This document shows, piece after piece, positions 1-64,000 of a stretch of 64,000 nucleotides of DNA. The stretch's first letter is position 1. The number at the start of each line of letters is the position of its first letter. The DNA is taken from positions 1,612,001 through 1,676,000 of the forward strand of contig NZ_LT629786.1 of NCBI RefSeq assembly GCF_900105675.1, given 5' to 3'. The notes beneath the pieces are model-generated. The model was not told the origin of the DNA. It did not search any database and saw nothing but the letters and a program-made list of their open reading frames with translations. The position numbers and the translations under genes were made by a program. This DNA comes from Pseudomonas synxantha (GTDB lineage: Bacteria; Pseudomonadota; Gammaproteobacteria; Pseudomonadales; Pseudomonadaceae).

Positions 1-2873
1 GGATGACCTACGACGTTACCACCGCTGACCGATTTGGCCTTGGCCGGCGAATCAAGCCGTGGATGGTGGATAAGTGGGAGCTGTACCGGATCTCGCAATA
101 CTGCGACCAGTTGGTGCCAGACGGGAAGGGTGGCCAGGAGCCGCGCTTCATCTGCAGCCTCAATCTGCAAAGCAAAGCCGACGCCTGGTCACTGCTGCGT
201 GACATCTCGGCGATCTACCGAGGCATGACCTACTGGGCCCAGGGCCAGGTCTTCACCCTGTCGGATATGCCGCGTGCCACTGACTTCGACTTCGCTTATA
301 CCCGGGCCAACGTCCTCGACGGCAAGTTCACCTACTCGAGCGCGTCTGAGCGCACCCGCTACACCCGTGCACTGGTCAGCTACGACAACCCGCTGAACAA
401 CTACGACACCGACGTCACCGCCGTGACCGATCAGAAGCTGCAGCGGCGCTACGGCGACAACCCGCTGGAGATCAGCGCTATAGGCTGCACCCGCGAATCC
501 GAGGCCCAGCGCCGCGGTAAGTGGGCGCTGCTGACCAACTCCAAGGATCGGGCCGTAACCTTCAAGGTTGGTTTGGATGGCCGTATCCCGCTGCCTGGCT
601 ACGTGATCCCGATTGCTGACGAGCTGCTGGCCGGCCGTGCCATTGGCGGGCGTATCTCAGCGGTAAACGGCAAGGTCATCAAGCTGGACCGCGACACCCA
701 GGCCAAGCCCGGCGACCGACTGATCCTCAACCTGCCTGACGGCAAGTGCGAGGGGCGTACCGTGGAAGTGGTCAGTGGTCGGCAGGTCACGGTCACCGTG
801 GCCTATTCAGTTACGCCTGAGCCGGAACTTGTGTGGGCACTGGATGCTGATGACTTGGCCGTTCCGCTTTACCGGGTGGTCAGCGTTGCGCGGCCAGAGC
901 CTGGCGTGTTCGAAATCTCGGCCGTGCAGTACGACCCGAGCAAGTTTGCGCACATCGACACCGGCGCACGCCTGGAAGAACGCCCAATCAGCGTTATCCC
1001 GATCACCGTGGTACCGCCGCCGGCTAGCGTCACGCTGACGTCGAGCTACGCGGTGAACCAGGGCATAGCCATCAGCACCATGAACATCTCGTGGCCTGCC
1101 GTCGCTGGAGCCGTCGCCTATGACGTGGAGTGGCGCAAGGACAACGGCAACTGGATCAAGGTGCAGCGCACAGGCTCAACGAGCGTCGACGTCACCGGCA
1201 TTTACTCAGGCGCCTATCTGGCCCGGGTGCGTTCGGTAAGCGCTTTCGAAATTTCGTCGATCTGGAAAAGCTCCAACCTGACCAACCTGGAAGGCAAGAC
1301 AGGTCTGCCGCCGGCGGTGTCGTTCCTGACAACCACCAGCGAGCTGTTCGGCATCGGCATCAAGTGGGGCTTCCCTGCTGGCGCCGAGGATACGCAGCGG
1401 ACCGAACTTTGGTATGGACCGGCGAACAACCTGGCGGCCGCGACGAAGCTGGCCGACCTGGCTTACCCGCAGGCTGACTACCGGATGCAGTCCCTGCTGG
1501 CGGGCGCCACGCTGTTCTTCTGGGCGCGCCTGGTGGACCGTACCGGCAACATCGGTCCGTTCTATCCGGTGGTGAATGGGGTTATGGGGCAGGCCAGTTC
1601 GGATGCCGGGCCGATTCTTGAGCAGATCAAGGGGCAGATAGACGAGACCGCCCTGGGTCAGCATTTGAAGGACCGGATCGACCTCATCGACGGGACGGGG
1701 CCTGGCTCTGTCAATGGCCGCATCGAAGCAGCCAAGGACGAACTGGAAGGGCTGATTGACCAGATCGTCGACGCGCTTGAGTACGACCCTGCGAAGGCGT
1801 ACGCGCTTAACGATATCGTGCGCATGGGGCAGCACCTGTATCAGGCCAACGGCCCGGTTCCGGCGAACAGCCCGCCGCCGAACGCTACTTACTGGACCGA
1901 CATCGGCACGGTAACGCAGACGGTCAACGCCCTGGTGACTCAGGTTCAGCAGAACTCGGCGACGATCAACCAGCACGGCCAGGACATCACCGCCCAGGCG
2001 CAACAGCTCAATGCGGTGAAGGTCACGGTCAACGACCCAGTCACCGGCGTGAACGCCACGGCCAGCGGGCTAAGTACCCTCAAAGCCACGGTTACCACGC
2101 TCGACGGCAAGGTCACCACCACGGCGCAGCGAGTAGACGGCATCTACCTGCAGGTCAACCCGCCGCTTCAGGGTGATGACAGTGCCTTGATGGGGTCGGA
2201 GGCCAGTTATGTAGGCGTCTGGTCCGTTCAATCCGCCCTGATCGAGGGCGACCTGGTGCAGGGGCAGCGAACCGACACAGTGGAAGTGAAGGTGGCCAAC
2301 AACGCCGCCGCAGTCGTTGCTGAGCAAACCGCCAGAATCAATGCCGTCGGAGCGCTGTCGTCCAGCATCGAAACGGTCAAGAACTCGGTCAACGGCAACA
2401 CCCTGGCCATCCAGACCAACACCACGGCCATTCAAACGGTCGACGGTAAGGTCACGGCGAATTGGTCGGTGCGGATGCAGTACGAAACCGCCACCGGGCT
2501 GTACAAGATCGCCGGCATTGGGCTTGGGCTGGAGAACGGCCCAGGGGGGTTGCAGTCGCAATTCATCGTGGACGCTGACAGGTTTGCCATCGGCCAGGCG
2601 GAGACGGTGCCCTTTGCGGTCACAGGTGGGCAGACCTTTATCAAGGCTGCGTTTATCCAGGACGGCACTATCACCAACGCCAAGATCGGGTCTTACATCA
2701 GTTCGACCAACTACATCGCAGGCCAGCAAGGATGGATCCTCAACAAGGACGGAACCTTCGAGATTAACGGCGTAGTGCCAGGGCAAGGTCGCTCGATTAT
2801 GACGAATCGATCTTTGCGATTCTGGGATGTTAATAACGTGAAGCGGGTTCAGATCGGAGACTTGAGCGAATGA
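1..2873 (+). CDS. Phage tail tip / host specificity protein J-like, 5' partial
   Basis: This is the C-terminal 957 or so residues of a lambda gpJ-like tail tip protein, the adhesin at the end of the tail that contacts the host receptor. The reading frame is open from the window edge, so the true start lies outside; the ATG at position 3 is internal. The N-terminal third resembles the phage-tail/gpJ core, followed around residues 340-430 by a fibronectin type III-like segment (P-rich linker, then a beta domain with W, Y and VRSVSA). After that come low-complexity helical repeats rich in Q, T and V and a C-terminal DUF1983-like region ending in WDVNNVKRVQIGDLSE. It is the first gene of the visible tail module and overlaps the next gene by four bases (ATGA). 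The family is clear; receptor specificity cannot be read from sequence. Confidence 0.9.
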   Translation, partial: MTYDVTTADRFGLGRRIKPWMVDKWELYRISQYCDQLVPDGKGGQEPRFICSLNLQSKADAWSLLRDISAIYRGMTYWAQGQVFTLSDMPRATDFDFAYTRANVLDGKFTYSSASERTRYTRALVSYDNPLNNYDTDVTAVTDQKLQRRYGDNPLEISAIGCTRESEAQRRGKWALLTNSKDRAVTFKVGLDGRIPLPGYVIPIADELLAGRAIGGRISAVNGKVIKLDRDTQAKPGDRLILNLPDGKCEGRTVEVVSGRQVTVTVAYSVTPEPELVWALDADDLAVPLYRVVSVARPEPGVFEISAVQYDPSKFAHIDTGARLEERPISVIPITVVPPPASVTLTSSYAVNQGIAISTMNISWPAVAGAVAYDVEWRKDNGNWIKVQRTGSTSVDVTGIYSGAYLARVRSVSAFEISSIWKSSNLTNLEGKTGLPPAVSFLTTTSELFGIGIKWGFPAGAEDTQRTELWYGPANNLAAATKLADLAYPQADYRMQSLLAGATLFFWARLVDRTGNIGPFYPVVNGVMGQASSDAGPILEQIKGQIDETALGQHLKDRIDLIDGTGPGSVNGRIEAAKDELEGLIDQIVDALEYDPAKAYALNDIVRMGQHLYQANGPVPANSPPPNATYWTDIGTVTQTVNALVTQVQQNSATINQHGQDITAQAQQLNAVKVTVNDPVTGVNATASGLSTLKATVTTLDGKVTTTAQRVDGIYLQVNPPLQGDDSALMGSEASYVGVWSVQSALIEGDLVQGQRTDTVEVKVANNAAAVVAEQTARINAVGALSSSIETVKNSVNGNTLAIQTNTTAIQTVDGKVTANWSVRMQYETATGLYKIAGIGLGLENGPGGLQSQFIVDADRFAIGQAETVPFAVTGGQTFIKAAFIQDGTITNAKIGSYISSTNYIAGQQGWILNKDGTFEINGVVPGQGRSIMTNRSLRFWDVNNVKRVQIGDLSE

Positions 2874-3202
2874 GTTCCGGTCTGAGGATATGGTCATCGG
2901 CTGGTGTGCTGGAATTCGATACGGGTACCTCAACTTATAGGGTTGTTCTGTCCGTACTTGTTTCATATGCGGGCGAGGGTAGATCCACGAAAACGTTTTC
3001 AGTGCCTGGATGCAGCCCTAGCAATTCAGTATGTTTCATGCTGCCGATCAACAATAATAATGATGACAGCTTGGCAACTAATAGGCAGTTGGAGTGCGAG
3101 ATGGGGAATGGAGTAGTCTCTGTAAGAAACTTTCTAGGTCAGAGGCCGAATGATTCTATTTCCCAGGCGACGATGCGCTTAATAGTTATGAGGTGGATTT
3201 AA
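2870..3202 (+). CDS. Prophage tail-associated hypothetical protein (110 aa)
   Basis: A 110-residue protein that I do not recognise. Its ATG overlaps the stop of the gpJ-like gene (ATGA) and its TAA overlaps the next start (TAATG), so it is translationally coupled on both sides and belongs to the tail tip operon. It has the composition of a beta-rich structural protein (many S, V, N, T) and no signal peptide or membrane segment. GC content here is visibly lower than in the genes on either side, which is common for phage receptor-binding accessory proteins exchanged between phages. A role next to the tail tip is inferred from position only. Confidence 0.65.
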   Translation: MSSGLRIWSSAGVLEFDTGTSTYRVVLSVLVSYAGEGRSTKTFSVPGCSPSNSVCFMLPINNNNDDSLATNRQLECEMGNGVVSVRNFLGQRPNDSISQATMRLIVMRWI

Positions 3203-3849
3203 TGAGTTATGGTTTAGAGGTGGCTAATGACGCTGGCGCCGTCTCTCTTGATTCCGAATATGCGAGGCTGTGTGTTTTTCACAAAGGCACGTATACAGCG
3301 GGCGTTTCCATCGTTTTTGCTTCGGTTATTGACACGCAGGAGCCTCCACTTGTCTTCGTTCGGCCTCAAAGTAACGGATCGCTCATTCAGCTTGGCGTTC
3401 TCCTAGTAGGAACGCCAGGCGCCTGGACGGGGTGTAGTGTCACATCAGGTCAAGCCCACTCAGGCGCTATTTTTGTCGCGGCATTTTCATCGAAACCTAC
3501 TGCCTCATATGGATTGAGATTGTGGGATGCGACTGGAAAGCAAATATTTGATTCTGGAACCCAAGCAGCAGTATTTACCAGGGCCTTACAAAACTGGACC
3601 TACACACATACGACCTATAGCGGACAGGGGCTGCCTACTAATTGGTACTCTGTTCCGATGAGTTATGAGCTTGGCGATTATTTGATGGTAAATAATTCCA
3701 GAATGCCGATGATGGGCGGGAATAATGAATCCCGCGGGATTGGGCTTAGGTATGATTTTGCAGCCTCGCTTTTGAGATTTAGCGTTACGACTGTATCAAA
3801 TCCAATCTACTTTTTGCTTCCTGCGATATTTGGAAAAATAACCGCTTAA
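3202..3849 (+). CDS. Prophage tail-associated hypothetical protein (215 aa)
   Basis: A 215-residue protein of unknown function, read from the ATG at 3202 that overlaps the preceding TAA; an in-frame GTG nine bases earlier is less likely. The protein begins MSYGLEVANDAGAVSLDSEY, a pattern seen at the N-terminus of small phage tail tip accessory proteins that start with a short beta strand. It has no membrane segment. Base composition is AT-rich compared with the gpJ gene, as in its upstream neighbour. With that neighbour it forms a two-gene insert between gpJ and the tail fibre, suggesting an exchangeable host-range module. Function is inferred from position. Confidence 0.65.
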   Translation: MSYGLEVANDAGAVSLDSEYARLCVFHKGTYTAGVSIVFASVIDTQEPPLVFVRPQSNGSLIQLGVLLVGTPGAWTGCSVTSGQAHSGAIFVAAFSSKPTASYGLRLWDATGKQIFDSGTQAAVFTRALQNWTYTHTTYSGQGLPTNWYSVPMSYELGDYLMVNNSRMPMMGGNNESRGIGLRYDFAASLLRFSVTTVSNPIYFLLPAIFGKITA

Positions 3850-3873
3850 ATGTAATTTACAAGGAACATCTAA

Positions 3874-4341
3874 ATGGCTAGGCAAGAAATTAATGTCGGC
3901 ACGGCCCCAACAGGCGCCGGCGGCGACACTACCCGAAGCGCCGCTGTAAAAATCAATTCGATGACGGCAGAGCTATATGCGAAGACTAATAGCCTGGGTA
4001 GTGCGGCAACTCGGAATGTTGGCATCGCTTCGGGAAACGTCATGGAGATTTCACCAGCGCAACTGGTCGACGGGAACTCAGCGTTTATTGTTGAGGGTAG
4101 TCGGTTCCTATCCTACGGGGAAGGGACCACGGGTGGCCCACCTGGCGTTACCTATGCATCCGGCATCCGTTCAAGATTCTACGATGGTTCTTTTTTTGCT
4201 GTTGATATTGTCGGGAATATTCTGAACGGCAATCTTTACTGGCGAACAGTTAACTCGGTCGGGGTGCAGAACGGCTGGCGAACTATCTACGACACTTCCA
4301 ATACCACCCGTGCCCAAGACGGCACCTTAAAGGCGATCTGA
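3874..4341 (+). CDS. Phage tail fibre protein
   Basis: A 155-residue short tail fibre protein. The N-terminus (MARQEINVGTAPTGAGGDTTR, then an S/A/T-rich helix with MTAELYAKTN) is the typical fibre attachment segment of Pseudomonas prophages. The C-terminal part has the WRT...GVQNGWRTIYDTSNTTR pattern of a pyocin-knob-like fibre domain. It ends two bases before the fibre assembly gene starts, so the two are co-transcribed and probably co-folded. It would form the trimeric fibre tip that recognises the host surface. The assignment rests on these motifs and on gene order. Confidence 0.75.
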   Translation: MARQEINVGTAPTGAGGDTTRSAAVKINSMTAELYAKTNSLGSAATRNVGIASGNVMEISPAQLVDGNSAFIVEGSRFLSYGEGTTGGPPGVTYASGIRSRFYDGSFFAVDIVGNILNGNLYWRTVNSVGVQNGWRTIYDTSNTTRAQDGTLKAI

Positions 4342-4343
4342 AC

Positions 4344-4904
4344 ATGGCAAGAGCAGCAATCAACATCGTGGGCGAAACCGGCGCCCTGTTTGACATCACA
4401 TCGCTCGGAGGCAAGGACGTAGATAGTTACCGCTCTGGTGTCGGCGTGTACTGCGTCACGGGCACCCTGGGCATGGTTCCTTTTCCGCCATTAGATCAGG
4501 GCTGGGGCTACTCGCTGCATCCTTCGGAGGACACCGCGAAGGTCGATATCGCTTTCGCTGAAGGCCTGCTGACCGTGACCGTCACTATGGATGGCGAACC
4601 CTACGATCTGAAAACGATGATCACGCTTCACATAATGGTTCCGGACTTGCCGGTTCCGAAAATGCCCGAGGCGCCGCCGGTTGTTACTGACCCTTTGAAA
4701 GAGGCGCAGGCCGAGATTACCCGTCTACGAGCCATAGCAGACTACGCCGTCGCGCCGCTGCAGGATGCGGTCGATGTGGACGAAGCCACTGACGCCGAGA
4801 TTGCTTTGCTCAAGGTCTGGAAGAAGTACCGCGTTGCGCTGAGCCGAGTGCCCGAGCAAGAGCATTACCCGGACGCTATCGAGTGGCCCGTGGTTCCGGC
4901 CTGA
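4344..4904 (+). CDS. Tail fibre assembly-like protein
   Basis: A 186-residue protein whose C-terminal half resembles the Caudovirales tail fibre assembly family: a proline-rich linker (VPKMPEAPPVV), a helix starting LKEAQAEITRLRAIADYAVAP, and then D-rich LQDAVDVDEATDAEIALLKVWKKYRVALSRV ending in a WPVVPA-like tail. Family members act as chaperones in fibre folding and attachment. The N-terminal 95 residues are a separate small domain of unknown function. It follows the fibre gene by two bases and is followed by a terminator, so it closes the tail operon. Confidence 0.7.
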   Translation: MARAAINIVGETGALFDITSLGGKDVDSYRSGVGVYCVTGTLGMVPFPPLDQGWGYSLHPSEDTAKVDIAFAEGLLTVTVTMDGEPYDLKTMITLHIMVPDLPVPKMPEAPPVVTDPLKEAQAEITRLRAIADYAVAPLQDAVDVDEATDAEIALLKVWKKYRVALSRVPEQEHYPDAIEWPVVPA

Positions 4905-4924
4905 CCGCCGACCTGGAAACCATC

Positions 4925-4946
4925 ACCGCCTTGTGCGGTTTTTTTT
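4925..4946 (+). terminator. Rho-independent terminator after the tail genes
   Basis: A hairpin with stem ACCGC/GCGGT and loop CTTGT is followed directly by a run of eight T. It lies between the fibre assembly gene and the endolysin gene and separates the tail and lysis modules. Confidence 0.75.
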
Positions 4947-4961
4947 CGTCTGGAGAAAAGC

Positions 4962-5387
4962 ATGAACGCAATCGAGAGAGACCGAGACATCCTGGCGCGC
5001 ACGCTGTGGGGCGAAGCCCGCGGTGAGGGGCTGGACGGGCAGATCGCCGTGGCCTGGACCATCCGCAACCGTGTGTTCGATGGCAAGGCCAAGTCATGGT
5101 GGGGCGAGGGCTATGCCGGTGTGTGCCTGAAGCCATGGCAGTTCAGCTGCTGGAACCAGAACGACCCGAACTACGCCTACCTGAGTGGCGCCAAGCAGAT
5201 CCCGGCCGCGCAGTTCGCCCAGGCCCAGCGTGCGGCTGATCAGGTGATGTCGGGTGCGGTATCGGATCCAACCGGTGGCGCCACGCACTACTACGCAAAC
5301 ACGATGCCGGAGGCCCCGGCCTGGGCGGCGAAGGCTAAGCAGACCCTGCGCCTCGGGCACCACGTTTTCTTCAAGGATGTGCCGTGA
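4962..5387 (+). CDS. Endolysin, SleB-like cell wall hydrolase
   Basis: A 141-residue cell wall hydrolase of the Hydrolase_2/SleB type. The opening (ERDRDILARTLWGEARGEG) holds the family's catalytic-site Glu in the WGEARGE motif. It is followed by AVAWTIRNRV and the conserved region with WQFSCWN and THYYAN. There is no signal peptide, so release from the cell needs a holin, which is not visible here and may be encoded upstream of the window or elsewhere in the prophage. The role is peptidoglycan cleavage at lysis. The stop overlaps the start of the Rz gene (TGATG). Confidence 0.85.
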   Translation: MNAIERDRDILARTLWGEARGEGLDGQIAVAWTIRNRVFDGKAKSWWGEGYAGVCLKPWQFSCWNQNDPNYAYLSGAKQIPAAQFAQAQRAADQVMSGAVSDPTGGATHYYANTMPEAPAWAAKAKQTLRLGHHVFFKDVP

Positions 5388-5914
5388 TGACGCCTGCACA
5401 GAACCTGATCGGCCTGGGGCTGGCAATCCTGCTGGCGCTGGCCATCGGCTTTGGCGGGGCATGGAAGGTTCAGGACTGGCGCCTGGGCAAGAAGATGGCC
5501 GAGCGTATCGCGGAGCAGGGCGCCCACCACCAGAAGGAACTGGATGCAATCACTGGCGAGGCCTGGCTTCAGCAGTCGGCCGAGCTGGATAAGCGCCTGG
5601 CCACCGAGGAAAAGCTCGCTCTCCAGGACCAACAACACACCAAGGAATTATCCGATGCCCAGCGCAACCAGGCTCGCCTGCGTGACCGGCTTGCTACTGC
5701 TGATGTCCGGCTGTCAGTCCTCATTGCCGAGGATTCAGCCAGTAGCTGCAACGTGCCTACCGCCCCCGGCGCCGTCGGCGTGGTTCATGCAGCCCGTCGA
5801 GCCCAACTTGACCCAGCGCATGCTCAACGAATTATCGCCATCACCGACGACGGGGATAACGCCATAATTGCCTTGCGCGCGTGCCAGGCGTACGTCAGGG
5901 CTGTGGCTCCTTGA
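5387..5914 (+). CDS. Phage lysis protein Rz (inner membrane spanin)
   Basis: A 175-residue i-spanin. It has one N-terminal transmembrane segment (residues about 5-24, LIGLGLAILLALAIGFGGAW) and a long charged periplasmic coiled coil rich in E, Q, K and A, ending in a short C-terminal region. Together with the embedded Rz1 lipoprotein it fuses inner and outer membranes in the last step of lysis. The start at 5387 shares its A with the endolysin TGA; the GTG three bases earlier is possible. Its 3' end overlaps the convergent SOS-regulated gene by 20 bases. Confidence 0.85.
   Translation: MTPAQNLIGLGLAILLALAIGFGGAWKVQDWRLGKKMAERIAEQGAHHQKELDAITGEAWLQQSAELDKRLATEEKLALQDQQHTKELSDAQRNQARLRDRLATADVRLSVLIAEDSASSCNVPTAPGAVGVVHAARRAQLDPAHAQRIIAITDDGDNAIIALRACQAYVRAVAP
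5655..5867 (+). CDS. Rz1 outer membrane spanin lipoprotein, nested in Rz
   Basis: A 70-residue lipoprotein encoded entirely inside the Rz gene in another frame. It starts MPSATRLACVTGLLLLMSGC, so the lipobox is LMSG-C with Cys20 as the lipidated residue, and the mature part is short and proline-rich (LPPPAPSAW), as expected of an o-spanin. Longer readings of this frame start upstream but lack the signal peptide at the N-terminus, which decides for the ATG at 5655. The nested Rz/Rz1 layout is that of phage lambda. Automated annotation usually misses this gene. Confidence 0.85.
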   Translation: MPSATRLACVTGLLLLMSGCQSSLPRIQPVAATCLPPPAPSAWFMQPVEPNLTQRMLNELSPSPTTGITP

Positions 5915-6254
5915 GTGCCCGCAGCTCATCCAGCAACCGTTGGTTTTCCCTGAGAAGGTGATCTCTCTGCTCCGTGATTATCGCCAACCCGTTTAGCTTG
6001 CGGCCCTGGCCTGAGTTTTCCAGGTTCAATTCAGCAACTTGGGACAGTGCGGCTTTCAGGGCGGCCTCGGCCTGATCCTTTCCCGTCATCAGTAGGTCAT
6101 TCATCTGCACCAGCCCGGCGATATTTGCCCGCGCTCGACGCAGCATGCGCTCGGTCTCCACCAGCTCATCTACGAGGATTGAGCATTGGTGCTGGTACAT
6201 TTCCAGCGGAGTGGGGCAGCCGAGCCAATCATCGGTGTCCATGTCAACGTTCAT
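5895..6254 (-). CDS. Putative LexA-regulated prophage protein, coiled coil (119 aa)
   Basis: A 119-residue protein that I cannot assign to a family. It starts MNVDMDTDDWLGCPTPLEMY; the rest is almost entirely helical and predicted coiled coil, with heptads such as VDELVETERMLRRARANI and HLLRENQRLLDELRALK. No DNA-binding motif or membrane segment is visible. The open frame extends upstream to 6365, but a LexA box sits 18-33 bases before the ATG at 6254, which makes that start the natural one. It is convergent with the lysis genes and overlaps Rz by 20 bases. SOS induction of this gene on its own promoter, at the edge of the prophage, is inferred from the box. Confidence 0.6.
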   Translation of the reverse strand: MNVDMDTDDWLGCPTPLEMYQHQCSILVDELVETERMLRRARANIAGLVQMNDLLMTGKDQAEAALKAALSQVAELNLENSGQGRKLNGLAIITEQRDHLLRENQRLLDELRALKEPQP

Positions 6255-6271
6255 AGCGTTAATCTCAAATA

Positions 6272-6287
6272 CTGTATGCGTGTACAG
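6272..6287 (-). promoter_or_regulatory. LexA box (CTGT-N8-ACAG)
   Basis: The sequence CTGTATGCGTGTACAG is an exact match to the gammaproteobacterial SOS box CTGT-N8-ACAG, and its half-sites extend one base further (A/T). It lies just upstream of the minus-strand gene that starts at 6254, in promoter position. Confidence 0.75.
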
Positions 6288-6381
6288 TAATCGAGGTGCT
6301 GCTGGTTTGGGGAGTGGTGTTCGTCGGCAGGACGCCGGGAGGGGAATCACTGTAGCAATATCCAACGCTAAGTTATTGATT

Positions 6382-6397
6382 CTTATAGAGCTATAAG
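6382..6397. promoter_or_regulatory. Short palindrome, possible operator
   Basis: CTTATAG-AG-CTATAAG is a perfect 7-bp inverted repeat in the AT-rich gap between the LexA-controlled gene and the lipoprotein gene. It has the size of a repressor operator, but no gene starts nearby in either direction, so its meaning is open. Confidence 0.25.
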
Positions 6398-6491
6398 CAG
6401 GTTTTTGGAGTGGCCTAAATAGGCCTGATTTCTATATATATCAGTCAGTTACGAGTGTTCCGGGGTCACCTTGACATGGTGGCGTGCAGAT

Positions 6492-6893
6492 CTACCCTGC
6501 AGGTGGATAGGTCGCGGATGAGCAAATTTGACTTGCCATTGCTCCGACTGGGGAGCTGCCCATGATGACCGATTTTCCTCCAGCAGGAAGAAGCGCCCAA
6601 GTGTACCCAACATAGGCCCCGTAGCTATTCTTCCCGTTGATTTCGATACACCAAGAATCTTTCGATTTGTCTCGCGCTTCTCCGCGGGCATCTGAGGTTA
6701 CGAAAAACGTATCACGAAACTTCGCGCTTTCTGGATCCTTGAGATCGTGACTCGCCACCGTGTGAGCAAGCAGTACCGCGTTCTCGCTCATCGGATATCG
6801 GTATAGGACCAGGGGTTTTGCAGGGGCGGGCCTTGGTGGCGTGGAGCATCCAGCGAGAGAGATCAAAATCAAAGACAGGGTGAGATTCTTCAT
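6492..6893 (-). CDS. Putative prophage-borne lipoprotein
   Basis: A 133-residue lipoprotein. The start at 6893 gives MKNLTLSLILISLAGCSTPP, a clear signal peptide with lipobox LAGC, whereas the longer frame up to 6986 has no sensible N-terminus. The mature part (PESAKFRDTFF..., SWCIEINGKNSYGAYVGYTWALLP) resembles small periplasmic or outer membrane proteins with a conserved DPESAKFR and W-C-x-E-x-N-K/G motif, found in many proteobacteria without known function. It is the last gene before the attachment site and has its own orientation, so it is probably lysogenic cargo (a moron). Two cysteines in the mature protein could form a disulfide. Confidence 0.7.
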   Translation of the reverse strand: MKNLTLSLILISLAGCSTPPRPAPAKPLVLYRYPMSENAVLLAHTVASHDLKDPESAKFRDTFFVTSDARGEARDKSKDSWCIEINGKNSYGAYVGYTWALLPAGGKSVIMGSSPVGAMASQICSSATYPPAG

Positions 6894-7126
6894 GCAGACA
6901 CTCCATTGTTCATATTTCGGCCGCGACGATTGAGGATGGTACATGTTTCGGCTCGTGTCACTTCCGCGATATTTATTTTTCAGCAAGCAGGGCGTGAGGG
7001 AGGGTCAAAAAGAGTTCCAAAACTAAAACCGCACCCCTTGTAGAATGCGGTCTGTAGCCCGGTCACTTTCCTTTAGTAATGGAACTCCAAGGGGGCTCAA
7101 GGCACTAGCCCGCTTGAGTATGCATA

Positions 7127-7190
7127 GCGGTCTTGAAAACCGGCGAACGTTAATAGCGTTCCCAGGGTTCGAATCCCTGGTTTCCCGCCA
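7127..7190 (+). pseudogene. 3' fragment of tRNA-Ser(UGA): prophage attachment site
   Basis: The 3' two thirds of a tRNA-Ser are present: anticodon loop CTTGAAA with anticodon TGA at 7134-7136, a long variable arm with stem GAACG/CGTTC (7145-7149 and 7157-7161), a T stem CAGGG/CCCTG around TTCGAAT, the 3' acceptor strand GTTTCCC, discriminator G and encoded CCA ending at 7190. The matching 5' acceptor strand (GGGAAAC) and D arm are absent, and the outermost anticodon stem pair is a G-G mismatch. Sequence identity to the tRNA therefore begins within the anticodon stem. This is the signature of an att site left by a phage integrated into a tRNA gene; the intact tRNA should lie at the other end of the prophage. 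Confidence 0.75.
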
Positions 7191-7201
7191 AGATTTAAAC
7201 G

Positions 7202-7226
7202 AAAGCCCCGCGAAAGCGGGGCTTTT
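7202..7226 (+). terminator. Rho-independent terminator after the tRNA fragment
   Basis: A perfect 10-bp stem AAAGCCCCGC/GCGGGGCTTT around a GAAA tetraloop, followed by T. It was probably the native terminator of the tRNA-Ser gene and now marks the chromosomal side of the junction. Confidence 0.85.
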
Positions 7227-7583
7227 GCGTTTCTGGGGCTTGGTTATGTCGGGCTATTAATGTTGACGATTCCGCATCAATGGCCACCCACCATAGCGTG
7301 TAAAAAACGCTTCGGGAAAATTGAAGCTTGCGCATCTATGAGAAATCCGAAAATTATCGAATGCTCAGCCGATCTGGGTTTTGCGTAGAAGCACGATTTT
7401 CAGTCCAACACTGGGCGCCAATCGCGGTGATAAACGTTTTTACACATCCTCGACCGAGAACTTCCCTCGGGGTTGCACGCTTGATTGGCGCCTGTATCTC
7501 ATAAATGCGGGGCATCTGTGTCTACCGAAAAGGATCACTGCATAGGTACGGTCCGCAGACCCCCTTCCATTGATGAGGTAAAC
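7227..7583 (+). promoter_or_regulatory. Non-coding stretch with nested inverted repeats before the cupin gene
   Basis: No gene is seen in this 357-bp stretch. It holds a 10-bp inverted repeat GGCGCCAATC (7414-7423) / GATTGGCGCC (7483-7492) enclosing a second hairpin CCGAG/CTCGG (7454-7458 and 7466-7470). The pair could form a structured leader of the downstream cupin mRNA or be an operator pair. The distal part (7260-7400) is AT-rich with no recognisable signal. Confidence 0.35.
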
Positions 7584-7913
7584 ATGGACCTGACCGCTGT
7601 TCCATTTGGTACGACCGATTGGTCAACTGTCGAACCTATCGAGTACGTTGGACAGACGGGTACCGCCTATTGGCGAACTTGCCAGTTTGGTTCGACACGT
7701 GTGCGAATGGTTGAATACAGTCCTGGCTATCTTGCCGATCACTGGTGCTGGAGAGGTCATATCCTGTTGTGCTTGGAAGGCGAGTTGCACACGGAGTTGG
7801 AGGATGGTCGTCAGTTCACACTCACCGCGGGGATGAGCTATCAGGTGGGCAGCAACGCTGAGGGGCACCGATCTTCCAGCACCTGTGGGGCGAAGTTGTT
7901 CGTCGTGGATTAA
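7584..7913 (+). CDS. DHCW-motif cupin fold protein
   Basis: A 109-residue single-domain cupin of the DHCW family, named for the conserved motif present here in YLADHWCWRGHILLCLEGEL (about residues 48-67). The first half carries PFGTTDWSTVEPIEY and the end RSSSTCGAKLFVVD, both typical of the family. The start at 7584 follows a GAGG ribosome site; an in-frame upstream extension lacks one. The biochemical function of the family is not established; the metal ligands of classical cupins are only partly kept. It stands alone between the prophage junction and a gene-poor stretch. Confidence 0.8.
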   Translation: MDLTAVPFGTTDWSTVEPIEYVGQTGTAYWRTCQFGSTRVRMVEYSPGYLADHWCWRGHILLCLEGELHTELEDGRQFTLTAGMSYQVGSNAEGHRSSSTCGAKLFVVD

Positions 7914-8146
7914 CGCTGGGATAGACCGCTATAGGCCCAGGGTTCCGGTGGTGTTGAGGACGATAGCCAGAAGATGATGCCGCAATCAAAAAACCACAGC
8001 AGGTGCGGTGGCCTTGTACACGTCGTTGCTCATGGATTATGTGCATTCAGGCGCCGCTCTCCGTGATCGCGGATGGTGGCGCAAAGGTTGATAAGGTTAC
8101 GATGTGAGGAAATCTACAATTTCATTTTTATCAGGGAGACGAAAAA

Positions 8147-8323
8147 ATGTTCCACAGGTACGTGCGCCCAGTTGGCTATTGGTTGGTGGTAGTAGGGACG
8201 ATTTCGCTACTATTTTCGGCGTTTGAGTTGTTTGCTGGAAGAGATTCTCTGTTCGCCGTGGCTAAATCAGCAGCGTTTGTTCTTGTTGGTGTTTGGGTGA
8301 TCAAGAGCTCAGTAAAACCCTAG
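8147..8323 (+). CDS. Small membrane protein (58 aa)
   Basis: A 58-residue open frame with a good ribosome site (GGGAG, nine bases before the ATG). It encodes two hydrophobic segments (YWLVVVGTISLLFSAFELF and LFAVAKSAAFVLVGVWVI) joined by a short polar turn with G, R and D, and a basic C-terminus. This is the layout of a two-helix inner membrane peptide. I know no family for it. Its size and position in an otherwise gene-poor stretch mean it is easily missed. Confidence 0.55.
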   Translation: MFHRYVRPVGYWLVVVGTISLLFSAFELFAGRDSLFAVAKSAAFVLVGVWVIKSSVKP

Positions 8324-8787
8324 TTATATGATTCTGGCCATGGTCGGAGGTTTTTTTCTTCGGCATGATATTCGCGAAATTCGAGCCTAATAAGTAGGTT
8401 TAAATCAAATTTATCAGCATGGCTGATTCACTCGCCTTCACCGTCGCCTTCGATGTCCATTCGTAGGGATTGCGCAAAGTCTGCCTGCCGTAATTTGCGC
8501 GCAACGTTTTTGGATACTGCCAAATCGTGGCGCGAAATTGTGAAGTAATCGGCGCCCAGCGGGTGGGCATGTGCGATCAGTGGGGCACCTTCGGCGGTTC
8601 GCTCCTGGCGGCCAAAGCCACTGAACTCTGGGCGCTCATTCCACCGCGGGCATGCTGATTTTGGTCGCCCTCCAGCTGCTGATCTTCGTGTGGGCGGAAA
8701 AAATTGAACCGTCTGCTAGGCTTCACTCCGCTGCTTCGGAGAAAGATGATCCTTTTGCCAGCATGTATGACTACTTAAGGAAAAGAC
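8324..8787. other. Gene-poor stretch with degraded coding remnants
   Basis: No intact gene is visible in 464 bp. Around 8540-8700 the sequence has the GC-rich, codon-like texture of a former coding region (a frame reading MCDQWGTFGGSLLAAKATEL followed by a frame change and hydrophobic LVALQLLIFVW), which I take as remnants of a decayed gene. The rest is AT-rich without a signal that I recognise. Confidence 0.35.
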
Positions 8788-9306
8788 ATGTCGGTCTACA
8801 CAGTTACCATCCCCTGCTTTGCGCAAATGCTACGAGCGTTATTGTCTCTTTTGTCTAAGGGCGAGGCCGCTGCATTCGAGCGCGGTTATGATCCGCAAAC
8901 TCTACTCGAAGCTCGACTTGCACCGGATATGCATGATCTAGCCCGGCAAATTCAGTACGCTTGCACTCAAGCCCTTGAGGCTGTTCAGCGACTTACACAG
9001 CAGCCAGTGCGAACACTCACTCCTCCTGAAAACTTGACCACAGCGAAAGCACTCATTGAACGTACTTTGATAATTCTTGATTCGATGGACCGCGCTCAGA
9101 TAGAGGAAGGGGCAGAGCGTCAAATCGCTATTGAATTGCCAAATGGCATGGTTTTCGATATGACCGGCAGTGAGTATGCTGTGAACTGGGCTATTCCACA
9201 GTTCTACTTTCATCTGGTCACTGCTTACAACATCCTGCGTCATAACGGCGTACCTCTCGGAAAGGCCGATTATGTACAGCACATGTTTGCCTATCTGCGA
9301 AAATAA
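8788..9306 (+). CDS. DUF1993 family protein
   Basis: A 172-residue protein of the DUF1993 family, a DinB-like four-helix fold. It opens MSVYTVTIPCFAQMLRALLSLLSKGEAAA, then has the conserved ARLAPDMHDLARQIQYA region and, near the end, WAIPQFYFHLVTAYNILRHNGVPLGKADY, which is diagnostic. There is no signal peptide. Related DinB-like proteins bind metal through histidines; the His in FHLVTAYNILRH would fit, but the function is unknown. The start follows AAGGAAAAG, a good ribosome site. Confidence 0.85.
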   Translation: MSVYTVTIPCFAQMLRALLSLLSKGEAAAFERGYDPQTLLEARLAPDMHDLARQIQYACTQALEAVQRLTQQPVRTLTPPENLTTAKALIERTLIILDSMDRAQIEEGAERQIAIELPNGMVFDMTGSEYAVNWAIPQFYFHLVTAYNILRHNGVPLGKADYVQHMFAYLRK

Positions 9307-9387
9307 CCGTTGCGCATAACGTGCGGTAAAATCTCCCCGCCCACTATTGGCAACGGACTGGGTTGGTTGCGTGATCGATGAACGTGC

Positions 9388-9909
9388 CTACCGGGAAACG
9401 TCGTGGCACATCACGATCATTCCAATTTCGGCTATGTCGGTACTGAAGGGGATTTCGCCCGACGCCCTAAATCCGAAGCTCTCATAGAAGCGCTGCGCGT
9501 TTGAGTTGGTCTTCAGTACGTCCAGCCATAAGAAACCTTCATTGCGATTTTGCGCCGCGTGTTGGATGAACTGGAGAAGCTGCTTTCCGTAGCCTTTACC
9601 CGCCTGAGACTTAAGGAAGTAAATTTTCTGGAGTTCGGCGCCAATCTGATCAGACATTGGGATGGGCTTGGACCAGTTGACCTTCGAAAAGCCTACGGCC
9701 TCTTCCTTCTCGTTGAGTGCAATGAGCCAACAATGATGGGTAGGCGATTCGATAGATTTCTGCAGTTTACATGCTGAGAAGTCTTCGCTCAGGAAGGTCT
9801 GTAGCCCTGCATCGGTCCAGATATCAGAAAAGTGTTCTTTGTAAGTCTCTATGCCGATGGCTTGGAGCGTTTGAAGGTCATCAATTGTTGCCTCTCTAAT
9901 CGTGATCAC
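9388..9909 (-). CDS. GNAT family N-acetyltransferase
   Basis: A 173-residue GNAT acetyltransferase. The opening (ITIREATIDDLQTLQAIG) is the usual first strand and helix, and acetyl-CoA is bound by the motif A region LQKIYFLKSQAGKGYGKQLLQFI (Q/R-x-x-G-x-G/A). The last third, GFLWLDVLKTNSNAQRFYESFGFRASGE, is motif B. The N-terminus resembles the sub-branch that includes spermidine/diamine acetyltransferases, but the substrate cannot be told. The start is GTG at 9909 behind an AAGGAG site. The gene stands alone. Confidence 0.85.
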   Translation of the reverse strand: MITIREATIDDLQTLQAIGIETYKEHFSDIWTDAGLQTFLSEDFSACKLQKSIESPTHHCWLIALNEKEEAVGFSKVNWSKPIPMSDQIGAELQKIYFLKSQAGKGYGKQLLQFIQHAAQNRNEGFLWLDVLKTNSNAQRFYESFGFRASGEIPFSTDIAEIGMIVMCHDVSR

Positions 9910-10101
9910 TGTCCTGCTCCTTGCACTGAATGACTTTAATCAATACCGGCAACGCTCTACTATTTCAAGCTCAAGGTAATCATGGATAGGCCATACCCTC
10001 GGTCGTCAGTGCCTGAGTTGTCCCCCATGGGGGTAATACCCTCCGATAAAAACGGGATATAGTCATGAAGAACATCTTCTTCGCGACTAAGGACGGTGAT
10101 C

Positions 10102-10212
10102 ATGAATTTCAAATACCTTTTGCCCCTGCTTCTGCTGGCCGGCTGCGTTCAGGAGTCTCTGAAACCCTTGTATTTGTACCCCAGCCAAGTGAGTCAGGAA
10201 CTTGGCATTTAA
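10102..10212 (+). CDS. Short putative lipoprotein (36 aa), possibly truncated
   Basis: A 36-residue frame that begins with a convincing lipoprotein signal peptide (MNFKYLLPLLLLAGCVQ, lipobox LAGC) and then stops after 21 more residues. It may be a real small lipoprotein or the 5' remnant of a longer gene. An upstream sequence (AAGGACGGTGATC) gives a plausible ribosome site. It precedes the AraC regulator by about 60 bases on the same strand. Confidence 0.4.
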   Translation: MNFKYLLPLLLLAGCVQESLKPLYLYPSQVSQELGI

Positions 10213-10275
10213 ACGCATGTACAGGCTCCATCGTTGCAGCATGCTCCTTGTGCGGCATTGGGCGTAGGGAACACG

Positions 10276-11085
10276 ATGAAGAGCGCACCATTCAATTTAT
10301 TGCGTTGCCAAAAGGTCGGTGTGGAAGCCGTGAAGGCGGACACCGCGCTCAGCTTTGGACGGCACACCCACGAGCAGTTCGGTGTTGGTCTTATCGATCG
10401 TGGGGCGCAGAAGTCAGCCAGTGGCCGGGGCATGGTTGAAGCGGGTGCGGGCGATATCATCACCGTCAATCCAGGTGAAGTGCATGATGGCGCACCGCTC
10501 GGCGACAACGGGCGTGCCTGGCGGATGCTGTATCTGGACCCTGCGATCATCCTCGAACTGGGCGCTGACATTGATGAAGGAAGGCTTTGCTGCGCCGTAG
10601 AGTTCGCCCAACCCACAGTCCGTGACGAGTGCATGGCGGGGCTTTTTCGAACGCTTTTTCATACGATGACCGAAGGCGGCAATAACCCTGATGAATTCGC
10701 AGCGGACGAAGCACTGTTACTCTTCATTGCGGGCTTACTGCGGCCAAAACCTGGCGCCGAGCGTGCAATACCTAGTGGGATTGCATCAGCTCGCGCCATG
10801 ATCGACGACGCCCCGGCATCAATGTTGACCCTCGCTGCACTGGCAAACGAAGCTGGCCTGAGCCGCTATCAGTTCTTGCGCGGTTTCACTCGGGCTACGG
10901 GGCTTACACCCCATGCCTACCTCATACAGCGACGAATCCATCACGCGCGCCAACTAATCGGTCGCGGCGTCCGGTTGGCCGAGGTCGCCGCAGACAGCGG
11001 TTTCTCTGATCAGAGCCATATGACAAGGCTGTTCGTACGTTGCTTCGGTATATCACCCGGCGCTTATGCAAAGGCGTTCGATTGA
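10276..11085 (+). CDS. AraC family transcriptional regulator
   Basis: A 269-residue AraC/XylS regulator. An N-terminal cupin ligand domain (SFGRHTHEQFGVGLIDRG..., AGDIITVNPGEVHDGAPLG) is followed in the last 100 residues by two helix-turn-helix motifs (LAALANEAGLSRYQFLRGFTRATGLTPHAYL and LAEVAADSGFSDQSHMTRLFVRCFGISPGAY). It lies 98 bases upstream of a LysE-type exporter on the same strand, a common arrangement in which the regulator controls the exporter. The start at 10276 was chosen because family members begin close before the cupin; the frame is open to 10234. Confidence 0.9.
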   Translation: MKSAPFNLLRCQKVGVEAVKADTALSFGRHTHEQFGVGLIDRGAQKSASGRGMVEAGAGDIITVNPGEVHDGAPLGDNGRAWRMLYLDPAIILELGADIDEGRLCCAVEFAQPTVRDECMAGLFRTLFHTMTEGGNNPDEFAADEALLLFIAGLLRPKPGAERAIPSGIASARAMIDDAPASMLTLAALANEAGLSRYQFLRGFTRATGLTPHAYLIQRRIHHARQLIGRGVRLAEVAADSGFSDQSHMTRLFVRCFGISPGAYAKAFD

Positions 11086-11183
11086 TTCAACGTTGCTGCA
11101 ATTTTATTCAAGACGCATAGACCACTGTGAGTGAGGATCGAGGCTGAATATCCCTCCATATCCCTCACAAAGGCGCTGGTGCC

Positions 11184-11807
11184 ATGAATACCGAGTTTCT
11201 TCTTACGTCCCTGATCATCATTGCTTCACCTGGGACTGGTGCGCTGGTCACTTTGGCCGCTGGCTTGTCGCGGGGACCCCGGGCGGCGGTCATCGCGGCC
11301 CTGGGTTGTACGCTGGGCATTTTGCCCCACATGCTCGCAGCGATTACGGGCCTGGCTGCTCTTCTACATACCAGCACCGCTGCTTTTGAAGCGCTCAAAT
11401 ACGCTGGAGTCGCCTACCTGCTTTATATGGCATGGATGACGCTCAAGGCCGACGGTCCATTACAACTGGATGCCGATAGCTGCGCCCAATCCGATTGGGG
11501 GGTGATCCGGCATGCCATCCTGGTGAATCTGCTTAACCCCAAGCTGTCGATCTTCTTCTTTGCCTTCCTGCCACAATTCATTGGCCAAAACGTCGAGCAA
11601 CCCACTCTGCTCATGCTGCAACTCTCGTTCATCTTCATGGCAATGACATTCATGGTGTTCATCGGCTACGGAGTATTTGCCGCGGGTGTTCGCGGCCGCA
11701 TTCTGGCGAATCCAGACATACTCAAGTGGATGCGCAGGAGTTTTGCCGCCGCTTTTGTAGGGCTCGGAGTCAAGCTGGCTTTTGTCCAAGGTAATTCGGT
11801 TTCATAA
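11184..11807 (+). CDS. LysE family exporter
   Basis: A 207-residue inner membrane exporter of the LysE/RhtB family, with about six hydrophobic segments and the family landmarks SPGTGALVTLAAGLSRGPRAAVIAALG near the N-terminus (PGP-like motif, here SPGTG), LLYMAWMTLK, and LLNPKLSIFFFAFLPQFI in the middle. These proteins export amino acids or related small molecules. It follows an AraC regulator, its likely controller. The substrate cannot be told from sequence. Confidence 0.9.
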   Translation: MNTEFLLTSLIIIASPGTGALVTLAAGLSRGPRAAVIAALGCTLGILPHMLAAITGLAALLHTSTAAFEALKYAGVAYLLYMAWMTLKADGPLQLDADSCAQSDWGVIRHAILVNLLNPKLSIFFFAFLPQFIGQNVEQPTLLMLQLSFIFMAMTFMVFIGYGVFAAGVRGRILANPDILKWMRRSFAAAFVGLGVKLAFVQGNSVS

Positions 11808-11824
11808 GCACCGACCGATTCGAT

Positions 11825-12388
11825 TCAGCAGTTGAACACCGGCGCATAACGCTCTTCGCGCTTTTTGAAGTGAATCGGCGCCATGGGGACTTTTTCACCG
11901 TTGACGAAGATATCCGGAAAGGTCAGCGTGAAGTCGTCCATGTCGCCTTTACCCAAAGCTGTGCCTTTAATCGAGGACGTGGATATTTGCTTGGGGTCGA
12001 ACCCAGTTTTCAACTGCTCAATACTGACCTGATAGGTCTGCCCAGAAGCCAGTTTCACGGTTACGTCAGGCGAGGCCGCACTTACCCAAAGCGATGTGGC
12101 GGCGTTGCCCAGATGCGGTTTATACAGGCGCCCGAACAGGCGAAGTTCTGTGTCGGTAGCCCTCACCTTACCCGGCCAACTGAGTGTCCCCGGCGGGGCC
12201 ACATACACCAGCACGCGAACCCAGTTGAGCTCTTCGGACAGTGGCGTAAAACTGATTGCGGCGTGTGCACCCGGGCAGGTTCGTGAGAGCAGGGCATTCT
12301 GGCCCACCGACGATTCCGGATGCAGGTAGGGGCCCGTGCTGCACCCCGCGACCAGTGCCAACAGCGTACACAGCAGGTATTTGTTCAT
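11825..12388 (-). CDS. Putative lipoprotein of unknown function
   Basis: A 187-residue lipoprotein with signal peptide MNKYLLCTLLALVAGCSTGP (lipobox VAGC). The mature protein is predicted mostly beta, with a cysteine in RTCPGAHAAISF and another as the very last residue (PVFNC), which could pair in a disulfide. I do not recognise a family. It stands alone and converges with the LysE exporter gene. Confidence 0.7.
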   Translation of the reverse strand: MNKYLLCTLLALVAGCSTGPYLHPESSVGQNALLSRTCPGAHAAISFTPLSEELNWVRVLVYVAPPGTLSWPGKVRATDTELRLFGRLYKPHLGNAATSLWVSAASPDVTVKLASGQTYQVSIEQLKTGFDPKQISTSSIKGTALGKGDMDDFTLTFPDIFVNGEKVPMAPIHFKKREERYAPVFNC

Positions 12389-12702
12389 CGCGCATTTTCC
12401 TTTGCTATCTGGGTATCGCGTGCATTAAAGCATTTATATCGCGCTGGGCCGTGCACGGCGGATAACCCGAGCATTGACTGCGGCGGCGCGGTCTTTGGCC
12501 CAGTGGGGACGCCACACCCACCGTACCGGATCAGCGTGCAGCAGATCTTCCTGCCTGGGTTTCTACATCGGCTCTTCGACCGCTTGTCACCCACCGCCAA
12601 ATCTATTTGAAATTTTGCCCGACGGGCCACTTCAGATAACTGAGAGGACGCAGTCGACGTCTTGCCGATTGAGTTTCGTCTTCCAGCCTGAGGAGATTTG
12701 TC
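12389..12702. other. Intergenic region upstream of manganese catalase
   Basis: A 314-bp stretch without a gene, containing the divergent promoters of the lipoprotein and the catalase. A TGAGGAG ribosome site lies ten bases before the catalase ATG. No clear OxyR, Fur or -10/-35 match could be fixed by eye. Confidence 0.4.
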
Positions 12703-13587
12703 ATGTTTTTACATAACAAGCGACTTCAATACACGGTACGTGTTGCAGAACCCAATCCGGGGCTTGCCAACCTGCTGCTCGAACAGTTTGGCGGCGCCAA
12801 TGGCGAGCTCGCCGCGGCATCCCGATACTTTACCCAGGCCTTGGCCGAGGATGACCCTGGGCGTAAAGACTTGTTGATGGATATTGCCACGGAGGAACTG
12901 AGCCATCTTGAAATCGTCGGCTCCATTATCGTGATGCTCAACAAGGGCGCAAAGGGCCGAGTGGCCGAAGGTGTGGAAGAGGAGGGCGAGCTGTACAGGG
13001 CGATTAACGGCGCGGGCAACGATTCGCATATCACCAGCCTGCTCTATGGCGCCGGGGCGCCGTTGACCAACTCCGCTGGGGTGCCTTGGTCAGCCGCGTA
13101 CGTCGACACCATCGGTGAGCCGACGGCCGACTTCCGCTCCAATATCGCCGCAGAAGCGCGCGCCAAGATTGTTTATGAACGCTTGATGAATGTCACGGAC
13201 GACCCTGGTGTCAAGGAGGCGCTGGGGTTCTTGATGACCCGCGAGATTGCCCATCAACTCTCGTTTGAAAAAGCGTTGCATGCCATTCAACCAAACTTTC
13301 CTCAAGGGAAACTCCCGGGTATGCCGGAGTTCACCAACGTTTACTTCAATATGTCCCAGGGCGCTGAGAGCACGCGCGGGCCCTGGAACCAGGGGGAAGA
13401 TTGGGAGTTCGTCGAGCAGCCAGGGCCGGCTGTCGATGGAGGGGACGGTTCTGCGAGCGTTAACCTGGATGCCGATGATGAAGCGCTGCTAATGGACATG
13501 AAAGCCAGGACGATGTCGGACCCGGATTCAGACCCGATTACCGGTGCTGATCTCGGCTCGGGCGGCCAACCTGACATGAATGTTTGA
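12703..13587 (+). CDS. Manganese catalase
   Basis: A 294-residue dimanganese catalase that converts hydrogen peroxide to water and oxygen in the cytoplasm. The four-helix bundle ligands match the Lactobacillus plantarum enzyme in spacing: Glu35 in NGELAAASRY, Glu65 and His68 in EELSHLE, Glu151 in AAEARAKIVYERL and His184 in REIAHQ. The C-terminal tail is long and acidic (WEFVEQPGPAVDGGDGS...), as in other proteobacterial members. It is followed by a hairpin, a 54-residue protein and a ZIP metal transporter on the same strand. That order suggests metal supply is built into the operon. Confidence 0.93.
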   Translation: MFLHNKRLQYTVRVAEPNPGLANLLLEQFGGANGELAAASRYFTQALAEDDPGRKDLLMDIATEELSHLEIVGSIIVMLNKGAKGRVAEGVEEEGELYRAINGAGNDSHITSLLYGAGAPLTNSAGVPWSAAYVDTIGEPTADFRSNIAAEARAKIVYERLMNVTDDPGVKEALGFLMTREIAHQLSFEKALHAIQPNFPQGKLPGMPEFTNVYFNMSQGAESTRGPWNQGEDWEFVEQPGPAVDGGDGSASVNLDADDEALLMDMKARTMSDPDSDPITGADLGSGGQPDMNV

Positions 13588-13596
13588 GCAACCATT

Positions 13597-13622
13597 GCCG
13601 CACGCCCGTAGTGGCGTGCGGC
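13597..13622 (+). terminator. Strong hairpin between catalase and small protein genes
   Basis: A perfect 10-bp stem GCCGCACGCC/GGCGTGCGGC with a 6-base loop lies 10 bases after the catalase stop. There is no T run, so it more likely protects the 3' end of the catalase mRNA or attenuates expression of the downstream genes than ends transcription fully. Confidence 0.5.
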
Positions 13623-13654
13623 CCAAGCTGAAAAATTATAATCAGGAGATTCCC

Positions 13655-13819
13655 ATGAGTCGTGATCACGTGAATATGGCTTCGACTTCAGTTACAGCAT
13701 TGGACGCTCTATTCCGCTCGGCAGCCGCTTCGTTCGAGCGTGATGCTGGGCGTATTGCCCAGCAACTGGCGTTGATGAAACGTCCTGCGCGGCGCGGTTC
13801 AATCAAGCGGGGCGGCTGA
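13655..13819 (+). CDS. Small protein between catalase and ZIP transporter (54 aa)
   Basis: A 54-residue protein with no known family. It has a helical middle (VTALDALFRSAAASFERDAGRIAQQLALMKR) and a very basic C-terminal tail (RPARRGSIKRGG). No signal peptide or membrane segment is seen. It has a strong CAGGAGA ribosome site, and its stop overlaps the start of the ZIP gene (TGATG), so the two are translationally coupled. The frame extends upstream to 13580 but the ribosome site decides for 13655. A role with the transporter or the catalase is inferred from position only. Confidence 0.6.
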   Translation: MSRDHVNMASTSVTALDALFRSAAASFERDAGRIAQQLALMKRPARRGSIKRGG

Positions 13820-14748
13820 TGTCGGAATTGACCACGGCGCCTGAAGGCTTGAAGAACGGCTGGGTCCAGCGTGCTGCGCAGTTGGGCTGGTCAGGAAGGT
13901 TATTCTGGACGGTTCTTGCGACGGTCACTGTCCTGCTGCTCGTTTGCGGGTATAGCGCGATTGTAGATGCCGATAAAAACCACCTTCGCTACGCCGTATT
14001 GGGGGGCGCGAGTGGTTTTGTCGCGACGGCAGCCGGTGCCATCGCTGCAATACTTTTGCGTGATATCGGCGCGAAGACCCAGGATGTGATGCTGGGGTTC
14101 GCCGCCGGGATGATGCTTGCAGCGAGTTCCTTCTCATTGATCCTGCCAGGCATTGACGCCGCTCAAGCCATCAGTGGCAATCAGCTGTTGGCCGCGGGCG
14201 TCGTCGTGTTGGGGCTTGCCCTTGGCGTTGCGCTGATGGTCGGACTTGACCGCTTCGTACCTCACGAACATGCCGAGATTGGACGCCAAGGTCCACAGAC
14301 CGAGCGCTTCAACCGTGTCTGGTTGTTTGTTCTTGCGATCACGCTGCATAACCTGCCCGAGGGCATGGCCATTGGTGTCAGCTTTGCCCATGGAGACCTG
14401 ACCGTTGGCATGCCCCTGACAACCGCTATCGCCATCCAGGATATCCCTGAGGGCCTGGCGGTGGCACTGGCGCTGCGCGTGACCGGCATTTCGGCATTGC
14501 GCGCCGCGCTTGTTGCCATCGGCTCCGGACTGATGGAGCCGCTGGGCGCTGTGGTCGGCCTGGGGATTTCAAGTGGATTTGCCTTGGGTTATCCCATCGC
14601 ATTAGGACTTGCCGCAGGGGCGATGATTTTTGTCGTGTCTCACGAAGTCATTCCAGAAACCCACCGCAATGGGCACCAGACATCTGCCACATTGGGGTTG
14701 ATGTTGGGCTTTGCGGTGATGATGTTTCTGGACACGGCGCTTGGTTAG
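13819..14748 (+). CDS. ZIP family metal transporter
   Basis: A 309-residue ZIP transporter, an inner membrane importer of divalent metals (Zn, Fe or Mn). Eight hydrophobic segments are visible. The metal site signatures are in TM4 (HNLPEGMAIGVSF) and TM5 (AIQDIPEGLAVAL); most ZIPs have a His at the start of the TM5 motif (HNIPEG), here Asp (QDIPEG). The cytoplasmic loop is short and holds PHEHAE. Members of this size belong to the GufA branch. Being coupled to a manganese catalase operon, it may supply manganese. The start overlaps the preceding stop by one base. Confidence 0.9.
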   Translation: MSELTTAPEGLKNGWVQRAAQLGWSGRLFWTVLATVTVLLLVCGYSAIVDADKNHLRYAVLGGASGFVATAAGAIAAILLRDIGAKTQDVMLGFAAGMMLAASSFSLILPGIDAAQAISGNQLLAAGVVVLGLALGVALMVGLDRFVPHEHAEIGRQGPQTERFNRVWLFVLAITLHNLPEGMAIGVSFAHGDLTVGMPLTTAIAIQDIPEGLAVALALRVTGISALRAALVAIGSGLMEPLGAVVGLGISSGFALGYPIALGLAAGAMIFVVSHEVIPETHRNGHQTSATLGLMLGFAVMMFLDTALG

Positions 14749-14911
14749 CATGGGCAGTGGCTGTGTGGCAGGTTGCCGTCAGCAAGGCGCCAAAAGCTGC
14801 GCAAACACGTATCGGCATTCCCTATTTGTGAATGACATCACGATGCCTCTATGATCAGCACGCGCCCGGCATCGGGCCGCTGAGCCTCAACCCCCTTTGA
14901 AGGATACGAGC

Positions 14912-15073
14912 ATGGACAAGTACTTCGATAATTCAGGCCTTTTCAAACGCACTTCGTATGAAGGCAATGCCTCCCTGGACGCCAGCATCACTGGCTGGGA
15001 GCTGAAAAATATCGCGCTGAATACGAAGGAATTTTTGATATGTCCAAAGAACTACTCGGAGTTTTTGCTTTAG
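14912..15073 (+). CDS. Small hypothetical protein (53 aa)
   Basis: A 53-residue frame with a good ribosome site (GAAGGA, eight bases before the ATG), beginning MDKYFDNSGLFKRTSYEGNA. Its end overlaps the start of the next membrane protein gene by 34 bases in another frame, which would allow translational coupling. I know no family; the soluble, polar sequence with W-E-L near the middle gives no function. Confidence 0.4.
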   Translation: MDKYFDNSGLFKRTSYEGNASLDASITGWELKNIALNTKEFLICPKNYSEFLL

Positions 15074-15396
15074 GGTTGATGGTGATCGGGGAGTTTTGTG
15101 CAATCTACAGCGAGGTGGTAACCGCCAGGCTGGCCCACACCGGTGGCGGCTCCTGGGGAGCGTTTGTGCTGCCCGTCGTGGTGATGTGTTTTGCCGGGTT
15201 TTGCCTGCTGGGCGCCTATTGGCTGGGGTATAGGGCGGTGGGTGACATCTGGATTGTCACCGTGGTCTCGGTCACGTCCTTGTTGCTGCTTGAGCCAGTG
15301 GTGGTGTGGTCGCTGTTTCATGAAGCGCCAGGGCGCGGCGCGCTGGTCGGGTTTTGCCTGGGCGCCTTGGGCATGCTTGCCACGATACTGCTTTAA
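15040..15396 (+). CDS. Small inner membrane protein (118 aa)
   Basis: A 118-residue protein with four hydrophobic segments (about residues 5-27, 42-62, 71-92 and 100-118), a size and layout like small multidrug resistance or EamA half-transporters, although signature residues of the SMR family (a Glu in TM1) are only partly matched (IGEFCAIYSEVV holds Glu in TM1). It is preceded by a small overlapping ORF and followed by a hairpin. A transport function is possible but not shown. Confidence 0.6.
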   Translation: MSKELLGVFALGLMVIGEFCAIYSEVVTARLAHTGGGSWGAFVLPVVVMCFAGFCLLGAYWLGYRAVGDIWIVTVVSVTSLLLLEPVVVWSLFHEAPGRGALVGFCLGALGMLATILL

Positions 15397-15416
15397 CGCA
15401 CCCGTTCATCCAGTGC

Positions 15417-15475
15417 CGGGTCAGATCAGCGCCTGTAGTCCTATGCTTATCTGACCCGTGCGGCTGCACTTTTTT
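15417..15475 (+). terminator. Inverted repeat and T tract, probable terminator
   Basis: A 10-bp inverted repeat CGGGTCAGAT/ATCTGACCCG (15417-15426 and 15449-15458) is followed by a short hairpin GTGC/GCAC and six T. It lies 20 bases after the small membrane protein gene. Confidence 0.5.
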
Positions 15476-15548
15476 CCATTCTGCTGATCTATCCCTGTCC
15501 CGGCCACCCGACTCCCGCGGGTAGCCCACAGAATCAGACCCGGTGCCG

Positions 15549-16289
15549 ATGGATCGAACGTCAACCGTTTTTACCTCGCTATGGCCGCTGTTGTTGGCTG
15601 TGGTATTCGCGCTCTGCGCAGTGGGCTGCAGCCAGCAACAAGGCCGCGATATCGCCAGGCAGTTCAGCAGCGGCAAGCCCGATGAGTTCTTCCAGACCAG
15701 CGTCGACCGCATGGCGACCCTGGGCATGCGTGACAACCTGCAAAGCCTCTACCTGCTGATGAGCAAGCTCTACCTGCGTAACCCCAACCAGTGGCGCCAG
15801 TCGGGTTACCCGGATGCGGTGAGCGCTGCGCGGGAAATCCGCCAGGCCATCGAAAACCGCCAACCCTTGCCCGCACTGGGAGACCGGCGTGATTTGGCCG
15901 CGCTGAGTTATTCGTTGAGTCCCGACTTTCGTGGCGACCGGGTCGGTGCGTTTATCTACGCGATCGGCAGCATGCTCGTGACCGCCCACGGCGGGCGCAC
16001 GCAGTTTTATGTGACTGACTCGATCAACCCGCAATTCGTCAGCAATGCCGCACGCAATATCGAAAAGGCCACCTGGCTGCTCAGCCAACGCCAGGATGCC
16101 AACGGTGTATTGCTGCTGTTTTCCAATGAGATATCGGAAGAGGGCAGCAACCTCAGTTTTGCTGTTGAGTTCGGCAAGATCGTTGCGCGCCTCGACTTGC
16201 TTACCGAAATTCTCGATGAACGTTACCGCCGCATCGGCCTCAATTATGCACAAAGCCTGTTGCTGATGAATTTTCTGCCGGTCCAGTGA
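15549..16289 (+). CDS. Putative lipoprotein of unknown function
   Basis: A 246-residue protein with a lipoprotein signal peptide (SLWPLLLAVVFALCAVGCSQQQ, lipobox AVGC). The mature part is helical, with DFRGDRVGAFIYAIGSMLVTAHGGRTQFYVTDSI in the middle and a C-terminal LLTEILDERYRRIGLNYAQSLLL. This layout is conserved among Pseudomonas and other gammaproteobacterial hypothetical lipoproteins. No function is known. The ATG at 15549 is preferred over a GTG six bases earlier. Confidence 0.7.
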   Translation: MDRTSTVFTSLWPLLLAVVFALCAVGCSQQQGRDIARQFSSGKPDEFFQTSVDRMATLGMRDNLQSLYLLMSKLYLRNPNQWRQSGYPDAVSAAREIRQAIENRQPLPALGDRRDLAALSYSLSPDFRGDRVGAFIYAIGSMLVTAHGGRTQFYVTDSINPQFVSNAARNIEKATWLLSQRQDANGVLLLFSNEISEEGSNLSFAVEFGKIVARLDLLTEILDERYRRIGLNYAQSLLLMNFLPVQ

Positions 16290-16431
16290 GACGCGACAAC
16301 GCGCATAAATAGCTCAAACGGTGCGGTGTTTCCCTTTCCACTGTAGGAAGCGGCCTATCTTGCCTCCTGCTGCTTGAAACGCGTCCCTGCGGGCAATAGC
16401 CTCGGATTTTTCTTAAACACGAGGCCCTACC

Positions 16432-16671
16432 TTGGGTAAACGAAAAACGGTTTGGCCCACGGATCGCGAAATACGTTTGCGGTTTATCCTCTTCGCCGTG
16501 ATCGATGCGGCGACTGTCCAGGGCGTCTCTGCCGAGTTGCTGTTGCCGGCCCACAAGCTGCTGCGTGACTCGCCCACGGAGGCCCAGTTGCGCGATGCAC
16601 TGGGTGAGATTCTGGCCACGGAGCAATGTGCGGTTTCCGCTTCCCGGCAGGATCGGAGGCCGATGATCTGA
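16432..16671 (+). CDS. Small hypothetical protein (79 aa)
   Basis: A 79-residue frame starting with TTG behind a GAGG ribosome site (MGKRKTVWPTDREIRLRFIL). It is helical, without a signal peptide. Family unknown. The texture is coding-like and the flanking gaps are short, so it is probably real, but the rare start and small size leave doubt. Confidence 0.45.
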   Translation: MGKRKTVWPTDREIRLRFILFAVIDAATVQGVSAELLLPAHKLLRDSPTEAQLRDALGEILATEQCAVSASRQDRRPMI

Positions 16672-16835
16672 TGCGGGCTTTGGCGGCGCCGGACGGCTAA
16701 ATCAGGTTCGATACTGTTTTGAACGCCGCCTGGTCCGTCAATAAGGCGTGACTTGGCGGGCGTGCCTGCCTTCCCATCACTGTTCGCGTGGTGGGCCCGG
16801 CCTGCCACGCTCCTGAATTCCAAGGACCCGCGCCA

Positions 16836-18947
16836 ATGTTGCTGCGTCAACCCCCGTTCCTTTTTGCCGCCCTGACTCTCAGCTCGCTGGTACAGGCCGA
16901 AGGCCTGCAATTGGCGCCGGTCGAAGTCACCACCACTGAGGCCAGCGCTGGCGAAATCGCCCAGGCGCAGCTCAACAGCGTGCCCGGCGGCACCAACTAC
17001 ATCGATATGAGCAGCGTGCAACAGGGGCGTGTCAGCACTAACGAAGATGTGTTCAAGTACCAGGCCGGGGTGTACGCCAAGGCGGCGAATAACGAAGGGG
17101 TGAAGTTATCCATTCGCGGCTCGGGCTTGAACCGCAGCCCGGGTGCCCATGGCTCCGGCCTGTATGAGATGTTCGACGGCCTGCCGCTGACTGGCCCCGG
17201 CGGCACGCCCTATGAGCTCAAGGACCCGCTGTGGCAAAGCCGGGTGGAAGTGCTGCGGGGCGCCAATGGGTTCGATCAGGGCGCATTGGCCTTGGGCGGT
17301 TCGGTCAATTACGTCACCCACACCGGCTACGACGCGCCCAAGCTGCAAATGCGCTACGAGGTCGGCAGTCGCGGCTACGCCCAGCGCGAGGTCAGTTCCG
17401 GCCAGGTGCTGGGGGATGCCGACTACTACATCAGCCTTACCGATTCAGAGTCCGACGGCTACCAGCACCAGAGCGCCGGCACCGGCAAGGGCATTGCCGC
17501 CAACTTTGGCTACCGCTTCAACCCGGACCTGGAAACGCGTTTCTACCTGCGCTACCGCGAAACCACCAACGATTCCCCCGGCAAGCTCACGCGCTACCAG
17601 GTCAGCCATGACCCGCGTGCCGCCAACAGCGTGAATGCTGCTCGCGATTCCAAACGCCTGCAACCGGGCTCCACCTGGATCGCCAACAAGACCACCTTGC
17701 AACTGGACGACGCATCAAGGGTCGAGGTCGGGCTGGCCTATCATGACTACCCCATGGACCTGCGCGAAGGCAGCAACCGCCTGAAAGTCGCCTACACCGA
17801 TATCAGCGGCACCCTCAACTACATCCGCCAGGACAGCCTGTTCGGCCATGCCAGCAAAACCACCGTCGGCTTGCGTACCACCCAGGCGATGCCCAACAAT
17901 GGCGCCTCCGAGTACGTACGCACCCCCACTGGCAATACCGCCAGCTACGCCCCCGGCACCAAGACCCGCGACTACAGCTACCTGGGGTCAGACACCGTGC
18001 TGCACATCGGCAACGACCTGGAGCTGGTCCCCGACCTATGGCTCACCACCGGCCTCGCCGCGATCTACACCCGCCGCGAAACCCAGGTGACTTACCCCGA
18101 GGGCCAGGCGCCGCTCAGTCAGCATGACTGGGACTACGCACCGCGCATCGGCCTGCGTTACGACTTCACCCCGCAATTGCAGCTGTACACCAACCTGAGC
18201 CGCTCGGTGGAGCCGCCCCATGCCTGGTCGATGATCTGGGGTTCCAACAAGTACTTCAGCACCGGACCCGCGAATGGGCTGGCACGCGAAGGCGTCAGCC
18301 TGAAGAACCAGACCGCCACCACCCTGGAAATCGGCGGGCGCGGCGAAGCCTGGCTCGGCCAGTGGGACCTGGCCCTCTACCGCTCCGAAGTACGCCACGA
18401 ACTGCTCTCCGTGGAAACCCAGGCCCAGACCTCCACCAGCAATGCCGTTATCGCCGAATCCAACGCCAGCCCCACCGTGCACCAGGGTGTGGAACTGGGC
18501 CTGCTCAGCCCGTTATGGGACGGCGGCCGCAGCGGCAAGCTCGACCTGCGCCAGGCCTACACCTTCAGCGATTTCCACTACCGCGACGATGAGCGTTTCG
18601 GTGACAACACCCTGCCCGGCATCCCCAAGCACTACTACCAGGCGCAGGTGCGCTACAGCCACCCGACGGGTTTCTACACCAGCCTCAACACCGAGCATGC
18701 TTCACGGGTTGCTGTGGACTACGCCAATTCCTACTATGCCGCGGCCTACACTACCTTCGGTGCCACCTTCGGCTACGACGCACCCAAACAGGACTGGCAA
18801 GCCTGGGTCGACTTGCGCAACCTCACCAACCGTCGTTATGCCAATACCGTTACGCCGGGTTACGACGACAAGGGCATGGACGCAGCACGCTCTACCCCTG
18901 CTGATGGACGTGGTGTTTACACCGGTGTGTCTTGGAGTTGGCGTTAA
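16836..18947 (+). CDS. TonB-dependent outer membrane receptor
   Basis: A 703-residue TonB-dependent receptor. After the signal peptide (MLLRQPPFLFAALTLSSLVQA) comes a TonB box-like segment (LQLAPVEVTTTEA). The plug domain follows (VFKYQAGVYAKAANNEGVKLSIRGSGL, then VEVLRGANGFDQGALALGGSVNYVT), and then the 22-strand barrel with many alternating aromatic strands, ending GVYTGVSWSWR. Such receptors take up iron chelates or other large nutrients using energy from TonB. No Fur box was found upstream and no siderophore genes are nearby, so the ligand is unknown. The start at 16836 gives a proper signal peptide; the frame extends to 16788. Confidence 0.9.
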   Translation: MLLRQPPFLFAALTLSSLVQAEGLQLAPVEVTTTEASAGEIAQAQLNSVPGGTNYIDMSSVQQGRVSTNEDVFKYQAGVYAKAANNEGVKLSIRGSGLNRSPGAHGSGLYEMFDGLPLTGPGGTPYELKDPLWQSRVEVLRGANGFDQGALALGGSVNYVTHTGYDAPKLQMRYEVGSRGYAQREVSSGQVLGDADYYISLTDSESDGYQHQSAGTGKGIAANFGYRFNPDLETRFYLRYRETTNDSPGKLTRYQVSHDPRAANSVNAARDSKRLQPGSTWIANKTTLQLDDASRVEVGLAYHDYPMDLREGSNRLKVAYTDISGTLNYIRQDSLFGHASKTTVGLRTTQAMPNNGASEYVRTPTGNTASYAPGTKTRDYSYLGSDTVLHIGNDLELVPDLWLTTGLAAIYTRRETQVTYPEGQAPLSQHDWDYAPRIGLRYDFTPQLQLYTNLSRSVEPPHAWSMIWGSNKYFSTGPANGLAREGVSLKNQTATTLEIGGRGEAWLGQWDLALYRSEVRHELLSVETQAQTSTSNAVIAESNASPTVHQGVELGLLSPLWDGGRSGKLDLRQAYTFSDFHYRDDERFGDNTLPGIPKHYYQAQVRYSHPTGFYTSLNTEHASRVAVDYANSYYAAAYTTFGATFGYDAPKQDWQAWVDLRNLTNRRYANTVTPGYDDKGMDAARSTPADGRGVYTGVSWSWR

Positions 18948-18948
18948 A

Positions 18949-20769
18949 TCAGCCTTCGTGCTGGCGCAGGCGTTTGTACAGGGTGTTGCGGCTTACCCCC
19001 AGTTCCCGCGCCAGGTGGGAAATATTTCCGCCCACGGCCTCAAGGCGTTGGCTCAGATCCAGGTTGTCATCCAGGCGCTCACGTGTAGACAGCGGCGCCG
19101 CCTCTTTTAGATCGACAAAAAAATCATCGGGCAGATGCTCCGCACGGATCGGCTGTTCTTCGGCCATTGCCAGCGCCACCTGTAACACGCTGCTCACCTG
19201 GCGCAAATTCCCCGGCCACGGATGTTGCTCGAACAACCCCAGCACCTCGGCACTCAGCCCGGCCCACTGGGTCGGCTCGCGGTGTTGCTGCCACAGTTGC
19301 TGGAACAACGCCTGTTTGTCAGTGCGCTCGCGCAACGGCGGCAACTCCAGGGTCAGGCCGCCGATGCGGTAGTACAAGTCCTCACGAAAGCGCCCGGCCT
19401 GCACCAGCTCACGCAGGGCCCGGTTGGTCGCCGAGATGATGCGCAAGTCCACCGGGAACACCTCGCTGCTGCCCACCGGTTGCACGCAGCGCTCTTGCAA
19501 CACCCGCAACAACCGGGCCTGGGTCGGCAATGGCATATCGCCAATCTCATCGAGAAACAGCGTGCCCTTGTCCGCCTTGCGGATCAGACCGATGCTGCCT
19601 TTCTGATTGGCGCCGGTGAAGGCGCCTTTTTCATAGCCGAACAGTTCCGATTCCACCAACTCAGCGGGAATCGCCGCACAGTTCACCGCGATAAACGCCT
19701 GGCGGCTGCGGGAACTGGCCTGATGCAGGGCCTTGACGAACACCTCTTTGCCCACGCCGGTCTCGCCGTGGATCAGCAGCGGAATGTCCTTTTCCAGCAG
19801 ACGCTCGGCCTGGCGCACGGCTTTTTCCACCCGTGCATCGCCAAAATGCAGGGTCTTGAGGTTGATCGAGGTCGGGGTTGGCGGCGGCGTCGGTTCATTG
19901 AACACCCGCGCTTGCACCGGCATCTGCTTGGGCCGCTTCAACAGGCACTGGAACCGATTGCGTCCCGCGGCCTGCAGCGAGAACGGCAAGCCCTCCGGCT
20001 GGTTGAGCAGCTCCAGCAGCGAGACCTTGAACAAACGGTCGATCATCACCCGCGACAGGCTGATACCCAGCAGGTTGTCCGCACGCCGGTTGGCCGACAG
20101 CACCTGGCCGCTTTCATCGAAGATCAACAGGCCGGCCCACTGGCTGTCGAGATTGCTTAAGCCGGTGTTGAACGTCAGTTGGAAATGTTCGCCGCGGAAC
20201 AGGTTGAGGATCAGCCGGTTTTCCACGGTCTGGCTCATCATCTTGACCATGCCCAGGGTGTGGGAGGGCGGCAGGTAGCTGTCGCTGGACACATCCAGCA
20301 CCGCGATGATTTCGCGCTGTGCATCGAAAATGGGGGCGGCCGAGCCGGTCATGAAGCGGTTGGCCTTGAGAAAGTGTTCATCGTGTTCGATATGCACCGC
20401 CTGGGCGCAAGCCAGCGCGGTGCCAATGGCATTGGTGCCGCTGGAACGCTCCTTCCAGCTGGCGCCAGGGCTGAAACCACGGGCCAGCTTGGGCTCGATA
20501 AAGCGCTGGGTGCCCCACGAGGTCAGCACCTGGCCCTGGTTGTCGGCCAGCATGATCAGGCAGTTGGAATTGCTGAGGATGTTCTCGTAGTAGGGCAGCA
20601 CTTCCTGGTGGGTGGTCTGCACCAGTGAATGCTGGCTCTCCAACAGTTGGCGAATGCCTTCGGCGGGGAGTTGGTCAAAGCTGGGAGCGCTCTGGTGATC
20701 CAGGCCAAAGGCGCGGCAACGGCGCCAGGAATCCTGGATAAGGGTGTCGTGAGCCAGTGGTTCGGCCAT
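18949..20769 (-). CDS. Sigma-54-dependent activator, AcoR type
   Basis: A 606-residue enhancer-binding protein. The N-terminal 190 residues are a GAF-like sensor as in AcoR (ASWKERSSGTNAIGTALA, then SAAPIFDAQREIIAVLDVSS) and a PAS-like segment follows (FDESGQVLSANRRADNLLG). The AAA+ domain has Walker A GETGVGKE (about 335-342) and the sigma-54 contact loop GAFTGA (382-387). The C-terminus has a Fis-type helix-turn-helix (ISHLARELGVSRNTLYKRLR). The ATG at 20769 has a GAAGGT ribosome site. It is divergent from the ABC importer operon, whose promoter region holds a -24/-12 element and repeated TGTTCA boxes, so it very likely controls that operon. The inducer is unknown. Confidence 0.92.
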   Translation of the reverse strand: MAEPLAHDTLIQDSWRRCRAFGLDHQSAPSFDQLPAEGIRQLLESQHSLVQTTHQEVLPYYENILSNSNCLIMLADNQGQVLTSWGTQRFIEPKLARGFSPGASWKERSSGTNAIGTALACAQAVHIEHDEHFLKANRFMTGSAAPIFDAQREIIAVLDVSSDSYLPPSHTLGMVKMMSQTVENRLILNLFRGEHFQLTFNTGLSNLDSQWAGLLIFDESGQVLSANRRADNLLGISLSRVMIDRLFKVSLLELLNQPEGLPFSLQAAGRNRFQCLLKRPKQMPVQARVFNEPTPPPTPTSINLKTLHFGDARVEKAVRQAERLLEKDIPLLIHGETGVGKEVFVKALHQASSRSRQAFIAVNCAAIPAELVESELFGYEKGAFTGANQKGSIGLIRKADKGTLFLDEIGDMPLPTQARLLRVLQERCVQPVGSSEVFPVDLRIISATNRALRELVQAGRFREDLYYRIGGLTLELPPLRERTDKQALFQQLWQQHREPTQWAGLSAEVLGLFEQHPWPGNLRQVSSVLQVALAMAEEQPIRAEHLPDDFFVDLKEAAPLSTRERLDDNLDLSQRLEAVGGNISHLARELGVSRNTLYKRLRQHEG

Positions 20770-20832
20770 GGTGCGACCTTCATTTTTATTGTTATTGGAT
20801 GTGCACATTCAACCATTGAAATGGGTTCAAGT

Positions 20833-20934
20833 GTGGGAGGGGGCTTGCTCCCGATAGCGGTGTGTCAGTCAGCATTTTTTCACTGACACACCGCTATCGG
20901 GAGCAAGTCGAATCGTCGCACCGCCCCTCCCACA
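20833..20934. repeat. REPIN (paired REP hairpins), hybrid type
   Basis: An inverted pair of REP elements: the left arm is GTGGGAGGGGGCTTGCTCCC, then a GATAGCGGTGTGTCAGTCAG spacer and its mirror, then a right arm in which the usual GCAAGCCCCCTCCCAC is interrupted by TCGAATCGTCGCACCG. It thus combines two Pseudomonas REP types in one doublet. It lies upstream of the sigma-54 regulator gene. Confidence 0.85.
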
Positions 20935-20963
20935 TTTTTATCCTCTGTTGGTCATGAGAGTGT

Positions 20964-21032
20964 TGTTCAGAACTGTTCATTGTCAACCCCGAAAGTGTTC
21001 AGTTGTTCAGCCACTTTGTTCACTCCTGAACA
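20964..21032. promoter_or_regulatory. Upstream activator sites: cluster of TGTTCA boxes
   Basis: Six TGTTCA hexamers occur within 69 bp: direct copies at 20964, 20974, 20996, 21004 and 21017 and an inverted copy TGAACA at 21027-21032. The last two form a perfect palindrome TGTTCA-CTCC-TGAACA. They lie 45-112 bp upstream of the -24 element of the ABC operon, the normal distance for enhancer sites of a sigma-54 activator, so they are the likely binding sites of the divergent AcoR-type protein. Confidence 0.7.
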
Positions 21033-21075
21033 TCCCCATTAACCTATTTCCTTACGCATCAAGCGCTTGCAGTTT

Positions 21076-21091
21076 TGGCACGAAACTCGCT
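21076..21091 (+). promoter_or_regulatory. Sigma-54 (-24/-12) promoter of the ABC importer operon
   Basis: TGGCACGAAACTCGCT matches the sigma-54 consensus TGGCAC-N5-TTGC with one change (TCGC), GG and GC being ten bases apart as required. It is 45 bases before the first gene of the operon. Confidence 0.8.
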
Positions 21092-21135
21092 CTGACGACT
21101 GGCCAGATTCATTCCAATAATAAAAAGGTCGTGTC

Positions 21136-22230
21136 ATGTCATTGACCCTGGAACATGTCTCCCGCGTTGTCGACGGCCAAACCTGGATCGACGACGCCAA
21201 CCTGCGTTTCGAAGCCGGTTCGTTCAACGTCTTGCTCGGTCGCACGCTGTCCGGCAAGACCAGCCTGATGCGCCTGATGGCCGGCCTGGACAAGCCCGAC
21301 AGCGGCCGCATCCTGATGAACGGCGTGGACGTCACGCAAAAACCGGTGCGCCTGCGAAATGTGTCGATGGTCTACCAGCAGTTCATCAACTACCCGACCA
21401 TGACCGTATTCGAAAACATCGCCTCGCCGTTGCGCCAGGCCGGTGTGTCCAACGAGCTGATCCAGAGCAAGGTGCTGGAAACCGCCAGGATGCTGCGCAT
21501 CGAGAAATTCCTGCAGCGTCATCCGCTGGAACTGTCCGGCGGTCAGCAGCAACGCACCGCCATGGCCCGCGCCTTGGTCAAGGACGCAGAACTGATTCTG
21601 TTCGATGAGCCGCTGGTCAACCTGGACTACAAACTGCGCGAAGAGCTGCGTCAGGAAATGCGCGAGCTGTTCAAGGCACGTCATACCATCGCCATCTATG
21701 CCACCACCGAACCCAACGAGGCCCTGGCCCTGGGTGGCACCACCACCATTCTTCACGAGGGCCGCGTGATCCAGAGCGGCAAGGCGGCCGAGGTCTATCA
21801 CCAGCCGCAGACCGTGCTTGCCGCCGAGCTGTTCTCCGAGCCGCCGATCAACCTGATGCCCGGGCGCATCAGCGGCAACGAAGTCAGTTTTGCCAACTTC
21901 GTGCATTTCCCGCTCAACGTCGACCTGCGTCCCATCGGCGAAGGCGAATTTCGCTTTGGCGTGCGCCCCAGCCACATCAGCCTGGTGCCGAGTAATGACG
22001 ATGACCTGGAGCTGGCGGTGACCGTGGAAGTCGCCGAGATCAGCGGCTCGGAAACCTTCCTGCATGTACGCAGCGAGCATTTCCTGCTGGTGCTGCACCT
22101 GCCGGGGGTGCACGAGTACGACGTCGACGCGCCGATCCGCGTGTATATCCCCACCCATAAACTGTTTGTGTTCGATGGCCAGGGCCGTTTGGTCCAGGCC
22201 CCAGGGCGCCGTATCGCGAGGGTTGCCTGA
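21136..22230 (+). CDS. glpS: ABC importer ATP-binding protein, glycerol type (GlpS-like)
   Basis: A 364-residue ATPase of the sugar/glycerol-3-phosphate importer class (MalK/UgpC group) with a C-terminal TOBE-like regulatory domain. Walker A is GRTLSGKTS, the signature LSGGQQQR, and Walker B LILFDEP. The H-loop His is missing: IYATTEPNEAL stands where TH(D/E) is expected. It overlaps the next ATPase by one base (TGATG). The six-gene order with two different ATPases, two permeases, a DUF2160 protein and a 580-residue binding protein matches the glpSTPQUV glycerol importer described in Rhizobium. The gene symbol is by that analogy, and the substrate is inferred. Confidence 0.8.
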   Translation: MSLTLEHVSRVVDGQTWIDDANLRFEAGSFNVLLGRTLSGKTSLMRLMAGLDKPDSGRILMNGVDVTQKPVRLRNVSMVYQQFINYPTMTVFENIASPLRQAGVSNELIQSKVLETARMLRIEKFLQRHPLELSGGQQQRTAMARALVKDAELILFDEPLVNLDYKLREELRQEMRELFKARHTIAIYATTEPNEALALGGTTTILHEGRVIQSGKAAEVYHQPQTVLAAELFSEPPINLMPGRISGNEVSFANFVHFPLNVDLRPIGEGEFRFGVRPSHISLVPSNDDDLELAVTVEVAEISGSETFLHVRSEHFLLVLHLPGVHEYDVDAPIRVYIPTHKLFVFDGQGRLVQAPGRRIARVA

Positions 22231-23327
22231 TGGCCGAGATCCATTTGCGTAACCTAGCCCATAGCTACAGCCCTACGCCAGCGGGGCCAGAGGACTACGC
22301 TATCCGGGAAATGAACCACGTATGGGAGCAGGGCGGCGCCTACGCCTTGCTCGGGCCGTCGGGCTGCGGCAAGTCCACGTTGCTCAATATCATCTCCGGC
22401 CTGCTCAGCCCCTCCGAGGGCCAGGTGCTGTTCGACACCCAGGTGGTCAACGACCTGACCCCGGAGAAACGCAATATCGCCCAGGTGTTCCAGTTCCCGG
22501 TGGTGTACGACACCATGACGGTGTTCGATAACCTGGCCTTCCCGCTGCGAAACCAGGGCATGGCTGAGGCGAAAATCCACAGCAAGGTGCAGGAAATTGC
22601 CGAGGTCCTCGACCTGCAAAACCTGCTGAACAAAAAAGCCCGAAACCTCACCGCCGACGAAAAACAGAAAGTCTCCATGGGCCGTGGCCTGGTCCGCGAT
22701 GACGTCTCGGCGATCCTGTTCGACGAGCCGTTGACGGTGATCGACCCGCACCTGAAATGGAAGCTGCGGCGCAAGCTCAAGCAGATTCATGAGCAGTTCA
22801 ATATCACCATGGTCTACGTCACCCACGATCAACTGGAAGCTTCCACCTTCGCCGACAAGATCGCGGTGATGTACGGCGGGCAGATCGTGCAGTTCGGCAC
22901 CCCGCGTGAATTGTTCGAGCGCCCAAGCCATACCTTTGTCGGCTATTTCATCGGCAGCCCCGGGATGAATCTGATTGAGGTGCAGGCCAAGCCCGGCGGC
23001 GTGGGCTTTGCCGACACGCTGCTGCCGTTGTCCGAGGCCTTGCAGCAACGTATCAGCGCCACCGACTACCAAAAGCTCCAAGTGGGCATCCGCCCGGAAT
23101 TTATCCACGTATGGGACGAGTACAACCCTGACGCCCTGCAAGCCGAGATCGTGCACGTGGAAGACCTCGGCACCTACAAGATCATGACCCTCAACCTCGA
23201 CGGCGCGCCGCTGAAAGTGCGCCTGGCCGAAGACAAGCCAGTGCCGGAGGGCAGGGCGTCGATCAGCTTCCCCGCGCAATGGCTGATGCTCTACGCCGAC
23301 GATTACCTGCTGGAGGTGGCGCCATGA
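22230..23327 (+). CDS. glpT: ABC importer ATP-binding protein, glycerol type (GlpT-like)
   Basis: A 365-residue second ATPase of the same importer. Walker A is canonical (GPSGCGKST) and the H-loop is intact (VYVTHDQLEAST), but the signature is degenerate: LTADEKQKVSMGRGL in place of LSGGQ. The pair of ATPases therefore has one complete and one degenerate composite ATP site. The C-terminal 120 residues are the usual regulatory domain. Its stop overlaps the start of the first permease (ATGA). Confidence 0.8.
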   Translation: MAEIHLRNLAHSYSPTPAGPEDYAIREMNHVWEQGGAYALLGPSGCGKSTLLNIISGLLSPSEGQVLFDTQVVNDLTPEKRNIAQVFQFPVVYDTMTVFDNLAFPLRNQGMAEAKIHSKVQEIAEVLDLQNLLNKKARNLTADEKQKVSMGRGLVRDDVSAILFDEPLTVIDPHLKWKLRRKLKQIHEQFNITMVYVTHDQLEASTFADKIAVMYGGQIVQFGTPRELFERPSHTFVGYFIGSPGMNLIEVQAKPGGVGFADTLLPLSEALQQRISATDYQKLQVGIRPEFIHVWDEYNPDALQAEIVHVEDLGTYKIMTLNLDGAPLKVRLAEDKPVPEGRASISFPAQWLMLYADDYLLEVAP

Positions 23328-24190
23328 ACAAGGTGCAGAACAACAAGGCCTGGTGGCTGGTGTTGCCGGTGTTCCTGCTGGTGGCGTTCAGTGCGGTGAT
23401 CCCGATGATGACCGTGGTCAACTACTCGGTGCAGGACATTTTCGACCAGTCCAGCCGCTATTTCGTCGGGGCTGACTGGTACAAGCAGGTGCTGCTTGAT
23501 CCGCGCCTGCACGACTCGCTGCTGCGCCAGTTCATCTATTCGGCCTGCGTGCTGCTGATTGAAATCCCCCTGGGCATCGCCATCGCCCTGACCATGCCAA
23601 CCAAGGGCCGTTGGTCATCGCTGGTGCTGATCATTCTCGCCATTCCGCTGCTGATTCCGTGGAACGTGGTCGGCACCATCTGGCAGATTTTCGGGCGTGC
23701 CGACATCGGCCTGCTGGGTTCGACCCTCAACGCCATGGGCATCAGCTATAACTATGCGGCCAATACCATGGACGCCTGGGTCACCGTGCTGGTGATGGAC
23801 GTGTGGCACTGGACCTCATTGGTGGCGCTGCTGTGCTACTCCGGTCTTCGGGCCATCCCGGACGTGTACTACCAGGCGGCGCGTATTGATCGTGCCTCGG
23901 CCTGGGCAGTGTTCCGACATATCCAATTGCCGAAGATGAAAAGCGTGTTGCTGATCGCGGTGATGCTGCGCTTCATGGACAGTTTCATGATCTACACCGA
24001 GCCCTTCGTCCTCACTGGCGGCGGGCCGGGTAACGCCACCACTTTCCTCAGTCAGACGCTGACCCAGATGGCCGTAGGCCAATTCGACCTGGGCCCGGCG
24101 GCGGCGTTTTCCCTGGTGTACTTCCTGATCATCCTGTTGGTGTCCTGGCTGTTCTACACCGCCATGACCCACTCCGACGCCAATCGCTGA
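23324..24190 (+). CDS. glpP: ABC importer permease (GlpP-like)
   Basis: A 288-residue inner membrane permease with six segments, first WWLVLPVFLLVAFSAVIPMM. The EAA loop that docks the ATPase reads YYQAARIDRASAWAVFRHIQLPKMK (EAA is here QAA, with Arg replacing the common Gly two residues later). It is the MalF/UgpA-type half. The ATG at 23324 overlaps the preceding stop; the longer open frame to 23279 is inside the ATPase gene. Confidence 0.85.
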   Translation: MNKVQNNKAWWLVLPVFLLVAFSAVIPMMTVVNYSVQDIFDQSSRYFVGADWYKQVLLDPRLHDSLLRQFIYSACVLLIEIPLGIAIALTMPTKGRWSSLVLIILAIPLLIPWNVVGTIWQIFGRADIGLLGSTLNAMGISYNYAANTMDAWVTVLVMDVWHWTSLVALLCYSGLRAIPDVYYQAARIDRASAWAVFRHIQLPKMKSVLLIAVMLRFMDSFMIYTEPFVLTGGGPGNATTFLSQTLTQMAVGQFDLGPAAAFSLVYFLIILLVSWLFYTAMTHSDANR

Positions 24191-24200
24191 GGCCGCCAAC

Positions 24201-25001
<801 letters not shown>

Positions 25002-25009
25002 AGGAATCG

Positions 25010-25285
25010 ATGATGGAATGGATGGCCTGGACCACCCCTACTGCGCTGTTTTTTGGCGGCATCGCGCTGATCCTGGCGGGCATGACCACCTGGGAACTGC
25101 GCTCGCCGAGCATCCCCCGGCGCGGTTTTCTGCCGATCAGTACCACTCGTGGTGATCGCTTGTTTATCGGACTTCTCGGCAGCGCCTACCTGCATTTGCT
25201 GGTGATCGGCGTTACCGACTGGAGCATCTGGGTGGCGTCCGCGCTCTCCCTGGTATGGCTGTTGAGTGTGATGCGTTGGGGCTAG
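25010..25285 (+). CDS. glpU: DUF2160 small membrane protein of the importer (GlpU-like)
   Basis: A 91-residue protein with three hydrophobic segments (PTALFFGGIALILAGMTTWEL, LFIGLLGSAYLHLLVIGV, IWVASALSLVWLLSV) and a basic loop (RSPSIPRRGFLPISTTRGDR). It belongs to DUF2160, a family found almost only inside this type of importer operon, corresponding to glpU of the rhizobial system. Its role is unknown; an accessory membrane subunit is likely. It begins after an AGAGGA site eight bases past the permease stop. Confidence 0.8.
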   Translation: MMEWMAWTTPTALFFGGIALILAGMTTWELRSPSIPRRGFLPISTTRGDRLFIGLLGSAYLHLLVIGVTDWSIWVASALSLVWLLSVMRWG

Positions 25286-25317
25286 TGCCCTTATGAATAA
25301 ACAACCAGGAGGTCTCT

Positions 25318-27060
25318 ATGTTGAATAAAAACAATAAGCTGCGACATAGCATTTCATTGGCCGCCGTACTGGCCCTCAGCGGGTTGAGCGCCTCGGCCTG
25401 GGCCGATGCCTATGAAGATGCCGCGAAAAAATGGATCGTCAGCGAGTTCAAGCCCTCCACCCTCACCGAAGCCCAACAGCTCGAGGAGTTGAAGTGGTTT
25501 ATCAAGGCGTCGGAACCCTTCCGTGGGATGAAAATCAACGTGGTGTCGGAAACCCTTACCACACACGAGTACGAGTCCAAGGTGCTGGCCAAGGCTTTCA
25601 GTGAAATCACCGGGATCAAGCTGACCCACGACCTGCTCCAGGAAGGCGACGTGGTGGAGAAGCTGCAAACCCAGATGCAGTCCGACAAGAACATCTACGA
25701 CGGCTGGGTTAACGATTCCGACTTGATCGGTACGCACTTTCGCTACGGCAAGACCGAATCCATCACCGACCTGATGGCCAATGAAGGCAAGGACTTCACC
25801 TCGCCGACCCTGGACCTCAAGGACTTTATCGGCCTGTCCTTCACCACCGCGCCGGACGGCAAGATCTACCAGCTGCCCGACCAGCAGTTCGCCAACCTCT
25901 ACTGGTTTCGCGCCGACTGGTTCGAACGCCCGGAGCTGAAAGCCAAGTTCAAGGAAAAATACGGCTACGACCTCGGCGTACCAGTGAACTGGTCGGCCTA
26001 TGAAGACATCGCCAAGTTCTTCAGCGAAGACGTCAAGGAAATCGACGGCAAGCGCATCTATGGGCACATGGACTACGGCAAGAAAGACCCGTCCCTGGGC
26101 TGGCGCTTCACCGACGCCTGGTTCTCCATGGCCGGCGGCGGCGATAAAGGCTTGCCCAACGGCCTGCCGGTAGACGAATGGGGCATACGTGTGGAGGACT
26201 GCCACCCGGTGGGCTCCAGCGTGACCCGCGGCGGCGATACCAACGGCCCGGCGGCAGTGTTCGCCACGCAGAAATACGTGGACTGGATGAAGGCCTACGC
26301 GCCACCGGAAGCAGCCGGCATGACCTTCTCCGAATCCGGCCCGGTGCCGTCCCAGGGCAACATCGCCCAGCAGATCTTCTGGTACACCGCGTTTACTGCC
26401 GACATGGTCAAGCCGGGCCTGCCGGTGGTGAACGCCGACGGCACGCCGAAATGGCGCATGGCGCCGTCGCCGGTCGGGCCTTATTGGGAGAAGGGCATGA
26501 AGAAGGGCTATCAGGACGTAGGTTCCTGGACCTTCCTCAAGTCCACCCCCGAGAAGCAGAAACTTGCGGCCTGGCTCTACGCGCAGTTCGTCACCTCCAA
26601 AACTGTGTCGCTGAAGAAAACCATCGTGGGCCTGACGCCGATTCGTGAGTCGGATATCAACTCCCAGGCCATGACTGACATGGCCCCCAAACTCGGCGGC
26701 CTGGTGGAGTTCTACCGCAGCCCGGCTCGCACCGAGTGGTCGCCGACCGGCACCAACGTGCCGGACTACCCCCGCCTGGCGCAACTGTGGTGGAGCAACA
26801 TCGCCGCCGCCGCCAGCGGCGAGAAAACCCCGCAACAGGCGTTGGACAACCTGGCCAAGGAACAGGACGCGATCATGACGCGCCTGGAACGCTCCAAGGT
26901 GCAACCGGTATGCGGCCCGAAAATGAACCCCGAGCGTGACGCGCAATACTGGTTTGACCAGCCGGGTGCACCGAAGCCGAAACTGGCCAATGAGAAGCCG
27001 AAAGGCGAAACCGTGAACTACAACGACCTGCTAAAGCAGTGGGAAGCGGCGCGTAAATAA
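25318..27060 (+). CDS. glpV: ABC importer substrate-binding protein (GlpV-like)
   Basis: A 580-residue periplasmic binding protein with a cleaved signal peptide (ISLAAVLALSGLSASAWA). It is larger than usual sugar-binding proteins (about 400-430), a feature of the GlpV group. Regions with DQQFANLYWFRADWFERPE, GWRFTDAWFSMAGGGDKG and FWYTAFTADMVKPGLPVV are typical of the family. A strong AGGAGG site precedes the ATG. The last gene of the operon, it is followed by a terminator hairpin. Glycerol is the inferred ligand; a related polyol is possible. Confidence 0.85.
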   Translation: MLNKNNKLRHSISLAAVLALSGLSASAWADAYEDAAKKWIVSEFKPSTLTEAQQLEELKWFIKASEPFRGMKINVVSETLTTHEYESKVLAKAFSEITGIKLTHDLLQEGDVVEKLQTQMQSDKNIYDGWVNDSDLIGTHFRYGKTESITDLMANEGKDFTSPTLDLKDFIGLSFTTAPDGKIYQLPDQQFANLYWFRADWFERPELKAKFKEKYGYDLGVPVNWSAYEDIAKFFSEDVKEIDGKRIYGHMDYGKKDPSLGWRFTDAWFSMAGGGDKGLPNGLPVDEWGIRVEDCHPVGSSVTRGGDTNGPAAVFATQKYVDWMKAYAPPEAAGMTFSESGPVPSQGNIAQQIFWYTAFTADMVKPGLPVVNADGTPKWRMAPSPVGPYWEKGMKKGYQDVGSWTFLKSTPEKQKLAAWLYAQFVTSKTVSLKKTIVGLTPIRESDINSQAMTDMAPKLGGLVEFYRSPARTEWSPTGTNVPDYPRLAQLWWSNIAAAASGEKTPQQALDNLAKEQDAIMTRLERSKVQPVCGPKMNPERDAQYWFDQPGAPKPKLANEKPKGETVNYNDLLKQWEAARK

Positions 27061-27081
27061 TCGCGGTGGGGATTGAAGGAT

Positions 27082-27107
27082 AAAACGGCATGCTTGCGTG
27101 CCGTTTT
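27082..27107. terminator. Bidirectional terminator hairpin
   Basis: A perfect 9-bp stem AAAACGGCA/TGCCGTTTT lies between the convergent importer operon and the RiPP-like cluster, with A and T tracts in both directions. It includes the stop codon of the minus-strand hydrolase gene. Confidence 0.8.
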
Positions 27108-27975
27108 ACCTTTGCGCGTCAGTCGTGCAGGCCAGGCTTTGGCGAACCGCATTCAACAGCGTGGGGTTGAACGCGTCGTGTCCGGCCTTGAACAATCGGC
27201 ACTGCAAGGGCACACGCCGACGCAACCAACGCAGGCTTGCCAGGCCAATGGCATCGTTGACACCTTGTATGACCTGGCACACGTGGGTCAATGACAGTGC
27301 CTTATCCTGTTCGGTAAAAAAATACCCGGCTCGGTGGTAGTGCAGTTCCAGGCGAATCGCCCGCAGCGCGACATCATCGATAAACGCTTCCAACGCTTGT
27401 GCGTCGAAGTATTGGCGGTTAGCCCGCAGACCCGCTTTTACCCAAGCCATGGCGGCGAGCCGTTGGTGGTGCAGGTTGGGATGCTCGATGTCACTGCACA
27501 GGTGTCTGAACGAGGTGAAACCCAAGGTTTTCAGGTGTCGCGTCAACGCTCGATGGTAGGCTGCCCTGTTTTCGGGAGAGGGCACGAACAGGGACGCCAA
27601 TACCAGCCGACTTACTCTGGAAGGGTGATGCCAGGCATATTGCAGCGCCAGCCAACTCCCCCAGGAAATACCCAGCAACGCGATTTGGGTAAAACCGAAG
27701 TACTGCCGCAAGGCTTCAATATCTTCAATGACCAGAGCTGTGTTGTTGTCCCGGCATTCGCCATGGGGTGTAGAGCGTCCGCCACCGCGCTGGTCGAACA
27801 AAATGATGTCAAAACGCGCCGAGTCAAAAAAATCCAGATGATGACCGCTGGAACAGCCGCCCGGGCCTCCGTGTAAAAAGAATACGGGTTCGGCGCCGTC
27901 ACAGCCGTGGCGTTCCCAGTACAGGGAGTGACCATCCGCCCTTGGCAAGTAGCCCTGTCGGGGTATTGGCCTCAT
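27106..27975 (-). CDS. Proline iminopeptidase-like alpha/beta hydrolase (S33)
   Basis: A 289-residue alpha/beta hydrolase of the prolyl aminopeptidase family. The oxyanion motif HGGPGG (about 35-40), the family mark DQRGGGRS, the nucleophile elbow GISWG (Ser104), an acid Asp241 in GVNDA and His266 in AGHD make a complete catalytic triad. It is shorter than the usual 310-320 residues. The ATG overlaps the methyltransferase stop (ATGA), so it is the last gene of the YcaO cluster. In a RiPP pathway such an enzyme could trim N-terminal residues. Bottromycin clusters also hold an alpha/beta hydrolase, but an inactive one (BotH), so the comparison is only structural. Confidence 0.85.
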   Translation of the reverse strand: MRPIPRQGYLPRADGHSLYWERHGCDGAEPVFFLHGGPGGCSSGHHLDFFDSARFDIILFDQRGGGRSTPHGECRDNNTALVIEDIEALRQYFGFTQIALLGISWGSWLALQYAWHHPSRVSRLVLASLFVPSPENRAAYHRALTRHLKTLGFTSFRHLCSDIEHPNLHHQRLAAMAWVKAGLRANRQYFDAQALEAFIDDVALRAIRLELHYHRAGYFFTEQDKALSLTHVCQVIQGVNDAIGLASLRWLRRRVPLQCRLFKAGHDAFNPTLLNAVRQSLACTTDAQR

Positions 27976-28868
27976 GGCGAGGGCCGTGTGAGCACATAGC
28001 ATTGGAACAGCTCAAGCCGATTCGGTCGTGAGGCTATACACGATTCCAGAATCAACCCCGATTGTTGCGCAATCCAGGGGACTGCTGGCAGCACCGGAGT
28101 ATGACCAAACACCAGGGCCACGCCCCCCGGGTTGAGGGAAGTGAGCAGGGTACCCAGCAAGGCTTCGGCATCAAGACGGGACATAACTTCTGCATTGAGA
28201 AACCGCAGGATCAATGCGTCGCAGTTTATTGACTCTACGGTTGCATCGGCTTGCCGCAAGTGCACGGGTGAGCTGGCGTACTGGGCGCGGGCATGGTCGA
28301 TCATCGAGCCGCAACGGTCAGAACCCATGTGCCGGCAGTGAGGTAACGCACGTGCCAGATGGGCGATCAGTGCACCCGTGGAGCAGGCGGGGTCGTGTAT
28401 CAAGGCCCCAGGTTTGAGACGGTCACGCAATAGGCGGACGCAGTGTTCTCGAAAGTGCCCTTCGTCTATATCTAACTGCGCGGCGCGTTCATCGTCGCAC
28501 TCCCAGAAGCTCGGCGGGCAGATAAACTCTTTACCGTCCGGGCCCAAGGGCGGGTAGGGAAAGCAGACTTCACTGTGGGCGTATTGCTTGGCCTGGATGA
28601 ATGCCTGTTGTTTTTCCTTCAGGGTGGCGGCTTGAAAAAAAACGCAAAGGCCTTCATGACTCCAATGCAGGTATTCAAGTGGGCCCAGTAACATCCAAGG
28701 TTGCAGGATACTGGTTAACCGATGTTGTCCCTGCCCTGAGGTTGTACGCCGGTTTCGGCCCACCCAGCGCAGGCTACCGGTATTGAGTATGAACAAATGG
28801 GCGAGTCCGAAGCCCTGCGGCTCCACATGACGCTGCCATGTGCAGGGCGAATGGTTGGCAGGGCTCAC
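27972..28868 (-). CDS. SAM-dependent methyltransferase in YcaO cluster
   Basis: A 298-residue class I methyltransferase. Motif I is DPACSTGALIAHL (from about residue 159), followed by GSDRCGSMIDHARAQ and LRQADATVE; the C-terminal half (LLTSLNPGGVALVFGHTPVLP) is the usual Rossmann end. The first 150 residues form a separate helical N-terminal region with PYPPLGPDGKEFICPPSFWECDDERAAQ that I do not recognise and that may bind the substrate peptide. The start is best placed at GTG 28868, giving a four-base GTGA overlap with the YcaO stop. The target of methylation is unknown. Confidence 0.8.
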   Translation of the reverse strand: MSPANHSPCTWQRHVEPQGFGLAHLFILNTGSLRWVGRNRRTTSGQGQHRLTSILQPWMLLGPLEYLHWSHEGLCVFFQAATLKEKQQAFIQAKQYAHSEVCFPYPPLGPDGKEFICPPSFWECDDERAAQLDIDEGHFREHCVRLLRDRLKPGALIHDPACSTGALIAHLARALPHCRHMGSDRCGSMIDHARAQYASSPVHLRQADATVESINCDALILRFLNAEVMSRLDAEALLGTLLTSLNPGGVALVFGHTPVLPAVPWIAQQSGLILESCIASRPNRLELFQCYVLTRPSP

Positions 28869-30106
28869 ACTGCCACCGCCTCGGGCGACCCGCACAAGTC
28901 ACGGCCTCGTCGATGGGGAACGACGATATTGCCGGTGGATACCAGGAAAAATCGCTCAAGCCCGGGTACCACCACATTGACCAGCGCAGTTCCAAGATGG
29001 CTTTTGAACAGCGTGCATACACCGGATACCAGGCCGTGCTTGGCCAGGTCCTTTACCAGATGCGCGATTTGCTCACTCAAAGGCATTGGCTGCGGGCTCC
29101 CTTGCAAGTTCACCCATTCCACGGGTTGCCCCAGCAAATGGTCGGTGTTGAATTGCAGGCACCGTAGCAGGCGGGGGAACTGGGCGAGGTGCCGTTGGGC
29201 ATTGAGCAGGTAAGCGTGCAAAGGAGGTTCGGCCTCCAGTCGTTTCAATTGAGCCAGCTCTGTCAGCGCGCGCCAGGCTGCATGATTGGGCGTCAGCGAG
29301 GTGCCCGTGCCGTATACCGTGGGCATCGCGCAGGGGCTATTGATGAAAGCCAGGCAGGTGGTCGCGCAAAATTCGCTGCTGATATCCAGCAAAATCACTT
29401 CGCCCTTCAATTGCAGGCTGAGCTCGCGCCAGTAGGCTCTCGCATCCGGGCTCAATTGGCTGGGATCGATCCGGCGCAAGCTGTGCGGACGCTGGTAGTA
29501 GAAATGGTTCAGCAGAAACACTGACAAGGCATCACGTTCAATACTCTCGTTCAATGCATGCAGCAGCGCCTCGTCGTAGCTGGCGCCGATGGCTGTTCCA
29601 TTGTTGCTTGAGTAACGCCGCAAGGCGCGCAGATCCGTAGGGTCGTCTTGCAGTGGAAACTCATTGTACCGGGGGCATGTCAGCGCAAGCGGATAGGAGA
29701 ATGGCTGATCGTCAACCAGGCTGCGATAGGTACGACAGACGATACTGCCTTGCTGTTTCTGGACCAGCAGGTTTACTGCATCATCCGACGCAAAGTGCGG
29801 GTGGCTGGCGAAGTAGCTGAACGGTTGGCGGTGAAACGAGGCGGGAGGTAGGTTGTCGCTCAAGTAATGCTCAAGCGCTTCGTATAGCGCGCCTACCTCA
29901 GCTGCTGCCAGGAGACCCTTGCCTGCGCCACGGGCAGCTTCTTTCGAATCTGCCGTCAGCAAGCTGGCTTGCACGCACAGGATATCGGCACCCAGGGTGC
30001 GCAGGTTGGCGCGTAGCCCAAGCTCATCCAGTTGTTTGAGAATCAGTCGACGAGCCTGCTCCAGTGGCAGGCTGCGTTCGGGAGCATTGGCTGAGTGCGT
30101 GTTCAT
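28865..30106 (-). CDS. Stand-alone YcaO-domain enzyme
   Basis: A 413-residue YcaO protein. The first ATP-site region is GKGLLAAAEVGALYEALEHYL (residues about 62-82), and the second NNGTAIGASYDEALLHALNESIERDA (168-193), with acidic residues in the positions that bind ATP-Mg in YcaO enzymes. YcaO proteins use ATP to activate peptide backbone amides, making azolines, thioamides or amidines. Neither an E1-like partner (ThiF/ocin type) nor a TfuA partner is encoded next to it, so macroamidine or partner-free chemistry is more likely than azole formation. The ATG at 30106 has a CAGGAG site. It is the first enzyme gene after the precursor-like peptide. Confidence 0.88.
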   Translation of the reverse strand: MNTHSANAPERSLPLEQARRLILKQLDELGLRANLRTLGADILCVQASLLTADSKEAARGAGKGLLAAAEVGALYEALEHYLSDNLPPASFHRQPFSYFASHPHFASDDAVNLLVQKQQGSIVCRTYRSLVDDQPFSYPLALTCPRYNEFPLQDDPTDLRALRRYSSNNGTAIGASYDEALLHALNESIERDALSVFLLNHFYYQRPHSLRRIDPSQLSPDARAYWRELSLQLKGEVILLDISSEFCATTCLAFINSPCAMPTVYGTGTSLTPNHAAWRALTELAQLKRLEAEPPLHAYLLNAQRHLAQFPRLLRCLQFNTDHLLGQPVEWVNLQGSPQPMPLSEQIAHLVKDLAKHGLVSGVCTLFKSHLGTALVNVVVPGLERFFLVSTGNIVVPHRRGRDLCGSPEAVAV

Positions 30107-30124
30107 GATGCTGACTCCTGAAAA

Positions 30125-30147
30125 GAGGAGAGGCATTGCCTCTCCTC
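30125..30147 (-). terminator. Attenuator hairpin between precursor peptide and YcaO gene
   Basis: On the minus strand GAGGAGAGGCA pairs with TGCCTCTCCTC, a perfect 11-bp inverted repeat with a central base, followed by TTTT. It starts 7 bases after the stop of the 43-residue peptide and ends 18 bases before the YcaO start. A partial terminator here would give more peptide than enzyme, as is common in RiPP operons. Confidence 0.65.
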
Positions 30148-30154
30148 GACTCAC

Positions 30155-30286
30155 TTACTCGGCTTCCAGTTCGGCTTTTTCCGTTTCGGTGAGTTGCAGG
30201 TTGTCGATGAAGTCATCGACCTGGCTCTGTTCCAACTGCTCCATCTCAGCGATTTTATTTGCATTTGCGCTAGCCATATATCCCAT
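30155..30286 (-). CDS. Putative RiPP precursor peptide (43 aa)
   Basis: A 43-residue peptide, too short for standard gene cut-offs, with a GAGAGG ribosome site eight bases before the ATG at 30286. It starts MGYMASANANKIAEMEQLEQ and continues with an acidic amphipathic helix, VDDFIDNLQLTETEKAELEAE. It has no Cys, two Ser (6, 21) and two Thr (33, 35). The acidic helical C-terminal part looks like a leader or follower that enzymes bind; as it sits at the C-terminus, the core may be the small N-terminal part (GYMASANANKI), as in bottromycin, where a short core follows Met1 and a follower comes after. The reverse reading (core at the C-terminus) cannot be excluded. It is followed by an attenuator and YcaO, methyltransferase and peptidase genes. 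Confidence 0.65.
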   Translation of the reverse strand: MGYMASANANKIAEMEQLEQSQVDDFIDNLQLTETEKAELEAE

Positions 30287-30819
30287 GGTGAAAGCCTCTC
30301 GGTTATTTGAAGGTTGTTGTTAAGTACTCGGTGAGCACCCTTGAAACCTACAAAACACCGCGAAATAGGGCAAATATCACGCATTTGTTACGAAAACGTG
30401 TTGGCGGCTGCTCGGAAAACAATCCACACGCTTTATCGCTCGACAATGCATGAAGAGCGTAAAGGCTGCTGTGTGCGGGTGTTAATCAGGTGCGTGTGCC
30501 CTCGGGCAATAGCGAGCGCTGTAGCGCGCACTCGTTGGCAAGGCTGCGAAAAGGTGTTCGAACGCATGTTGATTGTCGACAGGGGGCGAGGACGGATCTG
30601 CTGTTACAGGGCGCGGGCGCTTGGAGACCACCGTGCGCGTTGATATTTTTTACAGAACAATTGCTGCCTCAATGACCGCTGATCCGCACTCACGCAATCC
30701 CAATGGAATTTTGCATATATCCCAAGGCTCTGCATTTTAGAAGCGCACGTGTTCGAGCGCTCTTGCGGGGCCGCCTTGTTGGGAGGCCTGTTGTAACGGA
30801 CTTTGCGGAAACTGCCATC
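30287..30819. other. Divergent promoter region between two biosynthetic clusters
   Basis: About 530 bp without a convincing gene. The part next to the peptide gene (30287-30400) is AT-rich and must hold its promoter. The middle (30420-30660) is of mixed composition with short frames of no coding character. The right end precedes the iron-enzyme operon. No known operator was recognised by eye. Confidence 0.4.
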
Positions 30820-32199
30820 ATGACACTCCTTACAGCGCTGTCAGGCCAGCCGGCCTCCATGACCCCATCGGCTCACGGCCCCTATCAGGAGCTTTACCAG
30901 CAGCTTTATGGGGAAACCCATGGCTGTGAAGAAGCTGCGCGTAACCTCCTGCAAGCGCAATTGGCCCAGGTACGCGAGGCACCCAGTGAATTGCCCGAAA
31001 TGCCCGAGCAGTTGCCGGCCTGGATCGAACAGCGTTGCGCGGACGTGGCCCAGGCTTACGCCGACTACCTTGAGCAACGCCAGCAAGGCCGGCCTCGGCG
31101 CTATTTCCAGAACAAGGCCCATGCGTTGTATTTCCTGCAGCGCGTGGGCCCGACCAAACAGGTGGATGGCGCCTGGCTCAACGGCTTGCTGCGCTATTGG
31201 CAAGACCCGCGTTTCGATGGCCTGCTCACCACCTACCTGGAAGAGTTGGGCGATGGCGAGGCCGCGCAGAACCATGTGGTGATCTACCGCAAATTGCTCA
31301 GCGACCACGATGCCGACAGCGAAGCCGGCCTGGACGATGACCACTACCTGCAAGGTGCGCTGCAATTAGCCCTGGGCCTGTGCGCCGAAGAGTTCCTGCC
31401 GGAGATCATCGGCTTCAACCTGGGCTACGAACAGTTGCCCCTGCACCTGCTGATAACCTCCTACGAGCTGAGCGAACTGGGCATCGACCCCTATTACTTC
31501 ACCCTCCACGTCACCATCGACAACGCCAGCAGCGGCCATGCCTGCAAGGCCGCGCAATCGGTGCTGAGCCTGTTGCCGCTGGGCGAGGGCAAGGCGGATT
31601 TCTACCGGCGCGTGGCGCAAGGGTATCGCCTCAATGATCTTGGCCCGGGCACCACGGCGGTGATCAAGCAATTTAACTTGCAGGACGAAGTGGTCGCGAT
31701 GCTTGAACGCAAGCGCGCCTTCGGCCAGCACATGCATTCAGACTACTGCCGCTTCGAAGGCAAGACCGTTAACCAGTGGCTGGCCAAGCCGGGGCAGATC
31801 GGCGATTTCCTCAAGGCCCTGGAAGACAAGGGTTGGATCAAACGCAATGAGGATCCCGCCGAGAGCCGCTTCTGGCAACTGATCGAGGGCGCCGGCGCGG
31901 CGATGTTTGGTGTGTTCAGCGGCTATGAAAAACAACTGATGCATGACTGGATCGCCGGGGACTGGATCAGCAGCCAGCGCGTGCCGCCGGTTCGTCCGGG
32001 ACGTGGCAGCCGTTTCTCCCGCGAGCAGCATCGCCCGGCGGATCCGGACACTCAGGCCCTGGTGGATTCATTGTGGAAACTGCCCGATGACCAACAGCTC
32101 AACGCGCTGATTCCCTGGATGTCGGCGCGCCGTCACTGTACGCCCGCGGGGCTGTATGCGACCCGCCGCTTTATCCAATTGCGTGCGCGTTTGCGCTAA
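30820..32199 (+). CDS. Iron-containing redox enzyme, haem-oxygenase-like fold
   Basis: A 459-residue protein of the haem-oxygenase-like diiron oxidase class (Haem_oxygenas_2 type). Two metal-ligand helices are visible: EELGDGEAAQNHVVIY (about 141-156, with Glu and His), GYEQLPLHLL (Glu204) and YYFTLHVTIDNASSGHA (His230, Asp234, His240). Enzymes of this fold activate oxygen to oxidise or fragment small molecules or amino acids. The 100-residue N-terminus and the C-terminal 130 residues are extra, making it longer than most members. ATG at 30820 is preferred; the open frame runs up to 30703 without coding character. It leads an operon with a methyltransferase and a ligase. Confidence 0.75.
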   Translation: MTLLTALSGQPASMTPSAHGPYQELYQQLYGETHGCEEAARNLLQAQLAQVREAPSELPEMPEQLPAWIEQRCADVAQAYADYLEQRQQGRPRRYFQNKAHALYFLQRVGPTKQVDGAWLNGLLRYWQDPRFDGLLTTYLEELGDGEAAQNHVVIYRKLLSDHDADSEAGLDDDHYLQGALQLALGLCAEEFLPEIIGFNLGYEQLPLHLLITSYELSELGIDPYYFTLHVTIDNASSGHACKAAQSVLSLLPLGEGKADFYRRVAQGYRLNDLGPGTTAVIKQFNLQDEVVAMLERKRAFGQHMHSDYCRFEGKTVNQWLAKPGQIGDFLKALEDKGWIKRNEDPAESRFWQLIEGAGAAMFGVFSGYEKQLMHDWIAGDWISSQRVPPVRPGRGSRFSREQHRPADPDTQALVDSLWKLPDDQQLNALIPWMSARRHCTPAGLYATRRFIQLRARLR

Positions 32200-32210
32200 G
32201 GAACCTGCCC

Positions 32211-33155
32211 ATGTCTGCACAACAACTCGCTGATCGCGCCTTGCTGAACCTGGGCCGAGGGTTGAAGGAAAGTGGCTATCGCTTTATCACGCCAACGCCC
32301 CTGACCCACGAGCGTGTCTACCGGCGTTTGGCGACGCCGCTGGCGATGAACATGCGTGACGTATTCGGCTGGTCGATGCCGTTCGACAATGAGCTGTTGC
32401 CGGAGGCGTTTCGCGAAGAACTGCAGCAAGCCGACGTGATCGAAAAGCACGACTCCTTATGGCGCAGCACGGTGCGTTGGTCGAGCCTCGATGGGCTGCT
32501 GTTTGCCCATTCACCATTTCCCACCGTGCAAGCGGATGCGGTATTTTTCGGCCCCGACAGCTACCGTTTTGCCCAGGTGATCGAAGCCCATCTGCAACAG
32601 CGTTTCGAACCGCTCAAGCGCGCAGTGGATATCGGCTGTGGTGCTGGTGTCGGCGCCCTGGTGGTTGCCCGCGCACGGCATGACGCCGAGGTGCTGGCGG
32701 TGGATATCAACCCCCGCGCCCTGCGCATGACCGCCGTGAATGCCGAGCTGGCCGGGCTGAGTAACGTCAGCGTCTATCACAGCGATGTGCTGGCCAGCGT
32801 CGAGGGTGAATTCGACTTGATCGTCGCCAACCCTCCGTACATGAATGACGATTGCCAGCGCGCCTATCGCCATGGCGGCGGCGCATTGGGCGAGCAGTTG
32901 TCGGTGCGCATCGTCAGCGAGTCCATCGGGCGCCTGTCCCTTGGCGGCAGCCTGGTGCTCTACACCGGCGTGGCGATGGTGGCAGGTGGCGATCCGTTCC
33001 TGGAAGCAGTCAAGCCGCTGTTGGCCAACGATGCCTATGGCTGGACCTACCGTGAATTGGACCCCGACGTCTTTGGCGAAGAACTCGACAAACCGGGGTA
33101 TGAAGGTGTGGAGCGCATCGCCGTGGTCGCGCTTACCGTCACACGGCTGCGCTGA
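32211..33155 (+). CDS. SAM-dependent methyltransferase, HemK/N-methyltransferase type
   Basis: A 314-residue class I methyltransferase. Motif I is VDIGCGAGVGALVVARA (from about residue 139), the acidic end of strand 2 is VDINPRAL, and the NPPY signature (207-210) is that of enzymes methylating amide or amino nitrogen (HemK, RlmF-like). The N-terminal 110 residues form a helical substrate-recognition domain. It starts 12 bases after the iron enzyme gene and ends 6 bases before the ligase gene, so the three are one transcription unit. NPPY suggests N-methylation; the substrate is unknown. Confidence 0.8.
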   Translation: MSAQQLADRALLNLGRGLKESGYRFITPTPLTHERVYRRLATPLAMNMRDVFGWSMPFDNELLPEAFREELQQADVIEKHDSLWRSTVRWSSLDGLLFAHSPFPTVQADAVFFGPDSYRFAQVIEAHLQQRFEPLKRAVDIGCGAGVGALVVARARHDAEVLAVDINPRALRMTAVNAELAGLSNVSVYHSDVLASVEGEFDLIVANPPYMNDDCQRAYRHGGGALGEQLSVRIVSESIGRLSLGGSLVLYTGVAMVAGGDPFLEAVKPLLANDAYGWTYRELDPDVFGEELDKPGYEGVERIAVVALTVTRLR

Positions 33156-33160
33156 CGTCC

Positions 33161-34279
33161 ATGCTCACCTTTGGTATCGAAGAGGAATACCTGCTCACCG
33201 ATCTGCGCACCCGCTGCATGCTCGCCGAACCCTCGACGGCGGTGCTGGCGGCCTGCCGTGAGGCGATTGGCGGTGGCTTCGCCTATGAGATGTTCCAAGG
33301 GCAGATCGAGGCCGCCTCACCAGTCTTCACTACCAGCGGCGAAGCGGCGGATTACCTGGCGACAGTGCGCGGCAACCTCGCCGACGCCTTGGGCGAATTC
33401 GGCCTAGGTGCCGTGTGTGCCGGCAGCCATCCCTTGGCCGATTGGCGCATGCAGCGGCCAACCCCACAGGCGCATTTCCAGCAACTGTTCGATGATATCC
33501 AGTATGTGGCGCGGCGCAGTGTGTTGTGCGGGCTGCACGTGCATGTGCAGGTCCCGCAAACACTGGACCGCATCGCCGTGATGAACCAGGTGTCGCCGTG
33601 GCTGCCGTTGTTGTTGCTGCTCAGTTGCTCGTCGCCGTTTTGGGACGGCATGCCCAGCGGCTTCATGAGTTATCGCCAGGCGGCTTGTGATGAGTGGCCG
33701 CGCATGGGCGTGCCCGAACATTTTGCCGATTGGGACGAGTACCTGCACTACCTTGCCTTGCTGCAGCGCATGGGCGCGATCAAGGCCGACGGCAACGGCT
33801 GGTGGGGCATTCGCCCGGCAGCGCGTTACCCGACCCTTGAGCTGCGCATGACTGACGCCTGCCCACGGCTGGCGGATGCCTTGGCCCTTGCCACGCTGTT
33901 TCGGGTGATGGTCACCCACGCGTGCACCCTGGAGCGCCCCGGCGCCGAATTCAGCGCCCAGGCGCGTTGGCTGCTCAAGGAAAACCGCTGGCAGGCTAAA
34001 CGCTACGGCGCAGCGGGCCGGTTTGCGTTGGACGACAAGGGTGCCATGGGCAGCGCTGAGCAATGGCTGCAATGCGCCCGACAGACCTTTGCCGCCACCG
34101 CCGAAGCCATGGGCGAGGCGCAGCTGTTCGATTCCCTGCAAGCACTGCTGCGGCGCGGCAACAGCGCGACCGAACAATTGCGCTGGTACGCCCAGGCGCG
34201 GGCCGATGGTGCCGATGACCTGGAGTGCCTGCGCTATGTGGTCGACCAGCTGCTGGCCCAGGGCAGGGGCGACCACTGA
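33161..34279 (+). CDS. Carboxylate-amine ligase, GCS2/YbdK family
   Basis: A 372-residue ATP-dependent ligase of the GCS2 (YbdK) family, distantly related to glutamate-cysteine ligases. It begins MLTFGIEEEYLLTD, where FGIEEE holds the metal-binding glutamates. It has HVHVQVP in the middle (a conserved His pair) and the family region WWGIRPAARYPTLELRMTDACP. These enzymes join a carboxylate to an amine. Next to an oxidase and an N-methyltransferase it may condense an amino acid-derived product. The start lies six bases past the previous stop. Confidence 0.85.
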   Translation: MLTFGIEEEYLLTDLRTRCMLAEPSTAVLAACREAIGGGFAYEMFQGQIEAASPVFTTSGEAADYLATVRGNLADALGEFGLGAVCAGSHPLADWRMQRPTPQAHFQQLFDDIQYVARRSVLCGLHVHVQVPQTLDRIAVMNQVSPWLPLLLLLSCSSPFWDGMPSGFMSYRQAACDEWPRMGVPEHFADWDEYLHYLALLQRMGAIKADGNGWWGIRPAARYPTLELRMTDACPRLADALALATLFRVMVTHACTLERPGAEFSAQARWLLKENRWQAKRYGAAGRFALDDKGAMGSAEQWLQCARQTFAATAEAMGEAQLFDSLQALLRRGNSATEQLRWYAQARADGADDLECLRYVVDQLLAQGRGDH

Positions 34280-34363
34280 TCGGGTGCTGCACCAGGTTGA
34301 AGGAACACTGACGCACTTGCGCCGCCCTTAACTAGTAACCCCTCAACGGCAGGAGCGCAGAGC

Positions 34364-35611
34364 ATGCGAGCGATGACTTACCAGGGCGCACACAAGGTGC
34401 AGGTCGACACGGTGCCCGATCCGACCATTGAACAACCCGACGATATCATTCTGCGTGTAACCGCCACGGCCATCTGCGGCTCGGACCTGCACCTGTACCG
34501 CGGCAAGATCCCCACCGTGGAACACGGCGACATCTTCGGCCATGAGTTCATGGGCATCGTCGAAGAAACCGGCCCGGCGGTCACGGCCGTACAGCGCGGC
34601 GACCGCGTGGTGATTCCATTCGTGATTGCCTGTGGCGATTGCTTTTTCTGCCAGCTCCAGCAATACGCCGCCTGCGAAACCACCAACGACGGGCGCGGAG
34701 CGATCCTGAATAAAAAAGCCATTCCACCGGGCGCCGCGCTGTTCGGCTATAGCCGCCTGTACGGCGGCATTCCCGGCGGCCAGGCAGAGTTGGTGCGAGT
34801 GCCCAAAGCCAACGCCGGGCCATTCAAGGTGCCGGGCACCCTGGCCGATGAAAAGGTGCTGTTCCTCTCCGATATCCTGCCCACCGCCTGGCAGGCGGTG
34901 ACCAATGCCGGTATCGGCAAGGGCTCAAGCGTGGCGATCTATGGCGCCGGGCCCGTGGGCCTGCTCAGTGCGGCGTGTGCGCAGATGCTGGGGGCCGGGC
35001 AAATCTTCATGGTCGACGACCATCCGTACCGGCTGGCCTATGCGCAGAAGATGTACGGTGTGATCCCGATCAACTTCGAAGAAGACGATGACCCGGCCGA
35101 TACGATCATCCGCCAGACCGCCGGCATGCGTGGCGTCGATGGCGTGGTGGACGCGGTAGGTTTCGAAGCCAAGGGCAGCACCACGGAAACCATCCTCACC
35201 ACCCTCAAGATCGAAGGCAGCAGCGGCAAGGCCCTGCGCCAGTGCATCGCTGCCGTGCGCCGCGGTGGCGTGGTCAGCGTAGCCGGGGTGTATGCCGGAT
35301 TTATCCATGGCTTCATGTTCGGCGATGCCTTCGACAAGGGCCTGACCTTCAAGATGGGCCAGACCCATGTGCAGCGCTTTTTACCCGAGCTGCTGGAGCA
35401 TATCGAACTGGGGCACCTGAACCCCGAGGCGATCGTCACCCATCGGCTGTCCCTGGAACAGGCCGCGCGGGGCTATGAACTGTTTGATAAAGCCGAGGAA
35501 GAGTGCCGCAAGGTGATCCTGCTGCCGGGGATCAGTGATCGGCCGCTGACCGAGCCGCTGGAAGAGGAACTGACCCCTGAGTTGCGCGTGCAGGGCGTGC
35601 CTGGCTACTAA
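34364..35611 (+). CDS. Zinc-dependent alcohol dehydrogenase
   Basis: A 415-residue medium-chain dehydrogenase. Catalytic zinc ligands sit in [11 protein letters not shown] and GHEFMG, the structural zinc site is [15 protein letters not shown] (C-x2-C-x2-C-x7-C), and the NAD-binding site is [10 protein letters not shown]. It resembles the glutathione-independent formaldehyde dehydrogenase subgroup by length and layout. It follows the ligase gene by 84 bases, so it may be the last gene of that operon or have its own promoter. The substrate is unknown. A REPIN follows the stop. Confidence 0.9.
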
Positions 35612-35616
35612 AAAAT

Positions 35617-35704
35617 GTGGGAGGGGGCTTGCTCCCGATAGCAGTGTGTCAGCCCATACATCGGTTGACTGACACGCCGCCATCGGGAGCAAGCCCCCTC
35701 CCAC
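35617..35704. repeat. REPIN
   Basis: Two inverted REP arms, GTGGGAGGGGGCTTGCTCCC and its mirror ending CCCCCTCCCAC, around a short GTGTGTCAGCCCATACATCG spacer. It lies six bases after the dehydrogenase stop and probably acts as its 3' hairpin. Confidence 0.9.
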
Positions 35705-35714
35705 ATTTACAGTG

Positions 35715-36146
35715 TCAGGCCATGGCTTGGGGCTGAATGCGCAACTCGCCGTCCACATCCTTGACCAGCCCGCTGGCCACGAATAACGGCGCCAGGCGCT
35801 TGTGCAACTGCGGCTCGACAAACTCCTTCACCATCTCCAGCACCAGCACGCCACTAAGCGGCAGCTCGACCTTGGTGTACGACAACCACGCCTTTTTCAA
35901 TGCCATCAACACATCACTGCCCGCTGTCGAAGCAAAGCGACGGTGCATAGGTTTGCCGTCGAAGGTGAACGTGTGCTGGAACTCATAGCCGCTTTCATCA
36001 CCACCGCTGGCAGCGCAACGTACGCAGGTGCACGGGCCATCACCAAAGGCGCTGCGCAGGTAAGCGTTGAAGTCCACCACGGGCTTGAGTGACAGGCGCT
36101 TATCGACCTCAAACAGGTCCCCGGTCATTTTTTCGTCAGTGTTCAA
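35715..36146 (-). CDS. Hypothetical protein (143 aa)
   Basis: A 143-residue protein I do not recognise. It has CTCVRCAASGGDESGYEFQHTF, where a C-x-C-x2-C arrangement could bind metal, and a helical second half (LMALKKAWLSYTKVELPLSGVLVLEMVKEFVEP). No signal or membrane segment. The best ribosome site (GAGGA) favours a TTG start at 36146; the next ATG is 36128. It lies between two REPINs. Confidence 0.55.
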   Translation of the reverse strand: MNTDEKMTGDLFEVDKRLSLKPVVDFNAYLRSAFGDGPCTCVRCAASGGDESGYEFQHTFTFDGKPMHRRFASTAGSDVLMALKKAWLSYTKVELPLSGVLVLEMVKEFVEPQLHKRLAPLFVASGLVKDVDGELRIQPQAMA

Positions 36147-36312
36147 CGTCCATTTCCTCGCAGGTCAGTAGCGGTATTTCAAGCGCGGCACAATACCAGC
36201 CGAGCGCGGGTTTGTGGGTTATTTGCATGACAATAGATCCCGATATTCTGTTCGGGCCCTATGGCGCGCAGGCGGCCAACCCCCATTCTAGACATGAAAT
36301 GCCGTCAAAAAT

Positions 36313-36399
36313 GTGGGAGGGGGCTTGCCCCCGATGGCGGTGTGTCAGCCACAGTTGTGTGTGCTGATACTCCCTCATCGGGGGCAAGCCCCCTCCCAC
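36313..36399. repeat. REPIN
   Basis: An inverted pair of GTGGGAGGGGGCTTGCCCCC arms around a GATGGCGGTGTGTCAGCCAC spacer, between the hypothetical gene and the AraC regulator. Confidence 0.9.
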
Positions 36400-36425
36400 A
36401 TTTTGATCTTCACAGCACCAAAGGA

Positions 36426-37214
36426 TCAGCGGAAAAACTCACCAGGTGTCGTCTCAAACTGCTGACGAAATGCATTGATAAATGCCGACGTCGATTCATA
36501 CCCACATCCCAACGCCACATCCGTGACCCGCTCACCTCGTTCCAGGGCGGGCAGGGCGCTCAGCAGTCGCAGGCGCTGGCGCCAGGCGCGGAACGTCAGC
36601 CCGGTGTCACTCAAGAACACGCGGCTGAGGGTCTTTTCGCTGACCCCCAGCTTGGCGCTCCAATCCCCCAGTGTGCTCTGCTGCTCCGGTCGCTGGCTCA
36701 GGCTGCGATAGATCTGCCGCAACCGCGGGTCATGGGGCAACGGCAACATCAGGTCCACCTGGGGCGCGGCGGCGAGTTGGTCGAGCAGCACCTGGGCCAG
36801 GCGTCCATCGGGCCCGTCCTGGGCATATTCCACCGGCACTTCGCTGAAACTGCGGATCAACTCGCGTAGCAGGCTGCTCACCTCCAGCACCTGGCAACGC
36901 TCGGCCGCCCAGGCCATGACGCTGCAATCGAGGTACAAACTGCGCATTTCCGTATGGGGCGAACTGAACACCCGATGGGGCATGCCCGCCGGGATCCACA
37001 CTGCACGTTGCGGCGGCGCGACGAAGCGGCCAACGCTGGTCTGGATCTCCAGCACCCCGGAAATCGCATAGGACAACTGCACCCACGGGTGACTGTGCCG
37101 TCGTGTCAGCGCCCGATTGGGCAAGGATTCAGTACGCCCATACACCGGCCGGGGCAGGCTGGAAAGCCCGGGCACACTGCGTCGAATGGCTTTTTCATGT
37201 CCTTTAGGCGGCAT
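36426..37214 (-). CDS. AraC family regulator, cupin type
   Basis: A 262-residue AraC regulator. The N-terminal cupin (RRHSHPWVQLSYAISGVLEIQTSVG, then APPQRAVWIPAGMPHRV) is of the small-molecule sensing subgroup that controls neighbouring transporters; the C-terminal two helix-turn-helix motifs are TLGDWSAKLGVSEKTLSRVF and RVTDVALGCGYESTSAFINAFRQQF. It is divergent from the bile-acid-type symporter gene, its probable target. The intergenic region is only 85 bp. Confidence 0.92.
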   Translation of the reverse strand: MPPKGHEKAIRRSVPGLSSLPRPVYGRTESLPNRALTRRHSHPWVQLSYAISGVLEIQTSVGRFVAPPQRAVWIPAGMPHRVFSSPHTEMRSLYLDCSVMAWAAERCQVLEVSSLLRELIRSFSEVPVEYAQDGPDGRLAQVLLDQLAAAPQVDLMLPLPHDPRLRQIYRSLSQRPEQQSTLGDWSAKLGVSEKTLSRVFLSDTGLTFRAWRQRLRLLSALPALERGERVTDVALGCGYESTSAFINAFRQQFETTPGEFFR

Positions 37215-37299
37215 TTACTGGCTCATTGGCGTTAGTCGGTAACAGGCGGTTACGTTAGAGTCGCCACGACGCTCTTGGCAACCCCTGGAAGACTTGCTT

Positions 37300-38298
37300 A
37301 TGACCCGCCCGCGCTTTCTACCCGATAACTTCACCCTGACCCTGATTGCCACGGTGATCCTTGCTTCCTTGCTACCGGCCAGCGGCCAGACCGCCGTGGC
37401 CTTCGGCTGGGTCACCAACCTGGCCATCGCGCTGCTGTTTTTCCTGCACGGCGCCAAGCTGTCACGCCAGGCCATCGTTGCCGGTGCCGGTCACTGGCGC
37501 TTGCACCTGCTGGTGTTCAGCCTGACCTTCGTGCTGTTCCCGTTGCTGGGCCTGGCGCTCAAGCCGGTGTTATCGCCGCTGGTTGGCAAAGATTTGTACA
37601 TGGGCATGCTCTACCTCTGCGCGTTGCCGGCTACTGTGCAGTCGGCGATTGCCTTTACGTCACTGGCTCGCGGCAATATCCCGGCGGCGATTTGCAGCGC
37701 GGCGGCTTCGAGCCTGTTCGGAATTTTCCTGACGCCGTTGTTGGTGGCGCTGCTGCTCAATGTGCAGGGGGACGGCGGCTCCACGGTCGACGCGATCTTG
37801 AAGATCAGCGTGCAGTTGCTGCTGCCATTCATCGCCGGGCAAATCGCCCGCCGCTGGATCGGCGACTGGGTCGGTCGCAATAAAGCCTGGCTGAAATTCG
37901 TCGACCAGGGCTCGATCCTGTTGGTGGTATACGGCGCGTTCAGCGAAGCGGTCACCGAAGGTATCTGGCACCAGATCCCATTGTGGCAACTGGGCGGTCT
38001 GGTGGTGGCCTGCTGCGTATTGCTCGCGCTGGTGCTGGTGGCATCCACGTTGCTGAGCAAGGCGTTTGGCTTTAACCAGGAAGACCGCATCACCATCCTG
38101 TTCTGCGGCTCGAAGAAAAGCCTGGCCACCGGTGTGCCCATGGCCCAGGTGCTGTTCGCCGGGGCTAGCATGGGCGTGTTGATTTTGCCGTTGATGCTGT
38201 TCCACCAGATCCAGCTGATGGTGTGCGCGGCGCTGGCCCAACGTTATGCCCAGCGCCCGGAGAGCATTCCTGAGTTGATGGGCCAGGTGGATCCCTGA
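37300..38298 (+). CDS. Bile acid:sodium symporter family transporter
   Basis: A 332-residue inner membrane protein of the BASS/YfeH type with ten hydrophobic segments. The N-terminus (FLPDNFTLTLIATVILASLLPASG), FLHGAKLSRQAI in the second segment region and CGSKKSLATGVPMAQVLF in the later core are family marks. Such proteins move organic anions with sodium. It is divergent from an AraC regulator. The start at 37300 (ATG) is chosen over an upstream TTG. Confidence 0.9.
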   Translation: MTRPRFLPDNFTLTLIATVILASLLPASGQTAVAFGWVTNLAIALLFFLHGAKLSRQAIVAGAGHWRLHLLVFSLTFVLFPLLGLALKPVLSPLVGKDLYMGMLYLCALPATVQSAIAFTSLARGNIPAAICSAAASSLFGIFLTPLLVALLLNVQGDGGSTVDAILKISVQLLLPFIAGQIARRWIGDWVGRNKAWLKFVDQGSILLVVYGAFSEAVTEGIWHQIPLWQLGGLVVACCVLLALVLVASTLLSKAFGFNQEDRITILFCGSKKSLATGVPMAQVLFAGASMGVLILPLMLFHQIQLMVCAALAQRYAQRPESIPELMGQVDP

Positions 38299-38384
38299 TT
38301 CACCTCTCATTCTCGGGTAAATAAGCTCAAGTTAACCGCCGCGCCGACGACTAACTTCTTACTAGCCCAAGAAGGAGTGTCGGC

Positions 38385-38747
38385 ATGAACGTTGGTCGTT
38401 TTTCGGTAATGACAGGCTTCCTTTGCCTATGGGCAAGCACCTGCGGCGCGGCGCAGATAGTGGGGCAGGGCACTCTCAGGTTCACCGGCGCCATCGTCGA
38501 GTCGGGGTGTGCGACAAATGCGCGCAGCGGTGCCGTGATGGAGCTGCGCGGCTGTGCCAGAGTGAGTCGCGGCAGCCGCTTCGAGGTGCGCAATGTAGCG
38601 CCGGTTGCCAGCGTCAACGCGGCCCATGTGCGGCTGGTGGCGGACAGTGGCGAGGGGCGCTATTACGACCAGCGCTATCTGCTGGTGGACAACGCCGGTA
38701 AGCCCATCGAGTCGGGCAACTACGTGATTACCATGACCTCGCCATAG
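38385..38747 (+). CDS. Fimbrial subunit-like secreted protein
   Basis: A 120-residue protein with a signal peptide (SVMTGFLCLWASTCGAA) and the sequence GTLRFTGAIVESGCATN at the start of the mature part, as in type 1 pilus subunits (G-x-I/V-x-F-x-G-x-I-V-x-x-x-C). A second Cys (RGCARVSRG) would form the conserved disulfide. The C-terminus is DSGEGRYYDQRYLLVDNAGKPIESGNYVITMT, shorter than a normal pilin domain. No chaperone or usher gene is nearby, so it is an orphan subunit. An AAGGAG site precedes it. Confidence 0.6.
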   Translation: MNVGRFSVMTGFLCLWASTCGAAQIVGQGTLRFTGAIVESGCATNARSGAVMELRGCARVSRGSRFEVRNVAPVASVNAAHVRLVADSGEGRYYDQRYLLVDNAGKPIESGNYVITMTSP

Positions 38748-38858
38748 CTCCCGGGGCGACGATCCGCCTCAACAGCCGCCCGAGAAACCTATAGAATGCT
38801 CGGCGGCGGCGCTTGTCCTGGGCGGCGCCTGACCATCGCCAGAGTACCGCGCCCGTCA

Positions 38859-40040
38859 ATGAGCCTTTCAGCCGCAACCCCCCAAGCCAATTGGCAACCG
38901 GTCATCGCCCTGGCGCTGGCCGCGTTTGTGTTCAATACCACCGAATTCGTACCTGTCGGGTTGCTCAGCGCCATCGGCGCCAGCTTTGACATGCCCGTGG
39001 CCAGCGTCGGCCTGATGCTCACCATCTACGCGTGGATCGTGTCGCTGACCTCGCTGCCGGTGATGCTGCTGACCCGCAACGTCGAACGGCGCAAATTGCT
39101 GATCGTGCTGTTCGGCCTGTTTATCGCCAGCCATATCCTTTCCAGCGTGGCTACCAGTTTTGGCTTGCTGATGGTCAGTCGGGTCGGCATCGCCCTGGCC
39201 CATGCGTTGTTCTGGTCGATCACGGCTTCTTTGGCCGTACGCCTGGCGCCGGAAGGCAAGCAGGTGCAGGCCCTTGGCTTGCTGGCCACCGGCACGTCCC
39301 TGGCGATGGTGCTCGGCATTCCCCTGGGCCGCCTGCTCGGCGAGGCCATGGGGTGGCGCACCACCTTCCTGGTGATCGCAGCGTTCGCAGCCGCCTTGGT
39401 GTTCTGGCTGGCGCGCACCTTGCCGCCGCTGCCCAGCCAGAACTCCGGTTCCCTGCGCAGCCTGCCACTGCTGTTCAAGCGCCCGGCGCTGGTGGCCCTC
39501 TACGTGCTGACCGCGATGACGATCACCGCCCAATTCACCGCCTACAGCTATATCGAACCCTTCGTCGAAGGCGTCGCCGGGCTGGGCGGCAGTGCGGTGA
39601 CATTGATCCTGTTGGTGTTCGGCGGGGCCGGCATTATCGGTTCGTTGTTGTTCAGCCTGGTGCATCGCTTCAACCCCCATGTCTTCGTGATCAGCACGGT
39701 GTTCCTGCTTGCCGCGTGCCTGGCCTTGATGCTGCCGTTGAGCGGCGCCGAGTCTTACCTGGTGGTGTTGAGCATTTTCTGGGGCATGGCGATCATGGGC
39801 TTTGGCCTGGCCATGCAATCCAAGGTGCTGGTACTGGCACCGGACGCCACCGACGTGGCCATGGCGATGTTCTCCGGTATCTACAACATCGGCATCGGCG
39901 GTGGCGCGCTGATGGGCAGCTGGGTCGGCAGCCACTTCGGATTCGCTTGGATCGGCGCGGCGGGCGGGTTGCTGGCGGCGCTGGCGCTGGTGGGGTATTG
40001 CCTGGCGATTCGGCGCTTTGGGCAGGGTGTAGAGAAGTAA
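38859..40040 (+). CDS. MFS sugar efflux transporter, SotB type
   Basis: A 393-residue MFS exporter with twelve hydrophobic segments. The N-terminal [26 protein letters not shown] is the SotB/arabinose-efflux mark, with LARTLPPLP and [28 protein letters not shown] in the middle. It exports sugars or drugs from the cytoplasm. The ATG at 38859 is chosen because the N-terminus then agrees with the family. Confidence 0.9.
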
Positions 40041-40059
40041 GGACGGTGCCTATCTAATA

Positions 40060-40098
40060 GTCGCAGGAGATTTATCATTAGATCAAATCCCCTGCGAC
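40060..40098. terminator. Inverted repeat between convergent genes
   Basis: GTCGCAGGAGATTT pairs with AAATCCCCTGCGAC, a 14-bp stem with one mismatch and a loop of 11 bases. It lies between the MFS gene and the end of the convergent small gene; no T run, so it may act as a weak or bidirectional terminator. Confidence 0.45.
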
Positions 40099-40132
40099 GG
40101 ATTTGGAATATCAACTCATTTCGCTCGGTGCA

Positions 40133-40324
40133 TCAAAATTGAGCTTGGCCGCTCTTAATTATCTCCTTGACTCTATCTACACTATAGTAAGTCAGTGTAC
40201 TGGTTTTGCCATTTTTTTGGTAAGTGTAAGCCTTGACTTGACCAACCAGGTTATCACCTTCCCAATGCCCTCCTGTCAGGCCTTCATGTATCTCATAGCC
40301 GTTGTAATTTTCTACCAGTGCCAT
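40133..40324 (-). CDS. Small hypothetical protein (63 aa), low GC
   Basis: A 63-residue protein starting MALVENYNGYEIHEGLTGGH, with an AGGAAG ribosome site. It is beta-rich with K, Y and T (YQKNGKTSTLTYYSVDRVKEIIKSG) and ends QAQF. The gene and its upstream region are much more AT-rich than the surroundings, a sign of recent acquisition. No family is recognised. A perfect palindrome 115 bp upstream may be its operator. Confidence 0.5.
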   Translation of the reverse strand: MALVENYNGYEIHEGLTGGHWEGDNLVGQVKAYTYQKNGKTSTLTYYSVDRVKEIIKSGQAQF

Positions 40325-40438
40325 ATCAGTCTTCCTTATATAAAACTTGGTTGAAGAAAAACGCATTCAATCTGAGTCATCAACACGTGTTTAAGTATTG
40401 AGGCAACTTAAAGATAGATAAGGGCAGCGTGGGTTTGC

Positions 40439-40456
40439 ACTGTCAAAATTGACAGT
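40439..40456. promoter_or_regulatory. Palindrome, candidate operator
   Basis: ACTGTCAA-AA-TTGACAGT is a perfect 8-bp inverted repeat with a two-base centre, lying in AT-rich DNA upstream of the small minus-strand gene. The size and symmetry are those of a dimeric repressor site; the regulator is unknown. Confidence 0.4.
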
Positions 40457-40562
40457 TATTTAGATCTTTTAATTATATAGGCATATTGATTTAGCGTTAT
40501 GCAGGGGTGAGTGATCAAGCAAGGTTGACGATCTGGAGCCATCTCTTAGCGGACAAATTGCC

Positions 40563-41036
40563 TCATGCCACCGCAATCAACGGATCCGCCGCCGCCAGCG
40601 CCACTGCCCGATCCGCCGCCGGTGGGTAGATCCACACACTGTTGATCTGCTGCTTGAGTGCCTTGGCCTCCTGGCCCACCAGTTTCAGCTGGCGGTCCCA
40701 GCCTTCGGTGTACACCGCGCCCCAGGCGCCGAGGTCGAGGCAGGTCACGTATTTGGGTTGGCTGTAGGCCCTCAGCGCAACGCCGATCAGGCCTGCGGAG
40801 ACGTTGTTGCCGGCGTAGCGGCCCAGGGCGATGGTGTATTGGCGGGACATGGCGGCGAAGTTACCCATCTCGTCGGTGGCGGCATAGGCCACGTCACCGG
40901 CGGCCCCTTGCACAAAGGCCACGCCCACGGCATCGAACAGCGGGCCCAAGGGAGCCAGCATGGTGTGCATCTCGGGCTCGTAGAACCGCGGGCGGACCCG
41001 CAGTTCCGCTTGCGGGGCGAGCAGGCTGATGTGCAC
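40563..41036 (-). CDS. Hypothetical protein, probably a gene remnant (157 aa)
   Basis: A 157-residue frame with GTG start, HISLLAPQAELRVRPRFYEP, then GVAFVQGAAGDVAYAATDEMGNFAAMSRQYTIALGRYAGNNVSAG and an end in IYPPAADRAVALAAADPLIAVA. The same frame stays open and coding-like for at least twenty codons before the GTG (residues RLLDKHDRND precede it), so the frame shown is likely the C-terminal part of a longer gene that lost its 5' end near 41060-41150. I do not recognise the family. It lies next to a sulfonate-type binding protein gene of the same strand. Confidence 0.45.
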   Translation of the reverse strand: MHISLLAPQAELRVRPRFYEPEMHTMLAPLGPLFDAVGVAFVQGAAGDVAYAATDEMGNFAAMSRQYTIALGRYAGNNVSAGLIGVALRAYSQPKYVTCLDLGAWGAVYTEGWDRQLKLVGQEAKALKQQINSVWIYPPAADRAVALAAADPLIAVA

Positions 41037-41179
41037 ATCGTTGCGGTCATGTTTGTCCAGCAGCCTGTCGGACCTGACCCGTGAACAACAACGCAGGGAT
41101 GTGATGGAGATTATGGCGGTGCTCTCCAGGAAAAGGGGCAGGGCTCCTTTTGTACCACTTCCCGTCGGCCTTGTTTACC

Positions 41180-42124
41180 TTAGGGTTGCCAGGTCTGTAC
41201 TGCCTTGGCATCCACCGCTTTGGGTAACAGCCCCGCCTTGAAGAACGCATCGGCAATCTTCTGCTGCTCCCCCAGTTGCTCGAGTGTCACCGGCTGCACC
41301 TGGTAGCTGCGGTGCGCATTGGCAGCTTCCACCGTCGCTGCATCCAGGTTGCCCCATAACGGCCCGAGCACTTTTGCCGCGTCCTGCGGATGGGCCTTCA
41401 CCCATTGACCGGCTTGTTCCAACTGCGCGTATACCACCTTCAACACCTCGGGATGAGCCCGGGCGTAAGGCGTGCCGGTCAGGTAATAACGCTTGTAGCT
41501 CGCCAACCCGGCGCCGTCCGCCAGGGTGCGTGTGGGCAGTTGCCGCTGCACGCTGGTGAGGAAAGGCTCCCAGGTGACCCATGCATCCACCTTGTTGTTT
41601 TCAAAGGCGGCGCGGCCGTCAGCGGGGGACAGATAGGCTGGCTGGATATCGGCAAACGCCAGGCCGGCTTTGTTCAACGCGGCGATCAATAAATAGTGAG
41701 TGCCGGCGGCTTTGGTCACGGCGATTTTCTTGCCTTTGAGGTCCGCCAACTGCTGGATCGACGAGTCCTTGCGTACAACGATGGCCTGGGCCGCGGGCGA
41801 GGGCGCTTCCTGGGCGAAGTAGGTGAGCTGAGCCTGGGCAGCCTGGGCGAAGATCGGCACGGTATCGGCCACATCGGCGCTGATATCCACGTTGCCGACG
41901 TTCAGCGCTTCGAGCAAGGGCAGGCCGCTGGGGAACTCATGCCAACTGACGTCGATGTGGTCGGCCTTGAGGGCTTTTTCCAGGGTGCCCTGGGTTTTCA
42001 GCAAGGTGATCAGGGTCGAGGATTTCTGGTAGCCGATGCGCAGGGTTTCCTGAGCCTGGGCACTTACAGCGACAGCAAAAGCCAGCAATCCTAATACAGC
42101 GGCGAGAGGGCGGCGAAGGGTCAT
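41180..42124 (-). CDS. Sulfonate-type ABC transporter substrate-binding protein (SsuA-like)
   Basis: A 314-residue periplasmic binding protein. Signal peptide AVLGLLAFAVAVSAQA, then the SsuA-like opening ETLRIGYQKSSTLITLLKTQGTLE, middle VGNVDISADVADTVPIFAQ and LADLKGKKIAVTKAAGTHYLL, and the late WVTWEPFLTSVQRQ. It binds aliphatic sulfonates or related organosulfur compounds. It stands alone, divergent from a complete ABC system at 42331, so it may supply an alternative ligand specificity. Confidence 0.85.
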   Translation of the reverse strand: MTLRRPLAAVLGLLAFAVAVSAQAQETLRIGYQKSSTLITLLKTQGTLEKALKADHIDVSWHEFPSGLPLLEALNVGNVDISADVADTVPIFAQAAQAQLTYFAQEAPSPAAQAIVVRKDSSIQQLADLKGKKIAVTKAAGTHYLLIAALNKAGLAFADIQPAYLSPADGRAAFENNKVDAWVTWEPFLTSVQRQLPTRTLADGAGLASYKRYYLTGTPYARAHPEVLKVVYAQLEQAGQWVKAHPQDAAKVLGPLWGNLDAATVEAANAHRSYQVQPVTLEQLGEQQKIADAFFKAGLLPKAVDAKAVQTWQP

Positions 42125-42330
42125 GAGGCGCTCGATTTTTCAACAAAATGAACCGAAGCATAAGGTTCTGAAAACCATTCGATAAATACTCTTTCGATCT
42201 GAGCTTAAGGCGCTTTTTTCGGCTTTTGCTGAATCTGGCATATCCATAGAGTTATATGTTTCTATCATAATAACCAGTCATTAATATAATAAAAGCACAA
42301 TCAATCTGCGTATAAACAAGGATACCGTGC

Positions 42331-43389
42331 ATGGCTGCCTTCGACCCTTTAACCCGTCGCCGTCTGCTCGGCATGGCCGGCCTGACCCTGGCCAGCCTGA
42401 CGCTGCCGCGCCTGGTCTTTGCTGGCGACGCACACGCCGGCCACAACATCCCCCAGGAACCTGCCGGCACCGGTGAGTTCATCCGCCTCAATGCACCGCG
42501 CAAGTTGAAATTGGCAGTCAATCTCAACGCGGTGTGCCTGGCGCCGGTGGTGATCGCCCACGGCCAGGGCTTCTTCACTCAGCACAACCTGGACGTGGAA
42601 CTGGTCAACTTCGGTAACTCCACCGAGGTATTGCTCGAAGCCATCGCCACCGGCAAGGCCGACGCTGGGGTGGGCATGGCGCTGCGTTGGCTCAAGGCTC
42701 TGGAACAGGGCTTCGACGTGAAGCTCACCGCCGGCACCCACGGTGGTTGCCTGCGCTTGCTCAGTGCGGCAAGCGGCAGCGTGAGCAAGCTGGAAGATCT
42801 CAAGGGCAAGGCCATTGGCGTCACCGACATGGCCAGCCCGGATCGCAATTTCTTTTCGATCCTACTGAAAAAGCATGGGGTCGATCCGGTGCGCGATGTG
42901 GAATGGCGCCTGTACCCGGCCGATTTGTTGGGCACCGCTTTGGAGCGTGGCGAAGTGCAGGCGGTCAGCGGCAGTGATCCGTTCATGTACCGCCTGATCA
43001 AGTCCGGCGTGGCACGCGAGCTGTCCACCAACCTGGTGGAGGAATACGCCAACCTCAGTTGCTGCGTGGTCGGCGTCACCGGCAAGTTGGTGCGCGAGGA
43101 CAAGCGCGTGGTCGCGGCCCTGACCCAGGCGATCCTCGAAGCCCATGATTATTCCGTGCAACACCCAGAAGCCGTGGCCAAAGGCTTCCAGGCTTTTGCA
43201 CTGAACACCTCTACCGAAGAAGTGCAGGCGATTCTCCACGATCACACCCACGGCCACCACGCGGTGGGCGCAGCGCTGACTGAGGAAATCACCACCTATG
43301 TGACCGACCTGAAAACCGTGGAGGTGATCAGCAAAGGCACCGACCCGGTAGAATTCGCCAAGGAGATCACCGCCGATGTCTTCAGTTGA
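42331..43389 (+). CDS. ABC transporter substrate-binding protein, Tat-exported
   Basis: A 352-residue binding protein of the nitrate/sulfonate/taurine class. The N-terminus holds a twin-arginine signal (TRRRLLGMAGLTLASLTLP), unusual for this class, which suggests export in folded form. The ligand domain begins KLKLAVNLNAVCLAPVVIAHGQGFF and has NSTEVLLEAIATGKADAGVGMALRWLKAL. His-rich HDHTHGHHAV near the C-terminus could bind metal. The gene overlaps the permease start by 14 bases. The ligand is unknown; an organosulfur compound is a fair guess. Confidence 0.8.
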   Translation: MAAFDPLTRRRLLGMAGLTLASLTLPRLVFAGDAHAGHNIPQEPAGTGEFIRLNAPRKLKLAVNLNAVCLAPVVIAHGQGFFTQHNLDVELVNFGNSTEVLLEAIATGKADAGVGMALRWLKALEQGFDVKLTAGTHGGCLRLLSAASGSVSKLEDLKGKAIGVTDMASPDRNFFSILLKKHGVDPVRDVEWRLYPADLLGTALERGEVQAVSGSDPFMYRLIKSGVARELSTNLVEEYANLSCCVVGVTGKLVREDKRVVAALTQAILEAHDYSVQHPEAVAKGFQAFALNTSTEEVQAILHDHTHGHHAVGAALTEEITTYVTDLKTVEVISKGTDPVEFAKEITADVFS

Positions 43390-44365
43390 CGCCAGCACCC
43401 TCAACCCAACCCTGGCCTTCAAGCTCGGCTGGCAGGGCGCAGCCGTAGTAGCAGCCTGGCTGGCCGTCGCGCTGCTGATCAGCTATTGGCCCAACGCGAC
43501 ACGCCACTGGCCGATGACCCAAGGCTTGGCCAATTTCTGCGTGGGCGTGGCCGTGGTGTTCAGTACGTTGAGCCTGTTGGGGCGCAGGCTGTCGACATTG
43601 GCGCTGCGCCTGCGCAATGCCACGCCCTGGCTGATTGCGTTGCCGCTGCTGCTGGGTCTTTGGGAACTGCTCACGGCCAAGCTTGCGCTGTTACCGGTGC
43701 CGTTCTTCGCACCGCCCCAGGCCCTGCTGGCGGTGTATATCGAAGACTACCCGCGCTTGGCCGACAGCCTGCTGCACTCGGCATTGCTGCTGGGCTCGGG
43801 CGTGGCCCTTGGCGCGGCGACGGGGTTTATCGCCGGCGTGGCCATCGGTTGGTCCACGCGCATCGGCTATTGGCTGCACCCGGTGCTGCGCATCCTCGGC
43901 CCGGTGCCTTCCACGGCGCTGTTGCCACTGTGTTTTTTCCTGTTTCCCAGCAGTTGGAGCGCCAGCGTGTTTCTAATCGCCTTGGCTACCTGGTTTCCGG
44001 TCACGGTGCTGACCTGGTCGGGGGTGGCAAGTGTCGATAAAGCTTATTACGACGTGGCCCGCACCCTCGGCGCCAAGCCCGGTTTCCTGATCTTCAAAGT
44101 GGCGATTCCGGCGGCGATGCCCCATGTGTTTGTCGGCCTGTTCATGGGCTTGGGCGCCTCATTCTCAACCTTGGTGGTGGCGGAAATGATGGGGGTCAAG
44201 TCCGGCATCGGCTTTTACCTGCAATGGGCCCAGGGCTGGGCGGCCTACGCGAATATGTACGCGGCATTGTTGATCATGGCCCTGGCCTGTTCGGGGTTGA
44301 TCACCGGGCTGTTCCTGGTGCGTGACCGGTTGCTTGCCTGGCAGAAAGGAACGATGAAATGGTAG
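43376..44365 (+). CDS. ABC transporter permease, SsuC/TauC type, extended
   Basis: A 329-residue permease. The core is the usual SsuC/TauC one (PFFAPPQALLAVYIEDYPRLADSLLHSALLLGSGVALGAATGF; EAA loop DVARTLGAKPGFLIFKVAIPAAMPHVFVGL). It carries about 90 residues more than the usual 250-270, an N-terminal extension with two further hydrophobic segments (GAAVVAAWLAVALLISYW and GLANFCVGVAVVFSTLSLL). It overlaps both neighbours. Confidence 0.85.
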   Translation: MSSVDASTLNPTLAFKLGWQGAAVVAAWLAVALLISYWPNATRHWPMTQGLANFCVGVAVVFSTLSLLGRRLSTLALRLRNATPWLIALPLLLGLWELLTAKLALLPVPFFAPPQALLAVYIEDYPRLADSLLHSALLLGSGVALGAATGFIAGVAIGWSTRIGYWLHPVLRILGPVPSTALLPLCFFLFPSSWSASVFLIALATWFPVTVLTWSGVASVDKAYYDVARTLGAKPGFLIFKVAIPAAMPHVFVGLFMGLGASFSTLVVAEMMGVKSGIGFYLQWAQGWAAYANMYAALLIMALACSGLITGLFLVRDRLLAWQKGTMKW

Positions 44366-45147
44366 CCCTCGCACCAACAGCAGCGGCATCGACAGGGTTG
44401 GCGCTGAGCATTGAAAACCTCAGCCACGGCTTTGCCTTGGACGGCCAGCACTTGCCGGTGCTGGAACGGGTCTCGTTGGACGTGGCAGCGGGAGAGTTCG
44501 TCGCGTTGCTGGGCCCGTCCGGGTGTGGAAAATCCACCTTGCTGCGCCTGGTGGCCGGGCTTGAGCCGGCGGACAGCGGCAGGTTGCTGGCCGACGGGCA
44601 GCCCATCACCGGCCCCGACCCCAGCCGCGTGGTGGTGTTCCAGGACCCCACGCTCTACCCGTGGCGACGGGTGTGGGACAACGTCGCGGTGGGCCTGGAG
44701 GCCCAGGGCTTGCTCAAGAGCCATGCGGCGAAGGTCGACCAGGCCCTGGAGAAAGTCGGCCTCAGCCAGTTTGCCCGGGCTTACCCGCGACAACTCTCCG
44801 GCGGCATGGCGCAACGGGTGGCCCTGGCCCGCGCACTGGTCAATGAGCCGCGGCTGCTGATTCTTGATGAGCCACTGGGCAAGCTGGACTCCCTGACGCG
44901 AATCACCATGCAAAAGGAGTTGATTGGGCTGTGGCAGCGCCAGGGGTATACGGCGTTGCTGGTGACCCATGATGTGGAAGAGGCGCTGCTGTTGGCCAAC
45001 CGGGTGGTTGTGTTCAGCGATCGGCCAGCCAAGGTTCAGGCGCAGTTGACGATTGAGCGGCCGTATCCCAGGCATCGGGATGATCCTTATCTGGTGGATT
45101 TGCGGCGCAGCATTTTGGGGTTGTTGGGGTTGGGGGGCGATTGGTAG
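44359..45147 (+). CDS. ABC transporter ATP-binding protein, SsuB/TauB type
   Basis: A 262-residue ATPase with Walker A GPSGCGKSTLL, Q-loop FQDPTLYPWRRVWDNV, signature LSGGMAQRVALARAL, Walker B LLILDEPLGKLD and switch His in LLVTHDVEEAL. It is the third gene of the importer; its ATG lies seven bases before the permease stop. A REP hairpin follows the stop. Confidence 0.9.
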   Translation: MVALAPTAAASTGLALSIENLSHGFALDGQHLPVLERVSLDVAAGEFVALLGPSGCGKSTLLRLVAGLEPADSGRLLADGQPITGPDPSRVVVFQDPTLYPWRRVWDNVAVGLEAQGLLKSHAAKVDQALEKVGLSQFARAYPRQLSGGMAQRVALARALVNEPRLLILDEPLGKLDSLTRITMQKELIGLWQRQGYTALLVTHDVEEALLLANRVVVFSDRPAKVQAQLTIERPYPRHRDDPYLVDLRRSILGLLGLGGDW

Positions 45148-45170
45148 CCGGTCAGCCCTGGACACAAAAT

Positions 45171-45196
45171 GCGGGAGGGAGCAAGCCCCCTCCCAC
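45171..45196. repeat. Single REP hairpin
   Basis: GCGGGAGGG-AGCAAGCC-CCCTCCCAC is a compact REP hairpin between convergent genes, without the second arm of a REPIN. It probably serves as a terminator for both. Confidence 0.75.
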
Positions 45197-45201
45197 AGGG
45201 G

Positions 45202-45453
45202 TTATGGGGTGTTGGTAGGTTTGGGTTGCAGGCAATCGAGTGCGCGGTCGGCGAGGGTGCGGGCCATTTCGATCAAGTGAGCGGTGGAGCAAGCCAGGTC
45301 GCGTTGGGTGCCTTTGAGGCCCTCGGCGGTTTCGGTTGCTGTGGTTGCGGCGCAACGTAGCAGCGAGGAAATGCTGGCGATGGCATCTTCGAAGCTCAGG
45401 TCTTCGTGGGCAACAAAAACGGCATAGGGTGGATCGGGGACGACTTTGCTCAT
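45202..45453 (-). CDS. DUF3077/DUF6124-type small protein
   Basis: An 83-residue protein of a Pseudomonas-specific small family: MSKVVPDPPYAVFVAHEDLS, SFEDAIASISSLLRCAATTATETAEGL, then RDLACSTAHLIEMARTLADRAL and a proline tail. These proteins occur in many copies per Pseudomonas genome and have no known function. The long upstream region holds an unusual set of inverted repeats. Confidence 0.75.
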   Translation of the reverse strand: MSKVVPDPPYAVFVAHEDLSFEDAIASISSLLRCAATTATETAEGLKGTQRDLACSTAHLIEMARTLADRALDCLQPKPTNTP

Positions 45454-45463
45454 GGATATAGCT

Positions 45464-45639
45464 CCTACTCAGTTGGGGCGCCATCCGGTGCCGTTTCCAC
45501 ACGGCAGATTGGGTGGCAGCCATACGCGGGGTGGAAACCGGGGAGTAGGACCCAGTCAGACCGAAGTCTGCCCGCGCACAGCCGCCATTGAGCGTTTGCA
45601 TACGATCATGACGCCTACTCATTCCCAGGTTTCCACACC
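45464..45639. repeat. Three copies of a CCTACTC...GTTTCCAC element, two forming a large inverted repeat
   Basis: The module CCTACTC followed by GTTTCCAC occurs forward at 45464-45500, inverted (GTGGAAACC then GAGTAGG) at 45531-45549 and forward again at 45614-45639. The inverted and last copies can pair over CCTACTC/GAGTAGG and GGTTTCCAC/GTGGAAACC. It lies just upstream of the DUF3077-type gene and could be its structured leader or promoter, or a small mobile element. Confidence 0.55.
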
Positions 45640-45797
45640 CGATCGCTGATATGCAGCGACGAAGCGAAGGCTAGCCAGTGCATTGAGCAGGCGCAAGGCC
45701 GAAGGATTGTCTAGGAAACGTCCTGCAAATTAAAGGGATATGGATTGCTGGCCTTTAACAATGCATGTCGAGCAGGCGACACAGGCCAAATGTGGGA

Positions 45798-46508
45798 TTA
45801 AAAGCTTGTGCTGTCGTCTGTGGCATACATCCACCGCAACAACGAATGCCGTCCGCTGATGCCCAGCTTGATCGCTGCGCGCTTGAGGTAGCTTTCGATG
45901 GTGTTGACCTTCAACGCCATTTGCTCGGCCAGTTCCGGCGCGGTGCGGCCGGCCAGCAGGCCCACGCATACTTCCAGCTCACGCTTGGACAGGCTCAGCC
46001 CCGCCTGCACCAGGCGCTCCTGGATGCGTCGGCGCAGGGTGTCGATGCCCTGGTTGTGCGGCACTGGCGGCCCATTGTCCTGGCGGCACGGCTGGATCGC
46101 GGTGATGTGCTTTTCCACCATGGGCAGCAACAGCGTGGAGAAGTCCTGCAGCATGCTGCGCTCTTGCGCGGAAAAACTCTCGGATGGGTGTGAGCGGTAC
46201 ACCGATAGTACGTAGCGCACATCGTCCTTGCGCCGTGAGAGGTGCAGTTGTGCCGCAGGTTGCTCAGGCCCCAGGGCCGCCACCGAGTCGGTGTACACCG
46301 GGCTGATCTTGCGGCGGCTGTGGCCTTTGCTGCTGACCCGCAGCTGGGTGATATGGGTGGCATCCACTGCCAATTGGGTGAGGATAAGATCATGCAGCAT
46401 GCGTGGAAAGTGGCGGCTGCCGGTGCTGGCGATGACCTTGCCTATATGGGGGAACAGGTGTGAGTTCATCAATTCGTCCATGAGTATCGAGCGCGGGCAT
46501 CCAGCCAT
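45798..46508 (-). CDS. LuxR-type transcriptional regulator
   Basis: A 236-residue protein with a C-terminal LuxR/FixJ helix-turn-helix (LSKRELEVCVGLLAGRTAPELAEQMALKVNTIESYLKRAAIKLGI) and a N-terminal 160 residues of no recognised domain. The latter has SYLKRA-like helices absent and contains LHLSRRKDDVRYVLSVYRSHPSESFSAQERSMLQDF, seen in Pseudomonas LuxR solos near methionine and sulfur genes. It could start at 46508 or at 46481 (M10); neither has a clear ribosome site. It lies on the same strand as mdeA, 187 bases downstream of its stop, and may or may not be linked to it. Confidence 0.8.
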   Translation of the reverse strand: MAGCPRSILMDELMNSHLFPHIGKVIASTGSRHFPRMLHDLILTQLAVDATHITQLRVSSKGHSRRKISPVYTDSVAALGPEQPAAQLHLSRRKDDVRYVLSVYRSHPSESFSAQERSMLQDFSTLLLPMVEKHITAIQPCRQDNGPPVPHNQGIDTLRRRIQERLVQAGLSLSKRELEVCVGLLAGRTAPELAEQMALKVNTIESYLKRAAIKLGISGRHSLLRWMYATDDSTSF

Positions 46509-46694
46509 ATAGCGACGGGGTTTAACAAGGTGAACAATATGAATAACCCGCAGTGATAATACTTCCCGCCGAGACCCATGCTAGTACAGGCTGGCGAAGG
46601 GAAGGGGATTCCAACCGAAAAAACAGATCAAATCCTATAGCGACGAGCGATAAGTTCGACCATCGCTTGTAGGAAAGAACAACGCCTGATGACG

Positions 46695-47939
46695 TTATCT
46701 CAGGACGTGGGCTGCTGTTGCGGCAGGGCGCACGCTGGGGCGGCTGCACTTGGCCAGGGCCTGGTGCACGTCCGCCAGCAGGTCCACGACATCCTCAAGC
46801 CCCACTGACAAACGCACCAAGCCTTCGCTGATACCGTGCTGCGCCCGTTCCTCGGGGGTGTAGGTGGAATGGGTCATGCTCGCCGGATGTTGGGCCAGTG
46901 ACTCGGCGTCCCCCAGGCTCACCGCGCGGGTGAACAGGCGCAATGCGTTCATGAAGCGCCGGCCCGTCTCGATGCCGCCCTTGAGTTCAAAGGCAATCAT
47001 GCCGCCGGGCAGCTTCATCTGTCGTTTCGCCAGCGCGTACTGCGGGAAAGACCGCAGCCCGGGGTAGGTTACCCATTGCACGGCCGGGTGCGCCTGCAAG
47101 GCTTCGGCCACTGCCTGGGCGCTGCTGCAATGGCGGTCCATGCGCAGGGCCAGGGTCTTGAGGCCGCGCATCAGCAACGACGCGTCCTGGGGCGACATCA
47201 CGGCACCGGTCAGGTCCTTGAGCCCTTGCAGACGAATGCGCTGCGCCAGGGCATGACTGCTCACGGCAATGCCTGCGGTGATGTCGCCATGGCCGCTGAG
47301 GTATTTGGTGGCTGAGTGCACCACCACATCCGCGCCCGACTCCAGCGGACGTTGCAGATACGGCGTGCAGTAGGTGTTATCCACCACCAGGGTGATATTC
47401 GGCTGGCGGTGGGCAAGCTCTGCCACGGCAGCAATGTCGATCAGGCGCAGGTTGGGGTTCGCCGGGGTCTCGCAATAGATCATGCGGGTCGCCGGGGACA
47501 GCGCCGCTTGCAGGGCGGCCAGGTCGGTCAAGTCGACGTGCCGCACCTGGACGCCGAACTCGCCGATGCCGTGGTGCAACAGCGCGAACGTACAGCCGTA
47601 GAGGGTCTGGCTGACGATGATCTCATCGCCCGGGCGCAGCAGGGTCCAGAACGTCGCAGCAATCGCGCCCATGCCGGAGCTGAACGCCACCGCGGCCTCG
47701 CCGTTTTCCAGGCTGGCCATGCGCGATTCCAGCAAGGCCAGGGTCGGGTTGGAAATGCGCGTGTAGAAGTGGCCGCTGGCTTCACCGGCAAAGCAGGCGG
47801 CGCCATACTCGGCGGTAGGAAAGGCGAAGGTGGCCGACAGGTAGATCGGCGGCACCAGGGCGCCGTGGTGGTCCTTGGGGTCATAGCCGTGATGAATTGC
47901 ACGGGTAGAAAAGCCGGATGCGGGGTGTTTATTGTTCAT
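46695..47939 (-). CDS. mdeA: Methionine gamma-lyase
   Basis: A 414-residue PLP enzyme of the gamma family that splits methionine into methanethiol, ammonia and 2-oxobutyrate. The active-site Lys is in [11 protein letters not shown], and the Cys characteristic of methionine gamma-lyase is in [29 protein letters not shown] and [16 protein letters not shown] at the end match P. putida MdeA closely. The start has an AAGGAG site. It is divergent from an Lrp-type gene (mdeR), the same layout as in P. putida. Confidence 0.93.
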
Positions 47940-48062
47940 GTCGGGCGCTCCTTATTTCCTACAATGCTATGCTCATAACCGCAGATGAACCTTGCAAAAA
48001 ATGCAGGGAAAAGCCGCGTTTGTGGATCAAACACCGATAAAAACAAGGATTAGAGGCACGTC

Positions 48063-48533
48063 ATGCCCATCAAGCTGGACCGTACTGATAAAGCGCTGTT
48101 AAACGCCTTGCAAGGCAACGCCCGTCTGACCGTGGCCGAACTGGCCGAGCGGGTAGCCTTGACCACTTCACCGTGCTGGCGGAGGGTGCGCGCCCTGGAA
48201 GACAGCGGGGTGATCAGTGGCTACCAGGCGATCCTCTCACCCAAGGCGCTGGGCTACGGCGTGACGGCCTTTGTCAGCATCATGATGGACAGCCACACCC
48301 AGGACATCGCCCGGGCGTTCGAGCAGCGGCTGTTGGAAATTCCGGAAATCGTGGCCTGCCATAACGTGTCGGGGCGCTATGACTTTTTGCTGGAAGTGGT
48401 GGCCAAGGACCTGGAGTCGTTTGGCGAGTTCGCCCGCGAGGTCTTGCAGACCTTGCCCTGCGTCAAGGAGATCTACTCGAGCTTTTCCTATAAGTCGGTG
48501 CGGCCGTTGCGGGTGATTCCGCTGCCGGGGTGA
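48063..48533 (+). CDS. mdeR: Lrp/AsnC family regulator of methionine catabolism
   Basis: A 156-residue Lrp-type regulator. N-terminal helix-turn-helix (LLNALQGNARLTVAELAERVALTTSPCWRRVRALEDSGVI) and C-terminal RAM ligand domain (VTAFVSIMMDSHTQDIARAFEQRLLEIPEIVACHNVSGRYDFLLEVVAKD). Divergent from mdeA with 123 bp between them, matching the mdeR-mdeA pair of P. putida, where MdeR activates mdeA. Confidence 0.92.
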   Translation: MPIKLDRTDKALLNALQGNARLTVAELAERVALTTSPCWRRVRALEDSGVISGYQAILSPKALGYGVTAFVSIMMDSHTQDIARAFEQRLLEIPEIVACHNVSGRYDFLLEVVAKDLESFGEFAREVLQTLPCVKEIYSSFSYKSVRPLRVIPLPG

Positions 48534-48552
48534 AAGGTTCATTGGGCGACGC

Positions 48553-49977
48553 TTACGTGCGGCAATTGCGCTGGGCAACTCCATGCAACAACAGCGCCTC
48601 AAACACCCGCTGCACCCGTGGCTCATCGCTATGGGCCACATTGAAGCGCATCGAGTCACGATGGGCCGGGTCGTAGCCAAACAGCGCGCCGGGCGCGAGC
48701 ACCATGCTGCGTTTCAATGCCTCCTGGGCCAGCAGTTCACCGTTGACCCCCGGCGGCAGGCGCGCCCAGATGAACATCCCGCCTTCATAGGCCATCGGCA
48801 GTTCGCAGCCGCAACGCTTGAGCCATTGCTCGACGCGTCCGCCGGCCTCCATCAGGCGTTGCACCATGCGCTTGCGATGCTTGGCGTAGCTGCCTTCGCT
48901 GAGCATGCGGTAGACGATCTGCTCAAACAATTCCGAGGTCACGCCGCCGCTCATCAATTTCATGTTGGTGAGATTGGCGGCCAGTTGCGGCGCGGCCACC
49001 ACGTAGCTGACTCGGGTGTTGGCGCTGAGGATCTTCGAGAACCCCGACAGGTAGGTGACCTGATCCAGCCCGGCGACAGCGGCCAGGCGCGGTGGCGGGT
49101 TGGGGTGCAGGTCGCCGTAGAGGTCATCCTCGACGATATGGCAGTGGTACTGCTGGGTCAGTTGCAGCAGGCGAAACGCCTGGCTTGGGCTGAAGGAGTG
49201 GCCGGTGGGGTTATGCAGGACGCTGGTGGTCAGGTACAGGCTGGGACGGTGTTCGGCAAGCAAGTGTTCGAGAGCGGTGAAGTCGAAGCCGTCGGGGCGG
49301 CGCTCGATGGTGATGACCTTGACGCCATGCAGCGCCAGGTTGGCGTGGAAGTTGAAATAACACGGTGCGTCGAGCAGCACGGTATCGCCAGGGCGGGCGA
49401 GCAGGCGCATGAGCATGTCCAGGCCCTGCACGGTGTTGGGCGTCGTGATGATTTGCTCCACCGGTACCGATAAGCCCTCGCCATGCAGCTTCTGTTGCAA
49501 CGCCTGGCGCAACGGCAGCAACCCGGCCGGCGTGCCCAGCCCGGCGATGCGCAACGACGGCGCGCGCACCACGCTGCGCATGGCCTGGCGAATTGCCTCG
49601 CCATTGAGCCATTCCTCTGGCAGGTGCCCGCCACCGGGACGCAGCTCGCCACTGGCGGTGACCAAGGGGCGGCGCAATACGCTGAGCAGGTCCTGGGGCA
49701 ACAGGTCGACCCAGGTCACCGACGCCGGGCGGGCGTTGTCCATGGCCACGAAATACCCACGACCCTGGCTGGAGGTGAGCAGGTGGCGCCCGCGCAGGCG
49801 GTCCAGCGCTTCGTTGAGGGTGAACTTGCTGACGCCCAGGACCTGGGTCAGTTCACGCACCGACGGCAACTTGCTACCCGGTGCCCATTCGCCGTTTTCG
49901 ATGGCCTGGCTGAACGCCTCGACGATCTGTTGCACCTTGGGGGTGCCATCCACAAAGGCGATAGCCGATACAAACAT
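48553..49977 (-). CDS. MocR-type GntR regulator / aminotransferase fusion
   Basis: A 474-residue MocR protein. The N-terminal 75 residues are a GntR winged helix (VQQIVEAFSQAIENGEWAPGSKLPSVRELTQVLGVSKFTLNEALDRLRGRHLL) followed by a linker and a fold-I aminotransferase domain with the PLP Lys in YLSGFSKILSANTRVSYVVA. Such proteins bind PLP or PLP-amino acid adducts and act as activators. The start at 49977 is placed because AAGGA sits six bases before it; ATG 49983 lies too close. It converges with mdeR. Confidence 0.9.
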   Translation of the reverse strand: MFVSAIAFVDGTPKVQQIVEAFSQAIENGEWAPGSKLPSVRELTQVLGVSKFTLNEALDRLRGRHLLTSSQGRGYFVAMDNARPASVTWVDLLPQDLLSVLRRPLVTASGELRPGGGHLPEEWLNGEAIRQAMRSVVRAPSLRIAGLGTPAGLLPLRQALQQKLHGEGLSVPVEQIITTPNTVQGLDMLMRLLARPGDTVLLDAPCYFNFHANLALHGVKVITIERRPDGFDFTALEHLLAEHRPSLYLTTSVLHNPTGHSFSPSQAFRLLQLTQQYHCHIVEDDLYGDLHPNPPPRLAAVAGLDQVTYLSGFSKILSANTRVSYVVAAPQLAANLTNMKLMSGGVTSELFEQIVYRMLSEGSYAKHRKRMVQRLMEAGGRVEQWLKRCGCELPMAYEGGMFIWARLPPGVNGELLAQEALKRSMVLAPGALFGYDPAHRDSMRFNVAHSDEPRVQRVFEALLLHGVAQRNCRT

Positions 49978-50135
49978 GAACATTCCTTGTCTTTGCTGGT
50001 GCTTTTACCGGTGAAGTTAGGCCGGATTAGGCATCACTTTACCTGCCTTGTGCAATGCCAGTCCCCTAGACTGCGCGGCATCTCGCCAGGAGTTGGCGAA
50101 GTTTCCTACAAGCGGGCAATGGATTCTGCATTCTC

Positions 50136-50300
50136 ATGAAGACTTATATGTGTGTTCCCTGCGGTTTTATGTACGTAGAAGAATTGGGTATCCCGGAGGA
50201 CGGGATACCCGCAGGCACCCCTTGGGAAGAGGTGCCTGAAGACTGGACATGCCCGGATTGCGGCGTGACCAAGGCCGACTTCATGGCTATTGAAATCTAA
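50136..50300 (+). CDS. Rubredoxin
   Basis: A 54-residue rubredoxin, a one-iron electron carrier. The two iron-binding elbows C-V-P-C-G (residues 6-10) and C-P-D-C-G (39-43) are perfect, and the hydrophobic core residues W (EEVPEDWTC) and Y/F are in place. It is too short for standard length cut-offs. It lies 27 bases upstream of a TIM-barrel isomerase gene on the same strand, so may deliver electrons to an oxygenase elsewhere or act with these neighbours. Confidence 0.93.
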   Translation: MKTYMCVPCGFMYVEELGIPEDGIPAGTPWEEVPEDWTCPDCGVTKADFMAIEI

Positions 50301-50327
50301 CGCTCCATCCACGAAAGGAATCGCCCC

Positions 50328-51197
50328 ATGGAAAGCAAACTGATCAACGCCACCGTGCCGTTCTGCACCGGTGTGGCCCACCAGAAATACCTGGGCGCCG
50401 AGAAGGGCCTGGAAACCGCCATCGAAGGCAACTGCACCCATTGGTATATCGACGGCAGCCTGTTTGGCGAAATGGTCGACGACTGGACCGATGCACGCAT
50501 CGAAAGTCTGCAGGCGCAAATCGCTGCCACCGGCATCAAGCCGATCTTCCATGGCAACTTCAAGGCGCCGCTGGCCAGTGACGTCGAGGCGTTCCGTGCA
50601 GCAGCCGTGGAATATGTGAAGAAAGAAATCGACATCGCCAGCCGCCTGGGCGCGCCCCTGATCATTCATGGCGGTTGCATCGTCGAACCGAAAATGGTGC
50701 TGATGGCCAAGAAGGTCGCCCTGGAGCATTACCTCAAGTCGGTGCAGGAACTGGCGATTTACGCCGAGGCCAAGGGCACGGATATCTACCTGGAAAACCT
50801 GTCCAACTACGTCAACTACCGGCCGTTCCACTACATCTTCACCCATGAAGCGGAATACGCCTTTGTGTTCGAGCGCCTGCAAGCCCACAGCAATCTGTAC
50901 TTTTTCCTCGATGCCGGCCACGCCAACATCGAGAACGGCCTGCCGGCGGAGGTGGTGCGCAAGTATCACCACCTGATCAAGGGCATTTCCTTCAGCAACA
51001 ACAATGGCGTGCAGGATCAGCATTTCGGCATTCACGACGGCAACTGTGACTATGCCGACGTCATGCAGGCCATCGTCGAGACCAACTGGAAGGGCTTGGT
51101 GGCGTTCGAAACCCGTAACCAGACGGCCAAGGCGGCCCTGGCTGACCTGGCGGTGATGTACCGCGAATCCCTGACGACCGAAATCGCTGTCGCCTGA
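50328..51197 (+). CDS. TIM-barrel sugar phosphate isomerase/epimerase-like protein
   Basis: A 289-residue AP endonuclease 2-like (xylose isomerase-like) TIM barrel. Strand and metal-site residues are seen in KPIFHGNFKAPL, PLIIHGGCIVEP, IYLENLSNY, LYFFLDAGHANIENGLP, GISFSNNNGVQDQHFGIHDGNCDYADVM and LVAFETRN (Glu, Asp, His, Glu as metal ligands). The substrate is unknown. It sits between rubredoxin and a LysE-type exporter with short gaps. Confidence 0.8.
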   Translation: MESKLINATVPFCTGVAHQKYLGAEKGLETAIEGNCTHWYIDGSLFGEMVDDWTDARIESLQAQIAATGIKPIFHGNFKAPLASDVEAFRAAAVEYVKKEIDIASRLGAPLIIHGGCIVEPKMVLMAKKVALEHYLKSVQELAIYAEAKGTDIYLENLSNYVNYRPFHYIFTHEAEYAFVFERLQAHSNLYFFLDAGHANIENGLPAEVVRKYHHLIKGISFSNNNGVQDQHFGIHDGNCDYADVMQAIVETNWKGLVAFETRNQTAKAALADLAVMYRESLTTEIAVA

Positions 51198-51265
51198 TGG
51201 GCCCAGGGGCGGGCGCTTGCGGCGCTCGCCCCGTTGCTGTTTCTATCCACTCAAGGTCCCTGGCC

Positions 51266-51898
51266 ATGACAAGTGCGTTAACCCTGTCTTCGTTTCTCTA
51301 CTTCCTGCTGTTTTGCGCCACCATGACCTTCAGCCCCGGCCCCATGACCCTGCTGTTGCTGAGCCTGGGCTTGAAGGACGGCCTGCGCAGTTCGATCCCG
51401 GCGCAGATCGGCGCCAGCGTGTCGTACCTGATTTCCATCCTGATCTTTGCCGTCGGCTTCTCGGAGTTGATCAAGGGCAACCTCGCCATTACCCAGACCA
51501 TCCAGTTTGTCGGCGTGGCCTACATCCTGTACCTGGCCTATAAGCAGTGGACCAGCAGCGGTGTGGCGATCAACAACGCCGGCGCCGTGGAGGGTTCGCG
51601 CAGCCTGTTCGGCAAAGGGCTATTGACCGGGTTTTCCAACCCCAAGACCATCATCATGTTCAGTGCGGTGTTCCCGCAGTTCGCCGGGTCGGGGGAGCAC
51701 AGTTCAGCGGCGGATATCGCCATCCTCGGCCTGACGTTCCTGCTGCTGCAATTTGCCAGCGGCTGCCTGTATTGCTATTTCGGCCAGCGTATCAAGCACG
51801 TGTTGGAAAACCCCAAGCGGCGGGTGTTGTTGCAGCGCATCACCGCAGTGTTGCTGTTGGGTGTTGCGCTGATGCTGGCGCGTGGGTTTTCCCACTGA
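51266..51898 (+). CDS. LysE family exporter
   Basis: A 210-residue LysE/RhtB exporter with six hydrophobic segments: MTFSPGPMTLLLLSLGLKDGLRSSIPAQIGASVSYL (the SPGP motif) and LTGFSNPKTIIMFSAVFPQFAG in the middle. It starts at 51266; a longer frame back to 51197 has no ribosome site. The gap of 68 bases after the isomerase gene allows co-transcription. Substrate unknown. Confidence 0.9.
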   Translation: MTSALTLSSFLYFLLFCATMTFSPGPMTLLLLSLGLKDGLRSSIPAQIGASVSYLISILIFAVGFSELIKGNLAITQTIQFVGVAYILYLAYKQWTSSGVAINNAGAVEGSRSLFGKGLLTGFSNPKTIIMFSAVFPQFAGSGEHSSAADIAILGLTFLLLQFASGCLYCYFGQRIKHVLENPKRRVLLQRITAVLLLGVALMLARGFSH

Positions 51899-51976
51899 CA
51901 TCAGCTTCTAAGCGGTAGTGGCGATTTGCCGTTACCCTGATAGGCTCCAGGCACTCCCCCTGGATTGCACCCCATC

Positions 51977-53035
51977 ATGTCAGCCGTCGGAGGAAATGGA
52001 CTTCCGCTCGCTTCGCGCTTGTACAAATCACGCGTCCTGGGGCTCACGCTCGGCTTTATCTGCGTCGCGTTTGGCATGTATCCGCTGAGTCCCTCTGTAT
52101 GGGTGTGGGTTTGGATGCTGATCAACGCGTTTGTGTGGCCGCATGTGGCTCTTCAAATTTCGTTGCGTGCGGCCCACACGTTGCGCAGTGAACGCCGCAG
52201 CCTGTTGTTCGACTCCTTCTGCGGTGGCTTCTGGGTCGGCGCGATGCACTTCAACCCGCTGCCCAGCGTCACCACCTTGTCGATGATGAGCATGAACAAC
52301 GTCGCCATCGGCGGCCCGCGCTTCATGCTCGCCGGCTGGCTGGCACAGGCGCTGGGGCTGGGCACGGCGCTGATGATATTCGCCCCGGCGTTCATCACCG
52401 TGACCACCCAGGCCCAGGTGTATGCCTGCCTGCCGATCCTGATGCTGTATCCGATGGCCTTGGGCTGGATATGCTACCGCCAGGCGGTAACCCTGGCCCG
52501 CCACAAGCGCGAATTGCTGGCCCTGAGCCGTACCGACAGCCTCTCCGGCCTGCTCAACCACGGGGCCTGGAAAGACCACCTGGACATCGAATTCCAACGC
52601 TGCCGCCGAGGCCCGGCTGGTGCAGCCATCGCCTTGATCGACATCGACCACTTCAAGACCATCAACGACACCTACGGCCATGTGACCGGCGATATCGTGC
52701 TGCGCCAGTTGAGCAAGGTGCTGCGCCAGAACCTGCGCACCACCGACCTGGCCGGACGTTACGGTGGCGATGAGTTCTGTGTGATCCTGCCAGACATGCC
52801 GCTCAACCGTGCCACTGAGGTCATGGAGGCGCTGCGCGATCGCTTCAATGCCTTGGCCTACGCTCAGGATCCGGCGCTGCGCGTCAGCTTGAGCATCGGC
52901 CTGGCGCTGTATCAGCCGGCCCATGCCGACGCCATCAGTTGGCTCAACGATGCCGACCAAGCGTTGTACGAAGCCAAGAGCAGCGGGCGCAACCGCGTGA
53001 GCGCAGGGCAGGAGAGTTGGTTGCGTTCGGTCTAG
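51977..53035 (+). CDS. Diguanylate cyclase with MASE2 sensor
   Basis: A 352-residue membrane-bound diguanylate cyclase, which makes the second messenger c-di-GMP. The N-terminal 150 residues hold several hydrophobic segments of the MASE2 type (as in AdrA/DgcC, here VLGLTLGFICVAFGMYPLSPS). The C-terminal half is a GGDEF domain with intact active site GGDEF (in RYGGDEFCVILPD) and an intact inhibitory I-site, RTTD, five residues before it, so product feedback is expected. The start is the ATG at 51977; a TTG twelve bases earlier is possible. Cellulose or biofilm regulation is typical for MASE2 enzymes. Confidence 0.9.
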   Translation: MSAVGGNGLPLASRLYKSRVLGLTLGFICVAFGMYPLSPSVWVWVWMLINAFVWPHVALQISLRAAHTLRSERRSLLFDSFCGGFWVGAMHFNPLPSVTTLSMMSMNNVAIGGPRFMLAGWLAQALGLGTALMIFAPAFITVTTQAQVYACLPILMLYPMALGWICYRQAVTLARHKRELLALSRTDSLSGLLNHGAWKDHLDIEFQRCRRGPAGAAIALIDIDHFKTINDTYGHVTGDIVLRQLSKVLRQNLRTTDLAGRYGGDEFCVILPDMPLNRATEVMEALRDRFNALAYAQDPALRVSLSIGLALYQPAHADAISWLNDADQALYEAKSSGRNRVSAGQESWLRSV

Positions 53036-53083
53036 TGGGGTAGGGTATTGGCGCACTTTCCAACAAAAAACAAGGATCGGCCC

Positions 53084-54313
53084 ATGCTCTTCACCTTCCC
53101 CCGTACCCTCCTGGCCGCCACCCTGGCCTTGTCCTTCGTCCTGCCGGCCTACAGCGCCGAGCCCCACAAACAGATCCAGGCTGATGCCGAACAGTACAAG
53201 GCCGAGGCCTTGAAACTGTTGGAACGCCTGGTGAACATCGATTCAGGTTCAGGCTACGAGCCGGGCCTGACGCAAGTGCGCGACATCGCCGTGGACGAGT
53301 TGAAACAGTTGGGGTTCAGTATCGAACTGGTGCCGGATAAAGCCGCCAACAACAGCCATGTGGTCGCCACGCTCAAAGGCACAGGCAAGGCCAAAATCCT
53401 GCTGATGGCCCACATGGACACCGTGTTCAAGGAAGGCTCGGCCGCCGAACGCCCGTTCCACATCAAGGACGGCCGCGCTTATGGCCCCGGCGTAATGGAT
53501 GACAAGGGCGGCATCGTCGCCGGCATCTACGCGCTCAAAGTCCTGAAAAACCAGGGCTTCAAGGACTACGCGCAAATCACCTTCCTGCTCGACGCCAGCG
53601 AAGAAACCGGCTCCGAAGCCGCCTCCGAACTGATCCGCAACACTGCCAAGGGCCACGACGTGACCCTCAACCTCGAACCCGGCCGCCCAGCCGACGGCCT
53701 GGTGGTGTGGCGCAAAGGCAGCGCCACCGCCGTGGTCGAAGTCAAAGGCAAGGCCGCCCACGCCGGCGTCGCCCCGGAACTGGGACGCAACGCCGCCATG
53801 GAAGCCGCGCACCAGATCCTGCAACTGGGCAAGCTGGGCGATGAAGACAAGAAAACCACCATCAACTTCACCGTGCTAAAAGCTGGCGACCGCACCAACG
53901 TCATCCCCGACCAGGCCACTGCCAAGGCCGACGTCCGCGCCGCCTTGCCGGAAGAATTTGACCGGATCGAAAAGGACCTGGCTCGGGTTTCAGCCAACAA
54001 GTTGATCCCCGACACCGACGTGAAGACCAGCCTGCAACGCGGCTTGCCCCCCATGCCGCAGACGGCCGAGTCGGATAAATTGGTGGCGATTGCCCAGGGC
54101 ATTTATGCCGAGCTGGGACGTAAGTTGACCATTGAAGGCAGCGGTGGGGCGGCGGACGCGAGTTTGTCGGCCGGGGTAGGTACGCCGACGTTGGATGGGT
54201 TTGGGATAGTGGGCGGGAATATTCACACGCCGGAGGAATATGCCGAGGTGGAGAGTGTGGTGCCGCGGGTGTATTTGTTGAGCCGGATGATTATGGAACT
54301 GGCCAAGCGCTGA
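53084..54313 (+). CDS. Periplasmic M20 peptidase, carboxypeptidase G2-like
   Basis: A 409-residue M20 metallopeptidase with a signal peptide (LLAATLALSFVLPAYSA). Zinc ligands: MAHMDTVF (His, with Asp), GVMDDKGGIVAG (bridging Asp), SEETGS (Glu-Glu, the base and a ligand), LEPGRPAD (Glu) and the late GGNIHTPEEYAEV (His). This is the glutamate carboxypeptidase (CPG2) branch that removes C-terminal glutamate from folate analogues. The start at 53084 has AAGGA before it. The 3' flank of this gene is partly copied near 55.9 kb. Confidence 0.9.
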   Translation: MLFTFPRTLLAATLALSFVLPAYSAEPHKQIQADAEQYKAEALKLLERLVNIDSGSGYEPGLTQVRDIAVDELKQLGFSIELVPDKAANNSHVVATLKGTGKAKILLMAHMDTVFKEGSAAERPFHIKDGRAYGPGVMDDKGGIVAGIYALKVLKNQGFKDYAQITFLLDASEETGSEAASELIRNTAKGHDVTLNLEPGRPADGLVVWRKGSATAVVEVKGKAAHAGVAPELGRNAAMEAAHQILQLGKLGDEDKKTTINFTVLKAGDRTNVIPDQATAKADVRAALPEEFDRIEKDLARVSANKLIPDTDVKTSLQRGLPPMPQTAESDKLVAIAQGIYAELGRKLTIEGSGGAADASLSAGVGTPTLDGFGIVGGNIHTPEEYAEVESVVPRVYLLSRMIMELAKR

Positions 54314-54416
54314 TCAGATCCGGGATCACAGGACGAAGTAGATTCAAATGTGCGGGGCTTGCAGCAGTGGCGATATCTCAGCCGCCGAATATTACCTGAT
54401 GCGCCTCAGTCCAAAT

Positions 54417-54504
54417 GTGGGAGGGGGCTTGCCCCCGATGGCGGTGGGTCAGCTTGCACATGCATTGACTGAACCCCTGCTATCGGGGGCAAGCCCCCTC
54501 CCAC
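54417..54504. repeat. REPIN, duplicated with its flanks
   Basis: An inverted pair of GTGGGAGGGGGCTTGCCCCC arms around a GCGGTGGGTCAGCTTGCACA spacer. The flanks, including the stretch after the M20 peptidase stop and the CTTCGAAGCTGGCTTT segment, recur around the REPIN at 55945, so a unit of roughly 200 bp was duplicated. Confidence 0.88.
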
Positions 54505-54585
54505 ATTGGATACTCAGCGCATCCAAAACTGAGGGCACCATAGTGAGTGGACTTCGAAGCTGGCTTTGGGTCATCTTTCCATCAC

Positions 54586-54969
54586 TTACTGGTTAGCAGA
54601 AGGTACGTCTGACCTGCTCTCGACAATGTCAAGGTTGTATCTGCTGAGGCAGTCCAATAGTGTTTTCATGAACTGCCGTTTGTCGATTATTTCATCATCA
54701 AAGTAAGTATCAAACAGATAAAATATTGATTCAAAGCTTTCCCCAGTGCTAAGAAAATGCTGAAGTGTGTTGATGTACCATTCTCTTTCGTCCTGCCTAT
54801 ATTTCATGAATTCACGTTTGGTTAGCTCATCGAATAGCCATGTAAGCTCCTCGTGATGATTCACGTTTATGGAGGTAATGAGCTCTTCTCTGTCTACATC
54901 CCTGGTATTTTCGATGCAGTAAGTGAAAAGCAGGCCTTGGAGTATCGAGAGGTTTGGCTTGAGTTTCAT
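54586..54969 (-). CDS. Putative orphan immunity protein A (127 aa)
   Basis: A 127-residue soluble, acidic helical protein: MKLKPNLSILQGLLFTYCIE, then LTWLFDELTKREFMKYRQDEREWYINTLQHFL and SIFYLFDTYFDDEIIDKRQFMKTLLDCL. It is clearly paralogous to the two frames at 55146 and 55587. Small AT-rich acidic genes arrayed downstream of an Rhs toxin are typically immunity genes for other toxin variants; that is the inference here. No family name is known to me. Confidence 0.55.
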   Translation of the reverse strand: MKLKPNLSILQGLLFTYCIENTRDVDREELITSINVNHHEELTWLFDELTKREFMKYRQDEREWYINTLQHFLSTGESFESIFYLFDTYFDDEIIDKRQFMKTLLDCLSRYNLDIVESRSDVPSANQ

Positions 54970-55145
54970 TCGAGATCCTTAAAACTATGAAGAAAATACG
55001 TTGTTTAGCTTCGTGTAACTGTAATGTCGTTTTGCACTATATCGGTCCACGCATTGGTTCGGTCTTCTGGACAGGGGCCGCTTTGCAGCCCGTGCGGGAA
55101 ATTCGCTTGCCACAAGGGGCCAATATGGCGCTGGAGAGCTTTTTT

Positions 55146-55508
55146 TTAAAAATTTAAATTTGATTCGTTATGGTAATTTTTCAAACAGCTTAAAAGAATT
55201 TGCATAAATCTTTTCTGATCGGTTACGGGTGCACTAAAGTAGGTTGACATGGTTTTAAAAACGGCATCGAAATTGTCGTTTATAGCTAGGAAGTGTGATA
55301 TTGAATCAATGAACCACTCTTGCTCGGTTCTTGTGTAAAACAGGAATTCTGGTTTGGTCAGTTCGTCAAAAAGCTTTACGAGTTCTTCGTCGTTGTTTAT
55401 GTTTCTTGATGAAATAATTTTCTCTCGTTCTAAGTCGTCCGTATTTTCAATGTCGTAAGTGAACAGGAGTCCACGGATTATTGACATGCTGGGTAGTTTT
55501 GTTTTCAT
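55146..55508 (-). CDS. Putative orphan immunity protein B (120 aa)
   Basis: A 120-residue paralogue of the 54586 protein: MKTKLPSMSIIRGLLFTYDIE, ELVKLFDELTKPEFLFYTRTEQEWFIDSISHFLAINDNFDAVFKTMSTYFSAPVTD. Similarity covers the whole length, but it has diverged well beyond a recent copy. It lies in AT-rich DNA and reads in the same direction as the Rhs operon. Immunity function is inferred from context. Confidence 0.55.
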   Translation of the reverse strand: MKTKLPSMSIIRGLLFTYDIENTDDLEREKIISSRNINNDEELVKLFDELTKPEFLFYTRTEQEWFIDSISHFLAINDNFDAVFKTMSTYFSAPVTDQKRFMQILLSCLKNYHNESNLNF

Positions 55509-55509
55509 A

Positions 55510-55868
55510 TTGTTTTCTCGCGGCAGCCTCCGTTGTGTAGTTTTGTAAGCAGCGTAATAGCACGCTCATGAATTGCCTATGGTCAATTATCTCGTCATCG
55601 AAATAGGTGTCGAGAAGATAAAAAACAGAACTAAAATTTTCATCAGTATTAGATAGTGTTGAAGTGTTTCAATATGCCATTGTTGAATTTCAAGTTTGTA
55701 TGATAGGAATTCTGGCTTGGTTAGTTTTTCAAAAAGCTCAGCGAGTTCTGTTTCGTTGTTGACATTTTTTGAAGCGATGAAGCGCTCTCTTTCAGGGTCG
55801 TCGTAGTTTTCAATGCTATAGGTGAATAGTAGGCTTTTGAGTATTGATAGTTCTGGTGTGAGCTTCAT
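55510..55868 (-). pseudogene. Third orphan immunity paralogue, frameshifted by 4-bp loss
   Basis: The first 70 or so residues (MKLTPELSILKSLLFTYSIE, ... LAELFEKLTKPEFLSYKLEIQQWHIETLQH) match the 54586 protein. After TLQHYL the frame changes; in another frame the text continues LSNTDENFSSVFYLLDTYFDDEIIDHRQFMSVLLRCLQNY, again matching the paralogue. The break at about 55651-55657 fits loss of one TATC unit from a short tandem run (CTATCTATCTAAT to CTATCTAAT). As it stands the protein ends early with an unrelated hydrophobic tail. Regaining the unit would restore it. The corrected frame would run into the start of the 55508 gene. Confidence 0.65.
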
Positions 55869-55944
55869 GTTTAGAATTCCGTGTACGCAGTAATCGGATG
55901 GCGCTGATCAGATAGCCGGATTGCAGAACGAAGCAGATTTAAAT

Positions 55945-56033
55945 GTGGGAGGGGGCTTGCCCCCGATGGCGGTGGGTCAGTATTGCACATGCATTGACTG
56001 AACCACTGCTATCGGGAGCAAGCCCCCTCCCAC
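55945..56033. repeat. REPIN, duplicated with its flanks
   Basis: An inverted pair of REP arms (GTGGGAGGGGGCTTGCCCCC and AGCAAGCCCCCTCCCAC) around GCGGTGGGTCAGTATTGCAC. It is the second copy of the unit seen at 54417, with matching flanks on both sides. Confidence 0.88.
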
Positions 56034-56064
56034 ATTGGATATTCGGTGTATTCAATACTGGGGG

Positions 56065-56481
56065 TCACCATGTGGAAGGGTCTTCGAGGCTGGCTTTTTG
56101 GAGATCTTCTTTCCAGACAGCTTGAGCGAGAATATAAATGTCCATTAAGAAACCCCTCGGGTCATCTAGCGCATACCACTCAGCTCTCGGCCACGATCCA
56201 GTTTCATTCTCGTCTATCTCGAATAACTTATCGAAGTTGTACTTTTCGTCCTTCAATTTGTTTTTTAAGCTTTCAATTAAAGCGTGTTTGTGTCTGTATG
56301 ATAGATATTTCAAGTTCAAAGCATAATTTATTATAAGCTTTTTTCTATCGGATTTTTTATTTGGATCATATTGCGCGAGCTCCATGCCGAGCCCTTGCTC
56401 ACGGTCATAAATATCAAAAGTCCCGATAAACCACATAAGGCTTGGATCAAACGGTTCGTTTAAGAATGGATCTTTCAGCAT
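56065..56481 (-). CDS. Putative cognate immunity protein of the Rhs toxin (138 aa)
   Basis: A 138-residue acidic protein (MLKDPFLNEPFDPSLMWFIG, ... SDRKKLIINYALNLKYLSYRHKHALIESLKNKLKDE, GFLMDIYILAQAVWKEDLQ). Its ATG overlaps the Rhs TAA by one base, which is the usual arrangement of toxin and immunity in Rhs loci. It is not similar to the three paralogues further downstream. Unknown family; the role is inferred from linkage and size. Confidence 0.65.
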   Translation of the reverse strand: MLKDPFLNEPFDPSLMWFIGTFDIYDREQGLGMELAQYDPNKKSDRKKLIINYALNLKYLSYRHKHALIESLKNKLKDEKYNFDKLFEIDENETGSWPRAEWYALDDPRGFLMDIYILAQAVWKEDLQKASLEDPSTW

Positions 56482-59400
56482 TATTTTTTCTCGGCAGGAA
56501 ACGCGGTAAATGGTCGAGAGGTGTTCTTTCTATCAAACTTTATCTCAAACCAGTTCATGTTTTCGTTTAGGTGTGGGTTTTCAGGATTTCTGTTGTTCGG
56601 CCTGTATCCTCGACCTGCTCCCGGTAACTCCAATTTTAGTGTGGGATTTTTATTGTGATCTTGGCCATTGAATGGGTCGAGTCCGAGAGATTTGCGTGTC
56701 AACGCCTTATTCAAGGCATTCAACTGCATTTTCCAGCTATGAAACTGAGAGCTTAAATTGCCTCTTCCACCCGGGTTGGGCAATCCGGTGATCGGATCTG
56801 TTCCGTCAATAGCCCTTTGCTTCAATGCGGCGTCAGTTATTTCAGGTCCGTGCTTAGTAACGGTATGCATGTCATAGGTTTCTTCAATTTCTAGTACGCG
56901 CCGTTTTGCGTTCGCTTCGCTCAATTCCTTTATTCTATCCCGTCTCTGCTCACCGGCTGGCAGAGGGGCTGAAGGTTGCCCCTCACCAACTCTTGCTTTC
57001 TCAAGTGGGTTTTCTGGGCCGGTCCTTGACAGACACCCATTGCTACCCGGGCAATTATTCAACCCCAGCGGGTCCACCCACCCCGTAGGATTGGACGCGT
57101 ACTGATAGGCGTTGACCCCACCCGCCAACTTCACCGGATCCGGCGTCAGGTAACGACCGATATCCGGATTGTAGTAGCGATGACGGTTGTAGTGCAGTCC
57201 GCTTTCCTGATCGAAATACTGCCCCTGAAAACGCAGTGGATTGTCGATCTTGCCTACGTCGAGTCGGGCGATCTGGCCGTAGGCGCGGTAGTGGGCGGAC
57301 CAGACGATTTCGCCTGTGGGCGTGGTGAGTTCCTGCGGTGTGCCGAGGTGGTCGAGTTGGTAGTGGTAGGGCGTTGTGGCTTGTGGGCCGAAGCCTTCCA
57401 GTAGCGCCAGTGGGCGGAAGCTGCCGGGCTCGTAGATGTAGCTGCGGTGGCGTTCCGCATGATGCTCGGCAATCAGCTTGTCGCCTTGCCAGAAAAACTC
57501 CGTGGTCTTGCCGTCCACGGTCTTGCTGATGCGCCGCCCAAAGGGGTCATAGCGGTAGCTGGCGGTTTCGCCGTTGGGCTTTGTCACGCTGATCAGCCGA
57601 TGCTGGCAGTCGTAACCATATTCAGTGACGAGCTGATGACCCTTGCCGCGTCGTTCGCGGATCAGGTTGCCGAAGGCGTCGTAGTCGTAGTGGCGGTCGC
57701 CCTGGATCACCAGGCGGTTCGCTGCGACGATGTCCGGCCCTGGGCGGTCTTGCATGAGCAGGTTGCCCGCTGGGTTGTGGGCGAAGCGTTCCTGCACGTC
57801 TTGGGAGTGGTCGGCGCGGGTCAGGCGGGCGAGGGGGTCGTAGTGGTAGCGGTGCTCGCCTTTGCGGGTGTCGAGCAGGCGGGTGAGGTTGCCGGATTTG
57901 TCGTAGTCGTATTGGCGCTGGTAGCGGTGGTTTTGGTGTTGGGTGACGGCGTGAGCGTGCAGGCGGTTTTGGTCGTCGTAGTGGTAGTGGCTGAGCAGCT
58001 GGCCTTGTTGGCGCTGGTGTTCGCGACCGTTTTTGAACAGGTGTGAGGTGAGCACTTCGCCATTGAGCTCGACGGTGGCGAGGTGGCCGCCTTTGTCGTG
58101 GTTGAAGGTGAGGCGGTTGTTGTCGGGCAGGCGCAGATTTTTCAGCTGGCCGCAGGCGTCGTAGCCGTAGCGCAAGGTGCCCCAGCCTTGGTGCTCGGCG
58201 ACGAGGCGGTTTTGCTGGTCGTATTCGTAGGCCAGGGCCCAGTGGCCGTCCTCGACGCTGAGGAGGTTGCCTTGGCGGTCGTAGGCATAATCGATCGCGC
58301 TGCCATCGGGCAGGTTTTTTCGGACAAGGCGCCCGGCGTGGTCGCGCTCGTAGCGGGTGATGAGCTGACTGTTGTCGTCGCCGTATTCGGTCTTTTCCTG
58401 CAGGTTGCCGTTGAGGTCGTAGGCATAGGCGGTGCGCTGGCCGTCGAAGCCGGTTTCCTGTTGGAGCAGGCCGTTGGGGTGATAGGTGAGCTGGTAGGTT
58501 TCGCCGACTTCGTTTTCGATCTCGGTGAGCAACAGCCGGGCGTTGTCGTAGCGGTAGTGGACCTGGGTGCCGTCGGCGTTGAGGCGGCGGCTGATCAGGT
58601 GCAGGCCGTCGGCGTATTCGTAGTGGGTGACGTGGCCGAGTTCATCGCGCTCGGCGATGATTTTGCCGTAGGGGTTGTAGCTGAATTCCCGAGTGGCGCC
58701 GCCTGGCAAGACGAGGCGAATCAAGCGCCCGACGCTGTCCCACTGATACTGGGTTAGCGCGCCATATTCATCCTCACACGCTACTTGCCGCCCTAGATCG
58801 TCATAGCGATAGCGCTTGATCCCGCCAGTGGGCAATTGCTCCTCAAGCAACTGCCCACGTTCGTTCCATACCAGCCGATGACAACTGTGATCGGGGTACC
58901 AAACTCCGGTTAACTGCCCGCGTTTGTTGTAGCTGTAGTCCGTGACCTGCCCGTCAGGATCGGTCCTGCGCGTAACATCGCCCTGGCTATTACGCTCATA
59001 TTTCCAGACCGCCTCACCACGCCTGACAACCCGTACGAAACCATTGTCATGCTCGTAGGACGTCGGCTCGTCATCCCCCGGAAACAGCGCCACCAAGCGT
59101 CCGGCTTCGTCGTACTGATAGGCCGTCACCGCGCCCAGCGGGTCTTGCTCGACGGTCAGCCGGCCTTGGTCATCGTAGGATTTGAAGTGCTGGGCGCCGT
59201 CGGGATCGATGCGCTGTACCAACCGCGCCCAGTCGTCGTGGACGTAAACTTCCTGGCTACCATCGGCGTTGTGCACGGTGACACGGCCGTCATCCGCCCA
59301 GGCATAACGCGTGTCCATCTGCGAAAAACTCGCCCAATGCCGGACACAGCGTGCCGCCTTGCCGACGCCTTCCCACGCCCAAAAGAAACTCGCCCCACCG

Positions 59401-61253
59401 GCCAACTGCCGCTCGACAATGACGTGCTGATCGTCGTACCGATAACGCTCGCTTTCCCCTACGGCATTGGTCGCGCAAACCAGTCGTCCGTCTTCGTCAT
59501 AGGCGTAGGAAACGACGTTCTGCTCGGTCTCCCAGACGTAGGGCCCACGGTCTTTGGCGCGATGAACCTGGTAGTCCACCGCGACGATGCGATCCAGCTC
59601 ATAGCGCAGCAACAGTGAGCGACCAGCTCCGTTATCCAACCGCTCAATTCGCCCGGAATGATCACGGCAAATGCGCAGGCGGTTGTCATACGCATCACTG
59701 ATCGAGACCAGCACACCATCACGAAAGTGATAAAACCGCGACGCCTGGGCCAGCACTAACTCATCAGGTGCCGAGCCCAGGTAGATCGCCGCTTCGGCCA
59801 GGCTGTTGGTGATCGCCGGTCGAGAATCTGTGGGCAACGGAAACTGCGTACGGCGATTCTCATGGTCGGTCCACACCACCGACTCGCCCGACACAACAAG
59901 CCTGTGCGCCAGCGCGTGACTCCAGCCAAACCCCAACCCACAATCCACTTCCACCGCACTGGTGCGATACAAGCGTGTCCACTCAAACGGTAAAACCCCG
60001 TCCAGGGCACCATCGGTGAGGGTCAGCAATTCCTCCCCGGTGACCATCGACACCGGGCAGCCGTTGGTAACGGTCTTGTCCGCTGGCGCCGCCGCATCCC
60101 CCTTGGGATTCGAAGCCACGACAGGCACATCATCCACACGCTCTTTCTGCTTCAGCACCGCGTTCTGCCGCGCCTTCCAGCGCATCTGCATCGTGCCTTG
60201 CTTCAGCCCGCCGACCACCCCGCGAACCGCCACCGCTTTGTAACGGTCAACCGCCTGCATGAACTTCGTGAGAATCGCCAGCACTCCCTCCACGAAGCCC
60301 AATGCCGCCGCAAGAATCTGCTTGCCGTACTTGACCAGGCGCATGCTCAAATACGCCACGCCCGCCGCTGGCAACGCGATGGTCAACACTGCGCCAATCA
60401 TCAGATCAATCAGCAGCGACACCATAAAACTGGCGGCTGCCTGCGCAACTTCACTGGGCGGTAACGCGTCCAGCCAGATCATGGCGGTGCGCAGTAACAG
60501 GTACAGCGCCGCTTCATCACTGGCCAGCAGCATCGCCTGCTCCATGACCCTGGGCGCATCGGTGGCGATCTGCGCCAACTTGGCCGCCTCGCTGCCCAGT
60601 TGCTCGACGTACTTCAACGGGTCTTCAAGCATCGCCTGCACCAGCTTGAGGCTGTCCCACACGTCATGGATCGCCGCCCAGCTGCCTGCCAGCACGCCGC
60701 TGCCAATCGCGCTGGCAGTAGAGCTTTCCCAGTGGGGTTTGAAGCTTTTCCACTGCGACCGAAGCCACTGTTCCAAGTCCGCCGTCAGCCCGGCATAGGA
60801 GGTAAACAAGTCGTCCACTTGCTGCGCTGAAACACCACCCTGAACCCGCACCTGATAGCGCCCGCCGGCGGCGCAGTAGTGCGAACCCTTGCCGTGCTTA
60901 TCGAGCATCACCCGCGTGGAACTGCCGTCATCCAGGCCAATCACCTCAACCGGGATATCGCCAATCGGCACGTCATACGCTGATTCGAATTTGCTCTCGA
61001 TCTTCAGCACGCCACCCACCGGGCAGCGGGCCACGGTAGAAAAATCCGCGTCGCTAAGGCTTACCGAACGCTGGGAATCCCCAACCCGTAACACCCGGTC
61101 CATGCCCAGCAACGACGGCATATCCGCTGCATGACTGACCGAATCCAGCGCACGCGAATACCAGGCGCCCATCTGCTGGCGGTACTCCACCAGGCTCTGA
61201 TGGAAACCATCCAGCTCGTGTTCGATAGCGGCGATGTGGGTGGCGTGGGTCAT
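56481..61253 (-). CDS. Rhs polymorphic toxin
   Basis: A 1590-residue Rhs protein. The N-terminal 330 residues are helical, with a hydrophobic stretch (MVSLLIDLMIGAVLTIALPAAGVAYL), and lack a PAAR domain. DUF6531 follows (GVLPFEWTRLYRTSAVEVDCGLGFGW), then many YD repeats (YDxxGRL) that build the cocoon. The core ends in the conserved YNRHRYYNPDIGRYLTPDPV and TGWVDPLGL, after which the toxic tip begins. The variable C-terminal tip is about 192 residues (56484-57059), much lower in GC. It has a region HTVTKHGPEITDAALKQRAIDG and SSQFHSWKMQLN that may hold catalytic His residues, but I cannot assign the toxin class. The start at 61253 fits best; a codon at 61283 is possible. An immunity gene overlaps its stop. 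Delivery by type VI secretion is probable. Confidence 0.9.
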   Translation of the reverse strand: MTHATHIAAIEHELDGFHQSLVEYRQQMGAWYSRALDSVSHAADMPSLLGMDRVLRVGDSQRSVSLSDADFSTVARCPVGGVLKIESKFESAYDVPIGDIPVEVIGLDDGSSTRVMLDKHGKGSHYCAAGGRYQVRVQGGVSAQQVDDLFTSYAGLTADLEQWLRSQWKSFKPHWESSTASAIGSGVLAGSWAAIHDVWDSLKLVQAMLEDPLKYVEQLGSEAAKLAQIATDAPRVMEQAMLLASDEAALYLLLRTAMIWLDALPPSEVAQAAASFMVSLLIDLMIGAVLTIALPAAGVAYLSMRLVKYGKQILAAALGFVEGVLAILTKFMQAVDRYKAVAVRGVVGGLKQGTMQMRWKARQNAVLKQKERVDDVPVVASNPKGDAAAPADKTVTNGCPVSMVTGEELLTLTDGALDGVLPFEWTRLYRTSAVEVDCGLGFGWSHALAHRLVVSGESVVWTDHENRRTQFPLPTDSRPAITNSLAEAAIYLGSAPDELVLAQASRFYHFRDGVLVSISDAYDNRLRICRDHSGRIERLDNGAGRSLLLRYELDRIVAVDYQVHRAKDRGPYVWETEQNVVSYAYDEDGRLVCATNAVGESERYRYDDQHVIVERQLAGGASFFWAWEGVGKAARCVRHWASFSQMDTRYAWADDGRVTVHNADGSQEVYVHDDWARLVQRIDPDGAQHFKSYDDQGRLTVEQDPLGAVTAYQYDEAGRLVALFPGDDEPTSYEHDNGFVRVVRRGEAVWKYERNSQGDVTRRTDPDGQVTDYSYNKRGQLTGVWYPDHSCHRLVWNERGQLLEEQLPTGGIKRYRYDDLGRQVACEDEYGALTQYQWDSVGRLIRLVLPGGATREFSYNPYGKIIAERDELGHVTHYEYADGLHLISRRLNADGTQVHYRYDNARLLLTEIENEVGETYQLTYHPNGLLQQETGFDGQRTAYAYDLNGNLQEKTEYGDDNSQLITRYERDHAGRLVRKNLPDGSAIDYAYDRQGNLLSVEDGHWALAYEYDQQNRLVAEHQGWGTLRYGYDACGQLKNLRLPDNNRLTFNHDKGGHLATVELNGEVLTSHLFKNGREHQRQQGQLLSHYHYDDQNRLHAHAVTQHQNHRYQRQYDYDKSGNLTRLLDTRKGEHRYHYDPLARLTRADHSQDVQERFAHNPAGNLLMQDRPGPDIVAANRLVIQGDRHYDYDAFGNLIRERRGKGHQLVTEYGYDCQHRLISVTKPNGETASYRYDPFGRRISKTVDGKTTEFFWQGDKLIAEHHAERHRSYIYEPGSFRPLALLEGFGPQATTPYHYQLDHLGTPQELTTPTGEIVWSAHYRAYGQIARLDVGKIDNPLRFQGQYFDQESGLHYNRHRYYNPDIGRYLTPDPVKLAGGVNAYQYASNPTGWVDPLGLNNCPGSNGCLSRTGPENPLEKARVGEGQPSAPLPAGEQRRDRIKELSEANAKRRVLEIEETYDMHTVTKHGPEITDAALKQRAIDGTDPITGLPNPGGRGNLSSQFHSWKMQLNALNKALTRKSLGLDPFNGQDHNKNPTLKLELPGAGRGYRPNNRNPENPHLNENMNWFEIKFDRKNTSRPFTAFPAEKK

Positions 61254-61381
61254 CCGCGACCACTCCCCACGGGGGACGGCCACGCAACCAGCGCACTAAC
61301 AAGAAAAACCATCTGCAATCCCTCGCACTGTTCAATCAGGCGAGGGACTTTGCAGAGGTTTGCAGGGAGGGGGAGTAGAGC

Positions 61382-64000
61382 TTATCCGGCGTTTACGTGG
61401 GACGTTTCAGCAACCTCGTCGCGTAGCACCAGGCTGCACAGCGCCGGCAGGAACAACAGCGTCAACACCGTGCCCACCAACACCCCGCCAATCAACACAT
61501 AGGCCAGGGACGACCAGAACACCGACAGCGTCAGCGGAATAAACGCTAGCGCCGCTGCCAGTGCGGTGAGGATCACCGGACGCGCTCGACGCACCGTGGC
61601 TTCGATGATTGCCTCGCGAATCGCCATGCCGTGGTCCTGGTTCTGGCGAATCTGATCGGTGAAGATCAGCGTATTGCGCATCAGGATGCCGCCGATGCCG
61701 ATCAAGCCCAGGATCGCGTTAAACCCAAACGGTTGATTGAACAGCAGCAAGGTCGGCACTGCGCCAATCAAGCCCAGGGGCGCGGTGGCGAAGACCATCA
61801 ACATCACGCCGAATGAGCGCACCTGGAACATGATCACCGTGAGGGTCAGCAGGATCATGATCGGGAACAGCGCCGCCAGCGCCACGTTGGCCTTGGCGCT
61901 TTCTTCCACCGGGCCGCCGATGTCGATGTGGTAACCGGGCGGCAGCTTGGCGATCAGGGGTTGCAGGTCTTTGTACACGGCCATTTCCACATCGGGCGGT
62001 TGTACCCCGTCGATAATGTCGGCGCGCACTTCTACGGTGGTTGCGCGGTTACGGCGCTTGAGGATCGGCTCTTCCATCACCGCCTGGAAATGCCCGACCT
62101 GGGCCAGCGGCACCGACGTGCCGGCGCTGTTGGTCAGGGTCATGCTGTTGAGATTGGCGAGGTCTTCGCGCTGGCTGCCCTGGGCGCGGGCCACCACGGA
62201 TACGGTGCGGTTGCCTTCGCGCACTTCGGTGATCGGGTTGCCGCTGAGCAGGGCGTTGAGTTGGGATTTGACATCGTCGGGGGTGAAGCCGAGCAAGCGC
62301 AGGCGATCCTGGTCCAGCACCAGGCGATAACCGCTGGTGCGCTCGCCCCATTCGAGGAAGGTGTCACGGGTCAGCCGATTGGCGGCCACCACTTGGCGCA
62401 CTTGCTCGGACAGCCCGCGCAGCTCGTCCAGGTTGGGCCCGGATACACGGAACACTACGGGGAACGGCACCGGCGGGCCGAACACCAATTGGGTGACACG
62501 CACCCGCGCCGCTGGAAACTCACCAGCCGCGATGCGCTCGCGCATGCGCACTTTCAATGCGTCACGGGCGTGGGAGTCCGGGGTTTGCACGATCAACTTG
62601 GCGAATGCCGGGTCAGGCATTTCCGGGTTCAGCGACAGGAAGAACCGCGGTGCGCCGCCGCCTACATAGGTGTCGACCATGCTCGTCTGCGGCTCTTGCA
62701 GCAGGGCTTTCTCCACCTGCGCCGCCACTGCCTCAGTGCTTTTGAAGGCGCTGCCGGGCGGCATATACACTTCCAGGATCAGCTCCGAACGGTCGGAGTC
62801 GGGGAAGAACTGTTTCTTCACCACCGCCATACCCAGGCCGCACAGCACAAACGCGGCCACCACCAGCCCGGTCACCAGCCAGCGCCCGCGCACGCAGGCC
62901 TCCACCAAGCAACGGAGTTTCTGATAGTAACGCCCGGCATAAATCGCATCGTGCCCACCGGGCACAGGCTTGATCTGCGGCAACAGCTTCACGCCCAGAT
63001 AGGGCGTGAATACCACCGCCACCAACCACGATGAAATCAATGCAAAGCCGACGATCCAGAAGATATTCCCGGCGTACTCGCCTGCACCGGATCGCGCAAA
63101 CCCCACGGGTAAAAAACCGATGATCGTCACCAACGTACCGGTCAGCATGGGTGCGGCCGTGGAACTCCAGGCATAGGTCGCCGCATGGATACGATCAAAG
63201 CCTTCTTCGAGTTTCACCACCATCATCTCGATGGCGATGATCGCATCATCCACCAGCAAGCCCAGGGAAATGATCAGCGCGCCCAGGGTCACGCGGTCGA
63301 ATTCGCGCCCGGTGACCAGCATGATCACGAACACGATCGACAACGTCAGCGGCACGGCTGCCGCCACCACCAGGCCCACGCGAAAGCCCAGGGCCAGCAG
63401 GCTGATCAGCATCACCACGGCCAAGGCGACGAAGAACTTGAGCATGAACTCATTCACCGCCAGGCTGATGTTTTTCGCCTGGTCGGAAACCTTGACGAAG
63501 TTCACGCCCAGGGGCAGGTCGGCGCGGATTTTGGCTTCCTGGGCCTGCAGGCTCTGGTCCAGTTCCAGGCCGTTCCAGTGTTTCTCCATGATCACCCCGA
63601 GCATCAGCGCCGGGTCGCCCTGGTGGCGGATACGGTAGCTGGGCGGGTCCTCATAACCGCGGCTGACGCTGGCGACATCGGCAATGCGCAGCACGCGGCC
63701 ATTGACTTGCAGGGGCACATTTTCAATCAGCGCCAGGCTGTCGAAGGCACCGTCGATACGGATATACGCACGGGCGCCAGCGGTTTCGACAAAGCCCGAG
63801 GGCGCCACCGCGTTTTGTGCGGCGAGGGCGGCGAAAATCTGCTCGGGCTTGATGCCCAGGGTCGCCAGGCGCTCATAGGAAAACTCGACAAACACCCGTT
63901 GGGCCTGCTCGCCAAGAATATTGACCTTCTTCACCCCCGGCAGGTTGAGCAAACCCTGGCGCAGGGTCTCGGCCATTTGCACTTGCTGACGATGGGGCAG
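61382..64000 (-). CDS. RND family efflux transporter permease, N-terminus outside the window
   Basis: The C-terminal part (at least 866 residues) of an inner membrane RND pump, an exporter driven by protons. Seen are porter-domain sequences (ANRLTRDTFLEWGERTSGYRLV) and transmembrane motif region GALIISLGLLVDDAIIAIEMM, which holds the two Asp of the proton relay, as well as the late IMILLTLTVIMFQVRSFGVMLMVFATAPLGLIGAV and GIGGILMRNTLIFTDQIRQN. Length suggests only the first 150 residues or so are missing. It is not of the AcrB subgroup; features fit the broader metal/multidrug-type RND of Pseudomonas. An adaptor gene would lie beyond the window, upstream. Confidence 0.92.
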   Translation of the reverse strand: MPHRQQVQMAETLRQGLLNLPGVKKVNILGEQAQRVFVEFSYERLATLGIKPEQIFAALAAQNAVAPSGFVETAGARAYIRIDGAFDSLALIENVPLQVNGRVLRIADVASVSRGYEDPPSYRIRHQGDPALMLGVIMEKHWNGLELDQSLQAQEAKIRADLPLGVNFVKVSDQAKNISLAVNEFMLKFFVALAVVMLISLLALGFRVGLVVAAAVPLTLSIVFVIMLVTGREFDRVTLGALIISLGLLVDDAIIAIEMMVVKLEEGFDRIHAATYAWSSTAAPMLTGTLVTIIGFLPVGFARSGAGEYAGNIFWIVGFALISSWLVAVVFTPYLGVKLLPQIKPVPGGHDAIYAGRYYQKLRCLVEACVRGRWLVTGLVVAAFVLCGLGMAVVKKQFFPDSDRSELILEVYMPPGSAFKSTEAVAAQVEKALLQEPQTSMVDTYVGGGAPRFFLSLNPEMPDPAFAKLIVQTPDSHARDALKVRMRERIAAGEFPAARVRVTQLVFGPPVPFPVVFRVSGPNLDELRGLSEQVRQVVAANRLTRDTFLEWGERTSGYRLVLDQDRLRLLGFTPDDVKSQLNALLSGNPITEVREGNRTVSVVARAQGSQREDLANLNSMTLTNSAGTSVPLAQVGHFQAVMEEPILKRRNRATTVEVRADIIDGVQPPDVEMAVYKDLQPLIAKLPPGYHIDIGGPVEESAKANVALAALFPIMILLTLTVIMFQVRSFGVMLMVFATAPLGLIGAVPTLLLFNQPFGFNAILGLIGIGGILMRNTLIFTDQIRQNQDHGMAIREAIIEATVRRARPVILTALAAALAFIPLTLSVFWSSLAYVLIGGVLVGTVLTLLFLPALCSLVLRDEVAETSHVNAG

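Follow-up and report, generated by a model that had tools for sequence, protein, structure and literature searches.

A Pseudomonas operon joining a YcaO protein, an isonocardicin synthase-family enzyme and a conserved Met-Gly peptide: a candidate core-first RiPP pathway

Introduction

Enzymes of the isonocardicin synthase (NAT) family move a 3-amino-3-carboxypropyl group from S-adenosylmethionine (SAM). The family is familiar from the nonribosomal nocardicin pathway, and the acceptor of the nearest characterised relative of the enzyme studied here is a phenol. To our knowledge, the microcin C pathway includes no YcaO. An aminocarboxypropyl/aminopropyl transfer onto a ribosomal peptide product, with a phosphate as acceptor, is described for MccD of microcin C in the part of a review cited here, according to which NAT appears not to be homologous to MccD (PMC10491745).

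Two YcaO-dependent pathways provide precedents for an amidine on a free N-terminal amine (PMC5103208, PMC8442711; cited in part). The bottromycin (btm/bot) precursor begins with MGP and carries an N-terminal core and a C-terminal follower. A Gly amine makes the attack, and the pathway uses two YcaOs, of which the macrocyclising one works with the amidohydrolase BtmI, together with a P450 and an M17 peptidase that removes Met (cited part of PMC5103208). In streptamidine (ami), a YcaO makes the N-terminal amidine, and the precursor has a central HLSATH core, not rich in Ser, Thr or Cys, between a leader and a follower. The pathway needs the E1-like AmiB and has a dehydrogenase (AmiE), a hydrolase gene, and Fec and ABC transporters (cited part of PMC8442711).

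The window, a stretch of 64,000 nucleotides from Pseudomonas synxantha (NZ_LT629786.1, positions 1,612,001 to 1,676,000), contains a four-gene cluster that shares features with each of these systems. Like bottromycin, it has a YcaO and a precursor with a Met-Gly start, and the predicted core and follower would stand in the same order, with a Gly amine again making the attack, but it has one YcaO, a NAT-family enzyme, an S33 hydrolase and an MGY start in place of the two-YcaO, amidohydrolase and P450 set. With streptamidine it would share an N-terminal amidine, and it also has a hydrolase gene and a predicted core not rich in Ser, Thr or Cys, but AmiB, AmiE, the HLSATH-type core and the Fec and ABC transporters are all missing from the cluster, whose precursors read MGY. 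With microcin C it would share the transfer onto a ribosomal peptide. NAT itself (8zhu, 8zhv) serves a nonribosomal pathway, whereas the window gene adjoins a YcaO and a ribosomal precursor. In the open-licence literature we found no paper joining YcaO with carboxypropyl and, from 2025 on, none joining nocardicin with YcaO.

Results

Sequence comparison shows which genes make up the set and that it recurs, to which families the enzymes belong, that the peptide is conserved at its N-terminus, and that a hairpin is present. The features are as follows.

30155..30286, minus strand: precursor peptide gene, 43 amino acids, MGYMASANANKIAEMEQLEQSQVDDFIDNLQLTETEKAELEAE, with homologues in 37 loci
30257..30283, minus strand: predicted core, Gly2 to Asn10, from N-terminal conservation
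30158..30256, minus strand: predicted acidic C-terminal follower, residues 11-43, with the motif LQLTExExAEL
30125..30147, minus strand: hairpin between the precursor and YcaO genes, GAGGAGAGGCAATGCCTCTCCTC, z -2.4
28865..30106, minus strand: stand-alone YcaO, 413 amino acids (PF02624, 120.9 bits, cut-off 25.7)
27972..28868, minus strand: NAT-family enzyme, 298 amino acids, GTG start, probable 3-amino-3-carboxypropyl transferase
27106..27975, minus strand: S33 alpha/beta hydrolase, 289 amino acids, prolyl aminopeptidase-like (Abhydrolase_1, 82.5 bits)

It is evident that the layout agrees with the original prediction. A short peptide gene with its own ribosome site (GAGAGG before the ATG) is followed on the same strand by the YcaO, the SAM enzyme and the S33 hydrolase, and the three enzyme genes overlap by four bases at junctions reading GTGA and ATGA. 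The four-gene cluster also lacks a transporter, E1-like or TfuA gene, as had been stated, and is flanked by an ABC operon and a gene for an iron-containing redox enzyme.

Genes for a SAM enzyme and a YcaO of the window type are paired at 37 distinct loci, of which 34 are in Pseudomonas, two in Paraburkholderia and one in Mycobacterium. The gene set thus recurs in other genomes, and a peptide starting with Met-Gly stands at all 37 loci, contrary to the outcome named in advance as refuting the RiPP reading, a YcaO gene with no conserved peptide beside it. The 22 Pseudomonas genomes with NAT all fall within the 27 that carry the window-type YcaO. Searches of 398 genomes of the Paraburkholderia family and 198 of the genus Mycobacterium yielded no loci beyond the two and the one already known. 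Because our scan was built on I[HY]DPACST and L[QRK]P[WT]MLLGP, conservation in those alignment columns is partly by choice. Across 27 loci, the distances computed for NAT, for the YcaO and for the peptide are concordant (r = 0.976, 0.918 and 0.894), much of which shared species descent alone could explain. The NAT-linked YcaOs do not form one clade in the YcaO tree, and the YcaO of one NAT-less locus (L017) groups with those of Paraburkholderia (support 100/100), the deep joins being unsure owing to long branches. Because seven of 44 distinct NAT copies occur with no YcaO found, the NAT family is not tied to RiPPs.

We compared 36 precursors from 35 loci, leaving out L112 and L116, whose peptide is identical to that of L037. 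Distant precursors were chosen among several small frames, and the later frame search was for MGY starts, the non-MGY precursor of L039 being already known. Met-Gly-Tyr begins the precursor at 36 of the 37 loci; the exception, L039, has NAT and starts Met-Gly-Ile-Tyr. Gly2 is present in 36/36 and Tyr3 in 35/36 of the compared precursors. No Ser, Thr or Cys is invariant (Ser6 in 21/36, Cys in 2/36). Past residue 12 the mean net charge is about -10, and L32, E36, E39 and L40 are kept in at least 90% of the 36 rows. The N-terminal conservation suggests a core followed by a follower, as in bottromycin. An NCBIfam search with the 36 precursors gave no match better than E = 0.036, and that was to unrelated enzymes.

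The peptide evolves under purifying selection, with pN/pS of 0.15 among the four closest loci and 0.28 among 16 loci with 42-residue peptides, and both this selection and the recurrence of the operon go beyond chance. We then weighed whether the frame could be fortuitous or regulatory, with the enzymes acting elsewhere. Non-RiPP YcaOs do exist in Proteobacteria (PMC8442711, cited in part), and a scan of 47 loci found eight extra chance MGY frames within 2.5 kb of the clusters. Six other YcaO loci, however, yield a single MGY frame, which lies within a longer gene, and the low pN/pS, the peptide at every NAT-YcaO locus, the ribosome-site-like stretch upstream of nearly every precursor start and a conserved hairpin make this explanation very improbable. 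The peptide is, with high probability, a core-first RiPP precursor.

The hairpin follows the precursor stop with z of -2 or lower in 32 of the 37 loci, compared with 11 of 257 control stretches. It may hold precursor output above enzyme output by attenuation. A common promoter motif was considered and dropped: TTTGACC occurs in many upstream regions, but the strict TTTGACC-spacer-TATA arrangement is found in only 7 of 25, the window's not among them.

The SAM enzyme had been called a methyltransferase, for which a shift of +14 Da would be expected. Instead, it is a full-length member of the NAT family: isonocardicin synthase is its top match by a wide margin in both sequence and fold, covering residues 10-296. 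"Methyltransferase" is probably the wrong reaction for it, and as a relative of isonocardicin synthase it makes +101 Da the first mass shift to expect. An ordinary methyltransferase acting in the same RiPP pathway, for instance on Tyr3, is unlikely, since NAT scores far above any methyltransferase and is the only match to cover the N-terminal domain well; the ApyS model, representing RiPP methyltransferases, gives 15 bits over 48 residues. A changed reaction within the NAT family is possible. On these family relationships, the enzyme probably transfers aminocarboxypropyl to the peptide.

Two other roles were rejected. In PADLOC, the SAM-binding domain has only a local 23.9-bit match, to mad2, and the hydrolase scores 13.6 bits, which does not point to an anti-phage system. 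A metallophore was suggested by an aminocarboxypropyl transferase with a TonB-dependent receptor gene adjoining the cluster (L039-L042, L046, L103 and L106), but the receptor's neighbours are alike without the cluster. In five cluster-free stretches, nuoN, the receptor and an AI-2E-type gene stand together in L097-L100, and the receptor alone is found in L101. The receptor is present in 24 of 57 relatives searched.

Four related loci have the YcaO but no NAT, and in these MGM or MGK replaces MGY, so that Gly2 is kept and Tyr3 is gone. Tyr3 is thus present in 35/36 precursors with NAT and in 0/4 without (P = 5.5e-5, Fisher's exact test), but because the four NAT-less loci form one clade, this link counts as one event. 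The same loci also differ in having Cys-Cys in the core and a PLP gene downstream. The title of structure entry 8zhv names nocardicin G as ligand. With slightly better than even odds, Tyr3 would be the target of the transfer. Another nucleophile might instead receive the group: the amine of Gly2, the side chain of an Asn or Trp, or a moiety that the YcaO has made. Gly2 is in fact the more constant residue, and other transferases of the group modify amines (PMC10491745, cited in part); but the NAT-less loci lose Tyr3 and not Gly2, and the phenol acceptor of the nearest characterised relative also speaks for Tyr3, leaving another acceptor improbable.

The YcaO is predicted with a pLDDT of 88.6 and its best fold matches are YcaO structures. 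For its product, a thioamide or azoline is a tentative alternative to the amidine. Among solved YcaOs, MJ1094 of the archaeal branch is nearest in sequence (75.8 bits), the McrA-glycine thioamidation model matches at 51.4 bits, below its cut-off of 365, and Ser6 is frequent in the precursors. That the genome has a TfuA counts for a thioamide, but this single match adjoins another YcaO (C1:974466-976002); the window YcaO has no adjacent TfuA and the cluster has no sulfur gene. Azoline as a common product is disfavoured because the precursors have no invariant Ser, Thr or Cys. Neither is there an E1-like partner in the cluster; the SagD azoline-type model scores 63.3 bits, below its cut-off of 219.25; and a proline-rich C-terminal tail, a mark of azoline-forming YcaOs (PMC8442711, cited in part), is absent by eye. 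The absence of a BtmI-kind or AmiB-kind gene counts against the amidine, which by analogy may still be the product, though at somewhat less than even odds.

The S33 hydrolase matches 1azw at 191.9 bits by profile but falls below the cut-off of the NCBIfam equivalog TIGR01249 (149.5 versus 259.75 bits). The complete triad originally noted is borne out by family alignment, in which Ser104, Asp241 and His266 are invariant in 18/18 aligned homologues. The gene reaches at least 60 bits in 26 of the 37 NAT-YcaO loci, and L104 retains only its last 54 residues. It is therefore an optional part of the operon: the prediction of a compact, unassigned RiPP pathway is supported, but not with the hydrolase as an obligatory member.

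Discussion

We infer the chemical steps, the target residues, their order, the attenuation and the role of the product from sequence comparison. The product would be a leaderless RiPP from the 43-residue precursor, with the core at the N-terminus after loss of Met1 (Gly-Tyr-Met-...) and the acidic follower recognised by the enzymes. The NAT-family enzyme would put the SAM-derived 3-amino-3-carboxypropyl group on the Tyr3 phenol oxygen. We give this outline, including Tyr3 and leaving the amidine aside, a probability of about 0.5. The YcaO, for which the cluster encodes no partner, would spend ATP on activating a backbone amide close to the N-terminus, and the free Gly2 amine would most likely attack this amide to form an amidine (-18 Da), for which bottromycin and streptamidine are the models. 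At loci that have the S33 hydrolase, it may trim the modified peptide. The full proposal is a new RiPP class, core-first, with a Tyr O-(3-amino-3-carboxypropyl) ether made by the NAT-family enzyme and an N-terminal amidine made by a partnerless YcaO, and freed by a relative of proline iminopeptidase that would handle the closed ring at the N-terminus rather as it handles proline. Taken as a whole, it is doubtful.

If true, at least three bacterial genera would have a ribosomal equivalent of nocardicin's side arm, and peptides modified by NAT and YcaO together would be of a new kind. NAT kin beside ribosomal peptides would offer a gene-encoded amino-acid arm on tyrosine. The three- or four-gene operon is small enough for in vitro rebuilding, and it opens to test peptide alkylation by NAT kin, amidine closure by a YcaO acting with no helper, and the reading of a C-terminal follower by the enzymes.

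Recurrence of the gene set

The peptide, YcaO, SAM-enzyme and hydrolase genes of the original prediction, and the GTGA and ATGA overlaps between the enzyme genes, are present in the window.

30286 to 27106, minus strand: four-gene cluster encoding a 43-aa peptide, a stand-alone YcaO, a SAM-binding enzyme (NAT) and an S33 hydrolase

GC3 is 0.59-0.67 in the cluster genes versus 0.74-0.84 in the eight neighbours measured, which fits a foreign origin of the cluster without proving it. Scanning genome contigs for NAT yielded 32 loci. NAT is present in 22 of the 398 Pseudomonas genomes searched, all of them among the 27 with a window-type YcaO. After merging identical sequences, 37 of 44 distinct NAT copies adjoin a YcaO of the window-cluster family: 34 in Pseudomonas (genus partly inferred from that of the window), two in Paraburkholderia and one in Mycobacterium montefiorense, where the order YcaO-S33-NAT is followed by an MFS gene. 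A Met-Gly peptide accompanies NAT and YcaO at all 37 loci, and S33 (at least 60 bits) is present at 26. Pairwise distances over 27 loci correlate between NAT and YcaO (r = 0.976) and between YcaO and peptide (0.918), as expected of a jointly inherited set. At one locus (L104, 8594-8755) S33 is reduced to its last 54 residues. The Pseudomonas genome search reported a TGA within the NAT frame of G255 (L107); it probably lies upstream of the true start, since an open frame matches the NAT profile over the same range as the window NAT does.

No YcaO was found in the stretch around the other seven distinct NAT copies (L052, identical to L051, is not counted).

L043: YcaO-less NAT locus, Streptomyces
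L048-L051, L053, L054: YcaO-less NAT loci, bins of Bacilli, Legionellaceae and Tenericutes

Four of these NAT genes precede an alanine racemase-like gene (L049, 7893-10911, by Pfam; L048, L051 and L054, judged by eye), and L049 also has an LD-carboxypeptidase nearby (Pfam). A cell-wall role is possible for these genes.

Precursor peptides and hairpin

The peptide is conserved beside YcaO, as predicted: a short frame starting Met-Gly occurs in all 37 NAT-YcaO loci, as Met-Gly-Tyr in 36 and Met-Gly-Ile-Tyr in L039. The two Paraburkholderia peptides (MGYLICMYSNDY and MGYVMCMYTSDY) support each other, and the Mycobacterium precursor was called on its MGY start together with a strong ribosome site and a hairpin of very high stability. 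Peptide pN/pS is 0.15 in the four closest loci and 0.28 in 16 loci with 42-aa peptides. Two different precursors (7711-7845 and 9147-9278) flank NAT in L040, so one enzyme set may serve both.

A GC-rich hairpin lies 3′ of the precursor stop. Scored against dinucleotide shuffles, z ≤ −2 is reached in 32 of the 37 loci (all but L035, L038, L044, L047 and L118) versus 11 of 257 control stretches. With energy as the sole criterion (−19 or lower) the counts are 35/37 versus 60/257. Stem sequences differ among lineages. A role as an attenuator, or in shielding the 3′ end of the precursor mRNA, is inferred.

NAT-less relatives and Tyr3

Five of the 27 Pseudomonas genomes with a window-type YcaO (G007, G168, G112, G262 and G128) are NAT-less, the first four with sister operons.

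L017 (G007): NAT-less sister operon, precursor start MGMWCCMYINEF
L151 (G168): NAT-less sister operon, precursor start MGMFCCMYINEF
L152 (G112): NAT-less sister operon, precursor start MGKYCCMYINEF
L153 (G262): NAT-less sister operon, precursor start MGKYCCMYINEF

NAT profile searches of these four genomes returned only generic methyltransferases, at 27 bits or less. Their YcaOs show 80-83% identity with that of G007 as reference, and all carry a PLP gene of the Cys/Met metabolism family (79.5-88.8% identity to that of L017). In the YcaO tree, L017 clusters with the Paraburkholderia NAT loci (100/100). In G128 (L154, from 5141), a YcaO at 506 bits occurs without NAT, and the peptide is down to a 25-residue remnant, MSYMLSWLANAV...

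The precursors of the four sister operons follow the pattern MG[MK][WFY]CCMYINEF.... Because they retain Gly2 but have lost Tyr3, the comparison points to Tyr3 as the NAT target, although this is a single event and the NAT-less cores differ elsewhere too. PLP enzymes of the Cys/Met type are capable of gamma-substitution, so those of the NAT-less operons might attach a comparable aminocarboxypropyl group to the thiol of a Cys rather than to Tyr.

YcaO and its predicted product

The 413-aa window YcaO (model pLDDT 88.6) falls under the curated cut-off of every NCBIfam YcaO model that it matched, and its best Foldseek match is an archaeal YcaO (6peu, TM 0.69). The precursors lack any invariant Ser, Thr or Cys, which makes an azoline unlikely as the common reaction. 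An amidine is favoured, though as the least certain step of the model, because the invariant Gly2 would be N-terminal after Met loss and in two precedents (PMC5103208 and PMC8442711) a YcaO closes an amidine onto a free N-terminal amine. BtmI assists the YcaO of bottromycin (PMC5103208) and AmiB that of streptamidine (PMC8442711); no such helper was seen in the window cluster.

The genome of the window (G000) also holds a TfuA-YcaO pair outside the window (C1:974466-976002) and a third YcaO (C1:1927942-1928949). Four other Pseudomonas YcaO loci, L018 (8133), L019 (reverse, 7983), L020 (7565) and L021 (reverse, 7813), have a short frame starting MG[SKR][KR]R[ST]EI before YcaO and an ABC-transporter-like gene behind it (Pfam on L018 only); they may constitute a second family of RiPPs, one whose peptides are conserved at the N-terminus.

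Hydrolase, setting and novelty

The S33 hydrolase retains its catalytic triad and is akin to prolyl aminopeptidases (191.9 bits to 1azw, under the equivalog cut-off). As it is optional, a housekeeping peptidase may stand in where it is absent.

Many clusters sit where the nuo operon ends or next to the ABC operon that also adjoins the window cluster, and no fixed export or immunity gene adjoins the cluster among the loci listed. A TonB-dependent receptor (16824-18938, about 8 kb from the window cluster) shares 64% identity with the cluster-adjoining receptor of L041. A metal-carrier role suggested by an adjoining TonB receptor was dropped, since nuoN, TonB-receptor and AI-2E-type neighbours also occur at the cluster-free loci L097-L100.

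A YcaO RiPP is an already known kind. The open-licence literature searched yielded no case of a NAT-family enzyme combined with a YcaO on a core-first precursor, and the NAT-YcaO operon would possibly represent a new RiPP class once its chemistry is established.
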